Part shown: positions 1-64,000 of the stretch, one piece after another
How positions within the stretch are numbered: the first letter of the stretch is position 1
Layout: each line of letters opens with the position of its first letter
Assembly: GCF_014647155.1 (NCBI RefSeq)
Contig: NZ_BMOQ01000005.1
Coordinates: 186,001-250,000, forward strand
Reading direction: 5' to 3'
DNA length: 64,000 nt
DNA from: Halarchaeum nitratireducens
GTDB lineage: Archaea > Halobacteriota > Halobacteria > Halobacteriales > Halobacteriaceae
Notes under the pieces: model-generated
The model's database searches: none
Told to the model about the DNA's origin: nothing
Seen by the model: the letters and a program-made list of their open reading frames with translations, nothing else
Program-made: the position numbers and the translations under genes

Positions 1-323
1 GCGAGGCGAGCGACGACGGCCGCCGCGAGCAGGAGGACGGCGAGGTCGAATCCCGCCTCGTACAGCGGCTGATAGCGCGGAGCGACCCACTGCGCGATCA
101 GCGTGCCGACCGCGCCGTAGAGCGAGACGCACGCGACGAGCGCGACGAGGCCGGCGATCGCGATGCCGAGCACGCGCGCGCCGCGTCGGAGTGCGACGCC
201 GTCGTCCTCCGTTCGCGCGTTCTCTCCGTCTCGTTCACCGTCGGCGGCCGCGTTCTCGTTCGTGTCCATCGTCTCCTCGGTGTCCGTCGCCTCGTCCGTC
301 GTCGGGTGTTCGTCGTCGCTCAC
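1..323 (-). CDS. Hypothetical membrane protein, N-terminal part (runs off window)
   Basis: Only the first 107 residues are visible; the rest lies beyond the left edge. About 45 hydrophilic residues rich in Asp, Glu and Thr are followed by two hydrophobic stretches (roughly residues 51-72 and 93-106). This predicts an integral membrane protein with an acidic soluble tail. The GTG start overlaps the stop codon of the upstream PGF-CTERM gene by four bases (GTGA), which points to translational coupling and a shared job at the membrane. I do not recognise the family and assign no function. Confidence 0.72.
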   Translation of the reverse strand, partial: MSDDEHPTTDEATDTEETMDTNENAAADGERDGENARTEDDGVALRRGARVLGIAIAGLVALVACVSLYGAVGTLIAQWVAPRYQPLYEAGFDLAVLLLAAAVVARL

Positions 324-1312
324 GCCGACCACCGCCGTGCGAGGAGCGCGGCGCCGCCGAGCGCCGCGAGCGCGACCGGGGCGCCGAAGCCGGGCGAGCC
401 TCCCGACATCGTCGGCGTCGTCGTCGACGCGCCCGTGCTCCCGCCCTCGAAGTCGCTGACGTCGAGTCCCACGTCCTCGCGCGTCTCGTTCACGCTGATC
501 GTCCGCGTCGGATCGAGGTTCGCCGCCGCGGTCGTCGTCTCGATCAGCACGCCGTCCTTCCAGAGGATCGCGTCGACGTAGTAGTTGTACCCCGCCGGCA
601 CGTCGAGCGTCGCGTTCGGCGTCACCGTCTGCCCCGCGGCCACGCTCGCGACCTCGACCGTCGCGCGGTCGGCGACGAGGTTCGACTCCACCTGTCGGGC
701 GACGTACTCGACGCGGACCGGCTCGCTCTCGCCGCCCGCGTTCGTGACGTACGCGCCGACGTCCAGCGCCGTCCGCTCCGCGCCGGCCTCCGCGACGCCG
801 ACGCGCACCGACGGGATCGCGCCGCTCTCGAACGCGTGGAAGCGTACCGGGCTCCGCGCGTAGTCGGGGACGAGCGCGCCGACGCCGCGCACCGTCCGAT
901 GGCCCGCGGCGACGCGGCTTCCGTTCTCGTACACCGCCGTTTCGAGGCGATAGCCGCCCTCGCGTTCGACCGTGAGGGACAGCGTCGCCTCGCGCTCGCC
1001 GTCGCCGGTCAGCGTCCCGAGCGACGCCCGCGCGCTCGTCGCCACGAAGCCGGTATCGGTGTCGACGGCGCGCGTGCGGACGGTGACGTTCCGCGCGGGA
1101 CTTCCCTCGTGGGTGAGGTAGTTCGTCACGTCGAGGGTGACGGTGTCGCCCGCGACGCTCGACGGCGAGACGGTCATCTCCGCGTACTCCACGTACGCCG
1201 GCGGCCGATCGGGCTCCGGGGGTGCGACGGCGCCGGGGACGGCGAGCGCCGCCACGACGGCGAGCGCCGCGATCGCCGCGGCGGCGCCGAGGAGGGCTCG
1301 TTCGACGTTCAC
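320..1312 (-). CDS. PGF-CTERM surface protein (DUF7490-like)
   Basis: A 330-residue exported protein. It has an N-terminal hydrophobic segment (about residues 5-28), two beta-rich repeats of roughly 130 residues with several N-x-S/T sequons, and a C-terminal tripartite signal: Ser/Thr-rich spacer, SPGFG, a hydrophobic helix and a final ARR. That tail is the PGF-CTERM sorting signal cut by archaeosortase A, after which the protein is lipid-anchored at the cell surface. The two repeats share a 'Tyr-rich, YY..A.LW.DG' ending typical of the haloarchaeal DUF7490 family; this assignment is from memory. The GTG start was chosen because it directly precedes the hydrophobic segment. It is coupled to the downstream membrane gene by a 4-base overlap. 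Molecular role unknown. Confidence 0.78.
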   Translation of the reverse strand: MNVERALLGAAAAIAALAVVAALAVPGAVAPPEPDRPPAYVEYAEMTVSPSSVAGDTVTLDVTNYLTHEGSPARNVTVRTRAVDTDTGFVATSARASLGTLTGDGEREATLSLTVEREGGYRLETAVYENGSRVAAGHRTVRGVGALVPDYARSPVRFHAFESGAIPSVRVGVAEAGAERTALDVGAYVTNAGGESEPVRVEYVARQVESNLVADRATVEVASVAAGQTVTPNATLDVPAGYNYYVDAILWKDGVLIETTTAAANLDPTRTISVNETREDVGLDVSDFEGGSTGASTTTPTMSGGSPGFGAPVALAALGGAALLARRWSA

Positions 1313-1353
1313 GCCGGCACCTCTCACTCGGCCGATAAGTGCCTTCGGGTGTC

Positions 1354-2112
1354 TCAGGCGAACGCGCCGAGGCTCGCCTGCAGGTCGCGCTCGTCCGCTT
1401 CGGCCCGGACCTCGTGACCCACGAGGTCGCGGAGGTCGACCGCGTACACCGTCCCCCCGCGTTCGAGACAGAGCACGCGGCCGCGCGCGCCGACGACCGT
1501 CCCCGTGGCGAGCACCTCCGAGACCGGCCGGTCGTCGAGGTCGAGACCGTAGTCGAAGGCGTACGTGTCCACCGGGTCGAAGTCGGCCAGCGCGTCGCGC
1601 CACGTCTCCTCGTCGACGGCCGCGTCGAGCCCCGCGATCTTCGTCGGGACGCGGACGCGATCCGGGAAGCGTGCGGCGAGTGCGGCCTCGCGCTCGCGGG
1701 CGATCCTGCCGTTCTCGACGGTGTCGAGGTGCGCGGCCCGGTCGGCACCCTGCTCGCGCAGGCGGGTTTCGAGCCGCCACGCGCGAGTGACGCCGACCTT
1801 CACGACGTCGGGCGCGAACGCCGCGAGGTAGATGGCGTGGGCCTCGTGGCAGTCCATCTCGTCTTTGAGGCAGTCCCCCCGGCACTTCGCGCACACCCAC
1901 GTCGAGGTGTGTTGCGGGCAGTAGGGCGCGTCGGCGTTCGCGCACGCGACGTGACCGTCGTCCGTGATCGTCCCCGCGCACCGCCGCTCGCCGAGCGTGT
2001 ACGCGAGCTCGCGCCCGGGTTCGAGTGCGACGCGCGTTATCGCGCCGCCGTCGGCGAGCTGGAGGCTCGCGGGGCCGTGCTGATCGCGCGGGCGGTAGCC
2101 GACGAACTGCAC
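1354..2112 (-). CDS. DUF2797 family protein
   Basis: A 252-residue soluble protein matching the DUF2797 family of archaea and actinobacteria, function unknown. The N-terminal half holds a Cys cluster (C45, C57, C65, C74, C77, C81, C88, with H68) that looks able to bind one or two zinc ions. The C-terminal half begins with the conserved 'KVGVTR' segment followed by an Arg/Glu-rich helix, a layout that has been compared with GIY-YIG-like folds. The GTG start gives the usual family beginning (VQFVGY) and has a TATA-like element on the minus strand about 25-29 bases upstream, consistent with a leaderless transcript. A longer ATG reading (start 2157) is open but would put that TATA element inside the gene. 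Confidence 0.85.
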   Translation of the reverse strand: MQFVGYRPRDQHGPASLQLADGGAITRVALEPGRELAYTLGERRCAGTITDDGHVACANADAPYCPQHTSTWVCAKCRGDCLKDEMDCHEAHAIYLAAFAPDVVKVGVTRAWRLETRLREQGADRAAHLDTVENGRIAREREAALAARFPDRVRVPTKIAGLDAAVDEETWRDALADFDPVDTYAFDYGLDLDDRPVSEVLATGTVVGARGRVLCLERGGTVYAVDLRDLVGHEVRAEADERDLQASLGAFA

Positions 2113-2228
2113 GCGCGAGGGTACGAGAGCGCGCCGTATAGCCGTCCCGCTCGTCACCGCGGCGGGCCGGAGGCAGTTCAGCTCCCGCCGGGGGAACGGT
2201 TTAGGGACCCTCTATCGTACGAGACGGT

Positions 2229-3089
2229 ATGTACGACTCGATACTCCTGCCGGTCGACCGTAGCGCTCACGCGGAGATCGTCCGGCGTCACGCCGCGGAG
2301 CTCGCCCAGTGGGCCGACGCGACCGTCGAACTCCTCTACGTCGCGGATACGACGCGCGACAGCGTCACCGTCCTCGGCGACGACGTGATCGACGCGCTCG
2401 TCCGCTACGGCGAGGAGGTCGTCGCGGAGGCCGGCGAGACGTTCGACGCCCACGGCGTCGGCTACGAGACCGCCGTCGTCCAAGGTCGTCCCGCCGACGC
2501 GATCGTGGAACAGGCCACCGAGAGGGGACACGACCTCGTCGTCATGCCGACGCACGGTCGGACGGGGGTCTCGCGCTTCTTCCTCGGCAGCGTCACGGAG
2601 TCCGTCGTCCGCGACGCCGACGTTCCCGTGCTCACGGCGCGCAGCCGCGACGAGCGCTACGACTTCCCCTACGAGCGTCTCCTCGTTCCGACGGACGGGA
2701 GTACGACCGCGAACGCGGCGATCGACCACGCCCTCGATCTCGCCGAGTCGATGGACGCCGACGTCGACGTCCTCTCCGTCGTGAACGAGGCGTCGCTCGG
2801 CCTCGACACCCGCTCGACGGTGATCCTCGACGAGCTCGAAGCGCAGGCCGACGAGACCGTCGGCAGCGCCGTCGCACAGGCCGAGGCGCGCGGAATCGAG
2901 GCCGACGGTCACGTCGCGCACGGGTCGCCCCCGGACGTCATCAGCGACCGGGCGGGCGAGGTCGACGCCGACGCGATCGTCATGGGAACGACTGGTCGAA
3001 GCGGCCTGGATCGCGTCCTCCTCGGGAGCGTCACCGAGCGCACCGTCCGGAGCGCCGACGTGCCCGTGCTGACCGTCCGGCCGGAGTAA
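2229..3089 (+). CDS. Universal stress protein, tandem UspA domains
   Basis: A 286-residue soluble protein made of two consecutive UspA domains (about residues 1-138 and 145-286). Each begins with a 'ILLPVD' or 'LLVPTDGS' strand and ends with the nucleotide-binding pattern G-x2-G-x9-G-S (THGRTG..FLGS and TTGRSG..LLGS). Because the ATP-binding pattern is intact in both, this is the ATP-binding class of Usp. Tandem UspA proteins are common in haloarchaea and are usually linked to stress tolerance; no specific partner is visible. A TTAGGG-type promoter element lies about 25-30 bases before the ATG. Confidence 0.9.
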   Translation: MYDSILLPVDRSAHAEIVRRHAAELAQWADATVELLYVADTTRDSVTVLGDDVIDALVRYGEEVVAEAGETFDAHGVGYETAVVQGRPADAIVEQATERGHDLVVMPTHGRTGVSRFFLGSVTESVVRDADVPVLTARSRDERYDFPYERLLVPTDGSTTANAAIDHALDLAESMDADVDVLSVVNEASLGLDTRSTVILDELEAQADETVGSAVAQAEARGIEADGHVAHGSPPDVISDRAGEVDADAIVMGTTGRSGLDRVLLGSVTERTVRSADVPVLTVRPE

Positions 3090-3155
3090 CGCGAACCGCC
3101 ACCGTCGTCCCTCTTTCGCTCGACCTCGTCTCCTCCAGTATGCCGTTTCGCCTAC

Positions 3156-3179
3156 CGCCGCGTCCGGCTGGACGCGGCG
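3156..3179. other. Perfect 10-bp inverted repeat (hairpin)
   Basis: CGCCGCGTCC and GGACGCGGCG are exact reverse complements separated by the loop GGCT. The hairpin sits about 67 bases after the universal stress protein stop and about 180 bases before the SRAP gene, in otherwise non-coding DNA. There is no following T run, so it is not a typical archaeal terminator; it could stabilise the 3' end of the upstream mRNA. Confidence 0.45.
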
Positions 3180-3310
3180 TGACACCGCCCACGGCCACCT
3201 CTACGCGCCGCATGTCTCGCGAGGCGACGCGATCCGCGAACCGAGTGACCGCACCGGCACGAGGCGATTCCGTATCGCATGATGTGATTTATCGCGCCCT
3301 CGAATCGAGA

Positions 3311-3325
3311 ACCGCCGATGGCGGT
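3311..3325. promoter_or_regulatory. Palindrome abutting the SRAP gene promoter (candidate operator)
   Basis: ACCGCC-GAT-GGCGGT is a perfect 6-bp inverted repeat. It lies directly next to the TTAA core (3328-3331) that sits about 27 bases before the ATG of the SRAP gene, in the BRE/TATA position. A protein bound there would compete with TBP/TFB. This is inferred from position and symmetry only. Confidence 0.35.
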
Positions 3326-3356
3326 CGTTAAGGCCCCACGCCGTCACCCTCGACGT

Positions 3357-4040
3357 ATGTGCGGCCGCTACGCGCTGTTCAGCGATCACGAGACGCTCGC
3401 GCGACGCTTCGACGTCGAGACGTCGGGCTACGAACCGACGTACAACGCCGCGCCGTCGCAGTCCCTGCCCGTGATCGCGGACGACGATCCCGGGACCCTC
3501 AGGGCGTTCCAGTGGGGTCTCGTGCCGCCGTGGGCGGACGACGCGAGCCCCGGGCCGATCAACGCCCGCGTCGAGACGGTGCGCGAGAAACCGACGTTCG
3601 CCGAGAGCCTCGAAGAGCGGCGCTGTCTCGTCCCCTGTGACGGCTTCTACGAGTGGCGCGAGGAGGGCGGGACGAAACGCCCCTACTACTTCCACCGCCC
3701 CGACGGCGAGCCGTTCGCCATGGCCGGGATCTGGGCGACGTACGAACCCGAGACGACGCAGACGGGTCTCGACGCGTTCGGGGCGGAGGGCTCGCCGGAC
3801 CGTGCGGCCGACCCCGTGCGGTCGTTCGCCGTCCTGACGCGCGACGCGACCGGGACCGTCGCCGACTACCACCACCGCGAGTCCGTCCTCCTCGCGCCCG
3901 AGGAGGAGTCGCGCTGGCTCTCCGCGGAGTACGCGGGGCTCCTCGACCGTGCCAACGACGTCGACCTCGTCGCACGTCCCGTCTCGCGGGCCGTGAACGA
4001 TCCGGCGAACGATCGTCCCGACCTCGTCGAGACGGTCTAA
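3357..4040 (+). CDS. SRAP-family (HMCES/YedK) abasic-site DNA-protein crosslinking protein
   Basis: A 227-residue protein of the SOS-response-associated peptidase family. Known members (HMCES in humans, YedK in E. coli) react through the N-terminal cysteine with abasic sites in single-stranded DNA, shielding them from cleavage. The diagnostic residues are present: Cys2 exposed after Met removal, Asn30 in YNAAPSQ, Glu99 in GFYEW, and a His at 172/173 in the position of the catalytic His. The ATG was chosen because the Cys must be residue 2; a TTAA core lies about 27 bases upstream, fitting a leaderless transcript. The 3' end overlaps the convergent aspartoacylase-family gene by four bases. Confidence 0.92.
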   Translation: MCGRYALFSDHETLARRFDVETSGYEPTYNAAPSQSLPVIADDDPGTLRAFQWGLVPPWADDASPGPINARVETVREKPTFAESLEERRCLVPCDGFYEWREEGGTKRPYYFHRPDGEPFAMAGIWATYEPETTQTGLDAFGAEGSPDRAADPVRSFAVLTRDATGTVADYHHRESVLLAPEEESRWLSAEYAGLLDRANDVDLVARPVSRAVNDPANDRPDLVETV

Positions 4041-5035
4041 GCGCTCTCCGCGTCGATGGCCGCTCGGGTCTCCTCGTCGACGCTGACGAGGTGACAGACC
4101 GGGTGGCCGGGCTGGGCGACCGGGTTCTGTAGGAGACCGACGACGAGGCCGGTGAACGGCGCGCGAACGACGTGTCGCTCGGTGCCGAAGTGGTCGTGGA
4201 CGGTGCAGATTGCCTCGCCGTCCTCGACGACGCTCGCACGCGTGACGTGCAGGTCGACGAGGCCGCCGGCGTCGGACCGGACCCACGCCTTCTCCGTGCG
4301 CGCGTTGACGACGCGGCGCCACGTGGGTTCGAGGCGTTCGCCGTCGTACATCCCGAGTTCGGTGAGCGCGCTCTCGATACCGGCGCTCGCGCGCTCGACG
4401 TGCGCCCGCTGGAAGCGGTGGGCCTCGCCCATCTCGACGGTGATGGTCGGCGTCCCCCGGTTCGTACACGAGGAGCGGATCGAGTTGTCCTCCTCGCCGA
4501 TGCCCGCGAGTACGACGTTCGCGCCGAACGCCTCCGCGAGGCGGGCCGCCCCCTCGCGTTCCGTCTGCGCTCTGGTGTGGAACATCGTGGTGCGCCCGCG
4601 CGTCGACGTGTGGAGGTCGATCCCGTAGTCGCAGTGCGAGAAGAGCCCCCGATACAGTTCGTTGGCGATGCGTTGGGCGGGCGTCGACCGTTCGCTCCCC
4701 GGGAACGAGCGGTTCAGGTCCTGATCGTAGATCGGGAGGTAGCGCTGCTGGGCGAGATAGCCCGGCGGATTGACGACGTGAACGATGAGGAGGGTACCGG
4801 CGAGGTCGGCGGGGTCGTATCGGACGGCGACGTCGTGGGCGACCTTCACGCCGTTGAGTTCGTCGCCGTGGACGGCCGCCGAGATGAAGACGCTCGGCCC
4901 GTCGCGCTCGCCGTTGACGACGGTCACCGGCACCCGGATGGGGTCCCCGAGGAACGTCTCGCTGATCGCGTACCGCGCGTGTCGGACCTCGCCGGGCGGT
5001 ACGCTGCCGCCGCCGTACTCGAAGGGAGTAGCCAT
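4037..5035 (-). CDS. Succinylglutamate desuccinylase/aspartoacylase family zinc hydrolase
   Basis: A 332-residue enzyme of the AstE/AspA (M14-like) family, which hydrolyses N-acyl amino acids. The zinc site is visible: H56 and E59 in HGDELNG and H142 in DLHTST, with a later Glu in TVEMGEAH as the likely general base. A C-terminal beta domain of about 90 residues ends with a lipoyl-like 'APFTGLVVG' turn seen in this family. Substrate cannot be read from sequence; neither arginine-catabolism genes nor N-acetylaspartate genes adjoin it. The ATG at the MATPFEY start has a GATAAGT promoter-like element about 27 bases upstream, so an alternative start 33 codons earlier is unlikely. Confidence 0.87.
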   Translation of the reverse strand: MATPFEYGGGSVPPGEVRHARYAISETFLGDPIRVPVTVVNGERDGPSVFISAAVHGDELNGVKVAHDVAVRYDPADLAGTLLIVHVVNPPGYLAQQRYLPIYDQDLNRSFPGSERSTPAQRIANELYRGLFSHCDYGIDLHTSTRGRTTMFHTRAQTEREGAARLAEAFGANVVLAGIGEEDNSIRSSCTNRGTPTITVEMGEAHRFQRAHVERASAGIESALTELGMYDGERLEPTWRRVVNARTEKAWVRSDAGGLVDLHVTRASVVEDGEAICTVHDHFGTERHVVRAPFTGLVVGLLQNPVAQPGHPVCHLVSVDEETRAAIDAESA

Positions 5036-5125
5036 GCGAGCACCGAGGCGCGCCGGGCACTTATCGAAGTCGTAAACCACAAGACGCGATACACAATCGC
5101 CGTCGGGCCGAGCCGTGAGTTTCAG

Positions 5126-5144
5126 GTCCCTCATTCCGAGGGAC
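5126..5144. promoter_or_regulatory. Inverted repeat in the divergent promoter region
   Basis: GTCCCTC and GAGGGAC are exact reverse complements around the loop ATTCC. The repeat lies five bases ahead of the GTG of the truncated flippase-like gene and about 90 bases from the divergent aspartoacylase-family start. It may have been an operator for the now-broken gene; no protein partner is evident. Confidence 0.3.
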
Positions 5145-5613
5145 GGGCGTGCTCGATGCCCGCCGCCGCGCGGCCGTCGTCGGCTTCCTCGTCGCGGCGC
5201 TCGCCCTCGCCGGCCCCTTCTGGTTCGTCGATGCGGGCGAGGTGACCGCGGAGCTCGCGGCCGCCGACCTCGGTCTGATCGCGCTCGTCGGCGTGGCGGC
5301 GCTCACGTGGCTCGGCGCGTGGGCGTTCGCCCTCCGCCTCGTCCTCGGCGCGATCGGTCCGACGCTCCCCTACGGCGACTCCGTCCTCGTCTACGCGGCC
5401 GCGTCGTTCGCCAACAACGTCACGCCGTTCGGGCAGGCGGGCGGCGACGTCGTCCGCGTCCTCGCCGCCCTCAGTCGCGGGATCGGCCGCCGGCCGATAG
5501 TCACCCGTGTCGCTCGCGCTCGTCACGCACCACGGGACGTCGCGGGCGTTATCGATCACACCCCCTACCGCCGCAACGGTGGTAAAAAAGCCGCCGAACT
5601 CCGTTCGGAAGGC

Positions 5614-5648
5614 CGTTCCGTCGGTCACCACTCGGTGACCCCGGAACG
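5614..5648. repeat. Long interrupted inverted repeat
   Basis: CGTTCCG (5614-5620) pairs with CGGAACG (5642-5648), and inside it GGTCACC (5623-5629) pairs with GGTGACC (5634-5640) around the loop ACTC. This makes 14 base pairs with a small asymmetric bulge (two bases against one). It lies in non-coding DNA after the broken flippase gene and about 190 bases before the regulator start. Confidence 0.5.
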
Positions 5649-5662
5649 ACTCAGAGGCACAA

Positions 5663-5679
5663 CCGGTGACAACCACCGG
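5663..5679. repeat. Perfect 6-bp inverted repeat
   Basis: CCGGTG and CACCGG are exact reverse complements separated by ACAAC. It repeats the GGTGAC word of the larger hairpin just upstream, so the two may be related copies of one binding or structural element. Confidence 0.4.
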
Positions 5680-5801
5680 CACGTATCGAGTGGGACGGCC
5701 CGGTGTTTAACTCACCTGTTGGATCGACTCCCGTCGGGCAATACGTGATAATAAATCCTTCGTACATTCATACCGTTCAGCGCTTCGATCGTACCAACGA
5801 G

Positions 5802-5808
5802 CTTATAC
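5802..5808 (+). promoter_or_regulatory. TATA box of the FilR1-type regulator
   Basis: CTTATAC is centred about 28 bases before the ATG at 5833, the spacing expected when transcription starts at the start codon. This supports both that start and a leaderless mRNA. Confidence 0.6.
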
Positions 5809-5832
5809 GCCGAGAACGCACCACCGGAGCGT

Positions 5833-6597
5833 ATGGCCAGCGACCCCGAACAGTTCGCACGACTGCTCGTCGATCGTGCACCGTTCCTCCGGACGCTGGC
5901 CGACGGCGCCGTCCCGAAGCGCGTGCTCGCCGACGCGCACGACGTCTCACGCTCCACCGTCGATCGCGCGGTCCGCGACCTGGAGGCCACGGGGGCCGTC
6001 GAGCGCCGCGACGGCGCCGTCGCTCTCACGCTGATCGGGCGACTCGGCCTCGCCGCGCACGACGCCTTCCGCGCCGACGTCGACGCGCTCGCGGGCGCCG
6101 CCTCCCTCTCCGCCCTCCCCGCCACCGCGTCCGTCACGCTCGACGTCGTGCGAAACGCCGAGATCGTCGACGCCGATTCGAAGACGCCGCACCGTCCCGT
6201 CTCCGTTCTGACCGACCTCTTGGCGGAGGCCGTGCGCGTCGAACTGTACGCCACGCGCGTGCTCCCGGAGGCGATGGACACGCTCCGCCGGCGCGTCGAC
6301 GCGGGACTCGTCCTCGACGCGTACGTCGTCCCGGACGTCCTCGACGCGCTCTTCGTCGATTTCCGCGGGCCCATCGAAGCCGTCCTCCAAGCGGAGACGG
6401 TCACGCTCTTCGAGGTCGAACCGACCTACCCGTTCGGCCTCGCGCTCTGTCACCTCCCGGACGGTAGGCGGGTCGTCTGTCTCGCCTGCGGCGATCGCGG
6501 TGTCGCACTCCTCCTCGTCAACGACACCCGCGAGGCCCTCTCGTGGGCGCGCGAACGCCTCGATCGCGTCGCGGCGGCCGCCCGCCCTCTTCGCTGA
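5833..6597 (+). CDS. Winged-helix transcriptional regulator, FilR1-domain type
   Basis: A 254-residue DNA-binding regulator. Residues 1-75 form a winged helix with a recognition helix in 'DVSRSTVDRAVRDLEATGAVERR'-like sequence. The remainder (about 95-254) matches the middle/C-terminal domain of the archaeal FilR1/DUF1724 family, a ligand-sensing module first described in methanogen filament regulation. Haloarchaea carry many paralogues with mostly unknown targets. It stands alone with its own TATA box. The upstream hairpins with GGTGAC words and the neighbouring broken flippase gene are possible targets, but that is speculation. Confidence 0.85.
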   Translation: MASDPEQFARLLVDRAPFLRTLADGAVPKRVLADAHDVSRSTVDRAVRDLEATGAVERRDGAVALTLIGRLGLAAHDAFRADVDALAGAASLSALPATASVTLDVVRNAEIVDADSKTPHRPVSVLTDLLAEAVRVELYATRVLPEAMDTLRRRVDAGLVLDAYVVPDVLDALFVDFRGPIEAVLQAETVTLFEVEPTYPFGLALCHLPDGRRVVCLACGDRGVALLLVNDTREALSWARERLDRVAAAARPLR

Positions 6598-6601
6598 GCG
6601 G

Positions 6602-7168
6602 CTACGTCCGGAGCGTCGCGCCCTCGTACGTCCGCTCGACGCGGTACTCGACGTCCGAGAGCCGCGTCGCCGACCAGACGCCGAGCGCGACCGCCGCGTC
6701 GTCGCGAACCGCCGACGCGACCGACAGGTGCTCGCCGGCGCGCAGGACGGGACACAGCTCGTCGTAGACGCGCTCGCCGCCCACCGACACCGCGATCCGC
6801 GCGTCGATGGCCGGTCCGGCGCCGACGTTGCTGGCGACGAGCGTGCCGCCCCGCGTTTCGAGGACGATCTCGGGGGCGGCGTCGGCGCGCCGCGTCCGGC
6901 GCTGTTCGACGTTCCCCCACACGAGCGTCAGCGCGTACCACACCGTCGCGAGGACGACGTAGAGCGCGAAGAGCAGACGCGTCCGACCCGCCGCGACGAC
7001 GCCCGTGAGGTACGCGACGAAGGTCAGTCCGACCGAGAGGCCGAAGGCGACGACGCCCGCGGCGAGGACGACGGACCGCCCGACGAGTCGGCGGACGCGC
7101 GTTCCGTACCCGCGAAAGCCGACTTCCGACTCGCCGCTCGGCGACCAATCGAAGGGGAGTGACGACAT
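6602..7168 (-). CDS. Haloarchaeal membrane protein of unknown function
   Basis: A 188-residue protein with a short soluble N-terminus, two adjacent transmembrane helices (about residues 32-55 and 63-85), and a C-terminal soluble domain of about 95 beta-rich residues. The soluble domain resembles an extracytoplasmic immunoglobulin-like fold ('LVASNVGAGPAIDARIAV'). I do not recognise a named family. The ATG giving MSSLPFDWS was chosen over a reading 17 codons longer because the extension is Arg-rich and unlike a membrane protein start. It ends four bases after the convergent regulator and starts divergently from the ABC cassette. Confidence 0.72.
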   Translation of the reverse strand: MSSLPFDWSPSGESEVGFRGYGTRVRRLVGRSVVLAAGVVAFGLSVGLTFVAYLTGVVAAGRTRLLFALYVVLATVWYALTLVWGNVEQRRTRRADAAPEIVLETRGGTLVASNVGAGPAIDARIAVSVGGERVYDELCPVLRAGEHLSVASAVRDDAAVALGVWSATRLSDVEYRVERTYEGATLRT

Positions 7169-7250
7169 CGTCCGAGACGTATCACCGCGAGCTACTACGG
7201 TCCACCGGCCGGGCGACACGCGCGTCGAGTGCGCCGTAACGCCCTTGTCG

Positions 7251-8159
7251 GTGCCGGTCGCGCGGACGAACGTGCTCTCCGTGTCCGGTCTGCGGAAGAC
7301 CTACGGCGACGTCGAGGCCGTCCGCGGCATCGACTTCGAGGTCGCCGACGGCGAGGTGTTCGGTCTCGTCGGCCCGAACGGCGCGGGCAAGACGACGACG
7401 CTCAAGACCCTCGCCGGCCTGCTCGAACCCACGTCGGGCGAGGTGGTCGTGAACGGCTACGACGCCGGCGATCCCGAGATGCGCCGCACCCTCGGCTTCC
7501 TCCCCGAGGAGTCGCCGCTCTACGAGGACATGACGCCGCGATCGTACCTCCGGTTCTTCGGCGACCTCTACGACGTGGATCGGGAGACGGCGGACGAGCG
7601 GATCGCCGCCGCGCTCGACCGCCTCGACCTCGACGCCCGCGACCGCCCCGTCGGTGACTTCTCGAAGGGGATGAAGCGGAAGGTCGCCATCGCGCGCTCG
7701 CTCGTCAACGACCCCGACGTCCTCGTCTACGACGAACCCGCCTCGGGGCTCGATCCGACGACGACGAACGTCGTCATCGAGTTCACGCGCGACCTCGCCG
7801 CGCGGGGCAAGACGATCGTCTTCAGCGCCCACGACCTCCACCACGTCGAGTCGGTCTGCGACCGCGTCGCCATCGTCTCCGAGGGGGCGATCGCGGCCGA
7901 GGGAACGCTCGACGAGATCCGCGCCGCGCACGGCCGCGTCGAGTACCGCGTCTTCACGGACGTCGGGGTCCCGGGCGCGGAGCGCCTCGACGCCGAGCGC
8001 GGGGACGGCGCTCGGTACCGCGTGCGCGTCGACTCGATGGCCGCCGTCGAGGACGTCCGCGAGCGCGCCGCCGAGGCCGGCGGCGACGTCCTCGACATCC
8101 GGACGCGCGAGTCCACGCTGGAGGACGTCTTCCTCGCCGTCACGGGAGGGCCGGCGTGA
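7251..8159 (+). CDS. ABC transporter ATP-binding protein
   Basis: About 302 residues. The nucleotide-binding domain has Walker A GPNGAGKTT, the Q-loop region, signature FSKGMKRK (a degenerate LSGGQ), Walker B VLVYDEPASGLD and the switch His in SAHD. The C-terminal 80 residues form the small alpha-beta domain typical of ABC-2 (CcmA/NatA-like) ATPases. Its stop overlaps the GTG of the PrsW-fused permease by four bases, and a second permease follows, so the three genes form one transporter. The start is uncertain: GTG at 7251 is preferred, but GTG at 7272 begins closer to the first conserved strand. Substrate unknown. Confidence 0.9.
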   Translation: MPVARTNVLSVSGLRKTYGDVEAVRGIDFEVADGEVFGLVGPNGAGKTTTLKTLAGLLEPTSGEVVVNGYDAGDPEMRRTLGFLPEESPLYEDMTPRSYLRFFGDLYDVDRETADERIAAALDRLDLDARDRPVGDFSKGMKRKVAIARSLVNDPDVLVYDEPASGLDPTTTNVVIEFTRDLAARGKTIVFSAHDLHHVESVCDRVAIVSEGAIAAEGTLDEIRAAHGRVEYRVFTDVGVPGAERLDAERGDGARYRVRVDSMAAVEDVRERAAEAGGDVLDIRTRESTLEDVFLAVTGGPA

Positions 8160-9961
8160 GCCCGCGACGCGTCCTCCGGATCGCGCGCTGGGAGGCGGGA
8201 CGCAACGCCGGGACGATCGACCGACGGACGGCGATCCTCCTCGCGTGCACGCTCCTCGTCGTCGCGCTCGTCGCGCCCGCGCTCGTCCTGTCCGCGCCGA
8301 CGCCCGGCCAGGGCGTCTACCGCGTCGCGGTCGACGACGCGAACCCCTACCGCGCGCCCGTCGCGCTGAACGACCGACTCAGCGCCGTCCCGCCGGGCGC
8401 GAACGCCGTCGAACGCGGCCGCGCGGACGTCGCCGTCGTCGGCACGAGCGGCTTCGTCGTCGCCGACAGCGCGAAGGGGCGCGCGGCGCTCGCCGCCCTG
8501 CGAAGCGCCACCGAGGCGTACAACGACCGGCTGATGGCGACGGAGAACGACGTCGCCGCCGCGTTCCCCGTGACCGTCGACGTCTCGTACGTCGAGCGCG
8601 GGACGCGCGTCGCCGGCGGCTCCGGCGGGAGTGCAGCGATCGACGCCGACGACGGGGCCGGCGCGCGGACGGACGACGGCGGAACGACCGTCGGCGGCGG
8701 GACGACTGCTGACAGTGGGGCAACGACGGGCGACGGGACCGGCACGACGACGGCTGTCGGAGGCGGCGCATCCGCGGGCACCGCGGGACCGAGCGTGAGC
8801 GGCGACGCGAGCGCGCCCGCGAACACGCCCGGCGGTCTCACGCCGCCGTTCCCCTTGGAGTCGCTGTTGCTCGCGTTCGTCTTCGTCCTCCCGCTGAACG
8901 TCGTCATCCAGTCCTACGGCTCCAGCGTGCTCGACGAACGGGTCGACCGCCGGGGCGAACCGCTCCTCGTCTCCCCGGCGACGCGCGCCGACATCGTGGC
9001 CGGGAAGACCCTCCCGTATCTCGCCGCGGCCGCGCTCGTCACGGTCCCCATCGCCTACGCGGTCGGTGCGGGCGTCGCGTCCGTGCTCGCCGTCCTCCCG
9101 CTCGCCGCGCTCTTCCTCGGCGTCACCTTCCTCGGCGCGCTCTTCGCGCGCTCGTACAAGGAGCTCACGTTCGTCACGGTGACCGTCACGGTCGTCCTGA
9201 TGGCCTACGCCTTCGTCCCCGCGGTGTTCACCGAGGTCCACCCCATCGCGGCTATCAGCCCGCTCTCCGTCGTCGTCCGCGACATCCGCGGCGATCCCTT
9301 CCAGCTCGGGGGCTTCCTCCTCGCCACCGTCCCGGTCGCCACCGCGGCGGTCGTCTGCTACGGCCTCGGCCTCGGCGTCTACCGCGAGGAGGACCTCTTC
9401 ACCCAGAAACGCCTCCCCGCGAAGGCGCTCGACGCGCTCGCGGCCCCCCTCACGTCCGTCCGGCGCGTCGGTCTGCTGACCGTGGCGCTCGTCCCCTTCG
9501 TCCTCATCGCCGAACTGTTCGCCGTCGCGTCGCTGTTCGTCGCGCCGCCCGACCTCGCCGTGCCGATCGTCCTCGTACTCGTCGCCGTCATCGAGGAGGT
9601 CGCCAAGAGCGTCCACGTCTACGCCGGCTTCACGAACGCGCGCTTCGAGCGCGCCACGCGGGCGGCGCTCGCGCTCGGCGTCGCCTCCGGCGTCGGCTTC
9701 TTCCTCGGCGAGAAACTCCTCCTCCTCACGCGCCTCGTCGGTCTCTCGGATCTCACCGTCGGCGGCGCGGCGTTCGGCAACGCGGAACTCGGCGCGGGAT
9801 CGCTCGCGCTCCTCGCCGCTCCGCTCGTCCTCCACGCGGTCACCGCCTCGGTGTCGGCGCTCGGGGCGCGCCGGAGCGCGCGGGGGTACGCGATCGCCCT
9901 CGCCGGGGCGGTTCTCCTCCACCTCGGCTACAACTACACGGTGGTGACCACCGTTGGATAG
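8156..9961 (+). CDS. ABC-2 permease fused to a PrsW-like intramembrane metalloprotease
   Basis: A 601-residue protein in two parts. Residues 1-420 are an ABC-2 type permease: a first helix near 25-45, a large external region with a Gly/Thr/Ala-rich linker (about 160-225), then about five helices. Residues 425-601 are a PrsW-family membrane protease module with its metal-site residues in place: E480 and E481 in EEVAK, E519 in FFLGE, H560 and H589. PrsW enzymes cut within membranes; the Bacillus member degrades an anti-sigma factor. The GTG start overlaps the ATPase stop, and a TTG-started permease overlaps the 3' end by eight bases. Fusion of exporter and protease suggests maturation or removal of a substrate during export (inference). 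Confidence 0.84.
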   Translation: MSPRRVLRIARWEAGRNAGTIDRRTAILLACTLLVVALVAPALVLSAPTPGQGVYRVAVDDANPYRAPVALNDRLSAVPPGANAVERGRADVAVVGTSGFVVADSAKGRAALAALRSATEAYNDRLMATENDVAAAFPVTVDVSYVERGTRVAGGSGGSAAIDADDGAGARTDDGGTTVGGGTTADSGATTGDGTGTTTAVGGGASAGTAGPSVSGDASAPANTPGGLTPPFPLESLLLAFVFVLPLNVVIQSYGSSVLDERVDRRGEPLLVSPATRADIVAGKTLPYLAAAALVTVPIAYAVGAGVASVLAVLPLAALFLGVTFLGALFARSYKELTFVTVTVTVVLMAYAFVPAVFTEVHPIAAISPLSVVVRDIRGDPFQLGGFLLATVPVATAAVVCYGLGLGVYREEDLFTQKRLPAKALDALAAPLTSVRRVGLLTVALVPFVLIAELFAVASLFVAPPDLAVPIVLVLVAVIEEVAKSVHVYAGFTNARFERATRAALALGVASGVGFFLGEKLLLLTRLVGLSDLTVGGAAFGNAELGAGSLALLAAPLVLHAVTASVSALGARRSARGYAIALAGAVLLHLGYNYTVVTTVG

Positions 9962-11000
9962 TCGCCTCGTCCTCGCGCGCCGCGAACTCGCCTCCCTGCG
10001 CCGCGAGAAGACGATCGTCCTCGCGCTCGCCATCCAGCTGTTCGTCGCGGCGTTCTCGTCCGTCCTCGTCGTCGGCCTCGTGAGCCTCTACGCGCCGGGC
10101 GCCGCGGGCGGTGCCGTGGCCGTCGACGTCGGCGTGACGGGCGACGCCGCCGACGACCTCGGGCCGGTCGTCGATCGCGGCGACGCCATGTACGCGACCT
10201 ACTACGACGCGGAGAGGGCGGCGCGCGCCGGCTTCGAGCGCGGCGACGTCGACGCCGTCCTCGTCGCCGATCGCCTCGACAGCGGTCGCACGTACGTCGA
10301 CGCCACCGTCCCCGACGGCTCGTTCGCCACCACCGTCGTCGTCAGTCGGCTGAAGGCGGCGCTCTCGCGCTACGAGCGCCAGCGCCGCGCCGCCCTCTCG
10401 ACGCGCCTCGATCGCCAGCCCCTCGACCTCCCGCCCGAGCGCGGCGGGAGCACGTATCACGGGTTCACCTACACGGTGCTCATCCCCGCGCTCGCCTTCC
10501 TGCCGGCGTTCATCAGCGGCTCCATCGCCGCCGACAGCATCGCGGAGGAGCGCGAGCGCGAGACGTGGGACCTCCTGCGGAGCGCACCGCTCTCGATCCC
10601 CGAGATCGTCGACGGGAAGGCGCTCGCGTTCGTCGCCATCGCGCCCGCGCAGGTCGCGTGTTGGTTCGCGTTCCTCGCGCTCAACGGCACGCCGATCCAC
10701 GCGCCCCTCGCCGCGCTCGGGTTCGTCACCGCGCTGACCGGCCTCCTCGTCGTCGGCGGTGTCGCGGCAGCGCTCGCCGTCCCGAAACACCGCGAGGCTC
10801 AGCTCGTCTACTCCTTCGGCGCGCTGGGCGCGTTCGGCGCGGCGAGCCTCCTCCCCGAGAGCCCGCAGAACGTCGTCGCCAAGCTCGCCATCGGGTCGCC
10901 GACGACGATCACGTGGCTCACGGTCGTGGGCGCGATCGTCCTCGGCGTCGTCAGCTACGCCGCGACCCGCGTCGCCGCGGCCCGGGCGGCGACCACGTAG
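9954..11000 (+). CDS. ABC transporter permease (ABC-2 type)
   Basis: A 348-residue membrane protein. One helix (about residues 22-45) is followed by a roughly 130-residue external domain and then five or six helices in the C-terminal half. The sequence EERERETWDLL after the second helix is the cytoplasmic coupling motif of NatB/ABC-2 permeases. It starts with TTG inside the end of the upstream gene, so it is translationally coupled to the ATPase and the PrsW-fused permease; together they make a heterodimeric exporter. No substrate gene lies beside it. Confidence 0.88.
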   Translation: MDSRLVLARRELASLRREKTIVLALAIQLFVAAFSSVLVVGLVSLYAPGAAGGAVAVDVGVTGDAADDLGPVVDRGDAMYATYYDAERAARAGFERGDVDAVLVADRLDSGRTYVDATVPDGSFATTVVVSRLKAALSRYERQRRAALSTRLDRQPLDLPPERGGSTYHGFTYTVLIPALAFLPAFISGSIAADSIAEERERETWDLLRSAPLSIPEIVDGKALAFVAIAPAQVACWFAFLALNGTPIHAPLAALGFVTALTGLLVVGGVAAALAVPKHREAQLVYSFGALGAFGAASLLPESPQNVVAKLAIGSPTTITWLTVVGAIVLGVVSYAATRVAAARAATT

Positions 11001-11050
11001 CTCCCGTCCGCCGCCGAACCGTTCTTCGGTCCGGCCACCCTACCGGGGGT

Positions 11051-11476
11051 ATGGTCGAACGCGTCACCAGCGAGGGCGTCCGCACGGTCGACACCGTCCT
11101 CGAACGCTACGGATCGACGAACCGTCCCCAGCTCCGCGTCACCGACTCCGACGCGGTGCCGGTGGGCGAGGTGGTCCGCCTCGCCGTCGACGACGCCGAG
11201 TACCGCACGCGGGTGGCGGAGGACGCCTCCGGGAGCGCGGTGCTTCGCGGGGCGTTCGAGTCGCCGCGGCTCGCGCGGACGCCCGGCGAGGGCGAGAACC
11301 ACCTGCGCGCGTGGCTGCACGCGCTCGATCTCGACTACGGTCGGACGATCCACCTCGACGTCGTGACGTCCGACTACAAGTACGGGGTCCGCGCGCCGGG
11401 CGAGCGAGCGACGTACGCAGCGACGGAGGCCCCCGACGACGGGTTGGCGAGCATCGCGCGGGACCTCGACGGCTAG
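11051..11476 (+). CDS. Haloarchaeal DUF7112-like protein
   Basis: A 141-residue acidic soluble protein with an N-terminal 'RPQLRV' strand, a central 'SPRLART..GENHL' loop and a C-terminal 'TIHLDVVTSDYKYGVRAPGE' region. The pattern matches a conserved haloarchaeal family I remember as DUF7112; function unknown. It has no membrane segment or signal peptide. It follows the ABC cassette by 50 bases but has a CCACCCTA promoter-like stretch before its ATG and may be transcribed alone. Confidence 0.75.
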   Translation: MVERVTSEGVRTVDTVLERYGSTNRPQLRVTDSDAVPVGEVVRLAVDDAEYRTRVAEDASGSAVLRGAFESPRLARTPGEGENHLRAWLHALDLDYGRTIHLDVVTSDYKYGVRAPGERATYAATEAPDDGLASIARDLDG

Positions 11477-11954
11477 GGATCGGGGTGTCGCGGAAGGTCG
11501 CGCGGTAGTCGTCGCGGGTGAGCTCGGTGGCGACGGCGTCGAGAGCGCGCCGTCGCTCGCCGATCGCCGCGTCCCGGCGGTCACGGCCACTCCCGTGTCG
11601 TCGCTGCGCTCTTCGCACCAGCGTTGCGAACCCGTTTTCGGCGTACCTATACGGCTCATCGCCACCGGTGCGATTTCCGGTTTGACAGACCTACCGCTCT
11701 CCCTCGCGCGGCGGCTGACCGTGGGACCGTCTGCCACGATAAACATATAAGAATACCGGTCGAGTGACAGCGATCGTCGAGACGACGAAACGCCTCTCAG
11801 GCGACTCTAAGGGACCTGTAGTGGGTGTTAGTAGATACCACTGTCCGCTGCCATTACCGAAGGGTTTAAGTACTTGTCGACCTTATCTGTGGTTAGGAAC
11901 CGCCGGTCGGAGGAACTTATACATTCTTCTCCTACCGGATCCGGAGTATCCATC
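11477..11954. other. Long non-coding region with stacked promoter elements upstream of tfb
   Basis: No convincing gene is present. The left half is GC-rich. The right half (from about 11,640) is AT-richer and holds three TATA-like elements on the plus strand: CATATA (11744-11749), TTTAAG (11865-11870) and CTTATAC (11916-11922). An imperfect inverted repeat (AGTGG..CCACT, near 11819-11843) lies between the first two. The most downstream element is best placed for the tfb start; the others may serve alternative starts or an RNA leader. Confidence 0.5.
11916..11922 (+). promoter_or_regulatory. Proximal TATA box of tfb
   Basis: CTTATAC with an A-rich left flank lies 33-39 bases before the tfb ATG. 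This predicts a leader of roughly ten bases rather than a leaderless transcript. Confidence 0.5.
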
Positions 11955-12935
11955 ATGAGCGACACCACGATCCGCACGTACACCAGCGACAGTCAGCGAA
12001 CAGAGCGCACGACCGAGGAGACGACCGACGAGCGAACCGACGTCGACGTCTGTCCCGAGTGTGGCGGCACGCTCCGCACCGACGAGACCCACGGCGAGAC
12101 CGTCTGCGCCGACTGTGGTCTCGTCGTCGAGGAGGACGGCATCGACCGGGGGCCGGAGTGGCGGGCGTTCAACAGCCAGGAGAAGGACCAGAAATCGCGC
12201 GTCGGCGCCCCGACGACGAACATGATGCACGACAAGGGGCTCTCGACCAACATCGGCTGGCAGAACAAGGACGCCTACGGCAACTCGCTGTCGAGCCGCC
12301 AGCGCCAGAAGATGCAGCGCCTGCGCACCTGGAACGAGCGCTTCCGCACCCGCAACAGCAAGGAGCGGAACCTGAAGCAGGCGCTCGGCGAGATCGAGCG
12401 CATGGCCAGCGCCCTCGGCCTCCCCAAGGAGGTCCGGGAGACCGCGTCGGTCATCTACCGCCGCGCGCTCGACGAGGACCTCCTCCCCGGTCGCTCCATC
12501 GAGGGCGTCGCCACCGCCGCCCTCTACGCGGCGGCGCGTCAGATGCAGACCCCGCGCTCGCTCGACGAAGTCGCCACCGTCTCGCGCATCGACGACATGG
12601 AGTTCAAGCGGACCTACCGCTACATCGTCCGCGAGCTCAACCTCGAAGTCGCCCCCGCCGACCCCGCGAGCTACGTCCCGCGCTTCGTCAGCGAACTCGA
12701 CCTCAGCGACGAGGTCGAGCGTCAGGCCCGCGACCTCCTGAAGACCGCCGGCGACCAGGGGGTCACAAGCGGTAAGTCCCCGGTCGGCCTCGCCGCCGCC
12801 GCGATCTACGCCGCGAGCCTGCTCGCCAACCAGAAGGTCACGCAGAGCGAGGTCAGCGAGGTGACGGACGTCTCCGAGGTCACGATCCGCAACCGCTACC
12901 AGGAGCTCCTCGAAGCCGCCGAGAACGCGGCGTAA
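11955..12935 (+). CDS. tfb: Transcription initiation factor IIB (TFB)
   Basis: A 326-residue general transcription factor that recruits RNA polymerase to TBP-bound promoters and reads the BRE. A Thr/Glu-rich N-terminus leads into the zinc ribbon (C33, C36, C51, C54 in CPECGG and CADCGL), then the conserved B-finger/linker (WRAFNSQEK) and two cyclin-like repeats (about 135-215 and 230-322). The second repeat ends with the BRE-reading helix region EVTDVSEVTIRNRYQEL. Haloarchaea have several TFB paralogues that pair with different TBPs for different gene sets; which one this is cannot be said. The long upstream region with several TATA elements suggests complex control. Confidence 0.96.
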   Translation: MSDTTIRTYTSDSQRTERTTEETTDERTDVDVCPECGGTLRTDETHGETVCADCGLVVEEDGIDRGPEWRAFNSQEKDQKSRVGAPTTNMMHDKGLSTNIGWQNKDAYGNSLSSRQRQKMQRLRTWNERFRTRNSKERNLKQALGEIERMASALGLPKEVRETASVIYRRALDEDLLPGRSIEGVATAALYAAARQMQTPRSLDEVATVSRIDDMEFKRTYRYIVRELNLEVAPADPASYVPRFVSELDLSDEVERQARDLLKTAGDQGVTSGKSPVGLAAAAIYAASLLANQKVTQSEVSEVTDVSEVTIRNRYQELLEAAENAA

Positions 12936-13064
12936 GCGGATCTCCGGTGTCCTCCGCGCGGCCCCGCGCCGTGTGACGGCTCGTCGCACGCGTTCGATTC
13001 GTCTTCTCCCGACGCCATCGCGCGTAGCGACGGCTCTCTCCCTCTTACTCACTCACCGCCACTC

Positions 13065-13616
13065 TCACTCCCGAGTGCGCTCGCCCGCCTCGACCGGGAC
13101 GCTCACGCGGTTCTCCGCGGGCGGCACGACGCACGCGAACCCGTCGTCGTACGCGCAGAAGGGACTGTACGCGGTGTTGAAGTCGACTATCACGTCGTCC
13201 CCGGTCTCGAACGCCTCGACGTCGAGTTCGAGGTATCGTCCCCGCTCGTACGTGGCCTCGCCGTTCGTCGGGTCCGTGAACGGGACGAAGAGTCCCTCCT
13301 GCGCGGGCGCGGCGTACGCTTCGAGGACGTGGTGTTCGTCCGCGAGCGTGAAGCCGATCGTCGCGGCGCGCTCGTAGGTCCGATCCGGGCCGGCCGTCGT
13401 CGCCAACTCGATTTCCTCGCGTTCGCTCGGGACCTGGATCCGGCCGACGACGCGGTAGTCGGGATCGGGCGCGTAGTAGTCGAGGCCGTCGAAGGCGTCG
13501 CGCTCGCCGGGCGGGATCGGCGACTGGGGATGCTCGGCGAGGAACTCGTCTTTCTCCGCGCGGTACTCGGCGATGCGCTCGCGCCACGCGCGCTCGTCGA
13601 AGTCGGATTCGGGCAT
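13065..13616 (-). CDS. DUF1684 family protein
   Basis: A 183-residue soluble protein. The N-terminal helix (WRERIAEYRAEKDEFLAEHPQSPIPPGER) and the C-terminal FNTAYSPFCAYDDGFACVVPP-like segment are diagnostic of DUF1684, found in bacteria and haloarchaea. The second segment carries the conserved N, P, C and Y residues of the family core. Biochemical function is not known. It is convergent with tfb and divergent from the RNA cyclase gene, so it is probably a single-gene unit. Confidence 0.9.
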   Translation of the reverse strand: MPESDFDERAWRERIAEYRAEKDEFLAEHPQSPIPPGERDAFDGLDYYAPDPDYRVVGRIQVPSEREEIELATTAGPDRTYERAATIGFTLADEHHVLEAYAAPAQEGLFVPFTDPTNGEATYERGRYLELDVEAFETGDDVIVDFNTAYSPFCAYDDGFACVVPPAENRVSVPVEAGERTRE

Positions 13617-13693
13617 ACGCTCCGTACCGTCTCCGCCGCGGTAAGGCGTGCGGTAGCGGCGCGCTTTTGTCCCGCCCGCGCGAGCGGCGAGAC

Positions 13694-14734
13694 GTGCGCT
13701 CGATCTCCGGTGCCGACGGCGGCGGCCAGCTCGTCCGGAGCGCCGCCGCGTTCGCCTGCCTGAGCGGTCACGCCGTCGAGGTGACGGACGTCCGCGCCGC
13801 CCGTGAGTCGCCCGGCCTGAAACGCCAGCACGTCGCGGCGCTGGACGCCCTCGCCGCGATCACCGACGCCGATCTCGACGGCGCGAGCGTCGGCTCCGAA
13901 CGCGTGACGATCGATCCCGGGCCCGTGACGGGCGGCGCGGCGCGCGTCGAGATCGGAACGGCGGGGAGCGTCCCGCTCGTCTTCGACGCCGTCCTCCCGC
14001 TGGCCGCGCGCCTCGATTCCGCCTTCGAGCTGACCGTCACCGGCGGAACGGACGTCCGCTGGGCGCCGCCGCTCGATTACCTCGCCCGCGTGAAACTCCC
14101 GCTCCTCCGAGCGCACGGCCTCGAGGCCACGGTCACCCCCGATCGCCGCGGCTTCTACCCCGCGGGCGGTGGCGCGGCGACGCTGACGCTTCGCCCCTCC
14201 GAGATCGACCCGCTGGTGCTCCCCTCGCGCGGTCCCCGGCGGGCGATCGACGTCCGCTCGGTGGCGAGCGCGTCGCTGGCCGACGCGGACGTGGCGCAGC
14301 GCCAGGCGGACGCCGCGAGCGAGGCGGTGCCGGGCGACGTCTCGACGACGGTCACGTCGGCGGAAACGGACTCCCCGGGATCGGTGGTGACGCTCGTCGC
14401 CCGGTACGCGGAGACGCGCGCGGGCTTCTCGGCGCTCGGTGAGCGGGGGAAACCCGCCGAAGACGTCGCCCGCGAGGCCGTCGCCGCCTTCGAGGGCTTC
14501 GACGCGACGGCGGCGAGCGTCGACGCCCACCTCGCGGATCAGCTCCTCCCGTTCGCGGCGCTCGCGGGCGGCGCGTACGTCGCGCCCGAGCGGAGCGATC
14601 ACCTGGAGACGCACGCCGACCTGCTCGACGCGTTCGGGGTCGACGTGACGATCGGGGAGGAAGCCAGAGGCGACGACGGCGACGCGGACGACGAGTGCGT
14701 GCGGGTGCGCGTCGCGCCGCGCCTCAGTCGGTGA
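13694..14734 (+). CDS. rtcA: RNA 3'-terminal phosphate cyclase
   Basis: A 346-residue enzyme that converts RNA 3'-phosphate ends to 2',3'-cyclic phosphates using ATP through an adenylated histidine. The N-terminal GADGGGQLVR is the family's GEGGGQ-type signature, and H279 in HLADQLLP is the catalytic histidine. FYPAGGG in the middle is also conserved. The GTG start places the first strand ten residues before the GGGQ signature as in other archaeal RtcA proteins; an ATG nine codons earlier is also open. No rtcB or archease gene adjoins it. The 3' end overlaps the convergent ABC permease gene by 11 bases. Confidence 0.92.
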   Translation: MRSISGADGGGQLVRSAAAFACLSGHAVEVTDVRAARESPGLKRQHVAALDALAAITDADLDGASVGSERVTIDPGPVTGGAARVEIGTAGSVPLVFDAVLPLAARLDSAFELTVTGGTDVRWAPPLDYLARVKLPLLRAHGLEATVTPDRRGFYPAGGGAATLTLRPSEIDPLVLPSRGPRRAIDVRSVASASLADADVAQRQADAASEAVPGDVSTTVTSAETDSPGSVVTLVARYAETRAGFSALGERGKPAEDVAREAVAAFEGFDATAASVDAHLADQLLPFAALAGGAYVAPERSDHLETHADLLDAFGVDVTIGEEARGDDGDADDECVRVRVAPRLSR

Positions 14735-15503
14735 GGCCGTATCCGCGCTTGAACAGCGCGACGTCGACGGCGAGCACGACGACGGTGAGGGCGACGAGGA
14801 CGCCGAGCGCCTCGTTGACCGGGATGTCAGAGACGCCGAGCACGCCGTAGCGGACGCCGTTCACCATGTAGACCATCGGGTTGAGGTAAGAGGCGGTGAG
14901 CGCCGCGCCGCTGAGGGCGTCGAGGCTGTAGAAGACCCCGCCGAAGAAGACGAGCGGCCGGAGGATAAACTGATTGAGCACCGTGAGGTGATCGAAGTCG
15001 TCGGCGACGAGGCCGCCGATGACGCCGAGACCCGCGAACAGCGTGGCGATCACGAGCAGGAAGACGACGGCGTACGCGGGGTTGGCGAGCGAGTGGACGG
15101 GCGTGAAGACCGCGCCGATGACCGCGATGAGCACGCCGATGATGATCCCGCGCAGCGCCGAGGAGGCGACGTAGCTGAACACCATCGAGCGGTAGGAGAG
15201 CGGCGACGTCAGCGGCTCGTGGATGTACTCGTTCCACCGGCCGTGGAAGATCGAGAACGAGGCGTTCTCGAAGGCGTTCCCGATCGCGCCCAGCACGACG
15301 AGGCCGGGGAGGATGAACTGGATGTAGGGGACGCCGCGGATCTCCTGGATCCGCGAGCCGAGGATGACGCCGAAGACGGAGAAGTAGAGGACGTTCGTGA
15401 TGAAGGGCGGGAGGAAGGTGTTCCAGGGCCGCCGGAGGAAACGCAGGATCTCGCGCTTCGTGAGCGTCTTCGTCCCCGTTGAGAACAGGCGGCTCTCGCT
15501 CAT
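14724..15503 (-). CDS. ABC-2 type transporter permease (YadH-like)
   Basis: A 259-residue membrane protein with six predicted helices and the ABC-2 family features: an N-terminal amphipathic region (REILRFLRRPWNTFLPPF), an EPLTSPLSYRSM coupling helix, and a C-terminal SYLNPMVYMVNGVRY segment. Its ATG overlaps the stop of the ATP-binding gene by four bases (ATGA), so the pair forms a drug- or lipid-type exporter. Relatives are annotated YadH-like; substrate unknown. Confidence 0.9.
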   Translation of the reverse strand: MSESRLFSTGTKTLTKREILRFLRRPWNTFLPPFITNVLYFSVFGVILGSRIQEIRGVPYIQFILPGLVVLGAIGNAFENASFSIFHGRWNEYIHEPLTSPLSYRSMVFSYVASSALRGIIIGVLIAVIGAVFTPVHSLANPAYAVVFLLVIATLFAGLGVIGGLVADDFDHLTVLNQFILRPLVFFGGVFYSLDALSGAALTASYLNPMVYMVNGVRYGVLGVSDIPVNEALGVLVALTVVVLAVDVALFKRGYGLTD

Positions 15504-16531
15504 CGGCTCGCCTCCGCGGTGACGCGGTCGCCCGCGCCTTCGCCGTCGTCGCCGTCACCGGTCTCCGCGCTGTCGCTCGCCGCTTCGTGGCTCTCCGCGT
15601 CGGCGTCCGCGCCCGCCTCGCGGCGCGTCAGGTCGACGAACACCTCTTCGAGCGAGGTGCGCTCGATGTCGATGTCGAGCGGGGTGTGACCCGCGGCTTC
15701 GAGTTGCCGGAGGACGCTCGGAACAACCTCGCTCGCGCTCGTCGCGCGAACGCGGATCGCGTCGCCCTCGACCGCGACGCGCTCGATCCGCTCGTCGTCG
15801 AGGGCGGGCGCGTCCCCGATCGCGCTCTCGCAGTAGACGGTGAGGGTGTCGCTTCCCTTCTCGGTGAGCTCGTCCGGGGTCGCGACCGTCACCTTCCGTC
15901 CCGAGTCGATGATGGCGACCTCGTCGCAGAGGCGTTCGGCCTCCTCGATGTAGTGCGTGGTGAGGAGGATCGTCGTCCCCTCGTCGTTCAGGTCGGTGAT
16001 GACCTCCCAGAGGTCGTGGCGCAACTCGACGTCGACGCCCGCGGTCGGTTCGTCGAGGATGAGGAGGTCGGGGTCGGTGACGAGCGCGCGGGCGAGCATG
16101 AAGCGCCGTTTCATCCCACCCGAGAGCCAGTCGAAGCGGACGTCGCGCTTGTCGTAGATGCCGACGCGCTTGAGCGCCTCGGCGGCGCGTTCCTCGGCCT
16201 CGGCCTCGGGGATCCCGTGGTAGCCGGCCTTGTGGTGGAGGACCTCCTCGATGGGGAAGAAGCGATCGACGTTGAACTCCTGTGGGGCGAGCCCGATGGC
16301 GTCGCGTGCGCCCTGATAGTCCTCCTCGACGTCGTTGCCGAAGACTTCCGCGCGGCCGCCGGTCTTGCGGACGAGGCCGACGAGGACGTTGATGAACGTC
16401 GTCTTCCCCGCGCCGTTCGGCCCGAGGAGACCGAAGAACGACCCCTCGGGGACCGTGAGGTCGAGACCGTCGAGCGCCTGGACGTCGCCGTAGTCCTTCT
16501 CCAGACCCTCGACGCGGATGGCTGGTGGCAT
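15500..16531 (-). CDS. ABC transporter ATP-binding protein (YadG-like)
   Basis: A 343-residue ATPase with Walker A GPNGAGKTT, Q-loop LAPQEFN, signature WLSGGMKRR, Walker B LLILDEPTAGVD and the switch histidine in LLTTHY. The NBD (about 1-220) is followed by a regulatory alpha-beta domain and a roughly 35-residue tail of Asp, Glu, Ala and Ser that looks like a haloadaptive extension. The ATG has a CTTAATC promoter element about 28-34 bases upstream. It is first in a two-gene operon with the YadH-like permease. Confidence 0.93.
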   Translation of the reverse strand: MPPAIRVEGLEKDYGDVQALDGLDLTVPEGSFFGLLGPNGAGKTTFINVLVGLVRKTGGRAEVFGNDVEEDYQGARDAIGLAPQEFNVDRFFPIEEVLHHKAGYHGIPEAEAEERAAEALKRVGIYDKRDVRFDWLSGGMKRRFMLARALVTDPDLLILDEPTAGVDVELRHDLWEVITDLNDEGTTILLTTHYIEEAERLCDEVAIIDSGRKVTVATPDELTEKGSDTLTVYCESAIGDAPALDDERIERVAVEGDAIRVRATSASEVVPSVLRQLEAAGHTPLDIDIERTSLEEVFVDLTRREAGADADAESHEAASDSAETGDGDDGEGAGDRVTAEASR

Positions 16532-16765
16532 TCGTGTCCGAATGGAGGCGACGGGCCGGATTAAGACCGGCGGAACCCGGGGCATAACGCCGAGAACCGC
16601 GGGACCGAGTCACACGCACTCGGCCGTCGCGTTCGAGACGGTGTCCCGTCGGACCGTCCGGACCGCGCGCCGCGCTCGGTGGCGATCGCGGGTCGCCGTG
16701 CTCTCCGCTCGCCGCTCCCCGCCCCCGCTCGCCGTTCGGCGGGGCCTCCCTCCGCTCGGTCCCGC

Positions 16766-19483
16766 CTACCCCGTGTTCTTCATCCCGGCCGCGATCCCCT
16801 TCACGGTGAGGCGCAGCGTCCGCTCGGCCTCGTCCGTGCGGTGGGTCTGTCGGAGGAGCGAGACCTGGAGGGCGTTGAGCGGGTCGACGTAGGGGTTGCG
16901 GCGTTCGAGGCTCTCGGCGAGCCAGTCGCGCGCGACGAGCTCCTCGGACTCCAGCACGTCGAGGACGCCCTCGCTCGCGCGTTCGTACTCCGCCTCGATC
17001 GTGGGGAAGATCCGCTCGCGGAGGTCCGGTTCGGCGAGCGCGGCGTACTCGGCCGCGACCTCCATCTCGGTGCGCGCGAGCGCCATCGACGCGTTGTCGA
17101 TCGTCGTGCGGAAGAAGGGCCACGCCTCGTACATCTCGCGGAGCGTCTCGACGTCGCCGCCCGCGTCGAGATAGGCTTCGATGCCGGTCCCGAGGCCGAA
17201 CCAGCCGGGGACGACGCAGCGCGATTGCGTCCACGAGAACACCCACGGGATCGCGCGCAGGTCCTCGACGCTGCGCTCCGCGGAGCGACTCGCGGGCCGC
17301 GACCCCATGTTCAGCTCCTCGATGACGGTGATCGGCGTCGCCTGCTCGAAGTAGGAGACGAACCCCTCGGTGTCGAGGAGGTCCCGATAGGCCTCGTGGG
17401 CCGCGGGTGCCATCGTCTCCATCGCCTCGATCCAGTCGGGATCGATGGCGTCGCCCCGATCGGACGCGGCGTCGCGCTCGCCCCGGTCGACCGCGTCGTA
17501 GCGCGCCCGGATCTGGGCGTTCAGCATCTGTTCGAGGTTCCGCTCGGCGATGTAGGGGTTGCCGTACGTGTCGGCGATGGACTCGCCCTGTTGGGTGAAC
17601 TTCACCTCGCCGGTGACGGTCTCGGGCGGGAGGGCGAGGAGGGCCTCGTTCATCGGGCCGCCGCCGCGGGAGATCGAGCCCCCGCGGCCGTGGAAGAGCC
17701 GTAACTCGACGCCGAGGTCGTCCGTGATGTCGGCGAGCTTCCGCTGGGCCTCGTTGAGCGCCCAGTTCGCGGCGAGGAAGCCGTTCTCCTTGTTCGAATC
17801 GGAGTAGCCGAGCATGACCTCCTGGACGTTCCCGCGGGCCTCCACGGCGGCGCTGTAGGCCTCGTTGTCGAAGAGGGTTTCCATGGTCTCGCGGGCGTTC
17901 CCGAGCGCGGATTCGGTTTCGAGCAGGGGGACGACGTCGAGTCCGCAGTGCTCGGGGAGGTCGACGACGCCCGCCTGATCCGCGAAGAAGAGCACTTCGA
18001 GGACGTGGCTCGGACGCTCGGTCATGCTGATGCAGTAGGTGTCGATGGCGGCCTCGCCGTACTCGGCGTGCCAGTCGGCGAGCGCGTCGAAGCGCGAGCA
18101 GACGCGCGTCGCGTCCTCGGAGAGCTCCTCGGTGTCGGCCAGATCGAGGACGGGGTCCGCCTGGAGCATCGCCTCGGTGAGGAACTCGACGCGCTCGTCC
18201 TCGTCCATTCCCGCGTAATCGATGCCCTCGCGTTCGAGGGCCTCCTCCAGGGTGTCGGTGTGCATCTCCTGGTGGTCGCGGAGGTCGAGGCTGGCGAGGT
18301 GGAACCGGAAGGTCCTGACCTGTCGTTCGAGGGGATCGAGGTACTCGTCGGCGATGCGGTCAGCGCCGTTGGCGCGCAGCGCGTCCTCGACGACGTCGAT
18401 GTCGGCGAGGAACTCGTCGGCGTCGTCGTACCCTCCGGGACGGACGTCCGCGATGCGCCCGAGGCGGCGCCACATGACGAGCACCTTCTGACGGAGCGGT
18501 TCGTCCGGGTAGCGTTCGCGGGTCTCGGCGACGAGCGACGGCACGCGCTCCGCGTCGCGGTTGAGCGACGCCTCGACGCTCCCGAGGTCCATGCGCGAGG
18601 CGTCTTGGCTGAGCACGCCGGAGACGTCGTCGAGCGTCTCGCGGTATTTCTCGACGGCGATGTGACGCTGGCGCTCTAAGGTCTTGCTCGTCACCTCGGG
18701 GGTGACGTAGGGGTTGCCGTCGCGGTCGCTCCCCGCCCACGAGCGGAAGTCGAGGATCTCGGGGACGGCCGGTGGATCGTCGTACTGCTCGGCGAGCGTG
18801 TCCTCGATGCGCGCGTACACCTCGGGGACCTGATCGAAGATGACGTTCGCGAGGTACCAGTGGACGTTCCGGGCCTCGTCGAAGGGCTCGGGGCGGCGAT
18901 CGCGTACCTGCTTGGTGGTCCAGACGCTCTCGACGAGCGCGCCGAGGCGCGCGAGCTTGTTCGCCTGCTCGCGCTCGGTGAGACGGTGTTGATCGAGCTC
19001 TTCGAGGAGGTCGGTGACGCGGACGAGCGTCGCCTTCACGGTCTTTCGACGGGCCTCCGTCGGGTGGGCGGTGAAGGTGGGGACGACGCGGACCGCGTCG
19101 AGGACGTCGGCGACGTCGTCCGCGCTCGCGCCCCGATCGGCGAGCGTCTCGACGGCGGCGGGGAGGCCGTCCGCGAGCGTCCCGGCGTCCTCGCCCTCGC
19201 GGAGCGAGCGGACACGTTCGCGCTCCTCGGCGAGGTTCACGAGCTCGAAATAGGTGGTGAACGCGCGAGCGACCGAGGCGTTGACGTCCTCGTCGTTCGA
19301 CTCGACGATCCGCTGGAGCGCCTCCCGGCTCGACGCCTCTCCGCGTCGATAGGCGATCGCCGCCGTTCGGGCGTCCTCGACGGCCTCGAACGCCGCCGAC
19401 GAGGCGTGTCGCTCGACGGCGTCGCCGAGCAACTCTCCGAGTTCGCGGACGTCCTGTCGAACGCTCCGTCCGTGTAGTTCCAT
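16766..19483 (-). CDS. ppc: Phosphoenolpyruvate carboxylase
   Basis: A 905-residue bacterial-type PEPC that carboxylates PEP to oxaloacetate and refills the TCA cycle. Key motifs are present: H140 in TFTAHPTEARR (catalytic His), GYSDSNKENG, the FHGRGGSISRGGGP glycine loop, and the C-terminal RQTHRTDEAERTLRLTVKGIAAGMKNTG ending in the invariant NTG. The ATG has TATA element CTTTATAG about 27-33 bases upstream on the minus strand, giving a leaderless mRNA; a start 12 codons upstream would lie within that box. It is divergent from the HalX regulator. Confidence 0.97.
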   Translation of the reverse strand: MELHGRSVRQDVRELGELLGDAVERHASSAAFEAVEDARTAAIAYRRGEASSREALQRIVESNDEDVNASVARAFTTYFELVNLAEERERVRSLREGEDAGTLADGLPAAVETLADRGASADDVADVLDAVRVVPTFTAHPTEARRKTVKATLVRVTDLLEELDQHRLTEREQANKLARLGALVESVWTTKQVRDRRPEPFDEARNVHWYLANVIFDQVPEVYARIEDTLAEQYDDPPAVPEILDFRSWAGSDRDGNPYVTPEVTSKTLERQRHIAVEKYRETLDDVSGVLSQDASRMDLGSVEASLNRDAERVPSLVAETRERYPDEPLRQKVLVMWRRLGRIADVRPGGYDDADEFLADIDVVEDALRANGADRIADEYLDPLERQVRTFRFHLASLDLRDHQEMHTDTLEEALEREGIDYAGMDEDERVEFLTEAMLQADPVLDLADTEELSEDATRVCSRFDALADWHAEYGEAAIDTYCISMTERPSHVLEVLFFADQAGVVDLPEHCGLDVVPLLETESALGNARETMETLFDNEAYSAAVEARGNVQEVMLGYSDSNKENGFLAANWALNEAQRKLADITDDLGVELRLFHGRGGSISRGGGPMNEALLALPPETVTGEVKFTQQGESIADTYGNPYIAERNLEQMLNAQIRARYDAVDRGERDAASDRGDAIDPDWIEAMETMAPAAHEAYRDLLDTEGFVSYFEQATPITVIEELNMGSRPASRSAERSVEDLRAIPWVFSWTQSRCVVPGWFGLGTGIEAYLDAGGDVETLREMYEAWPFFRTTIDNASMALARTEMEVAAEYAALAEPDLRERIFPTIEAEYERASEGVLDVLESEELVARDWLAESLERRNPYVDPLNALQVSLLRQTHRTDEAERTLRLTVKGIAAGMKNTG

Positions 19484-19508
19484 GCCACGGTAGTCCGCGG
19501 CGTGATCC

Positions 19509-19516
19509 CTATAAAG
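19509..19516 (-). promoter_or_regulatory. TATA box of ppc
   Basis: Read on the minus strand the sequence is CTTTATAG, 26-33 bases before the ppc ATG, the standard archaeal spacing for a leaderless transcript. Confidence 0.6.
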
Positions 19517-19766
19517 CACCGACTTCTCCCAGTATTGCCACGGTCCCGAGTTAATTCTGTGGCGCCCGTCGTGTCACACCCGTTTCGACCGTTCGGCTCC
19601 GCGGTGACGGGTGAAGTCGCGCCGACGACTCACGCGCCGTCCGCGTGCGTCGCCTGCGCACACCCGGGTTTCTCCTCGCGCGGCCACGCGCCAAAGCCTA
19701 AAGACTATACTTCGGGACTGCCACACTAGAGCCACCGCAGTATCCCCCGTCCTCACTCCCCCCACC

Positions 19767-20372
19767 ATGTCATCCGACGACGACCCGGACCACGGCGCCG
19801 ACTCCGACGCGGACGAGCGCGGTCCTCCGACTGTTCTCGCCGTCGACGACGATCAGGACCTCGCCGACACGTACGCCATCTGGCTCCGCGACGACTACGA
19901 CGTCCGCACCGCGTACGACGGCGAGAGCGCCATGGAGACGATCGACGAGTCGGTCGACGTCGTCCTCCTCGATCGACGGATGCCCGACATGTCCGGCGGC
20001 GAGGTGCTCGAATCGATCCGCGACGCCGGCTACGACGTCCGCGTCTCAATGCTCACCGCCGTCGAACCGGACGTCGACATCGTCGACATGGGGTTCGACG
20101 AATACCTCGTGAAGCCGGTCACGCGCCAGGACGTCGTCGACGTCGTCGAGCGCCTGCTCGCGCGTGCCGACTACGACGACGAGGTGCAGGAGTACTTCGC
20201 CGTCTCCGAGAAGATCGCCACCCTCGAAGCCGAACTCTCCCCGGAGGAACGCGCCGACAGCGACGAGTACCAGCGGCTCGAACGACGCAAGGACGAACTC
20301 AAGGACACCGTCGACGAGGCGCTGATGGAGGTCCAAGACTTCGAGGACGCGTTCCGCGAGATCGAAGGGTAG
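19767..20372 (+). CDS. Response regulator with HalX domain
   Basis: A 201-residue cytoplasmic protein. A receiver domain (about residues 22-135) carries the acidic pocket D27-D29, the phospho-acceptor D69 in VVLLDRRMP, a T in MLTA and K in YLVKPV. The C-terminal 60 residues form the HalX domain, an acidic coiled-coil-like module specific to haloarchaeal regulators that lacks a known DNA-binding motif. No histidine kinase is adjacent, so its partner is encoded elsewhere. The upstream TATA-like ACTATAC lies about 60-70 bases before the ATG, implying a leader of about 35 bases. Confidence 0.9.
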   Translation: MSSDDDPDHGADSDADERGPPTVLAVDDDQDLADTYAIWLRDDYDVRTAYDGESAMETIDESVDVVLLDRRMPDMSGGEVLESIRDAGYDVRVSMLTAVEPDVDIVDMGFDEYLVKPVTRQDVVDVVERLLARADYDDEVQEYFAVSEKIATLEAELSPEERADSDEYQRLERRKDELKDTVDEALMEVQDFEDAFREIEG

Positions 20373-20375
20373 GCG

Positions 20376-22169
20376 TTACGCGACGCCGGTCGCCTTGCTT
20401 CCGAGGACTTCCTCCCCGGTCGCGTTGCGTAGCGGCTCTGTCATCGCCGTCCCGGTCACGTTGTCCGCGTACATCAGGTGACTGTTCGTGTTCACGTAGA
20501 CGATCTCAAGCGCGCGGTCGCCGTCGATGTCGTAGGCAGTTATGGGCGATTTGGCGACGCCGCCCGAGACTATTTTCTCGTTCGTTCCGTCACGCACGTC
20601 GACGAGATTGAGGTTACCCGAGCCGTCGACGCGGGGCACCCGCGCGACCCCGTCGCCGTCGAAATCCGTCGGTTGAGATGCGCCGACACCCTGATTCTGC
20701 GCCGCCTTCCCGTTCGAGATCTGCGTCGCTTTCCCGCCCTCCGGCTGGTAGACGTACTGCTCTTGGCTACCGCCGACGAACACCAGTTCGTTCTCCCCGT
20801 CGCCGTCGACGTCGCCGATTCCGCTGACGCCGTCGACGCCACCGTTGGCGCTGTTGTCAAGCACGACGGTCGGGTTCTCGCTGGGGGCGACTCGGTACAC
20901 CCGTCCGTCGCCGGGCTTCGTGTAGAATATCGACGGCCCGGTACCGTTCCAGTAGCCGACGGCGAGTAGCGACTTGGTGTGATCGACGTCGGTCGCGATT
21001 CTCGTCGTCCCACTTTCGTTAGTGAGGGAGAGCGCGCCGGAGCTATCGACGTACGGGGTATCGAGGACGTCGTCGCCCGTGAAGTCGTACTCGCGCGGAC
21101 CGATCACGGTCGCGTCCGTCGGCGAGAAGCGTCGCGGATCGACGCCCGTCGCGTTCGTCACCGCGAGGTTCGTCGGCGCGTCGTTGTACGTGAAGACGAT
21201 GCCCCCGGGGGGCCCGAAGACGCCGTACTCGGACGCCAGTCCGTTCGGCCCCGCGCCGAACGCGTCCGGCGCGACGCGCAGTCCGGTCTCGTACGTCACG
21301 TCCGGGCCGACGTAGGTCGCGTGCAGCGTCGTCGCGTAGACGGCGTCGACGGCGTACGGCGAGCGATCGGTCGTCGTCTGGTAGTCGTCCGCCGACGTGA
21401 CGCCGCCCGCACCCGTGTCGTTCGCGACGGCGACGTACTTCCCGACCGCCCGATCGCCGTTCGCGATCGAGACTTGCGTGACGTTCGGGCCGTCGTAGAA
21501 CGCGAGCTCGTCCGTCTCTCGGCCGTCGACGCTCCCGTTCGAGAAGTTGATCGTCGCGGGAGTCGAGAAGCCGTCGGACACGGTGTCTTCCTCGGTGGTG
21601 TCGTTGAGGACGACGCCGGTCCCGTCGTCGTAGATCTCGACCGGCGTCGTCAGTCCCCCATCTAGGGTCACGTTGACGCGAAGCGGGCGGTCGGCGCTCG
21701 TCTCGCTCGCGTTCGTGACCGTCAGCCGGAACCCGCGGACGCCGTCCGCGCTCTCGATCGGCGTCCAGTTGCCGCTCCCGGAGGCGTTGGTGAAGCGGCG
21801 CGCGTCGTCCTGGTGAACGCTCGTCCCCTCCTCGACGGTGCGCACCGAAACGTTCACGAGCGTCCCGTGCGCCCCGTACTGCTTCGTGAGCGAGTCGGAC
21901 CAGTTCCCGGCGATCCCGTCCTCGACGGTCTCGTCGACTCCGGGACCGTACTCCCGATAGTTCGCCTCGGAGACGAGTCCGCGGACGCCGTCCTCGACGG
22001 CGCGTTCGTACGCGATGGCGTCGCTCCCGTCGGCGGTCGGTTTCGTCGCCAGGTACTGCGTGAAGACGAGGCTGTTGAGGACGAGTGCGAGCGCGACGAG
22101 CGCGACGGCGATGCCGATGCCGGCGATGAGGATGAGCTGGCCCCGCTCGTCGCCGCGCGGTTCGTCCAT
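20376..22169 (-). CDS. Surface protein: pilin-like N-terminal helix plus FG-GAP/VCBS-like repeats
   Basis: A 597-residue protein. Residues 1-10 are polar and are followed by a single hydrophobic helix (GQLILIAGIGIAVALVALALVLNS, broken here only in description). This layout resembles the N-termini of haloarchaeal proteins near type IV pilus clusters (DUF7261-like, from memory). The middle 350 residues hold many N-x-S/T sequons. The last 200 residues contain repeats of the pattern DxDGDGxxEL (IGDVDGDGENELVFV, PTDFDGDGVARVP, YDIDGDRALEIVYV), typical of calcium-binding FG-GAP/VCBS beta-propeller blades. It is therefore probably a glycosylated, membrane-anchored extracellular protein. Function unknown. 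Its stop is three bases from the convergent HalX gene. Confidence 0.78.
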   Translation of the reverse strand: MDEPRGDERGQLILIAGIGIAVALVALALVLNSLVFTQYLATKPTADGSDAIAYERAVEDGVRGLVSEANYREYGPGVDETVEDGIAGNWSDSLTKQYGAHGTLVNVSVRTVEEGTSVHQDDARRFTNASGSGNWTPIESADGVRGFRLTVTNASETSADRPLRVNVTLDGGLTTPVEIYDDGTGVVLNDTTEEDTVSDGFSTPATINFSNGSVDGRETDELAFYDGPNVTQVSIANGDRAVGKYVAVANDTGAGGVTSADDYQTTTDRSPYAVDAVYATTLHATYVGPDVTYETGLRVAPDAFGAGPNGLASEYGVFGPPGGIVFTYNDAPTNLAVTNATGVDPRRFSPTDATVIGPREYDFTGDDVLDTPYVDSSGALSLTNESGTTRIATDVDHTKSLLAVGYWNGTGPSIFYTKPGDGRVYRVAPSENPTVVLDNSANGGVDGVSGIGDVDGDGENELVFVGGSQEQYVYQPEGGKATQISNGKAAQNQGVGASQPTDFDGDGVARVPRVDGSGNLNLVDVRDGTNEKIVSGGVAKSPITAYDIDGDRALEIVYVNTNSHLMYADNVTGTAMTEPLRNATGEEVLGSKATGVA

Positions 22170-22296
22170 TCGTGCACTCCGTTGTCGACCCGCCGGGAAA
22201 TAGCTTCCCGCCCCGACGTCGACGCCGCCGACCCGACCTCGGTGTCGGACACACGACACCGCAAGGCTCACCCGCCGACGCCGCGAGGTGACGGGT

Positions 22297-23214
22297 ATGC
22301 ACGTCGGGGTGCTCGGCGCGGGGTCGATGGGATCGCTGTTCGCGGGTCTGCTCGCGGCGGACGGGGCGGCGACGACCCTGCTCGCCCACGAGGGACCACA
22401 CGTCGACGCGATCCGGGAGCGCGGTCTCCGGATCGAGTGCGTCGACGGCTCGTCCGACGCCGTCGGCGTCGAGGTCGTCACCGACCCCGCGGCCGCGCCG
22501 TCCCTCGACGCCGCGCTGGTGTTCGTCAAGAGCCACGCGACCGCCGACGCCGCCGACGAGTGGCGCGGCGCGCTCGCGGACGCGCACGTCGCCACGCTCC
22601 AGAACGGCCTCGGAAACGCTGAGACGCTGGCCGGCCGCTTCGAGTCGGTGCTCGCGGGGACGACGAGCCACGGCGCGGTCGTGGCGGACCCCGGCGTCGT
22701 CCGGCACGCGGGCGTCGGCGACACCCGTCTCGGTCGGTGGGACGGACCCACCGACGACGCGCCCGCTCGCCTCGCCGCGACGCTCTCCGTTGCGGGGATC
22801 GACACCGCAGTCGTCACGGACCCGCGGACGGCGCTCTGGCACAAGGTGCTCGTGAACGTCGGAATCAACGCGTCGACGGCGCTCGCGCGCGTCGAGAACG
22901 GCGCGCTCGCGGAGCACGCGTCCGGCAGTCGCCTCCTCCGGCGCGCCGTCGCCGAGGCCGCGCGGGTGGCCCGCGCCGAGGGCGTCGACGTCGGCGATCC
23001 GATCGCGGAGGCGGTGACGGTCGCCGAGCGGACGGCGTCGAACGTCTCCTCGATGCGCCAGGACGTCGAGGCGGGACGCGAGACGGAGATCGAGGCGCTC
23101 CACGGCGCGGTGGTCGCGCGCGCGGCCGAGCACGACCTCCCCGCGCCGGTGAATCGGACGCTCGCGGATCTCGTGCGTCTCGCTCAGGCGGCGTCGGAGC
23201 GCGGACACCCGTAA
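22297..23214 (+). CDS. panE: Ketopantoate reductase family protein (2-dehydropantoate 2-reductase)
   Basis: A 305-residue NAD(P)H-dependent reductase with an N-terminal Rossmann motif GAGSMGSLFAG, the substrate-site VKSHAT and LQNGLGN motifs, and an all-helical C-terminal domain with the catalytic Lys in LWHKVLVNVGINAST. These are the family hallmarks; in archaea the enzyme supplies pantoate for coenzyme A. PanE homologues also include unrelated reductases, so the symbol is by family. The 3' end overlaps the convergent DUF6663-like gene by 31 bases. Confidence 0.88.
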   Translation: MHVGVLGAGSMGSLFAGLLAADGAATTLLAHEGPHVDAIRERGLRIECVDGSSDAVGVEVVTDPAAAPSLDAALVFVKSHATADAADEWRGALADAHVATLQNGLGNAETLAGRFESVLAGTTSHGAVVADPGVVRHAGVGDTRLGRWDGPTDDAPARLAATLSVAGIDTAVVTDPRTALWHKVLVNVGINASTALARVENGALAEHASGSRLLRRAVAEAARVARAEGVDVGDPIAEAVTVAERTASNVSSMRQDVEAGRETEIEALHGAVVARAAEHDLPAPVNRTLADLVRLAQAASERGHP

Positions 23215-23768
23215 GTGTCGCGGACGGTGTCGGCGAGGACGCCGCTCTTCTCGGCGACGAGGTAGACGAGGACGAAGCCGTGCGTCGCGGGGCGGAGGAC
23301 GAAGACCTCGTTCGGGGCGTCGAAGCCCGCCTCGCCGTCGCGGAACCGTTCGAGGAGGGGTTCGAGCGGCGCGGTGCCGTCGCGGAGTTCGGCGTAGACG
23401 TCGCGCTCGCCGGCCTGTTCGGCGAAGGTGTAGACGGCGCCGTTCGGTTCGCCCGACTGGTCGTAAGTCGGGCGGGCGTTGACGCCGCTGTTCTCGTGAC
23501 GCGCTTCCTCCCACGTGTCGAGGGCGGCCTCGAAGAGGTTGGCGACGCCGTCCGCGTACGCGAAGAGCGTGCGGTCCGTGACCTCGTGAGCGGCGACGCG
23601 CGCGGCCCCGTCGTCCCACGCGAGGTCACCGTCGAAGCGGTAGCCGGGGCGTAGCGACTCGGTGGGCGCGACGTCGACCACCGCGCCGTCGTCGAGGGAG
23701 ACGCAGCGGAGGCGGCCGTCGGACGACCGCGAGCGAACGCGGTACGTCCCGGTCGTCGTGGGTGTCAC
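23184..23768 (-). CDS. Haloarchaeal DUF6663-like protein
   Basis: A 194-residue acidic soluble protein. It has an N-terminal beta domain ('TGTYRVRSRSSDGRLRCVSL'-type), a central NGVxYTFAEQ-like segment (here NGAVYTFAEQAGERDVYAEL) and a conserved C-terminus 'VLVYLVAEKSGVLADTVRDTYGCPR'. This matches a haloarchaeal family I recall as DUF6663, function unknown. The GTG start was chosen because earlier codons are Ser/Arg/Pro-rich and unlike the family. The last ten codons overlap the convergent PanE gene. Confidence 0.78.
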   Translation of the reverse strand: MTPTTTGTYRVRSRSSDGRLRCVSLDDGAVVDVAPTESLRPGYRFDGDLAWDDGAARVAAHEVTDRTLFAYADGVANLFEAALDTWEEARHENSGVNARPTYDQSGEPNGAVYTFAEQAGERDVYAELRDGTAPLEPLLERFRDGEAGFDAPNEVFVLRPATHGFVLVYLVAEKSGVLADTVRDTYGCPRSDAA

Positions 23769-23829
23769 AGACGAGGGGACGGGGGCGACGCGCAAAAGTC
23801 GCGCGGCTCGCCGGGTCCGATCCGGCGCG

Positions 23830-25008
23830 TCACTCCGCCGCGGCGAGGCGGCCGGCGACGAGCGCGAAGCCGACGCCGAGGGCGATGCAGACGGCGAGGA
23901 GGTCCCATCCGGCCGCGTAGCCCGCCGTGTCCGCGAGGTAGCCGAAAGCCGGTGGAATGACGAGGCCGCCACAGTTGAGCGTCGTCTGGCCGGCCGCGGT
24001 CGCCGCGCCGGACTCGCCCTCGCCGGCGAGGGCGACGAGCGCGCCGTGGTAGAGGCCGGTGACGCCGAGGACGCCGAGGCCGAGGACGGCGAACCCGACG
24101 GCCGCGCCCGGCATCGCCAAGAACGGGATCGCGGCCATCGTCACCGCACCGAGGCCGGACTGGGCGGCGAGGACGCGGATGGAGGCGATGGCGGCCGTCC
24201 CGCGCACGCGATCGGCGAGCGCGCCCACGCCGATCCGGCCGGCGCTCCCCGTGAGCTGGGTGACGCCGAGAACGACGCTGGCGACGGCCGCCGTCGCGGT
24301 CGTGTCCGCTTCTAAGTAGGGGACCGCGTACCCCGTCGTGGTGAAGACGCCGGCGCCGACGAAGAAGCCGCCGGCGGCGAGCGCCATCAGGGGGCGGTTC
24401 CCCCAGAGCGCGCCGACGTCCGGGAAGGAGAGCGACCCGGTGCCGCCGCTCCCCTCGTAGGAGACGAGGAAGCCGACGCCGACGACGGCCGCGGCGGCCG
24501 CGGCGACGCGGAAGCCGAGTTGCCATCCGAGCGCGTACGCGGCGAGGCCGGCGACGACGAACGCCGCGAGCGCGGAGCCGAGCGTGACGCCGACCTGCTT
24601 GATCCCGACGGCGAGGTTGTACGACCCCCGCGGGGCGCGCTCGGCGACCGCGACGTTCGTCGACGGCATCGCGGTCGCGTAGGCCGCGCCGAGGACGAAG
24701 ACGGCGGCGAGCAGCGTCGCGTAACTGGTGGCGAGGGAGACGCCGAACGCCCCGAGGGCGAGACCGGCGAGGCCGGCGACCATCGCCGGCCGGTCGCCGT
24801 ACGCGTCGACGAGCGCGCCCGCGGGGAAGAGCATGAGCGTGTAGCCGAGCGTGAGCGTCGTGATGACGAACCCGACTTCGACGCCCGAGAGGTGGAAGTC
24901 CGTCTGGAAGGCGTCCGTCGCGGGGAACGCCGAGTAGTAACAGAGGCTGGCGACGACCTGCCAGAGCGCGACGACGAGGACGCCGCGCCACCCGCGCTCG
25001 TCGCTCAC
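23830..25008 (-). CDS. Major facilitator superfamily transporter
   Basis: A 392-residue membrane protein with 12 predicted helices in two six-helix halves. The first half carries the MFS loop 2-3 motif (GALVDAYGDRPAM) and an AxxRAPRGSYN-type loop 4-5; the second half has the matching loop GRIGVGALADRVRG. It resembles the NarK/OFA-like branch, but no substrate residues can be named. The GTG start overlaps the stop of the small membrane gene upstream by four bases, so both are co-transcribed. Confidence 0.9.
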   Translation of the reverse strand: MSDERGWRGVLVVALWQVVASLCYYSAFPATDAFQTDFHLSGVEVGFVITTLTLGYTLMLFPAGALVDAYGDRPAMVAGLAGLALGAFGVSLATSYATLLAAVFVLGAAYATAMPSTNVAVAERAPRGSYNLAVGIKQVGVTLGSALAAFVVAGLAAYALGWQLGFRVAAAAAAVVGVGFLVSYEGSGGTGSLSFPDVGALWGNRPLMALAAGGFFVGAGVFTTTGYAVPYLEADTTATAAVASVVLGVTQLTGSAGRIGVGALADRVRGTAAIASIRVLAAQSGLGAVTMAAIPFLAMPGAAVGFAVLGLGVLGVTGLYHGALVALAGEGESGAATAAGQTTLNCGGLVIPPAFGYLADTAGYAAGWDLLAVCIALGVGFALVAGRLAAAE

Positions 25009-25268
25009 CGCCGGGCCGAGAGGAGGACGGCGACTCCGGCGACGAACGCGAGGACGTACGCGGGGTGCGCGCTCACGTACCCGCCGACGCCGGCGGCGGC
25101 GAGCGCGAGGTCGCCGGCTTCGAGCGCGGCTCGCGCGCCCGCCCCGTCGCCGACCGCGGCCCACGCCGCGAAGTGGAGGAGGCCGACGCAGCCGACGACG
25201 CCGCCGAGGAACTCGCGCGAGCGCGATCCGATCGCCTCGAAGAACCGGGAGCCGAACGTAGAGCGCAT
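25005..25268 (-). CDS. Small haloarchaeal membrane protein
   Basis: An 87-residue protein with two predicted transmembrane helices (about residues 20-40 and 62-84) joined by an Ala/Gly-rich loop. I know no named family. It precedes the MFS gene with a GTGA overlap and is probably its co-transcribed partner. The ATG giving MRSTFGSRFFEAIG was preferred to longer readings, which would be Arg-rich. Confidence 0.7.
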   Translation of the reverse strand: MRSTFGSRFFEAIGSRSREFLGGVVGCVGLLHFAAWAAVGDGAGARAALEAGDLALAAAGVGGYVSAHPAYVLAFVAGVAVLLSARR

Positions 25269-25391
25269 CAGTGCGCGATCGGTCCGGCGGGAGCAAAAGC
25301 GTGATGGGACGCGCCTGAGCGGGTGTCGTCGGGCGGTTCGCGCGGTGGGCGCGTCGAGGGGTTCTTGCCCGCACCCGCCCAAGCGCGGCGT

Positions 25392-26501
25392 ATGCGATCT
25401 CCCTTCGACCGGCGGACGCGCGCCGCGCGGGCGGCCCTCCGCGAGCGCGGCGCGGCGGCGTTCGCGCTCACGCCGGGCGCGAACACCGCGTACCTCGTGG
25501 ACTACGCGGCCGACGCCGGCGAGCGCCACGCCTTCCTCTTCCTCCCGGCGCGCGGCGAGCCGATCCTCGTCGTGCCCGAGCTCGACGGGGCCCGAGCCCG
25601 TACCGACGCGGCCGTCGCCGACGTGCGGACGTGGGGCGACGCGGACGACCCGCTCGCGGTCGCGGGCGACGCGCTCGACGACTGCGGCGTCGCGGGCGGC
25701 GAGGTCCTGCTCGACCCCGAGATGGCCGCCCGCTTCGTCCTCGACCTCCAGGGGCTCAGACCCGATTGCGAGTTCGCCCTCGCGGACGGCGCGCTCGGAC
25801 CGCTGCGGGCGCGGAAGGACGACGCGGAGATCGACGCCTTACGGCGCGCCGGCCGGGCGGCCGACCGGGCGATGCGCGACGTCCGCGGGTGGGGCGACGA
25901 GGCCGTCGGGCGCACGGAGCGCGAGCTCGCGCGCCGGATCGCGGCGCGCCTGGACGCACACGGCGGGCACGGGACGGCGTTCCCGACGATCGTCGCGTCG
26001 GGGCCGAACGCCGCGAACCCACACCACGATCCCGGCGAACGGGCGATCGAGGCGGGCGATCCCGTCACGCTCGATTTCGGCACGCGCGTCGACGGCTATC
26101 CGAGCGATCAGACCCGGACCGTCGTCTTCGCCGGCGACCCCCCGGCGGAGTACGCCGCGGCGCACGAGACCGTCCGCGACGCCCAGCGCGCGGCGGTCGA
26201 CGCCGTCGAACCCGGCGTTCCGGCGCACGAGATCGACGCCGCGGCGCGCGACGTCATCGAGGCCGCGGGGTACGGCGACGCGTTCGTCCACCGAACCGGC
26301 CACGGGGTCGGCCTCGGCGTCCACGAGGCCCCGACCATCGTCGCGGGGAACGCGACGCCCTTAGAGGCGGGGATGGTCTTCAGCGTCGAACCCGGGATCT
26401 ACGTCGAGGGCGCGTGGGGCGTCCGCGTCGAGGACCTCGTCGTCGTCACCGAGACGGGATGCGAGCGGCTGAACGACACGCCGCGCGGGTGGCGAATCTG
26501 A
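25392..26501 (+). CDS. Xaa-Pro aminopeptidase-like M24 metallopeptidase
   Basis: A 369-residue cytoplasmic enzyme. Residues 1-130 form the creatinase/prolidase N-terminal domain and 140-369 the pita-bread catalytic domain. All five metal ligands are visible with normal spacing: D228, D239, H304, E333 and E347. The enzyme should remove N-terminal residues ahead of proline, helping recycle peptides. The ATG is about 24 codons inside the longest reading and was chosen to match the domain start. It is divergent from the small membrane protein gene. Confidence 0.92.
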   Translation: MRSPFDRRTRAARAALRERGAAAFALTPGANTAYLVDYAADAGERHAFLFLPARGEPILVVPELDGARARTDAAVADVRTWGDADDPLAVAGDALDDCGVAGGEVLLDPEMAARFVLDLQGLRPDCEFALADGALGPLRARKDDAEIDALRRAGRAADRAMRDVRGWGDEAVGRTERELARRIAARLDAHGGHGTAFPTIVASGPNAANPHHDPGERAIEAGDPVTLDFGTRVDGYPSDQTRTVVFAGDPPAEYAAAHETVRDAQRAAVDAVEPGVPAHEIDAAARDVIEAAGYGDAFVHRTGHGVGLGVHEAPTIVAGNATPLEAGMVFSVEPGIYVEGAWGVRVEDLVVVTETGCERLNDTPRGWRI

Positions 26502-26544
26502 CCGGCGACCGCGCTTTTACGGCTACCGCGCCCTCGGCACGGGT

Positions 26545-26985
26545 ATGGCGACCGTCTCGGAGACCTACATCGAGAACCGAAACCGCGTCCAGCCGAACCA
26601 CGCGAACAACTACGACGCCGTCCACGGCGGAAACGTCATGAAGTGGATGGACGAGGTCGGCGCGATGAGTGCGATGCGTCACGCCGGCGAGTCCTGTCTG
26701 ACGGCGAGCATCGATCGGATGAACTTCATCCGGCCCGTCCCCGTCGGCGACATCGTCGTCATTCGGGCGTACGTCTACGACGTCGGCTCGACGAGCCTGA
26801 AGGTCCGCTTGCAGGCGTTCGCCGAGGACCCACGGACGGGCGAGCGCGAGCAGACGACCGAGTCCTCGTTCGTCTACGTCGCCGTCGACGAGGAGAACCG
26901 GCCGACGTCGGTGCCGGCGCTCGACGTCGAGAGCGGGCGCGACGAGGAGCTGCGCGCGGCGGCGCTGGAGAAGGAAGCGGAGTAG
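26545..26985 (+). CDS. Acyl-CoA thioesterase, hotdog fold
   Basis: A 146-residue enzyme of the BFIT/ACOT-type thioesterase family. The motif NNYDAVHGGNVMKWMDEVGAM carries the conserved Asn, HGG and Asp/Glu of the hotdog active site, and SIDRMNFIRPVPVGDIV forms the following strands. It should hydrolyse acyl-CoA to fatty acid and CoA; chain length is unknown. It lies 43 bases after the peptidase gene and has its own TTTTAC promoter-like element just ahead of the ATG. Confidence 0.92.
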   Translation: MATVSETYIENRNRVQPNHANNYDAVHGGNVMKWMDEVGAMSAMRHAGESCLTASIDRMNFIRPVPVGDIVVIRAYVYDVGSTSLKVRLQAFAEDPRTGEREQTTESSFVYVAVDEENRPTSVPALDVESGRDEELRAAALEKEAE

Positions 26986-27035
26986 CGCGGCTCCGAGCGG
27001 CAGCGAGGAACCGCGTTAGGCGACCGGGGAGCCGT

Positions 27036-27088
27036 GCGGGACCGGCGGTCCCGCGTGTCCGTACGGGTGACTCAGGGGTCGCCCGTAC
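27036..27088. repeat. Two adjacent inverted repeats after the thioesterase gene
   Basis: GCGGGACC-GGC-GGTCCCGC (27036-27054) is a perfect 8-bp hairpin. Seven bases later GTACGGG and CCCGTAC (27061-27067 and 27082-27088) form a second inverted repeat with a 14-base loop. Both lie in the 181-base gap before the phosphoglycolate phosphatase gene and may mark the 3' end of the thioesterase mRNA or an operator. Confidence 0.4.
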
Positions 27089-27166
27089 GACGAATGCGAC
27101 CCGTGGGCGTGCTCTCCCGTCGACGCATCCGCGGGGGTTTTGTCGGCGCGGGCCCGTCACTCGACC

Positions 27167-27844
27167 ATGGTTCCACCCCTCGCCGTCGACATCGACGGCA
27201 CGCTGACCGACGGGGCGGGCGCGATCGACCCGCGGGTGTTCGACGTCCTGCAGGCGTGGGCGTCGCCGGTCGTCGTGGCGACCGGGAAGGCCTTCCCGTA
27301 CCCGGTGGCGCTCGCGCACTTCCTGGCGATCGAGCGCGCGGTGATCGCGGAGAACGGCGGCGTCTCGCTCGTCGGCGACGACCTCGTCGTGCACGGCGAT
27401 CGCGCGGGCGCACAGCGCGTCGCGGACGCCTACCGAGACGAGGGGTACGACCTCGGGTGGGGCGGCATCGACCTGACGAACCGGTGGCGCGAGACGGAGG
27501 TGGCAGTGAGCCGCGACCGACCGCTCGCGCCCCTGCGACGCCTCGCGGAAGCCGAGGGTCTCGAAGTCGTCGACACGGGTTACGCCTACCACGTGAAGGC
27601 CCCGGACATCAGCAAGGGGCGCGCCTTGCGCGACGTCGCGGACCGCCTCGGCTACGACGTGACGGCGTTCGCGGCGGTCGGCGACTCGCGGAACGACGCG
27701 CACATGTTCGAGGAGGTGGGGGTGAGCTACGCGGTGGCGAACGCGGACGAGCACGCGCTCGGCGCGGCCGACCACGTGACCGAGGCGTCGTACGCCGACG
27801 GGCTCGTCGAGGCCGCAGAGGCCATCGCGGAGCGATCGGAGTAG
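27167..27844 (+). CDS. Phosphoglycolate phosphatase, archaeal HAD type
   Basis: A 225-residue HAD-superfamily phosphatase of the archaeal TA0175/SPP-like type. Motif I is DIDGTLT (D8 nucleophile, D10), motif II is VVVATGK, motif III is the Lys in APDISKGRAL, and motif IV is VGDSRNDAHMF. The insert between motifs II and III is the C2 cap typical of this group. It removes phosphate from 2-phosphoglycolate or related sugar phosphates. The PfkB gene begins six bases after its stop, so both are likely one operon. Confidence 0.9.
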   Translation: MVPPLAVDIDGTLTDGAGAIDPRVFDVLQAWASPVVVATGKAFPYPVALAHFLAIERAVIAENGGVSLVGDDLVVHGDRAGAQRVADAYRDEGYDLGWGGIDLTNRWRETEVAVSRDRPLAPLRRLAEAEGLEVVDTGYAYHVKAPDISKGRALRDVADRLGYDVTAFAAVGDSRNDAHMFEEVGVSYAVANADEHALGAADHVTEASYADGLVEAAEAIAERSE

Positions 27845-27850
27845 TCGGTG

Positions 27851-28930
27851 ATGGAGGACATCGCGAACGCGCTCGCGCGCGAGGCGGCCGTCTCGGTGAC
27901 GTGCCTGCCGGACGGGAGCGTCGACCGGCGCTACGCGGTCGAGGACGCCGCGGGCGACGTCGAGACGCGCCGCGACCTCGGCCGACGGATCGCGGCCGGC
28001 CACGCGAAGTCGTTCCGCGTCGAGCACGAGGGGACCGCCCCCGGCGGACAGGCGGTGAACGCCGCGCGACAGCTTCACGCCCTCGGCGCGACGACGACGC
28101 TCTACGGCCACCTCGGTCACGCGGTCTTCGACGGCCTCCCGTTCGCCGCGCACTCGATGGGCCGGCCGGCCGACGTCGCCGTCTTCGAGTTCGACGACGA
28201 CGCGGTGATGTTCACGGAGGAGTCGTCGGCCATCGCCGACTGGGACCTCGACGACCTCGACGCCGTCGCCGGCGGCGATCCGTTCGACGCCGACGCGGTC
28301 GTGTGGACGAACTGGGCGTCGACGGGGAACGGAACGGCGGCGTTGCGGGCGCTCGCGGAGCGCGACCGCGCGGCCGAAGACGGGACTGCGGACGAGGGAG
28401 CGACGCGCGGCCGCGATCGCCGGTGGCTCGTCGTCGACCCCGGCGACGTGACGGCGTGCGAGCGCGACGCCGTCGGCCCGTTCCTCGACGCGCTCGCGGC
28501 GCTCGATCCCTTCGACGTCGCGTTGAGCATCAACGACGACGAGCTCGCCTTTCTCGCGGACTCGATCGACGGCGGGACGGACGCGGCCCGCGGGAGCGTG
28601 GCCGGGACCGACGTCCGCGCCGCGCGCCTCGAATTCGTCCGCGAGCGCGGCTCCCTCGACCTCGCAGTGGTCCACGCCGCCGATGCGGCCGTGGCGCGCG
28701 ACGCGAGCGGGACGACGCGGTGTCCGAACCTCACCGTCGACGCGCGGCGGTACACGGGCGGCGGCGACCGTTTCAGCGCGGGGTTGGCGTACGCGCTCGC
28801 GGCCGACTGGACGCTCGGCGAGGCGTTGACGCTCGCCAACGCCTGCGCGACGTTCTACGTCTCCCACGCCGAGACCGCCGGCACCGAACGCCTCGCGGCG
28901 TGGCTCGCCGAGCGGGACGCGGGCGTCTGA
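27851..28930 (+). CDS. PfkB/ribokinase-family carbohydrate kinase
   Basis: A 359-residue kinase. The N-terminal region has the PfkB GG motif (GGQAVNAARQLHALGA) and the C-terminal region has the anion-hole/catalytic loop TGGGDRFSAG with the catalytic Asp. The central segment contains a haloarchaeal acidic insertion. Substrate cannot be assigned; ribokinase-like, sugar or nucleoside kinases share this fold. The ATG was preferred over the GTG one codon upstream. It is coupled to the phosphatase gene, hinting at a shared sugar-phosphate pathway. Confidence 0.85.
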   Translation: MEDIANALAREAAVSVTCLPDGSVDRRYAVEDAAGDVETRRDLGRRIAAGHAKSFRVEHEGTAPGGQAVNAARQLHALGATTTLYGHLGHAVFDGLPFAAHSMGRPADVAVFEFDDDAVMFTEESSAIADWDLDDLDAVAGGDPFDADAVVWTNWASTGNGTAALRALAERDRAAEDGTADEGATRGRDRRWLVVDPGDVTACERDAVGPFLDALAALDPFDVALSINDDELAFLADSIDGGTDAARGSVAGTDVRAARLEFVRERGSLDLAVVHAADAAVARDASGTTRCPNLTVDARRYTGGGDRFSAGLAYALAADWTLGEALTLANACATFYVSHAETAGTERLAAWLAERDAGV

Positions 28931-29148
28931 CGACGCCCCCGGCTCCCTTCGACCCCGCGTCGAGAGGGCGACCCGCGTGACCCCCTCTCGCTGATCGACC
29001 CGCGGTCGACGACGCCGCCGACTCCGGTGCGCCCGGTGAGCGCTCGCCGGACACCGTCGTCTCACGGTTCGATCGAGCGATCGACCGACGGGCGTGGTGC
29101 CGCGGGGTCGATTCGGGACGGCGTCGGAGAGAGGTGAAGCGTTCGGCG

Positions 29149-29484
29149 TCAGAACGAGGGGATGAGCGAGCGCACGAAGCCGACGATCCCGCCGGGCCCC
29201 GACTGCCGCGCGTCCTCGAAGACGGGATGCAGGGCGTTCAGGAGGTCGCGGCGCGACTCGTAGCGCCGCTGATCGGTGCGTTCGAGCGCCGTCGAGAGCG
29301 CGAGCGTGCGTCCGCCCGTGTCGATCGGGACGTCGGGGTCGCCGGTCGCGTTGACGACCGTCTGCCGGTCGACCGGGTAGGAGAGATCCGCGCCGGCGAG
29401 GAACTCCTCGACGGCCGCGATACCGAACGTTACGACCGTCGGTTCGTCGTCGGTGTCGTCGCTCGGGGGCGGGCGAGCAGCCAT
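29149..29484 (-). CDS. Small haloarchaeal protein (DUF5789-like)
   Basis: A 111-residue acidic soluble protein. The pattern 'LSYPVDRQTVVNATGDPDV..DTGGRTLALSTALERTDQRRYESRRDLLNAL' is typical of a small haloarchaeal family I recall as DUF5789 (low certainty). The C-terminal 15 residues are hydrophobic-aromatic. It has its own ATG 44 bases before the stop of the exonuclease gene on the same strand, so both may share a transcript. Function unknown. Confidence 0.7.
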   Translation of the reverse strand: MAARPPPSDDTDDEPTVVTFGIAAVEEFLAGADLSYPVDRQTVVNATGDPDVPIDTGGRTLALSTALERTDQRRYESRRDLLNALHPVFEDARQSGPGGIVGFVRSLIPSF

Positions 29485-29528
29485 GGAGTGACCTGACGGA
29501 CGCTACTTCCGAAAGCGCTACGGTCGAC

Positions 29529-30275
29529 TCATTCGGTCGGGAACGCCCGCTCGTGCAGGCCCGCGGTGACGCGCTCGGCGAGCGCGCGGAGGTTCACGGC
29601 GTCGTAGCGGTTGTACTCGACGAGGCGATCGAGGGCGCCTTCGTCGTTCTCGCGCTCGTAGCGCCGCCAGAGGCGGACGGCTTCGCGGCCGTCGACGCCC
29701 TCGACCCCCTCGCGGTCGAGACCGAGTTCGGCCTCGATGGCTTTCAGTCCGCCCGTGAGGTCGAGGCGCTTGCAGGGGTACATGAGATCGAGGTGAGGGG
29801 TGGTGACGTCGAGGTCGAAACTCGCCTCCAGGAAGGGCGCGTCGAAGCGCTTGCCGTTGAAGGAAACGAGGAGGGCCGCGTCGTCGAGTTCGGCGCGGAC
29901 GTTCCCGGCGGTGAGGTCGTCGCCGCGGACGAGCGTCGTCGTCTCGCCGTCCCGGTGGAAGCTGACCGTCGTCACGTCGTTCGTCGCGGCGTCCAAGCCG
30001 GTCGTCTCGATGTCGAAGAAGCAGGCGTCCTCGGCGAAGTTCTCGTAGGTCCGCCAGAGCTCGCCGTCGGGGAGCGTCTCGGCGAAGAAGTCGGCGTCAC
30101 CGGCCGCGAGGCGGTCGCGGGCGTCGCCGATGTAGGCCTCGACCGCCCGGCCGGTCTTCTCGCCGAGGTGGTCGGGGTCGAAGTCGTCCCAATGACGGAC
30201 GCCGTCCGCCCAGAGCGACCGCTCGGTGCGCTCGCCGACGCCGTCGACCGCGATGAAGGAGTTCTCGACGCGCAT
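29529..30275 (-). CDS. RNase H-like exonuclease with N-terminal HhH
   Basis: A 248-residue predicted nuclease. Residues 1-60 contain a helix-hairpin-helix-like segment (FIAVDGVGERTERSLWADGV). Residues 82-230 form a DEDD-type RNase H fold like YprB, with D88 and E90 in FFDIETTGL, D145 in SFNGKRFDAPFLE and D225 in YNRYDAVNL. These are the metal-binding acids, so it should be an active 3'-5' exonuclease, probably in repair or RNA turnover. It stands divergent from the flavoprotein gene. Confidence 0.88.
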   Translation of the reverse strand: MRVENSFIAVDGVGERTERSLWADGVRHWDDFDPDHLGEKTGRAVEAYIGDARDRLAAGDADFFAETLPDGELWRTYENFAEDACFFDIETTGLDAATNDVTTVSFHRDGETTTLVRGDDLTAGNVRAELDDAALLVSFNGKRFDAPFLEASFDLDVTTPHLDLMYPCKRLDLTGGLKAIEAELGLDREGVEGVDGREAVRLWRRYERENDEGALDRLVEYNRYDAVNLRALAERVTAGLHERAFPTE

Positions 30276-30388
30276 ATCGGTCCGTAGTCGCGGACGCGTA
30301 TGAGTGCTACGCAGCGCGCGCCCGCGAGTCGTCGATCGGTCCGTCGTGAGTTGAAGCCTTTTTGTCAGCGCGCACAGTGGGGGTGCGT

Positions 30389-31765
30389 ATGAACCACGTA
30401 GACGTGGCCGTCGTCGGCGGCGGACCCGCCGGCACGTCGGCCGCCGAACGGGCGGCCGCCGAGGGGGCCTCGACTGTCGTCTTCGAGACCGGCGTCCCGC
30501 GCGCGGACCGGGATCGCCTCGGGCCGGACTCGACAGACGCCGCCGGATTCCTCGACTACTGGGTGGACATCGCCGACCTCGACGTGGACGCCCTCCCGGA
30601 GGACGTCGTCCAGTGCGAGCTCGACGACGCGGAGTTCATCGGCCCCGAGGAGTCGGTGTCCGTCGACCGGACCGGGATCGAGTCGTCGTACGACGGCTTC
30701 GGGTTCACGTTCCAGCGCGCGAAGCTCGACGACTGGCTCCGCGAGCGCGCGGAGGACGCGGGCGCCGACTACCGCGTCGGGACCAGCGTCACGGACGTCG
30801 AGACGGACCTCTCGGACGGCCACGAGCACACGCTCACGCTCTCGAACGGCGAGGAGTGGACGGCGGAGTTCGTGATCCTCGCGGACGGCCCGCAGCGCCG
30901 CGTCACCATCCCCGTTCTCGATCGGTTCCTCCCCGCCGGGGAGTCGGCGAGCGAGCGGCTGAGCCCGCCGAAGACGAACCACATCGCCTACCAGGAGTAC
31001 AGGCGGTTCCCGGAGGGGGTCCTCGACTCGCGCAGCATCAAGTTCTGGTGGGGGTGGATGCCGGGCGAGACGGCCTACCCGTGGGTGTTCCCGAACGCGG
31101 ATAACGTCGCGCGCGTCGGGCTCACGATGCCGATCGGGATGGATCTGGAGGGGATCGAGACGAGCGACTACCGACTCCTCAACGAGGACGACGAGTCGAT
31201 CCCGAACGGGGGCGAGTACATCCGGCGGCTCCTCGAGGAGCTCTACGGCGACGAGTACGACGTCGAGTCGGACTTCCCGGTCGTCGAGGAGGGCTACGGG
31301 AAGTCGAAGGGGACCGAAACGTACTCGATCTCCTCGACGCGGCCGATCGACTCGCCGACCGCGGCCGGCATCGCCGTCGTCGGCGGTGCGATGGGTACCA
31401 CCTCCGCGTTCCACGAGGGCGGCGATCACGTCGCCATTCGGACCGGCAAGATCGCGGGCGAGCTCGCCGCGCTCGATCGGCTGGAGGCCTACAACGACGC
31501 GTGGAAGGACGCGATCGGCGACGAGATCCTGCGGAACGTCGCCATCGCCGATGTCGTCGAGGAGTACGGGCCCGACGACTGGGACACCGCGTTTCGCGTC
31601 TGCCGACAGATGCTCGACTCGGCGGACTCCGGGAAGATCGTCACGCGCAAGAACGCGAGCGTCGGTCTCGACGGGCTCCGCCTCTACAAGAACTACAAGA
31701 GCGCGAAGTTCCGCTACCGGAAGGGCAAGTACACGCAACTGCGCGAGGCCGAGTACCGCTACTAG
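30389..31765 (+). CDS. FAD-dependent oxidoreductase, geranylgeranyl reductase/FixC family
   Basis: A 458-residue flavoprotein. The N-terminal dinucleotide fold has VVGGGPAGTSAAERAA, followed by an FAD-binding arginine region, a substrate domain with WWGWMPGETAYPWVFP and the second FAD motif GIAVVGGAMGTTSAFHEGG. The family reduces isoprenoid double bonds in archaeal lipids or acts as ETF:quinone reductase; the exact role here is unclear. The roughly 60-residue Lys/Tyr/Arg-rich tail is unlike the acidic bulk and could contact the membrane. A small gene starts immediately at its stop codon. Confidence 0.87.
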   Translation: MNHVDVAVVGGGPAGTSAAERAAAEGASTVVFETGVPRADRDRLGPDSTDAAGFLDYWVDIADLDVDALPEDVVQCELDDAEFIGPEESVSVDRTGIESSYDGFGFTFQRAKLDDWLRERAEDAGADYRVGTSVTDVETDLSDGHEHTLTLSNGEEWTAEFVILADGPQRRVTIPVLDRFLPAGESASERLSPPKTNHIAYQEYRRFPEGVLDSRSIKFWWGWMPGETAYPWVFPNADNVARVGLTMPIGMDLEGIETSDYRLLNEDDESIPNGGEYIRRLLEELYGDEYDVESDFPVVEEGYGKSKGTETYSISSTRPIDSPTAAGIAVVGGAMGTTSAFHEGGDHVAIRTGKIAGELAALDRLEAYNDAWKDAIGDEILRNVAIADVVEEYGPDDWDTAFRVCRQMLDSADSGKIVTRKNASVGLDGLRLYKNYKSAKFRYRKGKYTQLREAEYRY

Positions 31766-31975
31766 ATGGAGTGGCACGAGACGGCTCCCGACGTGGGCAC
31801 GCGCTGGGAGCGCGGGGACGGTCACGCGGTCGTGTCGGTCCGTCAGACGGCGACCGGTGAGTGGGCGGTGACGTACGACCGGCTCCGGCAGGCCCCTGAG
31901 GGCGAGGCGTACCGTCGGGAGACGTGCGAGACGGAAGCGGACGCGCTGGCGCTCGCGGCGGAGTGGCGGGACTGA
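31766..31975 (+). CDS. Small haloarchaeal protein (DUF7543-like)
   Basis: A 69-residue protein rich in Trp, Tyr and acidic residues. The pattern 'TRWERGDGHAVVSVRQTATGEWAVTYDRLRQAPEG..YRRETCETEADALALAAEWRD' looks like a compact alpha-beta domain resembling a haloarchaeal family I recall as DUF7543. Its ATG follows the flavoprotein stop with no gap, so it is co-translated and probably functionally linked. Function unknown. Confidence 0.8.
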   Translation: MEWHETAPDVGTRWERGDGHAVVSVRQTATGEWAVTYDRLRQAPEGEAYRRETCETEADALALAAEWRD

Positions 31976-32069
31976 CGCTTCCGGCCGGTCGGACGCGCGA
32001 TGGCCGCGCGCTCGCCTTTCGTACTTCGAAACGACTTTGTTACGGCCGATAGTCAACGTAACTCACAGT

Positions 32070-32882
32070 ATGACTAGTCGCATCTCACGCAGTCTCATCG
32101 CTGCGCTCCTCGCACTCACCGTCGTCGTCGGGGCCTCGGGCCTCGCCGCCGCCGCGAACACCGCAACCATCTCCGCGGAGCCGAGCACGCCCGGCGACGC
32201 CTCGACGCACACCGTCACCGAGACCGTCGGGAGCACGCTCAACACGTCCTCCTGGAACGGCTTCGCCGTCGACTACACGAACACGAGCGCCGACGCGAGC
32301 AACGTCAGCGCCGCCGACGTGCAGGCCATCGGCATCGACCGCGACGGGAACAGCTCCGGCGCGGCCGTCGACGTGAACGCCTCCGACGACCTCGAAGGCG
32401 TCTCCGTCAGCAACAACGGCGGCACGGTCACGTTCAGCCTCGGCGGCTCCTACAGCCTCTACGAGGGTGACGAGGTCGTCCTCGTCTACGGCAACGTCAC
32501 GAACCCCGACGCCGGGACGCACAACGTCACGGCCGACATCAACCCGCAGTCCAGCGGGAGCGAGGCCGTCGCGTCGCTGACGGTCGAGAACGCGACGTCG
32601 GAGAACGAGACGACCACGACGACCACGAACGCCTCCACGACGACCACCAGTACGACGTCGACGACCGAGGAGACGTCCACGACGACCACGGAGACGACGA
32701 CGATGACGTCCACGAACGCCTCCACGACGTCCACCAGCACGACGTCGACGACCGAGGAGACGTCCACGACGACCACGGAGAGCACCGAGGAGACGAGTAG
32801 CGGCTCCTCGCCCGGCTTCGGTGCCGGCCTCGCGCTCGTCGCGCTCGCCGGTGCGGCGCTCGTCGCCGCCCGCGAGCGCTAA
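32070..32882 (+). CDS. Thr-rich PGF-CTERM surface protein
   Basis: A 270-residue exported protein. Residues 1-27 are a Sec signal peptide (basic start, hydrophobic core, Ala-rich cleavage region). A beta-rich domain (about 30-180) with N-x-S/T sequons is a BslA-like or 'surface adhesin' shape I cannot name. It is followed by a Thr/Glu/Ser stalk of about 60 residues and the C-terminal SPGFGAGLALVALAGAALVAARER, a PGF-CTERM signal. The stalk contains an 87-base in-frame duplication. Heavy O-glycosylation of the Thr stalk is likely, as in haloarchaeal S-layer proteins. No operon partner is visible. Confidence 0.85.
   Translation: MTSRISRSLIAALLALTVVVGASGLAAAANTATISAEPSTPGDASTHTVTETVGSTLNTSSWNGFAVDYTNTSADASNVSAADVQAIGIDRDGNSSGAAVDVNASDDLEGVSVSNNGGTVTFSLGGSYSLYEGDEVVLVYGNVTNPDAGTHNVTADINPQSSGSEAVASLTVENATSENETTTTTTNASTTTTSTTSTTEETSTTTTETTTMTSTNASTTSTSTTSTTEETSTTTTESTEETSSGSSPGFGAGLALVALAGAALVAARER
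32631..32784 (+). repeat. 87-bp tandem duplication in the Thr-rich stalk
   Basis: The sequence GCCTCCACGACG recurs exactly 87 bases apart (32631 and 32718). The following TCGACGACCGAGGAGACGTC tract is also repeated in both copies, with a few substitutions. The period is 29 codons, so the duplication lengthens the stalk without a frameshift. The second copy is incomplete at its end. Confidence 0.7.
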
Positions 32883-32904
32883 CGACTCGAACGCCCGCCG
32901 ATCC

Positions 32905-32913
32905 GCTTTTTTG
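32905..32913 (+). terminator. T-run terminator after the PGF-CTERM gene
   Basis: A run of six Ts (32907-32912) follows the PGF-CTERM stop by about 25 bases and precedes the convergent mscS stop. T-runs of this kind end transcription in haloarchaea without requiring a hairpin. Confidence 0.5.
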
Positions 32914-32929
32914 GCGTCGCGCTCGCCCG

Positions 32930-33883
32930 TTAGCGATTGCGACCGACCGGGAACGCGACGCGCTCCGGGTTCTCGTTGAAGCGCGCGATGATCCGCCGGT
33001 AGAGCTCGTTCTTCGTCCGTCGGCCGCGCTTGGGCGGGACGAGATACCGCAGACGAAGCGTGACGAACGTCCCCTCCGGATCGACGTTGACGCTCGGCCG
33101 CTCGTTCACTTCGAGCTCGACCGGCGTCTCGGCGAGCTGTTCGCGGTAGTCGGCGACGGCGCGCGCCATCTGCTCGCCGAGCAGCTCCTCGGCGACGGCG
33201 CGCATCTCCCCGCTGGCGAAGTCGAGATCGGTCTCGTAGGCGACCTGTACCGACACCTCGTTCCAGACGTAGGGGAACGATTCGCGGCTGAAGTTCGTCA
33301 CGCCCGTCGAGAGCACGACGCTGTTCGGGACGGTGATGTGTCGCCCGGAGGGCTGATTCGAGGTGACGAGCCCGCCGTCGATCTCCCACAGCGTCGTGAC
33401 GAGGAAGTCCACGTCGATCACGTCGCCCATCTCGTCGTCGATGGCGACCCGATCGCCCACCTGATACGGCTCTTTCGCCATGATGTAGACCCAGCCGAAG
33501 AGCGAGAGCAGCGGCTGCTGGAGGGCGAACGTGACGGCGAAGCCGGCGACGCCGAGTGAGACGAGCGCCGGCACCCAGCGGTCGGTGACGACGCCGAGCA
33601 CCGCGATCGTCCCGACGACGGCGGTGGCCAATCGGAGGATCGAGCGGAGCTTGTGTCGCTCGACCTTATCGGCGGTGCGGTGGGCGAGGAACGAGCCGAC
33701 GAGGACGTACGCGCCATAGCACCCGCAGCCGACGGCGCACGCGAGGAACGCGCGTCCGATGAGCTCGCCGTAGGTGTAGCCGTAGCCGATCGCGCCGGCG
33801 AGCGCGCCGCCGGCGTCGAGTGCGAGGCTGCCGGCTATCGCACAGCCGACGGCGAGACAGAGCGCGGCGTACCCACGTTGCAC
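32930..33883 (-). CDS. Mechanosensitive ion channel, MscS family
   Basis: A 317-residue membrane protein. Three or four helices (about residues 5-25, 35-60, 85-105) precede the pore helix TM3 (AGFAVTFALQQPLLSLFGWV). Next come the beta domain with VGDRVAIDDEMGDVIDVDFLVTTL and the PNSVVL motif, then a C-terminal alpha-beta domain. It opens under membrane tension on osmotic downshock. The GTG giving VQRGYAAL was chosen over a GTG nine codons earlier because a T6 run on this strand lies directly ahead of that earlier GTG and probably ends transcription of the upstream gene. Confidence 0.92.
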   Translation of the reverse strand: MQRGYAALCLAVGCAIAGSLALDAGGALAGAIGYGYTYGELIGRAFLACAVGCGCYGAYVLVGSFLAHRTADKVERHKLRSILRLATAVVGTIAVLGVVTDRWVPALVSLGVAGFAVTFALQQPLLSLFGWVYIMAKEPYQVGDRVAIDDEMGDVIDVDFLVTTLWEIDGGLVTSNQPSGRHITVPNSVVLSTGVTNFSRESFPYVWNEVSVQVAYETDLDFASGEMRAVAEELLGEQMARAVADYREQLAETPVELEVNERPSVNVDPEGTFVTLRLRYLVPPKRGRRTKNELYRRIIARFNENPERVAFPVGRNR

Positions 33884-33908
33884 GCCACGCCCTGCGGCGG
33901 GCCGGCAC

Positions 33909-33914
33909 AAAAAA
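33909..33914 (-). terminator. T-run between the DNA glycosylase and mscS genes
   Basis: On the minus strand this reads TTTTTT, flanked by CCGGCCGG and GTGCCGGC, 13 bases after the uracil-DNA glycosylase stop. It is a plausible terminator for that gene and argues that mscS has its own promoter or is reached by read-through. Confidence 0.5.
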
Positions 33915-33927
33915 CCGGCCGGTCGGG

Positions 33928-34560
33928 CTATCGCACCAGGTACGGGTCGGGGCCGGTGAGGAAGCGCCCGAGGTCGGATTCGCGCCGGTAGTCGCGGGCC
34001 TTGAGGTCAGCGAGCGCGGCCGCGAGCGCCTCGTCGTCCCCCTCTTCCCACTCCCGGGGATCGCGGACGGGGACGACGAGGAAGCCGCTACCGTGGATCT
34101 CCTCGCCGTGTCGCGCGGCCATGTCGTCCGTGTCCACCTTCCCGAGGCGGGCCGTGTACTCCGCGAGGACGTGCTCGGTCGCCGCGCGGCCGACCGGGAG
34201 GAGGACGTGGGCCGTGATCGCGCGCAGTTCCGCGTCGAAGAACGGCTCCATCTCGGCGTAGTCAGCGGCGCTCGGCTCGCCGTCGACCACCCCCATGTGG
34301 CGGTAGGAGACGAAGAGGTCGTCCACGGTCGGTTCGTCACCCGGTTCGGCGACGAGGTCGACGGCCGCGAGGGCGTGTTGGAGGCGGACGGCCGCGTCGG
34401 TCCCGGTGAACGGGACGCCGGTGTCGGCGCCGCCGTGCGCACCCGGGTGATCGCCGACGACGTGGAAGTCGGCGTTCGCGTCGCCGTAGCCCGGGACGTA
34501 CGCTTCCGCGTCCGGCCGCATCCCGAACGGGTTGCTCGTCCGGTCCGTGACGTTCTCCAT
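33928..34560 (-). CDS. Uracil-DNA glycosylase family protein
   Basis: A 210-residue protein of the uracil-DNA glycosylase superfamily, which cuts deaminated cytosine (uracil) from DNA. The N-terminal motif GDHPGAHGGADTGVPFTG corresponds to the GExPG water-activating loop in the family 4/5-like enzymes, and the downstream conserved FLVVPVRDPREW region takes the place of the HPS loop. Iron-sulfur cysteines of family 4 are absent, so it is an atypical, haloarchaeal subgroup. TTCTTATTC about 22-30 bases ahead of the ATG is a likely TATA element. Confidence 0.84.
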   Translation of the reverse strand: MENVTDRTSNPFGMRPDAEAYVPGYGDANADFHVVGDHPGAHGGADTGVPFTGTDAAVRLQHALAAVDLVAEPGDEPTVDDLFVSYRHMGVVDGEPSAADYAEMEPFFDAELRAITAHVLLPVGRAATEHVLAEYTARLGKVDTDDMAARHGEEIHGSGFLVVPVRDPREWEEGDDEALAAALADLKARDYRRESDLGRFLTGPDPYLVR

Positions 34561-34619
34561 ACGTACACGTGGCGATGCGCGAATAAGAACGATGTGCTTC
34601 GCCCGGTCGGCTACGGACG

Positions 34620-34644
34620 GGTAACCCCCTTTCTAGAGGTAACC
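34620..34644. promoter_or_regulatory. Twin GGTAACC boxes upstream of the HxlR-type gene
   Basis: GGTAACC occurs twice, at 34620 and 34638, 18 bases apart in the same orientation; the second box runs directly into the T6 tract (34645-34650) at TATA distance from the GTG start at 34675. The same GGTAAC word occurs three times in the promoter of the convergent regulator gene, so the boxes are candidate operators of one or both regulators. Confidence 0.5.
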
Positions 34645-34674
34645 TTTTTTCCCGTCGGGGTCTCCAGCGTACGT

Positions 34675-35037
34675 GTGAGCAAGACCGAGCGGCTCGAGAT
34701 CCAATGTCCCGGGGACGACTGGTGTCCCATCACCGCCACCGCGACGCTCATCGGCAAGAAGTGGCACCCGGTCATCATCCACCGCCTGCTCGTCAACGGG
34801 CCGGCGGGGTTCAACGAGCTACAGGACGAGGTCGATGGGATCTCCAGTAAGGTGCTCTCCGAGAGCCTCGACGACCTCGAAGCGAAGGGCCTGCTCGACC
34901 GGGAAGTCATCGAGGAGAAGCCGGTCCGCGTGCGCTACTCGCTCACGGAGACGGGCGAATCGCTCGAAACGGTCGTGCTGGCGCTCGCCGAGTGGGGCGA
35001 CGAGCACCTCGAAGCCGGAACCGAAGCGACGCCTTAA
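34675..35037 (+). CDS. HxlR-family winged-helix transcriptional regulator
   Basis: A 120-residue DNA-binding protein with the HxlR fold. CPGDDWCPITATATLIGKKWHPVIIHRLL contains the conserved Cys (C11, C17) and KW of the family. The recognition helix follows in FNELQDEVDGISSKVLSESLDDLEAKGLL, and the wing ends in VRVRYSLTETG. Members often sense redox or aldehyde stress through the cysteine, but targets here are unknown. The GTG start sits 25-31 bases after a T-rich TATA-like element. The stop overlaps the convergent regulator gene by four bases. Confidence 0.9.
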   Translation: MSKTERLEIQCPGDDWCPITATATLIGKKWHPVIIHRLLVNGPAGFNELQDEVDGISSKVLSESLDDLEAKGLLDREVIEEKPVRVRYSLTETGESLETVVLALAEWGDEHLEAGTEATP

Positions 35038-35309
35038 TCGAGGAGCGCCGCGCTCTGTTCGTCCGCCGCGTCCGCGTCCGCCTCCGTCTCGACGTCGAGC
35101 TGATAGAGGTTCTGTCGAGCGTCCGGGATGTAGATGTCCTTCTGGACGACGCCGCTCTCCTGCAGTCGTTCGAGGGCGTCTCGAACGGTCCGCTGGGAGA
35201 GACGGGATTTCTCGACGATCTCCTTCTGCGTCAGCCCACCGTTGTACTCGAGTACCTTCAGAACGAGTTTCGCGCTCGGCGGGAGGTCTTGGACCGTCTC
35301 TTCGTTCAT
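35034..35309 (-). CDS. Small winged-helix (MarR/TrmB-like) transcriptional regulator
   Basis: A 91-residue protein consisting of one winged helix. It contains the recognition-helix region QKEIVEKSRLSQRTVRDALERLQESGVV and a wing ending in NLYQL, followed by an acidic tail with Ala, Asp and Glu. With no ligand domain it may work as a simple repressor, possibly of its own gene. The ATG has TACTATAG about 27-33 bases upstream on the minus strand, fitting a leaderless mRNA. It is convergent with, and overlaps, the HxlR gene, and both promoters carry GGTAAC boxes. Confidence 0.85.
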   Translation of the reverse strand: MNEETVQDLPPSAKLVLKVLEYNGGLTQKEIVEKSRLSQRTVRDALERLQESGVVQKDIYIPDARQNLYQLDVETEADADAADEQSAALLD

Positions 35310-35347
35310 CGTATTCGATGGAAGGTGCGCCACCACTATAGTACCTC

Positions 35348-35383
35348 GGTAACGCCTGCGTGAGGGGGTTACCTGCAGGTAAC
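35348..35383. promoter_or_regulatory. GGTAAC operator cluster with a 16-bp perfect palindrome
   Basis: GTTACCTGCAGGTAAC (35368-35383) is its own reverse complement, made of two GGTAAC half-sites. A third GGTAAC lies at 35348-35353, just upstream of the TATA element of the minus-strand regulator gene. The position is right for autoregulation by a dimeric winged-helix protein. Confidence 0.6.
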
Positions 35384-35515
35384 TGGGGTGGCGCGTCCCG
35401 CCGGCCGCGCCGCGACTCGTCCCCCGTCCACCCCCGCATCGAGCGGTCCGGATGGCCGTCGCTGGGCGGGCGTCGTGCCTCCGAGAAATCGCGGTCGGTC
35501 GCGGCGCGGGTCGCC

Positions 35516-35749
35516 CTACTCCTCGTCGTCATCCGAGACCGGCTCGGCGCCGGTGACCTCGGCCTCGTAGCCGGCGCGCTCGACCTTCCCGACGAGTTCG
35601 TCGGGATCGACGTCGCCCTCGACCGTCGCCTCGCCCGACGCCAGATCGACGTCGACGTCGCCCGCACCCGACGCCTCGGAGAGCGCGCCGGAGACGATGT
35701 CGACACAGCCGTCGCAACCCATTCCGCGGACGCGGAGTTTCGTGACCAT
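35516..35749 (-). CDS. Heavy-metal-associated (HMA) domain protein
   Basis: A 77-residue copper-chaperone-like protein with the ferredoxin-like HMA fold. The metal motif GMGCDGC (C12 and C15) sits in the first loop. An acidic C-terminal tail (DDDEE) is a halophile adaptation. Such chaperones deliver Cu(I) to CopA-type ATPases; no copper ATPase gene is adjacent in this window. Confidence 0.92.
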   Translation of the reverse strand: MVTKLRVRGMGCDGCVDIVSGALSEASGAGDVDVDLASGEATVEGDVDPDELVGKVERAGYEAEVTGAEPVSDDDEE

Positions 35750-35806
35750 ACCACCGCTTGGACCGGCAGCCCTTAGGGCGTTGTGGGCCGCGGCGAGTGC
35801 ACGGAG

Positions 35807-35812
35807 TTATAC
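35807..35812 (+). promoter_or_regulatory. TATA box of the RCK channel gene
   Basis: TTATAC lies 26-31 bases before the ATG at 35838, the standard spacing for a leaderless transcript. Confidence 0.55.
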
Positions 35813-35837
35813 GACTGCCGCCGCTATTCCGGTTCGG

Positions 35838-37496
35838 ATGAACGCCCAACAGCGACGGGCCGCGGGCTACGTCGCTCTGCTCGTGACCGTCACGGTCGCC
35901 TTTACCCTCGCCTACCAGTGGGGGATGGCGTACCTCGAGGGGCGCCCGGTGACGCTTATCCACGCCCTCGAGGTGACCGTCCAGTCGTTCACCTCGACGG
36001 GATACGGCGAGGACGCCCCGTGGGCGACAGCGCCGATGCACGTGCTCGTCATACTGATGCAGCTCGCCGGGCTCGTCCTCCTCGTGCTCACGCTCCCGCT
36101 GTTCGCCGCGCCGTGGGTCGAGCGTCGCCTCGAAGTCGATCCGCCGACGTCGAGCGACCTCACCGATCACGTCGTCGTCGCCGGCTTCTCGGCGCGCGGC
36201 GAGACGCTCATCGACGAGCTCGCCGCCGCCGGCGTCCCGTACGTCCTCCTCGTCGACGACCGTGAGGCCGCCCGCCGCCACCACGAGGTCGGGCGCTCCG
36301 TCGTCTTCGCCGACCCCGAGACGACCGGGGGGTTCGACGCCGCGAACGTCAGCGCCGCGCGCAGCGTCGTCCTCGACGACACCGACGAGGCGAACGCGAT
36401 GATGGCGCTCTCCGTCCGCGCCGTCGACGACGACGTGCGGATCGTCAGCTTCGCCGAGGACCCCGACGTCGAGACGTACCTCGAATACGCGGGCGCGGAC
36501 GAGGTGCTCAGCCCGCACGACATCCTCGGGCGCTCGCTCGCGGACAAGGTGACCGCGACCGTCAGCGCCGACCTCGGCGAGACCGTCACCATCGGGGAGG
36601 ACTTCGTCATCGCCGAGATGCCGATCCAGTCCGGGAGCGACCTCGACGGCGTGACGATCGCCGAGAGCGGGATCCGCGAGCGCGCCGGCGCCCACGTCGT
36701 CGGCGCGTGGTTCGAGGGCGAGTTCGTCGGCGGTCCCGACCCCGAGCGGTCCATCAGCCGCGACACGATCCTGCTGGTCGCCGGCGCCGAGTCGGACCTC
36801 GAATCGCTGAAGGGGGAGACGATCGCCGAGCACCGATCGCACGCCTACAACCCGGTCGTCATCGCCGGCCACGGTGAGGTCGGCTCGACCGTCAAGAACG
36901 TCCTCGACAGACGCGGGGTCGAGAACACCGTCGTCGACGCCGAGGACGCGCGCGCGGTCGACGTCGTCGGTGACGTCTCGGACCCGAGCGTCCTCGACGA
37001 GGCCGGCGTCGACGAGGCGGCCGCGCTCGTTCTCGCACTCGGTGAGGACGCGGACACCGTCTTCGCCACGCTCGTCGCGCGCGAGGCGGAGATCGATCTC
37101 GACATCGTCGCCCGCGTCGACGAGGCCGACGCCGCCCCGAAGGTGTACGCCGCCGGCGCGGACTACGTCATGGCGCTCGCCACCGTCAGCGGCCGGATGC
37201 TCGCGGACACCGTTCTCGGCGAGAACGTCATGAGCCTCGACACCGGCGTCACGATCGTCAACACGGTCGCGCCCGACCTCGCCGGGCGCACGCTCGCCGG
37301 CGCGGACGTTCGCGATCGAACCGGCTGCACCGTCATCGCCGTCGAGCGCGACGGCGACGTTCGGACCGCCCTCCCGCCCGATTTCGAGTTCCGCGCCGAC
37401 GACCGCCTCATCGTCGCCGGAACCGACGAGGACGTCGCCTCGTTCAACGAGTTCGCCGGCTCCGTCGGCGCCGCCGAAGCGATCGTCGACGACTGA
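35838..37496 (+). CDS. Potassium channel-like protein with two RCK (TrkA-N/TrkA-C) modules
   Basis: A 552-residue protein. Residues 10-95 hold two helices around a re-entrant loop with the filter-like TSTGYGED (52-59), as in two-helix K+ channels. Two complete RCK units follow, each a TrkA-N Rossmann domain (VVVAGFSARGETL and VVIAGHGEVGSTVKNVL) and a TrkA-C domain. RCK modules bind nucleotides or ions and gate the pore. Potassium is the main osmolyte of haloarchaea, so this probably controls K+ flux. It has its own TATA box and is followed after 80 bases by a RAD55-like gene. Confidence 0.9.
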   Translation: MNAQQRRAAGYVALLVTVTVAFTLAYQWGMAYLEGRPVTLIHALEVTVQSFTSTGYGEDAPWATAPMHVLVILMQLAGLVLLVLTLPLFAAPWVERRLEVDPPTSSDLTDHVVVAGFSARGETLIDELAAAGVPYVLLVDDREAARRHHEVGRSVVFADPETTGGFDAANVSAARSVVLDDTDEANAMMALSVRAVDDDVRIVSFAEDPDVETYLEYAGADEVLSPHDILGRSLADKVTATVSADLGETVTIGEDFVIAEMPIQSGSDLDGVTIAESGIRERAGAHVVGAWFEGEFVGGPDPERSISRDTILLVAGAESDLESLKGETIAEHRSHAYNPVVIAGHGEVGSTVKNVLDRRGVENTVVDAEDARAVDVVGDVSDPSVLDEAGVDEAAALVLALGEDADTVFATLVAREAEIDLDIVARVDEADAAPKVYAAGADYVMALATVSGRMLADTVLGENVMSLDTGVTIVNTVAPDLAGRTLAGADVRDRTGCTVIAVERDGDVRTALPPDFEFRADDRLIVAGTDEDVASFNEFAGSVGAAEAIVDD

Positions 37497-37576
37497 GTCA
37501 TCCAGCGTTTGGCCGCTATCCCGCACATACTTATGTTGGCTGGGCATAGACGACCCAAGGACAGCATCGAGAGGAG

Positions 37577-38251
37577 ATGTCGGTACACCCAGCAGACATG
37601 CCATACAAGATCGACGGCGCCCTCCCGCCGGAGTTGCTTACGGACGTCGAACCCGGCACGAACTTGCTCGTCAGCGGCCCGGCGATGTCGGGCAAGCGAC
37701 AGCTCCTGCTGAAGCTCCTCGCCCGCGGCGAGAGCGAGGGCGAGGGCTCCGTCGTCGTCACCTCGCGGAACCCCGCCGACGACGTCGTCGACGCCTACCG
37801 GGGCGTCCGACCGAGCGACGGCCACGACTTCTTCCGCATCATCGACTGCGTCGGCTCCGAGACGAACGTCGACGGCGTACGCGTCCACGACGTCTCCTCG
37901 CCCGGCGACCTCACCGGTATCGGGATCGAGTTCTCAGAGATCGCCCGCGAGGCCGAGGAGGCCGATCTCGGACGCGTCCGCGTCGGCTTCGACTCGCTCT
38001 CCCCGCTCCTCATGTACGTCGACCTCCAGCGGCTCTTCCGCTTCCTCCACGTCTTCACCAGTCAGATCCAGAGCCGCGATTGGCTCGGCCTCTTCGCCAT
38101 CGACCCGGACAGCCACGACCAACAGGAGGTCAACACCATCAGCCAGCTCTTCGACGGGATCATCGAGATCCGCCTCGCGGACGGCGGCGGCCGCGAAGCA
38201 CGCGCCCGCGGCGTCACCGACACGCCCACCGACTGGATCGCGCTCGACTGA
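37577..38251 (+). CDS. RAD55/KaiC-like RecA-superfamily ATPase
   Basis: A 224-residue protein with a RecA-type core. The P-loop is GPAMSGKRQ (about residues 34-42), the VRVGFDSLSPLLMY segment is the Walker B region, and LFDGIIEIRLADG matches the KaiC-type C-terminal strands. It lacks KaiC's second domain and phosphorylation sites. Haloarchaea have many such small RAD55-like ATPases, often near signalling proteins; their role is unknown. Two ATGs are possible (this one or codon 8, MPYKIDG); the second gives an N-terminus more like relatives. A CATACTTA element lies about 45-50 bases upstream of this ATG. Confidence 0.85.
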   Translation: MSVHPADMPYKIDGALPPELLTDVEPGTNLLVSGPAMSGKRQLLLKLLARGESEGEGSVVVTSRNPADDVVDAYRGVRPSDGHDFFRIIDCVGSETNVDGVRVHDVSSPGDLTGIGIEFSEIAREAEEADLGRVRVGFDSLSPLLMYVDLQRLFRFLHVFTSQIQSRDWLGLFAIDPDSHDQQEVNTISQLFDGIIEIRLADGGGREARARGVTDTPTDWIALD

Positions 38252-38360
38252 CCGACGTGGCTACTCCCTCTCTCCTCCTCTCTGCCGCCGAGTGCGATCG
38301 CCGCGTCACGTCGAGCGACCGACGAACCGTCCTGATCCGCACACCGCACCGGTCCGCGTC

Positions 38361-38777
38361 TCACCGCACCGACTCGTGTTCCTCGCTCGCGACGGCCGCG
38401 AGCGTCTCGCGCTCCGCCGCGTACGCGACGTGCGTCCCGCAATCGCAGTCCGAGGCCCCGAGGCCGGGGACCGGCTCGCCCGCGTCGGCCAGCGCCCGGG
38501 CGACGTCGCACTCGCGGTCCGCGTCCTCGGTGACGAAGACGGCGTCGAGGCGCGTCCCCGGGTCGCCGGTGAGGTAGTCCACGTGCCAGTGGCGGACGTC
38601 GTGCTCGCCCGACGCGACGCGGCGGTGGCGCTCGACGCGCGAGAGGCCGCCGGGGCCGAACGCCGAGCCGGTGTAGGCGTACCAGCCCCGATCGAGGCGG
38701 CGCTCGCCGGCCGCGCCGAAGGCGATCGTCGCGGGTGCTGAACGCGAGAGGAGAAGCGTGTACGTGCCGGGGCTCAC
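38361..38777 (-). CDS. DUF123 (GIY-YIG-type) family protein
   Basis: A 138-residue protein of the DUF123 family (GIY-YIG nuclease superfamily). The core is GWYAYTGSAFGPGGLSRVERHRR, with HWHVDYL and a C-terminal ASDCDCGTH motif. In some archaea DUF123 is fused to endonuclease III, suggesting a DNA repair role; here it stands alone. Start GTG was chosen because it gives the family N-terminus (GTYTLLL). Confidence 0.88.
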   Translation of the reverse strand: MSPGTYTLLLSRSAPATIAFGAAGERRLDRGWYAYTGSAFGPGGLSRVERHRRVASGEHDVRHWHVDYLTGDPGTRLDAVFVTEDADRECDVARALADAGEPVPGLGASDCDCGTHVAYAAERETLAAVASEEHESVR

Positions 38778-38817
38778 GTCCCGCTGGGGACGGACGCCGG
38801 CGGCAAAAGCGCGGGGG

Positions 38818-39960
38818 TCAGAGGTAGCCCTCGGCGTCGAGGCGCTCGACGGCCTCGGCGAGGCGCTGCTTGCTGTTCGCGTACGAGACGCGGGCGAACC
38901 CGGGCGCGCCGAACGCGGACCCGGGGACGGTGGCGACGTGCGCGTCCTCCAGGGCGTTCGTACACCACGACTGGTCGTCGTTGTCGACGGGGAGCATCAT
39001 GTAGAACGCCCCGTCGGGCGTCGCGGGTTCGACGCCGTGCTCGGCGAGGAGGTCGAGGAGGAACTCGCGGCGCTCGCTGAACGCCTCGACCATCTCCTCG
39101 ACGGCCGTGTCGGTGTTCTCCAGGGCCTCGACGCCCGCGTACTGGACGAAGTGCGTCGCGGAGGAGACGGAGTGCGACTGGATCTTCCCCGCCTCGTCGA
39201 CGATGTCGTCGGGCGCGGCGAGGTAGCCGAGGCGCCACCCGGTCATCGAGTAGGCCTTCGAGAAGCCGTTGATCGTGACCGTGCGCTCGTACATCCCGTC
39301 GAGGCCGGCGAGGCTGACGTGCTCCGCACCGTAGTTGATGTGCTGGTAGATCTCGTCGGAGATGACGGTGACGTCGTGCTCGACGGCGAGATCGCGCACG
39401 CCCTCCATCGCCTCCCGACTGTAGACGGCGCCCGTCGGGTTGTTCGGGGAGTTGACGACGAGGAGCGTCGTCTCGTCGCTCACCGCGTCCGCGAGGTCGT
39501 CGAGCGCGGGTTCGAGCTGGAAGCCGTGTCCGGCGAGATCGACGCGCGTCAGGTCCCCGCCGGCCATCTTCGCCATCGCCTCGTAGGAGACCCACGCGGG
39601 ATCGAGGAGGACGACCTCGTCGCCCTCGTCGACGACGGTCTGGAAGGTCTCGAAGAGCGCCTGCTTCGCGCCGGGCGTGACGATGACGTTCCCCGCCTCG
39701 TAGCCGAGGCCGTCGTCCTGCAGCTTGGCCGCGATTGCCTCGCGGAGTTCGGGCACGCCGTTCGACGGCGCGTACCCCGTATCGCCGCGTTCGAGCGACG
39801 TCTCGCTCGCCTCCACGATGTTCGCCGGGGTGTCGAAGTCGGGTTCGCCGACCGAGAGGTCGACGACGTCCTTCCCGTCCGCTTCGAGTTCCTTCGCGAG
39901 GTTGCTCACCGCGAGCGTCGCGCTCGGTTCGACACGCGTGATTCGATCTGCGAATTCCAT
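38818..39960 (-). CDS. Aspartate aminotransferase-like class I/II aminotransferase
   Basis: A 380-residue PLP enzyme of fold type I. The PLP lysine is K235 in NGFSKAYSMTGWRLGY; N174 in SPNNPTG and D202/Y205 in SDEIYQ bind the cofactor, and R in ARVSYA binds the substrate carboxylate. This subgroup (AspB-like) moves amino groups between aspartate and 2-oxoglutarate, but close relatives act on aromatic or branched substrates. It begins three bases after the ribH stop on the same strand, so the two are co-transcribed. Confidence 0.93.
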   Translation of the reverse strand: MEFADRITRVEPSATLAVSNLAKELEADGKDVVDLSVGEPDFDTPANIVEASETSLERGDTGYAPSNGVPELREAIAAKLQDDGLGYEAGNVIVTPGAKQALFETFQTVVDEGDEVVLLDPAWVSYEAMAKMAGGDLTRVDLAGHGFQLEPALDDLADAVSDETTLLVVNSPNNPTGAVYSREAMEGVRDLAVEHDVTVISDEIYQHINYGAEHVSLAGLDGMYERTVTINGFSKAYSMTGWRLGYLAAPDDIVDEAGKIQSHSVSSATHFVQYAGVEALENTDTAVEEMVEAFSERREFLLDLLAEHGVEPATPDGAFYMMLPVDNDDQSWCTNALEDAHVATVPGSAFGAPGFARVSYANSKQRLAEAVERLDAEGYL

Positions 39961-39963
39961 GTG

Positions 39964-40374
39964 TTAGAGGTCCTCCAGTGTGTCCGCGAGTGCGAGGGCG
40001 CTCTCGACGGCCTCGGCGCCCTTCTCGATCCGCTCTCTGGCCTCGGCACCGGACATCCCCGGGCCCGAGACGCCGAGGGTGACGGGCACGTCGCGATCGA
40101 CGCTCACCTCGCTGAGCGTCGAGGCGACGGCGTGGCCGATCACCTCGTCGTGGTCGGTGTCACCGGTCACGATGGCGCCGAGCACCGCGACGGCGTCGAC
40201 GTCGGCACGCCGGGCGAGCCGGTCCGCGGCCAGCGGCGCGTCGTACGCGCCGGGTACGTGAACGGTCTCCGCGACCGTCGCGCCCGCGTCGGCGGCGGCG
40301 TCGCGCGCGGCCTCCTCCATGCCCTCGGTGACGCTGCGGTTGAACTCGGCGACGACCAGTCCCAGGGACACCAT
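39964..40374 (-). CDS. ribH: 6,7-dimethyl-8-ribityllumazine synthase
   Basis: A 136-residue enzyme of the riboflavin pathway that joins the butanone phosphate and pyrimidine precursors. Family motifs are visible: AEFNRSV at the start, VPGAYDAPLA in the middle and GAIVTGDTDHDEVIGHAV (with the catalytic His) afterwards. The length is normal for archaeal RibH, which assembles as pentamers or 60-mers. TACCGTTTTG about 27 bases ahead is a likely promoter. It forms an operon with the aminotransferase gene. Confidence 0.93.
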   Translation of the reverse strand: MVSLGLVVAEFNRSVTEGMEEAARDAAADAGATVAETVHVPGAYDAPLAADRLARRADVDAVAVLGAIVTGDTDHDEVIGHAVASTLSEVSVDRDVPVTLGVSGPGMSGAEARERIEKGAEAVESALALADTLEDL

Positions 40375-40497
40375 GTGCGAACCGTCCACCCGGGCCGGCA
40401 AAACGGTACCGTTCTCGCGTGCGCGGCGCGCCCGCACGCCCCCGTCGCCGTCGGCTTCAGAAACAGTTACCCCGGCCCGCCACGAGGCTCCGCACAG

Positions 40498-42249
40498 ATG
40501 TCCGACTCGGATCGTCGCGTCGCCGTCACCGTCCTCGCCGTGACGGCGGTCGCGCTCGTCGCCCGATTCGCCTCGCTCGGCGCGCGCGTCGCTCACTGGG
40601 ACGAGGGGCGCGTCGGCTACTGGGTGCTGCGCTACGCCGAGACCGGCGCGTACACCTATCACCCGATCGTCCACGGCCCGTTCCTCTTCCACGTGAACCG
40701 CGTCGTCTTCGAGACGCTCGGCGCGAGCGACCTCACGATGCGCGCCGTCGTCGCCGTCACCGGCGGCCTCCTCCCCCTGACGGCGTGGCTCCTCCGCGAG
40801 CGTCTCTCCGGGGCCGAGACCGTGACGCTCGCCGTCGCGTTCGCCGCGAACCCGCTCCTCCTCTACTACTCTCGGTTCATGCGCAGCGACGTCCTCGTCG
40901 CCGCGTTCGCGTTCGCCGCGTTCGCGTTCTTCGTCCGCGCGTACGACACCGGTCTGCGCCGACACCTGTACGCCGGCGCGCTCGCCTTGGGCCTCGCCTT
41001 CACGACCAAGGAGAACGCCCTCGTCTACGCCGCCTGCTGGGTCGGCGCGCTCGGCCTCCTGCTCGACTGGGTCCTCGTCCGGGCGCGCGTCCGCGACCGG
41101 AGCGCCGTCGCCGTTCTCGCCGAGCGCGGCGTCGCCGTCGGGCGCGGCCTGCGGGCGTGGACGCGCCATCTCGTCGGCGCCGTCGTCGGTTTCTCCGTCG
41201 TCCTCGTCGTCTTCTACGCCCCCCGCCCCGAGTTCGGGCACGCGCTCGCGAACCCCGCGTTGCTTCCCGACGTCATCGCGCGGGCGACGGTCGGGTCCGT
41301 CGGGAAGTTCGCGGACACGTGGGTCGGCGGCCACTCGCACAGCTACGTCCACTTCTTCGTCCACGACCTCGGGACGCTGGCCGGGGGCGCGCTCGTGCTC
41401 TCCGGCCTCGCCGTCGTCGGCTTCCTCCACGACCGATACACGGGCGACGGCCCGCGGCCGCTCGTCGCCTTCGCGGGCTACTGGGGCGGCGCGTCGCTCG
41501 TCATCTACCCCGCCATCTCCGACATCACCGCGCCGTGGGCGATGATTCACGTCGTCGTCCCGCTCGCCGTCCCGGCCGCCGTCGGCGGCGGCCTGCTCGT
41601 CTCCGGGCTCTCGTGGCCGGCGGACGCAGACGTCAGGCGGCGGGTGCGCGCCGTCGACGCCGGGGCGGTCGTCGCCGTCCTCCTGATCGTCGCCCTCCTC
41701 GGCTGGAGCGTCGCCACGGGCGTCGGCGCGGCGTTCGTCCACCCCCAACAGCCCGGCCCGCTCGTCCAGTACGGCCAGCCGAACGCCGAGATGACCGACA
41801 CGCTCGCCGAGATCGACGGCGCGGTCGCGGCGAACGCGAACGCCGCGGGTCCGGACGTCCTCTACTACGGCGGGCACTTCTACGCGGCTTCGGAGCCGTC
41901 GGCGGCGCCGGACGAGTCGTTCTCCGAGCCCGGCCACTGGACGCGACGCCTTCCCCTCCCGTGGTACTTCGAGGCCATGGGCGCCGAGACGGCGAGCGTC
42001 GGTCATCCCGACGCGCTGAACGATACGACCGCGCCCGTTGTCGTCACGCGTGCGCGGAACTACGACGTCGTCGCCCCGAAGCTGGAGGGGTACGAGGCCA
42101 CGACGTACCGGCTCACCGCGACGGACACGCCGACGGTGTTCTTCGTGCGCAACGACACGGCGAGCGGGGCCGGGAGCGTCGACGCCGCGACCGTCCGGTC
42201 GCCGTCGGGCGAGGCGACCCCGGCGAGGGCGACGACCGCGAGCCGGTAA
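40498..42249 (+). CDS. Flippase activity-associated protein Agl23-like (TIGR03663)
   Basis: A 583-residue membrane protein with about 11 predicted helices and a C-terminal external domain. It has an N-terminal WDEGRVGYW motif and the SRFMRSD and TTKENAL segments of the TIGR03663 family, which belongs to the PMT/ArnT-like GT-C glycosyltransferase group. The family is tied to N-glycosylation lipid handling in haloarchaea (name Agl23 from memory). The ATG has GTTACC about 27-33 bases upstream. The gene is divergent from ribH. Confidence 0.86.
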   Translation: MSDSDRRVAVTVLAVTAVALVARFASLGARVAHWDEGRVGYWVLRYAETGAYTYHPIVHGPFLFHVNRVVFETLGASDLTMRAVVAVTGGLLPLTAWLLRERLSGAETVTLAVAFAANPLLLYYSRFMRSDVLVAAFAFAAFAFFVRAYDTGLRRHLYAGALALGLAFTTKENALVYAACWVGALGLLLDWVLVRARVRDRSAVAVLAERGVAVGRGLRAWTRHLVGAVVGFSVVLVVFYAPRPEFGHALANPALLPDVIARATVGSVGKFADTWVGGHSHSYVHFFVHDLGTLAGGALVLSGLAVVGFLHDRYTGDGPRPLVAFAGYWGGASLVIYPAISDITAPWAMIHVVVPLAVPAAVGGGLLVSGLSWPADADVRRRVRAVDAGAVVAVLLIVALLGWSVATGVGAAFVHPQQPGPLVQYGQPNAEMTDTLAEIDGAVAANANAAGPDVLYYGGHFYAASEPSAAPDESFSEPGHWTRRLPLPWYFEAMGAETASVGHPDALNDTTAPVVVTRARNYDVVAPKLEGYEATTYRLTATDTPTVFFVRNDTASGAGSVDAATVRSPSGEATPARATTASR

Positions 42250-42312
42250 CGCGCACGTCGCCAGCCGCGACGACAGCACGTTCGTGAACACTTGGCGTGT
42301 GATTCGGCAACC

Positions 42313-42319
42313 CTTATGC
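42313..42319 (+). promoter_or_regulatory. TATA box of the purKE operon
   Basis: CTTATGC lies 24-30 bases before the purK ATG at 42343, consistent with a leaderless mRNA. Confidence 0.55.
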
Positions 42320-42342
42320 ACTCCCCTCGACACCCATCGGGT

Positions 42343-43467
42343 ATGCAGACGCCACCCGGAACCACGCTCGGCGTCGTCGGCGGCGGCCAACTCGGCAGAA
42401 TGCTCGCGGAGGCCGCCTCGCCGCTCGGCGTCGACGTGGTCGTCCTCGACCCGACGCCCGACTGCCCCGCGGCGACTCCCGCCGCCGACCACGTCCTGGG
42501 CGACTTCGACGACCCCGAGGCGTTCGCCGAACTCGTCGAGCGCGCGGACGCGCTCACCTTCGAGATCGAGCTCGCGGACCCGGAGCTGCTCGCCGACGTC
42601 GACGTCCCCGTCCACCCGAAGCCGTGGACGCTGCGGACGACCGAGGACAAGCTCGCGGAGAAGGAGGCCCTCGACGAGGCCGGCGTGCCCGTGCCCGCGT
42701 ATCGCCGCGTGGACGACGCCGCGGCGTTGGAGGAGGCCTTCGACGACCTCGGTGCCCCGCTGATGTTGAAAGCCCGCCACGGCGGCTACGACGGCCGCGG
42801 GAACCACGTCACGGAGACGGTCGCGGACGCGGAGGACTACTTCGACGACCTGGAGGGGTTGGTCGCCGAGGAGCTCCTCGATTTCGAGCGCGAGCTCTCC
42901 GCGATCGGCGCGAAGGGGGCGAGCGAGGAGACGCAGTTCCCGATCGTCGAGAACGTCCACGAGGACGAGATCCTCCGGGAGACGCGCGTGCCCCCGGCGG
43001 CGGGCGACGACGTCGTGGCCGAGGCGCGCGGCATCGTCTCCGACGTGCTCGACGTCCTCCGCGGACGCGGCGTCTACGGCGTCGAGCTCTTCGAGGTCGA
43101 CGATGACGTGCTCGTGAACGAGATCGCGCCGCGCCCGCACAACTCAGGGCATTACACCATCGAGGGCGCGGTCACGTCGCAGTTCGAGCAGCACGTTCGC
43201 GCGGTGCTCGGTCTCCCGCTCGGCGATCCGAGCCTGCGGGACCCGACGGCGATGGTGAACGTGCTCGGCGACGTCGCGGAGACCAAGCCCGCGGACCTCT
43301 TGGGCGTTCCCGAGGCGCTCGCCGTGCCGACCGCCGCGCTCCACTGGTACGGGAAGCACGACGTGCGCCCGCTGCGGAAGATGGGACACGTCACCGCGCT
43401 CGGCGAGGACGCCAAGGCGGCCAGCCAGCGCGCGAACGAAGCGCGTAACGCCCTCGGATTCGAGTGA
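42343..43467 (+). CDS. purK: 5-(carboxyamino)imidazole ribonucleotide synthase
   Basis: A 374-residue ATP-grasp enzyme that carboxylates AIR to N5-CAIR in purine synthesis. The N-terminal GVVGGGQLGRMLAEA, the ATP-grasp residues in PLMLKARHGGYDGRGN, the central GVELFEVDDDVLVNEIAPRPHNSGHYTIEG block, and the closing GKHDVRPLRKMGHVT motif are all diagnostic. PurE follows after six bases and completes the two-step route, so CO2 fixation to AIR needs ATP here. A TATA box precedes the ATG. Confidence 0.96.
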   Translation: MQTPPGTTLGVVGGGQLGRMLAEAASPLGVDVVVLDPTPDCPAATPAADHVLGDFDDPEAFAELVERADALTFEIELADPELLADVDVPVHPKPWTLRTTEDKLAEKEALDEAGVPVPAYRRVDDAAALEEAFDDLGAPLMLKARHGGYDGRGNHVTETVADAEDYFDDLEGLVAEELLDFERELSAIGAKGASEETQFPIVENVHEDEILRETRVPPAAGDDVVAEARGIVSDVLDVLRGRGVYGVELFEVDDDVLVNEIAPRPHNSGHYTIEGAVTSQFEQHVRAVLGLPLGDPSLRDPTAMVNVLGDVAETKPADLLGVPEALAVPTAALHWYGKHDVRPLRKMGHVTALGEDAKAASQRANEARNALGFE

Positions 43468-43473
43468 TCGAAC

Positions 43474-44094
43474 GTGACGACGACTGACCACGACGAGACG
43501 GACGCGGTGGCCCAGCTCTGCGAGGAGTTCTACGAGGAGGCCGAGCGCGAGCGCGAGCGGACGCCCGACGTGGGAATCGTGATGGGGAGCGACTCCGACC
43601 TCCCGGCGATGCGCGGCGCGTCCGAGGCGCTCACGGCGTTGGGGTTCGCCGAGGTGACGGACTACGACGACCCGCCCGAGGAACGATTCACCTTCGAGTC
43701 GTACGTCGTCTCCGCACACCGGACGCCCGACCTGCTGTACGCGTACGCGGAAACGGCCGAGGCGCGCGGCCTAGACGTGATCATCGCGGGCGCGGGCGGG
43801 AAGTCCGCGGACCTCCCGAACATGACGGCCTCGATCGCGTTCCCGGTCCCGGTCATCGGCGTGCCGGTGCAGGAGAAGTCCGTCGACTCCGTCATCGGCA
43901 TGCCGACCGGCGCACCCCTCACGGCCGTCGACGCGGGGAAGTCCTACAACGCCGCGCTCTCCGCCGCACAAGTGTTGTCACGGGAACACGACGAGCTGCG
44001 CGATCGACTCGTCGCCCTCCACGACGACCGGCGCGACGGCGTCGCGGACGTCTCGCGTCGCCTGCACGAACTCGGCACCGAGAAATTCGAGTAG
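43474..44094 (+). CDS. purE: N5-carboxyaminoimidazole ribonucleotide mutase
   Basis: A 206-residue enzyme converting N5-CAIR to CAIR. The core (about 33-180) holds VGIVMGSDSDLP, SAHRTPDLLYAYA with the active-site His, GAGGKSADLPNMTA and PVIGVPVQ. A 30-residue acidic N-terminal extension and a short C-terminal helix are absent from most bacterial PurE. The GTG start follows the purK stop by six bases, indicating an operon. Confidence 0.95.
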   Translation: MTTTDHDETDAVAQLCEEFYEEAERERERTPDVGIVMGSDSDLPAMRGASEALTALGFAEVTDYDDPPEERFTFESYVVSAHRTPDLLYAYAETAEARGLDVIIAGAGGKSADLPNMTASIAFPVPVIGVPVQEKSVDSVIGMPTGAPLTAVDAGKSYNAALSAAQVLSREHDELRDRLVALHDDRRDGVADVSRRLHELGTEKFE

Positions 44095-44148
44095 AGAGTC
44101 TGAAAGCCACGTATTCTCGGGTTTCGGCAGTATCGTAAAGAATCAACG

Positions 44149-44155
44149 CTTATAC
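44149..44155 (+). promoter_or_regulatory. TATA box of the nuo operon
   Basis: CTTATAC is 35-41 bases before the nuoA ATG, predicting a short leader of about ten bases. A GGGGGGTGAAG stretch follows it (44160-44170) but lies ahead of the predicted transcription start, so its role is unclear. Confidence 0.5.
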
Positions 44156-44189
44156 GCGTGGGGGGTGAAGTCCGGCGTGATACGGAACG

Positions 44190-44585
44190 ATGAACGAATG
44201 GATCGCCGTCGGCGTGTTCGCCGTCGTCGCCGCCTCGATACCCGCCGTGATGGTGAGCGCGTCGAGGCTGCTGCGGCCGAGCGTGCCGGAGAAAGGGAAG
44301 AAAGCCGTCTACGAGAGCGGTGAGGTCCCGACGGGCGGAACGCGACTCAACTTCAACATCCAGTACTACATGGTCGCGCTCCTCTTCGTCGTCTTCGACA
44401 TCGAGACCGTCCTGATCTTCCCGTGGACCGTCGTCTATCAGGACGCCGTCGGCGCCGCCGGCCTCGGGTCGGCGCTCGCCCCGATGCTGGTCTTCATCGC
44501 CGTCCTCGTAGTCGGGCTCGGTTGGGCGTGGCGCACCGGCGTCATCCGCTGGGTGTCGAGCGCAAACACGGAGTTCAACACATGA
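44190..44585 (+). CDS. nuoA: NADH dehydrogenase-like complex I, subunit NuoA
   Basis: A 131-residue membrane subunit with three helices. KAVYESGEVPTGGTRLNFNIQYYMVALLFVVFDIETVLIFPW is the conserved central block and includes the Cys-containing loop (with Ser/Gly here) that shuts and opens near the quinone site. It is the first gene of an 11-gene operon and its stop overlaps nuoB (ATGA). Confidence 0.95.
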   Translation: MNEWIAVGVFAVVAASIPAVMVSASRLLRPSVPEKGKKAVYESGEVPTGGTRLNFNIQYYMVALLFVVFDIETVLIFPWTVVYQDAVGAAGLGSALAPMLVFIAVLVVGLGWAWRTGVIRWVSSANTEFNT

Positions 44586-45286
44586 GTAGCGATCACCCCC
44601 GCGACGACATCATCGACACGACCGCACCGCAGACGAAGACCCGCGAGGACCGCATGTCCGAGGTCGACTCGCGGTTCAACTCGACCCTGCGTGAGGCCTT
44701 CGGCTCGACGCCGTTCGTCCTCACGAAGTTCGACGCGTTCATGGACTGGGTCCGGGGCTCCTCGATGTTCATGCTCCAGTTCGGGATCGCGTGTTGCAGC
44801 ATCGAGATGATGCACACGTACGCGGTCAAACACGACCTCGATCGCTTCGGCTCCGGCGTCCCCCGCGCGTCGCCGCGCCAGGCGGACGTGATGATCGTTC
44901 CCGGAACGATCGTCTCCAAGTTCGCCCCGCGGATGAAGCGCGTCTACGATCAGATGCCCGAGCCGAAGTTCGTCGTGAACATGGGCAGCTGTTCGACCTC
45001 CGGTGGTCCCTTCCAGCAGGGGTACAACGTCGTGAAGGGCGCCGAGGAGGTCATCCCGGTCGACATCCACATCCCGGGCTGTCCGCCCCGCCCCGAGGCG
45101 CTCGTCTACGGCATCGCCAAACTCCAAGAGCGCGTCAAGAACGGCGAGACGTCGCCCGTGACGGTGAAGCCGTACGAACTCGAACAGTTCGGCGACCTCG
45201 AGAAGGACGAACTCGTGGAGAAGCTCGCCGACGACATCGACGAGGAGACCCTCGTCATGCGGTACAATTGGGCCGATTCGCCATGA
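44582..45286 (+). CDS. nuoB: Complex I subunit NuoB
   Basis: A 234-residue peripheral subunit that carries iron-sulfur cluster N2, the last cluster before quinone. The ligand cysteines are present: the tandem Cys in GIACCSIEMM, one in MGSCSTSGG and one in PGCPPRPE. The N-terminal 45 residues are a haloarchaeal acidic extension. Coupled to nuoA and nuoCD by ATGA overlaps. Confidence 0.96.
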   Translation: MSSDHPRDDIIDTTAPQTKTREDRMSEVDSRFNSTLREAFGSTPFVLTKFDAFMDWVRGSSMFMLQFGIACCSIEMMHTYAVKHDLDRFGSGVPRASPRQADVMIVPGTIVSKFAPRMKRVYDQMPEPKFVVNMGSCSTSGGPFQQGYNVVKGAEEVIPVDIHIPGCPPRPEALVYGIAKLQERVKNGETSPVTVKPYELEQFGDLEKDELVEKLADDIDEETLVMRYNWADSP

Positions 45287-46959
45287 GCAAGACTGAAGAG
45301 CCGGCGGAGGACGCCGAGCCGGAGGCGACCGAGCCGGTCGGCGCCGTGGATTACGACGCGCTCGAGGCGCTGCTCGGTGACGCCGTCGTGCGCCGCGAGA
45401 GCCACCTCAACGCCGAGGCGTTCGTCGTCCGCGCCGACCGCGTGCAGGACGCCCTCTCGACGCTCAAGGTCGAGGCGGGCTTCGATCACCTCTCGAACGT
45501 CTCCGCGCAGGAGTACCACGACCGCTTCGAGTCGATCTACCACCTGAAGAAGTACGACGACCCGACGCAGGAGGTGAGCGTCGTCGTGCCGACGCCCCGG
45601 GACGACCCGGTGAGTCAGAGCGCGGAGCCGGTCTTCCGCACCGCCGACTGGCACGAGCGCGAGGCGTACGATCTGGTGGGAATCGACTACGACGAGCACC
45701 CGGACCTCCGTCGCATCCTCCTCCCGGAGACGTGGCAGGGCCACCCGCTCGGGCGCGACTACAACCAGGACAAACCCCAGATCGTCGAGTTCGAGGAGAA
45801 CGTCAATCCGCTCGCCGACGACCACCGGGAGTCCGACACGATGCTCGTCAACATCGGTCCCCACCACCCGGCGACGCACGGCGTCCTCCACCTCGAGACC
45901 GTCCTCGACGGCGAGACCGTCCTCGACGTCGAACCCGACATCGGCTACCTGCATCGCTGCGAGGAGCAGATGGCCCAATCTGGCACGTATCGCCACCAGA
46001 TCATGCCGTACCCCGACCGCTGGGACTACGGCTCCGCCGGCATCCTGAACGAGTGGGCGTACGCGCGCGTCGCCGAGGACTTAAACGACATCGAGGTCCC
46101 CGAGTACGCGCAGGTCGTCCGCACGATGAGCGCCGAGCTCTGTCGGATCGCCGCTCACCTGCTGGCGCTCGGGACGTTCTGCCTCGACATCTACGGCGAC
46201 TTCACCGCCATCTTCATGTACGCGATGCGGGACCGGGAGGTCGTTCAGAACATCCTCGAAGAGCTCACCGGCCAGCGGATGATGTTCAACTACCTCCGTC
46301 TGGGAGGCGTCGTCTGGGACCTCCCCGAGTCCCGCGAGGAGTTCTTCGAGATGGTCCGGGAGTTCCTCGCCGAGCTCCCGAGCCGCGTCGACGAGTACCA
46401 CGACCTCATCACGGAGAACGAACTCTTCCAGCTCCGGACGGTCGGGACGGGGGTCCTCGACGCCGAGACCGCAAAGCAGTACGGCGTCACGGGTCCCGTC
46501 GCACGCGCCTCCGGGATCGACTACGACCTCCGGCGCGACGACCCCTACGGGTATTACGAACACCTCGACTGGGACGTGATCACGGACGACGGCGGCGACA
46601 ACTACTCGCGCCTGCTCGTCCGGATGCGCGAGGTCGAGCAGTCCGCGCGCATCATCCAGCAGTGCGTCGATCTCCTAGAGGAGTGGCCGGAGGACGAGCG
46701 CGAGATCCAGGCGAACGTCCCGCGGACGCTCAACCCCGAACCCGACGCCGAGGTCTACCGCGCCGTCGAGGGCGCGAAGGGCGAACTCGGCATCTACATC
46801 CGCTCTGACGGAACGGACAAGCCCGCGCGCTTCAAGATCCGGAGCCCCTGTTTCAGCAACCTCCAGGCGCTCCCGGAGATGGCGCGCGGTGAGTACGTTC
46901 CGGACCTCGTCGCCACGCTCGGGAGCCTCGACATCATCCTCGGTGAGGTGGACCGCTGA
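45283..46959 (+). CDS. nuoCD: Complex I subunit NuoCD fusion
   Basis: A 558-residue fusion of the 30- and 49-kDa subunits. Residues 22-165 are NuoC (ending LLPETWQGHPLGRDY) and residues 180-558 are NuoD, with NIGPHHPATHGVLHL, IGYLHRCEEQMAQSGTYRHQIMPY and the closing SLDIILGEVDR. The His and Tyr of NuoD that bind quinone lie in the first two. The fusion is usual in haloarchaea. The ATG overlaps nuoB and the stop overlaps nuoH. Confidence 0.96.
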   Translation: MSKTEEPAEDAEPEATEPVGAVDYDALEALLGDAVVRRESHLNAEAFVVRADRVQDALSTLKVEAGFDHLSNVSAQEYHDRFESIYHLKKYDDPTQEVSVVVPTPRDDPVSQSAEPVFRTADWHEREAYDLVGIDYDEHPDLRRILLPETWQGHPLGRDYNQDKPQIVEFEENVNPLADDHRESDTMLVNIGPHHPATHGVLHLETVLDGETVLDVEPDIGYLHRCEEQMAQSGTYRHQIMPYPDRWDYGSAGILNEWAYARVAEDLNDIEVPEYAQVVRTMSAELCRIAAHLLALGTFCLDIYGDFTAIFMYAMRDREVVQNILEELTGQRMMFNYLRLGGVVWDLPESREEFFEMVREFLAELPSRVDEYHDLITENELFQLRTVGTGVLDAETAKQYGVTGPVARASGIDYDLRRDDPYGYYEHLDWDVITDDGGDNYSRLLVRMREVEQSARIIQQCVDLLEEWPEDEREIQANVPRTLNPEPDAEVYRAVEGAKGELGIYIRSDGTDKPARFKIRSPCFSNLQALPEMARGEYVPDLVATLGSLDIILGEVDR

Positions 46960-48011
46960 TGGCGACGACGCCGGTTTCGATCGCCGAGTGGCTCGGCTAC
47001 GCGACGGCGCCGCTCTGGCTGCAGATCGTCCTCGCCGCCGTCGTCTCCGGTGTCGTCGTCACGGTCATGCTGACGACGTCCGCGCTCGCGGGCCCGTGGG
47101 CGAAACGGAAGATCACCGCGATGTTCACCGATCGGATCGCCATCAATCGTAACGGTCCGGCGGGGATCTTCACGATCGCCGCCGACGCGGTCCGGCTGAT
47201 GTCGAAGGAGCTCATCATCCCCGACGGCGCGGACCGGCCGGCGTTCGACATCGCGCCGGCCGTCCTCCCGCTGTCCGCGCTGCTCGGGTTCGCCGTCATC
47301 CCGATGGGGAGCGGCCTCCAGCTCGCGGACCCGGAGATCGGCCTCGTCTACGTCTTCGCCGTCTCCAGCATCGCCAGCGTCGGCATGGTCGTCGGCGGGT
47401 ACGCCTCCGGGAACAAGTACTCCCTGCTCGGCTCGATGCGCTCGGTCGCGGAGAGCATCGCCTACGAGATCCCCCTCGTCATCACGGCCGCCTCGGTCGT
47501 GTTGCTCGCCGGGACGCTGCGGCTGAGCGACATCGTCGCGGCCCAACAGGGCACGCTCGTCTCGCTCGGCCCAATCGCCATCCCGGCGTGGTACGGTTTC
47601 CTCAACCCCTTCGCGCTCGCGCTGTTCCTCGTGGCGAGCCTCGCGGAGGTCGGGCGCAACCCCTTCGACATCGGCGAGGCGCCGACCGAGATCGTCGGCG
47701 GGTACATCACCGAGTACTCAAGCATCTACTTCGTCCTCTTCTTCCTCGGCGAGTTCCTCCACATCTTCCTCAGCGCCGCGGTGCTCACGACGCTGTTCCT
47801 CGGCGGCCCCGCCGGGCCCGGCCCGGCGTGGCTCGGCATCGTCTGGTTCGGCGTGAAGATCTGGGCGGTCTTCCTCTTCACGCAGTGGTGTCGCGCGGCC
47901 GTCCCGCGCGTCCGCATCGACCAGATGCTCGAGATCGGCTGGAAAGGACTCCTCGTCCTCTCCTTCGCGAACCTGGTGCTCACGGCCATCATCGTGGGAG
48001 TGATAGCATGA
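46959..48011 (+). CDS. nuoH: Complex I subunit NuoH
   Basis: A 350-residue membrane subunit with eight or nine helices that forms the quinone channel base. ITAMFTDRIAINRNGPAGIFTIAADAVRLMSKE and EVGRNPFDIGEAPTEIVGGYITEYSS are the conserved loops; the latter carries the acids that line the cavity. The ATG shares one base with the nuoCD stop (TGATG), and the stop overlaps nuoI. Confidence 0.96.
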   Translation: MATTPVSIAEWLGYATAPLWLQIVLAAVVSGVVVTVMLTTSALAGPWAKRKITAMFTDRIAINRNGPAGIFTIAADAVRLMSKELIIPDGADRPAFDIAPAVLPLSALLGFAVIPMGSGLQLADPEIGLVYVFAVSSIASVGMVVGGYASGNKYSLLGSMRSVAESIAYEIPLVITAASVVLLAGTLRLSDIVAAQQGTLVSLGPIAIPAWYGFLNPFALALFLVASLAEVGRNPFDIGEAPTEIVGGYITEYSSIYFVLFFLGEFLHIFLSAAVLTTLFLGGPAGPGPAWLGIVWFGVKIWAVFLFTQWCRAAVPRVRIDQMLEIGWKGLLVLSFANLVLTAIIVGVIA

Positions 48012-48469
48012 TCGGACTCCTCAAGTCGATGGCGACGACGATGAAACACGCACTGGACGGCAAGACGTTCACCGTCGAGTACCCCGAGGAGGCCCCCGAC
48101 GTCTCCCCGCGGTTCCGCGGCATCCACAAGTTCAGCCAGGAGCGCTGTATCTGGTGTCGCCAGTGCGAGAAGGTGTGTCCGAACGACACCATCCAGATCG
48201 TCACCGACGACAAACGGCAGGGCGAACAGTACAACCTCCACGTCGCGCAGTGCATCTACTGCCGGCTCTGCGAGGAGGTCTGCCCCGTGGACGCCATCCT
48301 CCTCACGGAGAACTTCGAGTTCACGGGCGACACGAAACACGATCTCGTCTACAACAAAGAACAGCTCGGGAACGTCCCGTGGTACAAGGACATCGACCCC
48401 CTCGCGTCGCGCGAACCGGATCGCGGCGCGTGGGTCGGTGAGGGCGACGGGGAGGTCGACTACCAGTGA
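48008..48469 (+). CDS. nuoI: Complex I subunit NuoI
   Basis: A 153-residue ferredoxin-type subunit with two CxxCxxCxxxCP motifs (CIWCRQCEKVCP and CIYCRLCEEVCP) that bind the two [4Fe-4S] clusters N6a and N6b. In bacteria these receive electrons from NuoG; since no nuoG lies in this operon, they probably take electrons directly from a soluble donor. The stop overlaps nuoJ1. Confidence 0.96.
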   Translation: MIGLLKSMATTMKHALDGKTFTVEYPEEAPDVSPRFRGIHKFSQERCIWCRQCEKVCPNDTIQIVTDDKRQGEQYNLHVAQCIYCRLCEEVCPVDAILLTENFEFTGDTKHDLVYNKEQLGNVPWYKDIDPLASREPDRGAWVGEGDGEVDYQ

Positions 48470-48741
48470 GCACGCTCGAACTCGCGGCGTTCGCGGCGTT
48501 CGCGCTCGTGACGCTCGGCTTCAGCGCCGGCGTCGTCCTCTCGAAGCACGCGTGGCACGCCGCGCTCTCGCTGGGCGGCGCGCTGTTGAGCGTCGCGGTC
48601 CACTACGTGATGCTCGAGGCGGCGTTCGTCGCCGCGATGCAGGTGCTCGTCTACGTCGGCGGCGTGCTCGTCCTGCTGGCGTTCGCCGTCATGCTCACCG
48701 ACGACGCGGGCGACGAGGAGAACGAGGAGGTGGTCGCATGA
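48466..48741 (+). CDS. nuoJ1: Complex I subunit NuoJ, N-terminal half
   Basis: A 91-residue protein with three helices matching the first half of NuoJ, including the VHYVMLEAAFVAAMQVLVYVGGVLVLLAFAVMLT block with its conserved Glu. NuoJ is one protein in bacteria but split in haloarchaea, where the next gene holds the rest. The GTG start overlaps nuoI and the stop overlaps nuoJ2. Confidence 0.93.
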   Translation: MSTLELAAFAAFALVTLGFSAGVVLSKHAWHAALSLGGALLSVAVHYVMLEAAFVAAMQVLVYVGGVLVLLAFAVMLTDDAGDEENEEVVA

Positions 48742-49034
48742 CGTCTCGCCCCGAGCTGGCGACGGACGCGAACCTCGCTCGCGGTGTGGGTGCGCTCGCC
48801 CTCTTCGTCGTGCTCGCCGGCGCGTTCCTCGCCGCCGACTTCGGGAGCGCCGCGTGGTTCCCCGCGGACGCCCCGATGACCGAGGGGATCGGCTACGCGC
48901 TCATCGGCCTCGCCGGGGAGACGCCGCTCCTCTCGAACGGCTTCCTCGCGGCGTTCGAGATCGTCGACGTCGTGCTCGTCGCGGCCGTCGTCGCCGCGAT
49001 CACGCTCGCGCGCAGGGACGGAGGTGAGCGCTGA
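48738..49034 (+). CDS. nuoJ2: Complex I subunit NuoJ, C-terminal half
   Basis: A 98-residue protein with two or three helices; the segment YALIGLAGETPLLSNGFLAAFEIVDVVLVAAVVAAITLARRD resembles the end of NuoJ. It completes the split subunit. Coupled by overlaps to nuoJ1 and nuoK. Confidence 0.85.
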   Translation: MTSRPELATDANLARGVGALALFVVLAGAFLAADFGSAAWFPADAPMTEGIGYALIGLAGETPLLSNGFLAAFEIVDVVLVAAVVAAITLARRDGGER

Positions 49035-49336
49035 TGGTCCCCCTCGAATACTACCTGCTGTTCTCGGCGGCGATGTTCTGCATCGGCGTCTTCGGCGTCC
49101 TCGCGCGCCGGAACGCGCTCGTCTACCTCATGAGCGTCGAGCTCATGCTCAACGCCGCGAACGTCGTCTTCGTCGCGTCGAGCGCGCACTACGGGACGAT
49201 CAGCGGGCAGGTCTTCAGCCTGTTCACGATGGCCCTCGCCGCCGCGGAAGTCGCCGTCGGCGTCGGGATCGTCCTCGTCGCGTACCGGAAGTTCAAAGAC
49301 ATCGACATCACGAATCCGACGAGTATGAGGTGGTAA
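49034..49336 (+). CDS. nuoK: Complex I subunit NuoK
   Basis: A 100-residue subunit with three helices. LMSVELMLNAANVVFVA and AAAEVAVGVGIVLVAYR carry the two conserved glutamates needed for proton pumping. Start and stop are tightly packed against nuoJ2 and nuoL. Confidence 0.95.
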   Translation: MVPLEYYLLFSAAMFCIGVFGVLARRNALVYLMSVELMLNAANVVFVASSAHYGTISGQVFSLFTMALAAAEVAVGVGIVLVAYRKFKDIDITNPTSMRW

Positions 49337-49337
49337 G

Positions 49338-51371
49338 ATGGCGGACGTAACCGCAGCCGTCACCGCGATTCCACTGGTGCCGTTCGCGGCGTTCCTCGTC
49401 GCGCTCCTCGTCGGCCACTACGCGCCCCGCGCCCTTCCGAAGGGCGGCGCGCTTCCCGGGATCGCCGCGACCGCGATCTCGCTCGTGCTCTCCGTGTGGG
49501 CGTTCCTCACGGTAGGCGCGGGCGGAGCGACGGTCTCGCAGGTCTGGACGTGGGTCCCGGCCGCGAACGACTCGTTCGCGCTGACGTTCGGGCTCCTCCT
49601 CGATCCGCTGTCGGCGCTGATGGTCGTCGTCGTCTCCGGGGTCTCCCTGCTCGTCCACGTCTTCAGCCTCGGCTACATGAACGACGAGGGCGAGACCGGG
49701 CTCGCGCGGTACTACGCCGGCCTCGGACTGTTCACGGCGAGCATGCTCGCGTTCGCGCTCGCGTCGAACCTCCTGCAGGCCTTCGTCTTCTTCGAGCTCG
49801 TCGGCTTCTGCTCGTGGTGGCTCATCGGCCACTGGTTCCGCGAGCCCGGCCCGGCCTCGGCCGCGAAGAAGGCGTTCCTCGTGACGCGCTTCGGCGACTA
49901 CTTCCTGCTCGTCGGCCTCGTCGGCGTCCTCGGGACGTTCGGAACGGCCGCGTTCGCGGGCGACGCGTCCTTCCCGGCGCTCGCGCACGCAGCCCTCGAA
50001 GGCGAGGCGAGCGTGAACACGTTCGGCGTCGATCCCGCGACGTGGTTCACGATCCTCGGCCTCCTGATCCTCGGCGGCGTGATCGGGAAGTCCGCGCAGT
50101 TCCCGCTCCAGACGTGGCTTCCCGACGCGATGGAGGGCCCGACGCCGGTCTCTGCGCTCATCCACGCCGCGACGATGGTCGCCGCGGGCGTCTACCTCGT
50201 CGCCCGGCTGTACGGCTTCTACGCGCTCACGCCGACGGCCCTCACCGTCATCGCCCTCGTGGGCGGGTTCACGGCGCTGTTCGCCGCGACGATGGCGCTC
50301 GTGAAGCGCGAGATCAAGCAGGTGCTCGCTTACTCGACGATCAGTCAATACGGGTATATCATGCTCGGCCTCGGCTCCGGCGGCTACGTCGCGGGCGTCT
50401 TCCACCTGCTGACCCACGCGACGTTCAAGGCGCTCTTGTTCCTCGGCGCCGGCGCGGTCATCATCGCCATGCACCACGACGAGGACATGTGGAAGATGGG
50501 CGGGCTCAAGGATCGGATGCCGACGGTCTACTGGGCGTTCCTCTCCGGGTCGCTCGCGCTCGCCGGCATCGTGCCGTTCGCGGGGTTCTGGTCGAAGGAC
50601 GCCGTGCTCCATCACGCGCTCACCGTCGGTCTCGGCGGCCAGCCGCTCGTGCTGTTCGCGTACCTCATGGGGCTCGTCGCCGTCGCGTTCACGGGGTTCT
50701 ACACCTTCCGGATGGTGTTCCTCACCTTCCACGGCGAACCGCGTTCCGAGACGGCGCGCGACGCCGACGCGGCCTCGGCGAACATGCGCGTTCCGGTGGC
50801 GATCCTCGGCGTCCTCGCCGCGGTCGTCGGGCTCGTCAACGTCGACCCGCTGAAGGGCGTCGTCGGTGAACGCCTGCTGTTCCTCGAACGCTGGCTGAAC
50901 GGGCCGCTACCGGGTCTCGCCGGTGCGACGGCCGAGCACTATCATGAGCTCGTCGTCGACGTCGCGGGGTTCCACGGTGCGACCGTCAGCCCCGTCGTCT
51001 CCGCCGTCGTGTCGCTCGTCTTCGCGCTCACGGGCGTCGCGCTCGCGTGGACGTGGTACAACGTCCCCGAGCCCGTCGAGAAGACGGACGCCCTCGGTCC
51101 GGCGAAGACGGTCCTGTACAACAACTACTACCAAGACGAGTTCCAGACGTGGCTCGCGACCGGCGTCACCGAACCGCTCGCCAACGCGGTGGACGTCTTC
51201 GACGCGAGCGTCGTCGACGGCGTCGTGAACGGCGTCTCCTCGACGAGCCTCGTCGCGTCCGATCGCCTGCGGCGCGTCCAGACCGGCGTCGTGACGACGT
51301 ACACGACACAGCTCGTCTTCGGGCTCGTCGTCTTGCTCCTCATCGTCCTCCTCCTCGGGGGGTGGTTCTGA
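49338..51371 (+). CDS. nuoL: Complex I subunit NuoL
   Basis: A 677-residue antiporter-like subunit with 14-16 predicted helices. FFELVGFCSWWLIGHW, KSAQFPLQTWLPDAMEGPTPVSALIHAATMVAAG and VKREIKQVLAYSTISQYGYIMLGLG are the canonical pumping motifs with Glu and Lys in the channel. The C-terminal region includes the long lateral helix. It is the distal proton pump and starts one base after nuoK. Confidence 0.96.
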   Translation: MADVTAAVTAIPLVPFAAFLVALLVGHYAPRALPKGGALPGIAATAISLVLSVWAFLTVGAGGATVSQVWTWVPAANDSFALTFGLLLDPLSALMVVVVSGVSLLVHVFSLGYMNDEGETGLARYYAGLGLFTASMLAFALASNLLQAFVFFELVGFCSWWLIGHWFREPGPASAAKKAFLVTRFGDYFLLVGLVGVLGTFGTAAFAGDASFPALAHAALEGEASVNTFGVDPATWFTILGLLILGGVIGKSAQFPLQTWLPDAMEGPTPVSALIHAATMVAAGVYLVARLYGFYALTPTALTVIALVGGFTALFAATMALVKREIKQVLAYSTISQYGYIMLGLGSGGYVAGVFHLLTHATFKALLFLGAGAVIIAMHHDEDMWKMGGLKDRMPTVYWAFLSGSLALAGIVPFAGFWSKDAVLHHALTVGLGGQPLVLFAYLMGLVAVAFTGFYTFRMVFLTFHGEPRSETARDADAASANMRVPVAILGVLAAVVGLVNVDPLKGVVGERLLFLERWLNGPLPGLAGATAEHYHELVVDVAGFHGATVSPVVSAVVSLVFALTGVALAWTWYNVPEPVEKTDALGPAKTVLYNNYYQDEFQTWLATGVTEPLANAVDVFDASVVDGVVNGVSSTSLVASDRLRRVQTGVVTTYTTQLVFGLVVLLLIVLLLGGWF

Positions 51372-51372
51372 C

Positions 51373-52890
51373 ATGCTCGTAGAAGCCCTACTCGCCGTCA
51401 CGTTCGTCGCCGCGTTCGCCGTGCTCCTCGCACCGGCACGGTACGCCGGTCGCATCGCGGCCGTGTTGAGTCTCGTCCCGCTCGTCGGGAGCCTCTACGC
51501 CTACGCCGCGTTCGACGGGGCGGGGAACGCGCTGCTCGGCGGGACGCCCGCCTTCGAGACGGTCGTCCCGTGGGTCGACATCGGCGGCTACGCCGTCGAC
51601 TGGCACGTCGGCCTCGACGGCATCAGCCTCCCGCTCGTCGTGCTCACCGCCGTTCTGACGACGGTCGCTATCGTCGCGGCCCGGGGCGAGATCGAGGGGC
51701 GGCGCTCGCTGTTCTACGCGCTCCTCCTGTTCACGGAGGCGAGCCTGATCGGCGTCTTCTCGGCGCTCGACTTCTTCCTCTGGTTCGTCTTCTGGGAGTT
51801 CGTCCTCGTGCCGATGTACCTGCTCGTCGCGGTGTACGGCGGGCCGCGGCGGCGCTACGCCGCGATCAAGTTCTTCGTCTACACGAACGTGGCGAGCCTC
51901 GTGTTGTTCGTCGGCTTCGTCATGCTCGTCGTTGCGACGCCCGTCGAGAGCTTCGGCCTCGCGGCCGTCGCCGAGGCGGTCCGGTCGGGCGCGGTCACGG
52001 GCGCCTTCGGCCTCTCCGCGAGCGCCGTCACCGGCGTCGCGTTCCTCGCGCTCTTCTTCGGCTTCGCCGTCAAGAGCGCGTTCGTCCCGTTCCACACGTG
52101 GCTCCCGGACGCGTACACGGAGGCTCCGACGCCCGTCACCGTGTTGCTCGCGGGCGTCGTCACGAAGATGGGGACGTACTCGCTGCTGCGCTTCAACGTC
52201 ACGATGTTCCCCGACCTGATCCGGCAGTGGGCGCTCCCGCTCGCGCTCCTCGCCGTTCTCACCGTCCTCTACGGCTCGCTCGCGGCGCTCGCACAGCGCG
52301 ACGCCAAGCGACTCGTCGCCTACACGTCGATCCCGTCGATGGGCTTCGTGCTCCTCGGCAGCGTCGCCGCGACGAACTACGGGCTCGCCGGCGCGACGTT
52401 CCAGATGGTGAGCCACGGCCTGCTCGTGAGCGTGCTCTTCCTCGCCGTCGGATACGTCGAGGACGCGACCGGCACGCGCATGATCAACAAGCTGAGCGGG
52501 CTCGCCGATCGGCTTCCGGTGACAGCGGCGGTGCTCGTCGCCGGCGCGTTCGGCTACATGGGCCTCCCGCTCATGTCCGGTTTCGCCGGCGAGTTCTTCG
52601 TCTTCACGGGCTCGTTCGCCGCGCCGTACCCGCACGCGCAGCTCGTCACCGCGGCCGCGATGTTCGGGATCGTCGTCGTCGCCGGCTACCTCCTGCGGCT
52701 CCTCCAGGGCGTCCTCATGGGTCCGTTCGAGGCGCCGACGACGGTCACGCCGCGTTCGCGGCGCGACCTCGCGCCCGCGGTCGCCCTCGTCCTCCTCTCG
52801 ATCTACCTCGGGGTCGCCCCCGGGACGCTGATGGGGGCGATTCAGGACGCTGTCGGTGCGTTCGTCGCGGTCTTCGGAGGTGGTCTCTAA
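51373..52890 (+). CDS. nuoM: Complex I subunit NuoM
   Basis: A 505-residue antiporter-like subunit with about 14 helices. WHVGLDGISLPLVVLTAVLT, WEFVLVPMYLLVAVYGG, KSAFVPFHTWLPDAYTEAPTPVTVLLAG and KRLVAYTSIPSMGFVLLG are diagnostic. It begins one base after the nuoL stop. Confidence 0.96.
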   Translation: MLVEALLAVTFVAAFAVLLAPARYAGRIAAVLSLVPLVGSLYAYAAFDGAGNALLGGTPAFETVVPWVDIGGYAVDWHVGLDGISLPLVVLTAVLTTVAIVAARGEIEGRRSLFYALLLFTEASLIGVFSALDFFLWFVFWEFVLVPMYLLVAVYGGPRRRYAAIKFFVYTNVASLVLFVGFVMLVVATPVESFGLAAVAEAVRSGAVTGAFGLSASAVTGVAFLALFFGFAVKSAFVPFHTWLPDAYTEAPTPVTVLLAGVVTKMGTYSLLRFNVTMFPDLIRQWALPLALLAVLTVLYGSLAALAQRDAKRLVAYTSIPSMGFVLLGSVAATNYGLAGATFQMVSHGLLVSVLFLAVGYVEDATGTRMINKLSGLADRLPVTAAVLVAGAFGYMGLPLMSGFAGEFFVFTGSFAAPYPHAQLVTAAAMFGIVVVAGYLLRLLQGVLMGPFEAPTTVTPRSRRDLAPAVALVLLSIYLGVAPGTLMGAIQDAVGAFVAVFGGGL

Positions 52891-54363
52891 ATGGCGCTTC
52901 CCGCACTCACCCCGCAGTACGTCCTCGGTCTCGCCGCACTGCTCGTCCTCGTCGTTGACGCGTTCGCGCCGACGTCGCGGAAGAACGGCCTGCTCGCCGG
53001 CGTCACGGCGCTCGCGGGCGTGGTGAGCGCCGGCGTCGCCGCGTGGCTCTTCGCGGGCGGGACGGGGCGGACGACGCTCTTCGACGGCGCGCTCGCCGTC
53101 GACGCCTCGACGTCGTTCTTCACGGCCGTCTTCGGCTGTGTCGCGGCGCTCGTCGCCGCCGCGAGCTACGACTACGTCCGCGACGAACCCAATCAGTCGG
53201 CCTACTACGCGCTCGTCCTGTTCGCCACCGCCGGGATGAGCGTCATGGCGGCCGCGAACTCGCTCGTTACGGCGTTCCTCGCGCTCGAACTCGTCAGCCT
53301 CCCGGCGTACGCGCTCGTCGCGTTCCTCAAGCGCAATGCGGGGAGCGCCGAGGCGGGGCTGAAGTACTTCGTCGTCGGCGCGCTCTCCTCGGGGATCCTC
53401 GTCTACGGGATCAGCCTCGTCTATGCCGCGACGGGCGTCTTCGGTTTCGAGGCGCTCGCGGCGGCCGTACAGGGGAACGCACACGTCACCGTGCTCGGTG
53501 CCGGCGTCGTCATGCTGATCGGCGGCTTCGCGTTCAAGACCGCGAGCGTGCCCTTCCACTTCTGGGCCCCCGAGGCCTACGAGGGGGCGCCCGCGCCGGT
53601 CAGCGCGTTCCTCTCGTCGGCGTCGAAGGCCGCCGGCTTCGTGCTCGCGTTCCGCGTCTTCCTGCTCGCCTTCCCGCTCGCGGCCTTCGAGGCGCTCGGC
53701 ATCCCGTGGACGCTCGTCTTCGCCGTGCTCGCCGTCCTCACGATGACGCTCGGCAACGTCGCGGCGGCGACGCAGACGAACGTCAAGCGGATGCTCGCGT
53801 ACTCCAGCATCGGGCACGCGGGCTACGCGCTCATCGGTCTCGCGGCCCTCTCCGGGCCGGCGTCGAGCGACATCGCGGTCGTCGGGGCGAGCTTCGCTCA
53901 CCTGTTCGTCTACGGCTTCACGAACACCGGCGCGTTCCTCGTCGTCGCGCTCGCCGAGCGCTGGGGCGTCGGGCGCACCTTCGAGGACTACGCCGGTCTC
54001 GGGCGCTCCGCGCCGGTCGCCTCGGCGGCGCTCGCCGTCCTGCTCTTCGGCCTCGCCGGCCTCCCGGTCGGCGGTGGCTTCTGGACGAAATACGCGCTCT
54101 TCCTCGGCGCCGTCCAGTCCGGTCTCTGGTGGCTCGCCGCCGTCGGGATCGTCAACAGCGCGCTCTCGCTGTTCTACTACAGTCGGCTCGTCAAGGCCGT
54201 CTGGGTCGACGCCCCCGACGAGACCGGCGTCGCCCGCGAGCGCCCGACGGGCATCTACGCCGCCGTCGTCGTCGCCACCGTCGTCACCGTCGTGCTCCTC
54301 GTCGCCCCCGACCTCGTCTTCTCGTGGGCGGACGCGGCGGCACGCGCGCTCGTGAGCGCGTAA
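52891..54363 (+). CDS. nuoN: Complex I subunit NuoN
   Basis: A 490-residue antiporter-like subunit with about 14 helices. LALELVSLPAYALVAFLKRN, FKTASVPFHFWAPEAYEGAPAPVSAFLS and QTNVKRMLAYSSIGHAGYALIG identify it. It starts at the base following the nuoM stop and closes the operon; no nuoE, F or G gene follows. Confidence 0.96.
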   Translation: MALPALTPQYVLGLAALLVLVVDAFAPTSRKNGLLAGVTALAGVVSAGVAAWLFAGGTGRTTLFDGALAVDASTSFFTAVFGCVAALVAAASYDYVRDEPNQSAYYALVLFATAGMSVMAAANSLVTAFLALELVSLPAYALVAFLKRNAGSAEAGLKYFVVGALSSGILVYGISLVYAATGVFGFEALAAAVQGNAHVTVLGAGVVMLIGGFAFKTASVPFHFWAPEAYEGAPAPVSAFLSSASKAAGFVLAFRVFLLAFPLAAFEALGIPWTLVFAVLAVLTMTLGNVAAATQTNVKRMLAYSSIGHAGYALIGLAALSGPASSDIAVVGASFAHLFVYGFTNTGAFLVVALAERWGVGRTFEDYAGLGRSAPVASAALAVLLFGLAGLPVGGGFWTKYALFLGAVQSGLWWLAAVGIVNSALSLFYYSRLVKAVWVDAPDETGVARERPTGIYAAVVVATVVTVVLLVAPDLVFSWADAAARALVSA

Positions 54364-54412
54364 GCGACGGAGACGGCAGGCTTTACTGCCCGTCGGCACA
54401 GAGCTAGGGCAG

Positions 54413-55867
54413 ATGGTATCCCGTCTGGTGCTCGGCAGCGGGACGGTCGCGCACACCGTCCTGGAAGCGATCCGCGAGCGCCCCGGCGACCTGCTCGTTC
54501 TCGACCCCGACGAGAGCCGCATCGAGTCGCTACGGAACGAGAAGGTCGCCGCGGAGACGGCCGACGTCACCGACCCCGGCGCGCTCCTCGAACACGGGGA
54601 CGGTCCCGACGTCGTCTTCGTCGCGAGCGACGACGCCGCGATGAACGCCCGCGCGGCCGAGGCGGCGGCGACGGCGTTCCCCGACGCCTACCTCGTCGCG
54701 TACACCGGCACCGGCGCGACCGCCGATGACCGGACGCGGCTGGGGGCGGCCGCGGATCGGGTGTGTTCGGCGGGTGGCGCCGTCGTCGACCACGTCGAGG
54801 CGGGCGTCGAGCGCGGGACGGACGCCCGAGCGCGTCACCTCCGGGAGACGCTCGAATCCGTGGACGGGCGACTGACGGTGCTCGCTCACGACAATCCCGA
54901 TCCGGACGCGATCGCGGCCGCGATCGCGCTCTGTCGGATCGCGGAAGCGCTCGGGATCGACGCCGAACCGTGCTATTTCGGTGACATCAGCCACCAGGAG
55001 AACCGCGCGTTCGTCAATCTCCTCGAACTCGATCTCACGCGCCTCGACCCGGACGAGGCACACGACTTCGACGCGGTCGCGCTCGTCGATCACTCGGCGC
55101 CCGGTGTGAACGACCAGCTCGACCCCGAGACCGCGGTCGACATCGTGATCGACCACCACCCGCCGAAGGGCGACGTGACGGCGCCGTTCGCGGACATCCG
55201 CGAGGATATCGGTGCGACGAGCACGATCATGACGCAGTACCTCGACTGGTTCGGCATCGAGTACACCGAGGCGCTGTCGACGGCGCTCCTCTACGGCATC
55301 CGGATCGACACGAAGGACTTCAAGCGCGAGATCACACAGCAGGACTTCTCGGCGGCGGCCGCCCTCCTCCCCCACGCGGCCGTCGACGTCCTGGAGCGGA
55401 TCGAGAGCCCGTCGATCAGCGCGGACACCTTCGAGGTCGTCGCGCGCGGCATCCGGAACCGCGAGGTCGAAGGCGACGTGCTCACGTCCTGCGTCGGTGC
55501 GATCTCCGATCGGGACGCGATCGCACAGGCCGCCGACCGCCTGCTCGCCATCCAGGGGGTGACGATCACGTTCGTCTACGGCTTCATGGACGGGACGATC
55601 TACGCCTCGGCGCGCGGGCGGGGCAACGACGTGGATCTCGGTGAGGTGCTCCGCGTCGCGTTCGACGGCGTCGGGAGCGCGGGCGGGCACACCGACATGG
55701 CGGGCGCACAGCTCCCGCTCGGCGTCTTCGACGCCGTTCAGGAGGACGAGGGGGAGACGCTGGCGTCGGTGCTCGAGGGCGCGATCACGCCGCGGTTCTT
55801 CGAGGCGGTGCGCGACGCGGCGAGCGGGGACGGGCTGGCGCCGGTGGGCGACGCGACCGCGGAGTAG
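54413..55867 (+). CDS. DHH-family phosphoesterase with N-terminal TrkA-N domain
   Basis: A 484-residue protein. Residues 1-130 form a Rossmann/TrkA-N domain starting RLVLGSGTVAHTV. Residues 145-330 form the DHH phosphoesterase core with the motifs HDNPDPDAIAAA, VDHS and DHHPP. Residues 385-470 form DHHA1, with GGHTDMAGAQLPLG. Relatives include cyclic-dinucleotide and nanoRNA phosphodiesterases; with a nucleotide-binding TrkA-N domain attached, this one may answer to a nucleotide signal. CTTTACT about 27-33 bases ahead of the ATG is a likely TATA element. Confidence 0.9.
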   Translation: MVSRLVLGSGTVAHTVLEAIRERPGDLLVLDPDESRIESLRNEKVAAETADVTDPGALLEHGDGPDVVFVASDDAAMNARAAEAAATAFPDAYLVAYTGTGATADDRTRLGAAADRVCSAGGAVVDHVEAGVERGTDARARHLRETLESVDGRLTVLAHDNPDPDAIAAAIALCRIAEALGIDAEPCYFGDISHQENRAFVNLLELDLTRLDPDEAHDFDAVALVDHSAPGVNDQLDPETAVDIVIDHHPPKGDVTAPFADIREDIGATSTIMTQYLDWFGIEYTEALSTALLYGIRIDTKDFKREITQQDFSAAAALLPHAAVDVLERIESPSISADTFEVVARGIRNREVEGDVLTSCVGAISDRDAIAQAADRLLAIQGVTITFVYGFMDGTIYASARGRGNDVDLGEVLRVAFDGVGSAGGHTDMAGAQLPLGVFDAVQEDEGETLASVLEGAITPRFFEAVRDAASGDGLAPVGDATAE

Positions 55868-55955
55868 CGTCGGGCGACGCCGACGGGCCGGAGGTCGGCC
55901 GGGGGTCTCGATGTGGCAACGCGTTTTTGTCCGTCGACCGCATCGAACCGACACG

Positions 55956-56762
55956 ATGGACGAACCGCTCGACGTCGACGCCGGTGGGAAACCACGGGTC
56001 CGAGATTACATGACGCGGGACGTCGCTACCGTCGCGCCGGAGGACACCGTCGCCGACGTCTCGCGACGTATCGTCGAGAGCGACGGCCACAACGGCTTCC
56101 CGGTGACGCAGGGACGGAAGGTCGAGGGGTTCGTCACGGCGCGCGATCTGCTCCTCGCCGACGACGTCACGCCGATGTTCCGCGTGATGTCCGACGACCT
56201 GCTCGTCGCGCACCCGGAGATGGACGTCAACGACGCGGCGCGCGTCATCCTCCGCTCGGGCATCCAGAAGCTCCCGGTGGTAGACGACGCGGGAACGCTC
56301 GTCGGCATCATCTCGAACGCCGACGTCATCCGCTCCCAGATCGAACGCGCGACCCCCGAGAAGGTCGGGAAGCTCCTGCGAACGCTGGAGACGATCCACG
56401 ACGTAGACGCGAGCGAGGAGCGCCGCGAGGTGGCGATCGCGGACCTCGTGCCGACGCAGGGGAAAGTGTACGCCGACGAACTGGAGGGGCGACGCTACGA
56501 GATCGAGCACGGCCTCACGGAACCCCTCGTCGTCATCGATAACGGCGGCGACCTCCTGCTCGCGGACGGCCACCACCGCGCGATGGCCGCACACACGATG
56601 GACGTCGAGACGATGGACGCGTACGTCATCGTCCTCGGCACGCGCGTCGATCTCGGGATGGCGCGCACGGCCAGCGAGGAGGGCTTGGAGTCGGTCGAGG
56701 ACGTGAACGTCGTCGACTACGCGCGCCACCCGCTCGTCGAGACGACCGAACGCTTCCAGTAA
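55956..56762 (+). CDS. CBS-domain protein with ParB/SerK-like C-terminal domain
   Basis: A 268-residue protein. A tandem CBS pair (about 15-135) with VRDYMTRDVATVAPEDTVADVSRRI and GTLVGIISNADVI binds adenine nucleotides in relatives. The C-terminal 120 residues carry the ParB/Srx-fold signature LADGHHRAMAAH, preceded by IADLVPTQGKVYADELEGRRYEI. In Thermococcus a ParB-like protein of this fold is the free serine kinase SerK. So a small-molecule kinase under CBS control is as likely as a DNA-partition role. It lies between the DHH and acs genes with its own promoter. Confidence 0.85.
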   Translation: MDEPLDVDAGGKPRVRDYMTRDVATVAPEDTVADVSRRIVESDGHNGFPVTQGRKVEGFVTARDLLLADDVTPMFRVMSDDLLVAHPEMDVNDAARVILRSGIQKLPVVDDAGTLVGIISNADVIRSQIERATPEKVGKLLRTLETIHDVDASEERREVAIADLVPTQGKVYADELEGRRYEIEHGLTEPLVVIDNGGDLLLADGHHRAMAAHTMDVETMDAYVIVLGTRVDLGMARTASEEGLESVEDVNVVDYARHPLVETTERFQ

Positions 56763-57009
56763 CTTCGGCGGGCGTCGAGAGCCGAGTTACGGTCTGTCGA
56801 CGACGCGGTCCAGTGCACATCGCACCCGGCGGGGGACGGTCTCTTCTCGGAGGACGGACGTCGATCGCGCTATGCTCGTCGACAGCTTCAGCCCCGTCGG
56901 TCCGCGGCCGCGGGCGTATGCCCGTCTCCAACCACTCCATAATCATACATTTCTGCTCCCCGAGCCGCGACGCGAAACGGCCTATAAACCCTCACGATCC
57001 TTTGGTAAG

Positions 57010-57017
57010 TTTTATAC
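57010..57017 (+). promoter_or_regulatory. TATA box of acs
   Basis: TTTTATAC lies 29-36 bases before the acs ATG. Two more AT-rich TATA-like words (CATAATCATACATTT at 56939-56953 and CCTATAAACC near 56981-56990) lie upstream, so the gene may use more than one promoter. Confidence 0.5.
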
Positions 57018-57045
57018 TCAGATTAGTTCATCGTACACACGAACT

Positions 57046-59046
57046 ATGGCTGACGAGGATCCCGCGGACGACGTGGAGCTCGAAGCACGACTGGCCGATC
57101 AGGGCGTCTTCGAGCCGCCGGAATCGTTCGTCGAGCAGGCCAACGTCACGGACGCGGGAATCTACGAGGAGTTCGAGGAGAACTGGCCCGAGTGCTGGGA
57201 GGGCGCCGCGGACCTCCTCTCGTGGGACGACGACTACGATCAGGTGCTCGACGACTCGAACCCGCCGTTCTACGAGTGGTTCACCGGCGGAACGCTGAAC
57301 GCCTCCTACAACTGTATCGACCGACACTTGCCCGAGCGCGCCGACGAGGCCGCCCTCGAATGGATCGGCGAGCCCGTCGAGGAGGACAATCGCTCGATCA
57401 CCTACGAGGAGCTCCACCGGGAGGTCAACGAGGCCGCCGCTCTCCGCGATCTCGGGGTCGGCGAGGACGACGTCGTCACCCTCTACATGCCGATGATCCC
57501 GCAACTTCCCATCGCCATGCTCGCCTGCGCGCGTATCGGCGCGCCCCACTCGGTCGTCTTCGCCGGCTTCTCGGCCGAGGCGCTCGCCACGCGGATGAAC
57601 GCCGCCGACTCCGAGTACCTCGTCACCTGCGACGGCTACTACCGGCGCGGCGACCCCCTCGATCACCTCGACAAGACCAACGAGGGGCTCGCGGACGTCG
57701 ATCACGACGTCGAGACGGTCGTGGTCGATCGCCTCGGCCCGAACGGCGACGACTTCGGCCACGACCTCGACGAGGACGAACACGACTACGCCGACCTCGT
57801 GGCCGACCACGCCGGCGCGACGGTCGAGCCGGTCGCGCGCGACGCGGAGGACATGCTCTTCCTCATGTACACCTCCGGGACCACCGGCCAACCGAAGGGG
57901 GTGAAACACACGACGGCGGGCTATCTCGCGTGGACGGCGTGGACCTCGCAGGCCGTCCTCGACGTCAAACCCGAGGACACCTACTTCTGCTCGGCGGACA
58001 TCGGGTGGATCACCGGCCACTCCTACATCGTCTACGGCCCCCTCGCCCTCGGGACGACGTCGATGATGTACGAGGGGACGCCGGACTACCCGACGCGCGA
58101 GCGCCTCTGGCAGATCATCGAGGAGTACGAAGCCGACCAACTCTACACCGCCCCCACCGCCATCCGATCGTTCATGAAGTGGGGCGCGGAATACCCCGCG
58201 AACAACGACCTCTCCTCGCTGCGGTTGCTCGGGACGGTCGGCGAACCGATCAACCCCCGCGCGTGGAAGTGGTACTACAAGCACATCGGCGGCGAGGAGT
58301 GCCCGGTAGTCGACACGTGGTGGCAGACGGAGACCGGCGGTCACATGGTGACGACGCTCCCCGGCGTTAACGACATGAAGCCCGGGAGCGCCGGTCCCGC
58401 GCTCCCTGGCCTCGACGTCGAGATCGTCGACACGAACGCCGAGGAAGTCGAGCCCGGCCGCGCCGGCTATCTGACCGTCCAGAAGCCGTGGCCCGGGATG
58501 CTGCGCACGCTCTACAAGAACGACGAGCGGTTCATCGACGAGTATTGGGCGGAGTACTCCGACACCGACTCTGACGACCCCGAGGACTGGGTCTACTTCC
58601 CCGAGGACGGCGCGAAGGTCGACGACGAGGACTACATCACCGTCCTCGGCCGCGTCGACGACGTGATCAACGTCTCCGGGCACCGACTCGGGACCATGGA
58701 GATCGAGTCCGCGATCGTCGGCGTCGACGGCGTCGCCGAGGCCGCCGTCGTCGGCGGCGACCACGACTTGAAGGGCGAAGCGGTCTACGCCTACGTCATC
58801 CTCGAAGACGGCTACGAAGGAAACGACGAGATGCGCGCCGCCATCGTCGAGGGCGTCGAGGACGCCATCGGTCCCATCGCACGCCCCGAGGAGGTCGTCT
58901 TCACGCCCGAGCTCCCGAAGACCCGATCCGGGAAGATCATGCGCCGCCTCCTCGAGGACATCGCCAACGACGAGGAGCTGGGCGACACCTCGACGCTTCA
59001 GAACCCCGGTATCGTCGACGACATCCGCTCGAAGTCCGACGACTGA
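57046..59046 (+). CDS. acs: Acetyl-CoA synthetase (AMP-forming)
   Basis: A 666-residue enzyme activating acetate to acetyl-CoA via acetyl-AMP. The N-terminal FEPPESFVEQANV, the ATP loop MYTSGTTGQPKGVKHTTAGY, the acetate pocket WWQTETGGHMV, the hinge DDVINVSGHRLGTMEIES and the C-terminal KTRSGKIMRRLL (with the catalytic, acetylatable lysine) are all present. Length and order are normal. Its stacked promoters suggest control by carbon source. It lies between the CBS-ParB and haloacid dehalogenase genes. Confidence 0.96.
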   Translation: MADEDPADDVELEARLADQGVFEPPESFVEQANVTDAGIYEEFEENWPECWEGAADLLSWDDDYDQVLDDSNPPFYEWFTGGTLNASYNCIDRHLPERADEAALEWIGEPVEEDNRSITYEELHREVNEAAALRDLGVGEDDVVTLYMPMIPQLPIAMLACARIGAPHSVVFAGFSAEALATRMNAADSEYLVTCDGYYRRGDPLDHLDKTNEGLADVDHDVETVVVDRLGPNGDDFGHDLDEDEHDYADLVADHAGATVEPVARDAEDMLFLMYTSGTTGQPKGVKHTTAGYLAWTAWTSQAVLDVKPEDTYFCSADIGWITGHSYIVYGPLALGTTSMMYEGTPDYPTRERLWQIIEEYEADQLYTAPTAIRSFMKWGAEYPANNDLSSLRLLGTVGEPINPRAWKWYYKHIGGEECPVVDTWWQTETGGHMVTTLPGVNDMKPGSAGPALPGLDVEIVDTNAEEVEPGRAGYLTVQKPWPGMLRTLYKNDERFIDEYWAEYSDTDSDDPEDWVYFPEDGAKVDDEDYITVLGRVDDVINVSGHRLGTMEIESAIVGVDGVAEAAVVGGDHDLKGEAVYAYVILEDGYEGNDEMRAAIVEGVEDAIGPIARPEEVVFTPELPKTRSGKIMRRLLEDIANDEELGDTSTLQNPGIVDDIRSKSDD

Positions 59047-59112
59047 CGCGGCGATCACGGCCCCCGTCCGGGCCACACGGTTTAGGGAGCCGGCCGTCCA
59101 ACTGTTCTGAGT

Positions 59113-59778
59113 ATGGCCGACGAGGCGCTCTGTTTCGACATGTACGGCACGCTCTGCGACGTCTCCAGCGTCGCGGACGCGATTGAGCGCGAACTCGATA
59201 TTCCGGGCGGACTCGCCGCGGACGTCGACGCGCTCTGGCGTTCGAAACAGATCGAGTACGCGTATCACCGTGGGGCGATGGATCGCTACGAGCCGTTCGA
59301 CGTCGTGACGCGCGACGCGCTCGGGTACGCCCTCGACTACTACGGACTCGACGTCGCCGCGACGGACGCCCTCCTCTCCGCGTACGACGATCTCGATCCG
59401 TATCCCGACGTGCTCGACGCCCTCGATAGGCTCACCGACGAACGCGACGCCGTCGTCTTCTCGAACGGTACGCCGGCGATGCTCGATCGGCTCGCGGCGA
59501 ACGCGGGGATCGACGCGCGCGTGGACGGGCTCGTGAGTGCGGACGACGCCGGCGCGCTCAAACCCGACCCCGCGGTGTACGAACACGTCGCGAGCGAACT
59601 CGATCGCCCGCTCCCCGCCTGTCGGCTCGTGTCCTCGAACGGCTGGGACGTCGCGGGCGCGAGCGCCGCCGGCATGGCGACGGCGTGGGTGAACCGCGAC
59701 AACGACCCCGCGGAGCGCGTCGGCGGGGACGCCGACGTGGTCGTCGAGGACCTCGTCGCGCTCGCCGACGTGCTCTGA
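59113..59778 (+). CDS. (S)-2-haloacid dehalogenase-type HAD hydrolase
   Basis: A 221-residue HAD hydrolase of the type II dehalogenase group. Motif I is FDMYGTLCD (D9 nucleophile), motif II is VVFSNGTPAML, motif III is the Lys in GALKPDPAVYEH, and motif IV is SSNGWDVAGA, the form typical of L-2-haloacid dehalogenases. Substrate is not certain since many members act on other small acids. It stands 66 bases after acs with its own GGTTTAGGG promoter-like element. Confidence 0.9.
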   Translation: MADEALCFDMYGTLCDVSSVADAIERELDIPGGLAADVDALWRSKQIEYAYHRGAMDRYEPFDVVTRDALGYALDYYGLDVAATDALLSAYDDLDPYPDVLDALDRLTDERDAVVFSNGTPAMLDRLAANAGIDARVDGLVSADDAGALKPDPAVYEHVASELDRPLPACRLVSSNGWDVAGASAAGMATAWVNRDNDPAERVGGDADVVVEDLVALADVL

Positions 59779-59784
59779 TCGCCG

Positions 59785-60081
59785 TTATCCCTCCTCGTTC
59801 GGCTCCGCGTCCGCCGGCGTCGCGTCGTCGTACCGGGAGGCGTACGCGACGAGCGCCAACACCACGCCGAACGACAGCCCGACCATCACCGCACCGTAGA
59901 TCGCGAGGTTCAGCGGCGTCAGCGCGAACGTGATCGGCCCGAGCGAGCCGACGGTGCCGTCGAGGGCGTTCGGCTGTACGACGTAGCCGAGGATGTAGCC
60001 GAAGAGCGCAGAGACGACTACCGCGACAGCGGCAATGAGGAAGACGACGCGACGACCGGCGATAGACGCGAGCGTACTCAC
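59785..60081 (-). CDS. Small membrane protein next to the cox cluster (DUF7520-like)
   Basis: A 98-residue protein with three predicted helices (about residues 10-33, 42-60 and 62-82) and an acidic tail (DDATPADAEPNEEG). It resembles a haloarchaeal family found beside cytochrome oxidase genes that I recall as DUF7520; this is tentative. Function unknown, possibly in oxidase assembly. Divergent from the 28-residue gene. Confidence 0.72.
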   Translation of the reverse strand: MSTLASIAGRRVVFLIAAVAVVVSALFGYILGYVVQPNALDGTVGSLGPITFALTPLNLAIYGAVMVGLSFGVVLALVAYASRYDDATPADAEPNEEG

Positions 60082-60140
60082 ACCCCGTCATCGGTCCCGG
60101 AGGCGATTAGCCTTTGCCGTCGCCGACCGTTCGTCCCCGT

Positions 60141-60227
60141 ATGGAAGAGAAGGAGAAACTGCTGCTCACGCTGTACGGCGTCGCCACCGCGATGATGGTC
60201 GCCACGTTCCTCGTCGTCATCACGTAA
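60141..60227 (+). CDS. 28-residue membrane microprotein beside coxA
   Basis: A complete tiny gene with ATG and TAA. The product starts with a charged MEEKEK and continues as one hydrophobic helix (LLLTLYGVATAMMVATFLVVIT). TTAGCCTTTG lies about 26-35 bases upstream in TATA position, so it could be made as a leaderless mRNA. It lies convergent with the 3' end of coxA. Small single-helix subunits accompany many cytochrome oxidases, so it may be an accessory subunit (inference). The size, start context and amphipathic layout argue that it is real, but it needs peptide evidence. Confidence 0.66.
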   Translation: MEEKEKLLLTLYGVATAMMVATFLVVIT

Positions 60228-60306
60228 CGAACGACGAGTCGACGTCGAACTCGAGAACTGAAGACCGAAGCCGAGACCGGAATCGAAACGGCGAGTCGCG
60301 CGTCCG

Positions 60307-62070
60307 TCAGTCGGCCGCGTTCCGCTCGGCGTCGTCCGCGTCTTCCTCACCGCCGTCGGCGAGCATCGTCTGTCGCTTCCCCTCGTACCACTTCCACTCG
60401 TTGCTGAACTGATCGGACTGCTTGAGGTTCCACGGGTCGCCGGAGTCGACTCGCTTACCGTACAGCGCCGACTGCCAGATGTTCCAGACGAAGGCGACCA
60501 CGCCGAACGTCATGATGAACGCACCGACGGTGGCGACGGCGTGCCAGGTCATGAACTTCGGCAGGTACGTCGCGTACCGGCGGGGCATCCCGCCGTAGCC
60601 GAGGATCAGCATGGCGATGAACGTGACGTTCCCGCCGATGATGGAGAGCCAGAAGTGCCAGAGCGCGAGGCGCCGGTCGTACATCCGACCCGTCATGATC
60701 GGGAACCAGTAGTACATCGCCGCGAAGAGCGCGAAGCCGATCGCGCCGAAGACGATGAAGTGGAAGTGCCCGACGACGTAGTAGGTGTCCTGCATCACGA
60801 GGTCGAACGGGACGGCGGCGAGGAAGACGCCGGTGACGCCGCCGATGATGAAGTTCTGGACGAAACCGACCGAGAACAGCATCGGTGCGGTCATCCGCAG
60901 CTTCCCGTTCCACAGCGTCGTGATCCAGTTGAACACCTTCACCGCGGAGGGTATCCCGATCGCCAACGAGATCGCCATGAACGAGGCGGTGAGTCGCGGG
61001 TTCATCCCCGTCGTGAACATGTGGTGCGCCCACACGCCGAAGGAGAGGATGCCGATGGCGAGCGTCGAGTAGACGATGAACTTGAACCCGAAGAGCTTGC
61101 GGCCCGCGAACTTCGGGAGGATGAGACTAACGAGCCCCATCGGCGGCAGGACGAGGATGTACACCTCCGGATGGCCGAAGAACCAGAAGAGGTGCTGCCA
61201 GAGCATCGCGCCCCCACCTTCGCCGGCGAAGAACATCGTCCCGAAGTTCCGATCGAGCAGCAGCATCGTGACCGCGGCGGTCAGGATCGGGAAGGCGAAC
61301 AGGATGAGCCCACCCTGCGTGAGGATCGTCCAGCTGAAGATGTCGAGCTTGCTCCACGGGACGTTCACGCTGTCGCGCTCGGCGACGATGGTGGCGATGA
61401 AGTTGATCGCGCCCATCGTCGTCGAGAACCCGGAGAGGTGGAACCCAAGGAGGAAGACGTCGACGCCCGTCCCCTGCATCGTGCTGGAGAGGGGCGTGTA
61501 GAGCGTCCAGCTCGTCTTCGCGGCCTGGATGTCGATTCCGACGAGCGGCAGGAAGAAGCCCGCCCACATCAGGATCGTGGCGAACGGGAGGATCCAGAAC
61601 GCGATGGCGTTGATCCGTGGGAACGCCATGTCGTCGGCGTCGACGAGCAGCGGCACCATGTAGTTCGCGAAGCCGAAGATGAGCGGGGCGGCGAACAGGA
61701 ACAGCATCGTGATGCCGTGCGTGGTGAGCAGGGCGTTGTAGAGCCCGACCCCGCCGAACGAGGCCAAGAAGTCCATCCCCGGCGTCGTGAGCTCGACGCG
61801 CATGAGCATCGCCGTGATCCCGCCCCAGGCGAACGCGACGATGCCGAAGAGCGAGTAGAGGATGCCGAGGTCCTTGTGGTCAACGGTGGTGAGCCACCGA
61901 GTCAGTCCAGCCGGTTTCTCTTCGTGCCCGTGCCCGGTGCTTTCGCCGTAGCCGCCCCCGCCGACAGGCGTGTACGCCTGCCAGTCTTCGAGGCGGGTCA
62001 GCCACCCCGCCACGACCAGGAGCAGCAGCCCCATCAGCACCGAGAATACGAGTTCGGGGGAGACTGCCAT
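60307..62070 (-). CDS. coxA: Heme-copper oxidase (cytochrome c oxidase-type) subunit I
   Basis: A 587-residue catalytic subunit with 12-13 helices. H118 and H437 bind the low-spin heme, H435 the high-spin heme, and CuB is held by H300, H349 and H350. HPEVY (300-304) supplies the His-Tyr crosslink and the Glu of the D-channel, which places it in the A1 subtype. An N-terminal extra helix of about 60 residues precedes the core, as in other haloarchaeal subunits. The ATG has CTTTACC about 20-27 bases upstream on the minus strand. It closes the cox cluster. Confidence 0.97.
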   Translation of the reverse strand: MAVSPELVFSVLMGLLLLVVAGWLTRLEDWQAYTPVGGGGYGESTGHGHEEKPAGLTRWLTTVDHKDLGILYSLFGIVAFAWGGITAMLMRVELTTPGMDFLASFGGVGLYNALLTTHGITMLFLFAAPLIFGFANYMVPLLVDADDMAFPRINAIAFWILPFATILMWAGFFLPLVGIDIQAAKTSWTLYTPLSSTMQGTGVDVFLLGFHLSGFSTTMGAINFIATIVAERDSVNVPWSKLDIFSWTILTQGGLILFAFPILTAAVTMLLLDRNFGTMFFAGEGGGAMLWQHLFWFFGHPEVYILVLPPMGLVSLILPKFAGRKLFGFKFIVYSTLAIGILSFGVWAHHMFTTGMNPRLTASFMAISLAIGIPSAVKVFNWITTLWNGKLRMTAPMLFSVGFVQNFIIGGVTGVFLAAVPFDLVMQDTYYVVGHFHFIVFGAIGFALFAAMYYWFPIMTGRMYDRRLALWHFWLSIIGGNVTFIAMLILGYGGMPRRYATYLPKFMTWHAVATVGAFIMTFGVVAFVWNIWQSALYGKRVDSGDPWNLKQSDQFSNEWKWYEGKRQTMLADGGEEDADDAERNAAD

Positions 62071-62143
62071 GTTCGGCAGTGGGGGTCCCACGGTAAAGAA
62101 AGGTACGGGTTCGCCCGTCGCACGGCGACGAACTGTCCGCCGA

Positions 62144-62392
62144 TTACGGCCCGACTTCGATGTCTTCTTCCACCTCGATCCGGCGCGCGGCGGCGTACGT
62201 CAGGATCGAGAGTCCGATGAACGGGAGGACGAGCAGTGCGTACTGAAGCACGCGGCTGAACGTCGTGTCGTTCGCCCACGGGTTGACGACGAGGAAGACG
62301 GCCGCGAAGACGACGATCACGGCGAGCGGGATGATGTTCACCGCGATGTCGAGGAGGACCTCTTTTTCGAACACGCTGGATTTCGCCTTCAT
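62144..62392 (-). CDS. Small membrane protein in the cox cluster (DUF6684-like)
   Basis: An 82-residue protein with two helices (about residues 17-40 and 52-71) and an acidic tail. KEVLLDIAVNIIPLAVIVVFAAVF matches a family I recall as DUF6684, always near haloarchaeal oxidase genes. Function unknown; an assembly factor or accessory subunit is likely from location. A strong TATA box lies 25-33 bases ahead of its ATG, so it can be transcribed separately from coxC. Confidence 0.8.
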   Translation of the reverse strand: MKAKSSVFEKEVLLDIAVNIIPLAVIVVFAAVFLVVNPWANDTTFSRVLQYALLVLPFIGLSILTYAAARRIEVEEDIEVGP

Positions 62393-62416
62393 TGCGTGAG
62401 CGTGCGGTCCCCGAGC

Positions 62417-62425
62417 AAATATATG
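62417..62425 (-). promoter_or_regulatory. TATA box of the DUF6684-like gene
   Basis: On the minus strand CATATATTT lies 25-33 bases before the ATG at 62392. This is the best TATA match in the cox region. Confidence 0.55.
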
Positions 62426-62438
62426 TTGAGGGTTTCCC

Positions 62439-62795
62439 TCAGAGGTAGCCCCGCTCGTAGCAGCAGAACCCGACGGCGGCGAGGACCGCGATCCCGCCCG
62501 CGCCGGCGAGCGCGGCCCCGCGGTTGAACCGTCCGACGGTGAGGAGCGCGGCGCCGACCCCGCCGACGAACAGCCCGACACCGAGCGACGACGGCCACAG
62601 CGAGTCGACGTACCCGGACTCCCGGAGAATCCCGACGACGCTCGCCTCCAAGAGGAGGACGCCACCGACCCCGACGGGGAGGAGGTAGTTGCCGAGGAAC
62701 ACGCCGAACTCGGTGAGGACGAGTCCGAGCGCGACGAACACCGGCCACGGGCTCGCGCGAGTGTACTGTTCGCTCAGGCCCGGTTGCTCTTCCAT
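62439..62795 (-). CDS. Membrane protein in the cox cluster (DUF7541-like)
   Basis: A 118-residue protein with four predicted helices. The N-terminus MEEQPGLSEQYTRASPWPVFVALGL and the segment GILRESGYVDS are conserved in a haloarchaeal family I recall as DUF7541. It resembles the small subunit-IV-like proteins that accompany heme-copper oxidases. Function unproven. It lies between coxC and the DUF6684-like gene on the same strand. Confidence 0.8.
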   Translation of the reverse strand: MEEQPGLSEQYTRASPWPVFVALGLVLTEFGVFLGNYLLPVGVGGVLLLEASVVGILRESGYVDSLWPSSLGVGLFVGGVGAALLTVGRFNRGAALAGAGGIAVLAAVGFCCYERGYL

Positions 62796-62850
62796 ACCGA
62801 TGCGTTGGGGCGCGGACGTAAGAAGCGTATCGCTCCGGGATCGCCGCGTC

Positions 62851-63717
62851 TCAGAAGGGACTGAACTCCGTCCCGAAGACGGAGCCGATGTAGACGACGG
62901 CGACGAGGAACAGCCAGATGGCGTCGACGAAGTGCCAGTACCACGAGACGGTCGTGACGGAGACGTGCCGATCGGCGTCGTAGTGCCCGCGAAGCCCGCG
63001 CACGAGGAGGATGGCGAGCAGGAGTGCGCCGAAGGACACGTGGATCCCGTGGATGCCGGTGAGCCCGAAGAAGCCGCTGGCGAAGACCCCAGAGGTGAGA
63101 GTGAATCCCTCGTGGACGATGAACTCGTAGTACTCGTAGATCTGCCCCCCGATGAAGACGATCCCGCAGAGCAAGGTGACGAGGAGCCCCTGTACGAACC
63201 GCTGGTGGTTCCCCTTCTGGAGGTGGCCCTCGGCCCAGTGGATGGTGAAACTGGAGAACACGAGCAGGACCGTGTTGATCACGAGGACGCTCGTGAGGAT
63301 GCCGCTCTCGGGGAGGTATTCGGTGTGCCAGCCACCGGTGCGGATGAAGAAGTAGTACGCGAACCCGGCGCCGAACGTGGCGATGTCGGTCCCGAGGAAC
63401 AGCAACATCCCGAGGCGGAGCGACGCGCCGCCGTTGTGCGAGCCCCGGTCCCAGAAGTCGACGACGAACGCCTGATAGATCCAGCCGAACATCCCGAGGA
63501 TCGTGACGGCCCAGCCCGCGACGAACGCACCGAGGCCGACGCTCGACGAGACGAGGTCAGTACCGCGTCCGATCACGTAGAGCGATGCGCCGGTGTAGAC
63601 GACCAAGAGCCCGATGGCCGTGACGAACGGCCACCAGCTCGCCTCGCCGTAGCCGCGCGGCCAGTCGCGGACGGCGGGCAAGAAGTGTCCGTGGTCTTCG
63701 CTTTCCTCCGTAGCCAT
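62851..63717 (-). CDS. coxC: Heme-copper oxidase subunit III
   Basis: A 288-residue membrane subunit with seven helices. SLRLGMLLFLGTDIATFGAGFAYYFFIRTG, HLQKGNHQRFVQGLLVTLLCGIVFIGGQIYEY, and the closing WYWHFVDAIWLFLVAVVYIG are diagnostic of CoxC. The conserved Glu/Asp residues lining the lipid cavity are present. TTTTTTATCG lies about 22-31 bases before the ATG on the minus strand. Confidence 0.95.
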   Translation of the reverse strand: MATEESEDHGHFLPAVRDWPRGYGEASWWPFVTAIGLLVVYTGASLYVIGRGTDLVSSSVGLGAFVAGWAVTILGMFGWIYQAFVVDFWDRGSHNGGASLRLGMLLFLGTDIATFGAGFAYYFFIRTGGWHTEYLPESGILTSVLVINTVLLVFSSFTIHWAEGHLQKGNHQRFVQGLLVTLLCGIVFIGGQIYEYYEFIVHEGFTLTSGVFASGFFGLTGIHGIHVSFGALLLAILLVRGLRGHYDADRHVSVTTVSWYWHFVDAIWLFLVAVVYIGSVFGTEFSPF

Positions 63718-63832
63718 ATACTGGCGGGTAACGCGGGATACGATAAAAAACCTCCCAACTGGCTCCGCCGGCGACGTCGAGACCGATCGCTACGGACTCG
63801 GGTGGAAACGGTGAGAACGGAAGGGAGCGGCG

Positions 63833-64000
63833 TTAGACAGACGGGGCCGCGAGCGCTGCCGTCTCGTCGGTCGCCGTGGCGTTCATCGCGGTCTCGTTCG
63901 TGGCCGTCGCCGTCGCGTTCGAGGACTCGTCGCTACTCGATCCGCTCGCTTCTTCTCGGGCCTGTTGGGCCTGCTCGCTCGCCCACTGCTCGTATTCCGA
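63833..64000 (-). CDS. coxB: C-terminal end of heme-copper oxidase subunit II (partial)
   Basis: The last 55 codons of a gene cut by the right edge. SEYEQWASEQAQQAREEAS is the C-terminal helix that follows the CuA domain in CoxB, and an Asn-Ala-Thr-rich tail with N-x-T sequons continues it, suggesting the tail faces outside and may be glycosylated. The CuA site itself lies beyond the window. Its position ahead of coxC supports the identification. Confidence 0.72.
   Translation of the reverse strand, partial: SEYEQWASEQAQQAREEASGSSSDESSNATATATNETAMNATATDETAALAAPSV

Follow-up and report, generated by a model that had tools for sequence, protein, structure and literature searches.

A PrsW-type intramembrane protease domain fused to the permease of an archaeal ABC-2 type exporter

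The gene at 8156..9961 on the plus strand of the window (the whole stretch of 64,000 nucleotides analysed here) encodes a protein of 601 residues in which an ABC-2 permease is continued, in the same chain, by a membrane domain whose relationships support its assignment as a PrsW-type intramembrane protease. It is one real gene, with the permease first and the protease second. Together with the ABC ATPase encoded upstream and the second permease encoded downstream, the fusion may constitute a single membrane machine, which we tentatively interpret as cutting polypeptides within the bilayer and exporting the products.

The open reading frame of the fusion begins with a GTG codon at 8156, contains no internal stop and closes with a stop codon ending at 9961, a single frame of 601 codons whose limits agree with those in the original prediction. 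That prediction had allowed for a frameshift or an assembly error joining two genes, and this explanation is ruled out because the homologues, hundreds of them, are single ORFs too. The permease half (residues 1–408; 8156..9379, plus strand), delimited by PF12698 matches and AlphaFold2 (AF2) helices, comprises TM1–TM6 and an outer domain (residues 47–233). It is followed by a cytosolic linker, YREEDLFTQKRLPAKALD (residues about 409–434; 9380..9457, plus strand), which is highly conserved in the alignment, with conservation of at least 90% at R410, E411, E412, D413, F415, Q417, K423 and D426. The protease half (residues 429–601; 9440..9958, plus strand), delimited by PF13367 matches in orthologues, hhalign and AF2, contributes TM7–TM11. 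The predicted topology of 11 transmembrane helices with the N-terminus inside and the C-terminus outside fits the positive-inside rule, since lysine and arginine together amount to 16–23 per 100 residues in the predicted inner loops and to 1.5–7 in the outer ones. Part of the outer domain (residues 147–225, window positions 8594–8830) is a Gly/Thr/Ser-rich low-complexity stretch that differs in length between lineages, and these residues are disordered in the AF2 model, with low pLDDT. A reverse-strand frame overlying the fusion (7727–10033) has the Arg/Glu-rich composition typical of spurious high-GC products and lacks support.

The first half was originally predicted to be an ABC-2 permease lying in an ATPase-permease-permease cassette, and both parts of this description hold. 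PF12698 is detected in 51 of 67 members of the fusion family in a Pfam scan (best E-value 3.6e-22), the window protein itself remaining below the threshold (E = 0.0014), and the ABC2_membrane profile is accompanied by six long helices in the AF2 model. The ATPase (7251..8159, plus strand; the start is uncertain, being GTG 7251 or further upstream) is of the NatA/DrrA/GldA-like kind. It bears PF00005 (E = 1.7e-30) and a DrrA C-terminal domain, matches TIGR01188 (E = 3e-74) and TIGR03522 (E = 5.6e-60), and retains an intact Walker A motif (GPNGAGKT), signature (FSKGM), Walker B motif (VLVYDEP) and H-loop (SAHD). The third gene, with a TTG start, encodes a second ABC-2 permease as the partner half (9954..11000, plus strand; PF12698, E = 8.3e-14). 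The GTG start of the fusion overlaps the stop codon of the ATPase gene, which ends at 8159, and the TTG start of the second permease (9954) overlaps the stop codon of the fusion, so the three genes look translationally coupled.

The original prediction proposed to check whether the fusion always sits in this three-gene cassette, which is true of the permease pair and not of the ATPase. The second permease lies directly 3' of the fusion in essentially every locus with a readable flank. When two search listings for 97 haloarchaeal genomes were compared by reading, the fusion and the second permease were both present in 72 and both absent from 24, so that the second permease accompanies the fusion in 72 of the 72 haloarchaeal genomes that carry it. 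The remaining genome, of a haloarchaeon without the fusion, retains only a fragment of the second permease (G056:C1:1602523-1602993), apparently a trace of cassette decay. In haloarchaea the ATPase gene nearly always adjoins the fusion immediately upstream. Most methanogens and Archaeoglobi-type genomes have it next door in divergent orientation, and in four loci from a few lineages (L106, L207, L212 and L218) it was not found within about 4 kb. A cognate ATPase is thus adjacent in the window and in most haloarchaeal and methanogen loci. The fusion and the second permease would form the two halves of an ABC-2 type exporter, with the ATPase probably working with the pair.

The assignment of the second half as PrsW-like, which had been made from putative metal residues in the window protein, is supported by profile comparisons. 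Residues 429–601 of the window protein have no Pfam hit of their own, the one observation in favour of regarding the domain as an artefact. PF13367 (PrsW), however, scores above its 23.5-bit cut-off in many orthologues, the best match (38.6 bits, E = 1.2e-9; G023) being located within the one reading frame that also encodes the permease. A profile of the C-terminal half aligns with stand-alone haloarchaeal PrsW by hhalign (probability 94.6%, E = 7.2e-8) with four motifs in register, namely EExxK, GFxxxE, a histidine and HxxYN, and the FxxxE of the fusion falls on GFATIEN of the stand-alone proteins. In the published description of PrsW, TMH3 carries EExxK, TMH6 carries HxxxD and TMH5 contributes an extra histidine (PMC4602095). 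The fusion has EExxK in one helix, FxxxE in the next, the extra histidine and the HxxxD/N motif; its HxxxN variant also occurs in stand-alone haloarchaeal PrsW proteins. A chance resemblance of an unrelated C-terminal membrane domain is ruled out by the PF13367 matches above the cut-off in orthologues and by the profile match, and we regard an artefact of any kind as having a negligible probability. The CPBP/Rce1 family (PF02517) was rejected as well: hhalign gives a probability of only 2.8% against haloarchaeal CPBP proteins, the motifs are EExxK and FxxxE as opposed to the EExxxR and FxxxH required, and the fusion loci were not among the matches in a PF02517 scan of 25 genomes.

The metal-type residues were all found at the positions noted originally (E480 and E481 in EEVAK, E519 in FFLGEK, H560, and H589 in HLGYN). 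In an alignment of 122 homologues, motif 1 (E480, E481, K484; 9593..9607, plus strand) is invariant in 122/122. In motif 2 (FxxxEK; F515, E519, K520; 9698..9715, plus strand) E519 and K520 are invariant in 122/122 and F515 is kept in 121/122, being replaced by Tyr once. The histidine of motif 3 (H560; 9833..9835, plus strand) is likewise present in 122/122, and in motif 4 (HxxxN; H589, N593; 9920..9934, plus strand) H589 is conserved in 122/122 and N593 in 116/122, with Asp in five sequences and a gap in one. The seven residues E480, E481, K484, E519, K520, H560 and H589 thus remain invariant although identity drops to about 27%, and the conservation of the metal-type residues therefore exceeds what chance would produce. 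Such strict invariance is expected of an active enzyme, and suggests that the domain is one.

The original prediction would also have been undermined by a model in which the metal residues do not come together; in helix order and depth the structure models are consistent with the predicted site. The AF2 model of the fusion (mean pLDDT 81, pTM 0.73) has block pLDDT values of mostly 85–99 in the protease half, except for one outer loop and the C-terminus, and the protease domain modelled alone forms five long helices (pLDDT 88.5, pTM 0.84). By the AF2 helix limits, four successive helices carry E480, E519, H560 and H589 at distances of 15, 11, 12 and 11 residues from their outer ends. The model would thus place the four metal-type residues about equally deep in the membrane, which is a requirement for an intramembrane metal site. 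A Foldseek search of the PDB with the full model returned no significant match, its more probable neighbours, none of them with a significant E-value, being a mycobacterial efflux pump and ABC-2 transporters, and a sequence search for relatives of the fusion with solved structures returned none that was meaningful. The top neighbour of the protease domain is APH-1B of gamma-secretase, a weak match (E = 1.5, probability 0.51), and APH-1 belongs to the same superfamily as PrsW (PMC4602095). These two points would suit a PrsW-like domain that helps to build the exporter or to bind its substrate, like APH-1 in gamma-secretase, and cleaves nothing. We consider this quite unlikely, since the phylum-wide strict invariance of the metal-type residues is unlike what is expected once catalysis is lost.

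The original prediction would have been undermined by an absence of the fusion from relatives of Halarchaeum, and the reverse was found. The nearest named relatives, Halarchaeum rubridurum and H. acidiphilum, have fusions with 88% and 79% identity over the protein, and of 292 Halobacteria genomes examined by a translated search, 215 gave homologues, some few of which are weak matches; those listed are almost all of full length and in one frame. With a profile, 126 of the 247 genomes sampled from the whole phylum were matched (some few of these matches are weak and not the fusion), and a scan of genome contigs added Methanosarcinales, Methanoperedens, Methanonatronarchaeales and Archaeoglobi. 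In the tree of the fusion, Halobacteria form one clade (100/100), apart from Methanosarcinales-type, other methanogen-type and Archaeoglobi clades. Because the tree separates these clades, the fusion probably existed already at an early stage of the phylum and has been inherited mostly vertically. A single-ORF fusion that is spread through a whole phylum, and whose tree follows taxonomy, points to long-standing selection for keeping both parts in one chain. About a quarter of haloarchaea lack the cassette, among them species whose genera otherwise carry it, so its job is dispensable or redundant. Stand-alone PrsW was detected in 58 of 59 sampled haloarchaeal genomes (E-values about 1e-38 or better), and the window's own genome encodes one (G000:C3:238761-239327, locus L113) besides the more divergent fused copy.

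As to the biological role, we propose that the three genes specify one membrane machine, in which the fusion and the downstream permease would each supply one half of an ABC-2 type exporter powered by the ATPase. The PrsW-type protease, built into the fusion half and joined to it by the conserved cytosolic linker, would cut membrane-inserted peptides or proteins within the bilayer (signal-peptide remnants, failed membrane proteins or anchored precursors), and the cut product would be passed to the attached exporter and removed outward. Protease activity, a coupling of cleavage to transport and a peptide or protein substrate are all things that we infer here, and the same goes for the clearing or maturing of a substrate while it is moved, as suggested originally. 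The best-supported parallel comes from Bacillus subtilis, where RasP requires the ABC transporter EcsAB for intramembrane proteolysis and a 'cleaning function' in the membrane has been proposed (PMC2996298; PMC7478892). In toxin systems, PrsW itself has been suggested to link processing to extrusion (PMC3482391). It is these two parallels, together with the position of the protease beside the exporter path, that lead us to favour cleavage followed by export as the best reading, at slightly less than an even chance. The broader claim of a degradation-export machine employed throughout the phylum, cutting membrane-embedded polypeptides and pumping the pieces out with ATP, seems to us doubtful. 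If it is true, archaea would have a way of disposing of signal peptides or failed membrane proteins in which a single chain contains both the protease and the pump. Little is known of how archaea dispose of damaged membrane proteins and the remnants of signal peptides, and for archaeal membrane proteases few targets have been identified (PMC9263693). The fusion family offers a specific gene whose catalytic-type residues are invariant and which occurs in culturable haloarchaeal groups.

The gene neighbourhood has a bearing on the nature of the substrate. Among the matches listed, all-against-all clustering of the ORFs of the loci was noisy from spurious high-GC ORFs, and a composition filter was therefore applied to the haloarchaeal loci. 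No cargo gene conserved across groups was found beside the cassette in haloarchaeal or methanogen loci, in comparisons that searched short ORFs less than exhaustively, and because of this a general housekeeping substrate is favoured, if weakly. Surface-type genes occur beside the cassette in single lineages only, with no conservation across groups: DUF7288/DUF7266 pilin-like proteins in Methanoperedens (L083:4314-6143), a BatD/DUF11-type exoprotein in Methanolobus (L063:6924-8744) and an archaeal flagellin in a haloarchaeal MAG (L041:1909-3363). The same neighbourhoods speak against dedicated leader processing, in which one specific peptide or small protein would be exported and the protease would remove its membrane-inserted leader, much as C39 domains do. 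The coupling of peptidase and exporter has a precedent in the C39 peptidase-containing ABC transporters (PCATs), where the peptidase is covalently part of the exporter; it is there an N-terminal cytosolic cysteine peptidase, of another protease class and attached to another exporter fold. PrsW fused to toxins as a processing peptidase is a further precedent (PMC3482391). With no conserved cargo, and with a wide, vertical and mostly single-copy distribution unlike that of bacteriocin systems, we deem leader processing unlikely.

Another possibility is signalling, with the permease sensing envelope stress or flux and the PrsW domain making a site-1-type cut in a membrane-bound regulator, on the model of the cut that PrsW makes in RsiW. 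A gene for a FilR1/HVO_A0261-type HTH regulator lies upstream of the cassette in the window (5833-6597, plus strand), and in Halarchaeum, as well as in several loci of a second genus belonging to that family, its relatives are found about 1.6–2.4 kb upstream, measured from the midpoint of the fusion, a recurrence from which it follows that this regulator may control the cassette there. However, HTH and FilR1-middle are the only domains seen in the regulator, nothing in it suggests a membrane anchor, it was not found near the cassette outside the family, and the neighbourhood comparisons revealed no conserved membrane regulator, all of which makes signalling unlikely.

Fusions of this kind were originally said not to be generally described, which is true of the PrsW version and not of the general kind, which is known because NCBIfam NF041647 (ABC_perm_CPBP) already names a fusion of a permease with a CPBP protease. 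By domain positions inferred from profile matches, that family too has an N-terminal permease and a C-terminal intramembrane protease in one chain of about 600 residues, its protease being CPBP (Rce1-like) and that of our fusion PrsW-type (EExxK/FxxxE). The window fusion scores 11.7 bits against NF041647, far below the cut-off of 435, and only two of the 67 members of the fusion family match it at E 0.1. Neither Pfam nor NCBIfam has a named entry for the permease-PrsW family, and one RefSeq-derived record of a homologue is labelled only 'ABC transporter permease subunit'; we found no paper on PrsW-ABC fusions in the open-access literature, outside which most subscription journals fall. Judging from these searches, the archaeal, phylum-wide PrsW version appears to be unnamed in the databases consulted, and it reveals that a common family of exporters contains a protease domain which had gone unannotated. 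The cassette resembles NatAB/DrrAB-type ABC-2 exporters in its ATPase with a DrrA-type C-terminal domain, its ABC2_membrane_3 permeases and its large outer domain. We know of no protease domain in those exporters. The fused domain shares its four motifs, profile and intramembrane position with PrsW (MEROPS M82, PF13367; B. subtilis PrsW, H. volcanii HVO_0408; PMC4602095, PMC9263693). It differs in having five helices and in being C-terminal to a permease, whereas known PrsW proteins stand alone or are N-terminal to a toxin. EcsAB and RasP, which tie an ABC transporter to intramembrane proteolysis and are cited as a functional parallel only, are encoded by separate genes, and RasP is a site-2-type protease.

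Some further searches and observations concern the surroundings of the cassette. A search for anti-phage defence systems gave generic ATPase matches only and none to the fusion or the second permease, no structured RNA was found at 5000-13000, and a promoter and terminator scan yielded nothing useful, the sigma-70 patterns used being unfit for archaea. A small membrane-type protein assigned to no family is encoded at 6602-7219 (minus strand) and adjoins the cassette only in close Halarchaeum relatives. An AstE/AspA-type deacylase (PF24827) is encoded at 4037-5134 (minus strand); in loci of Halorubrum and Halobellus (L036, L042, L044, L048 and L050) its homologues lie directly upstream of the ATPase and in the same orientation, and this proximity to the cassette may reflect a link or chance.
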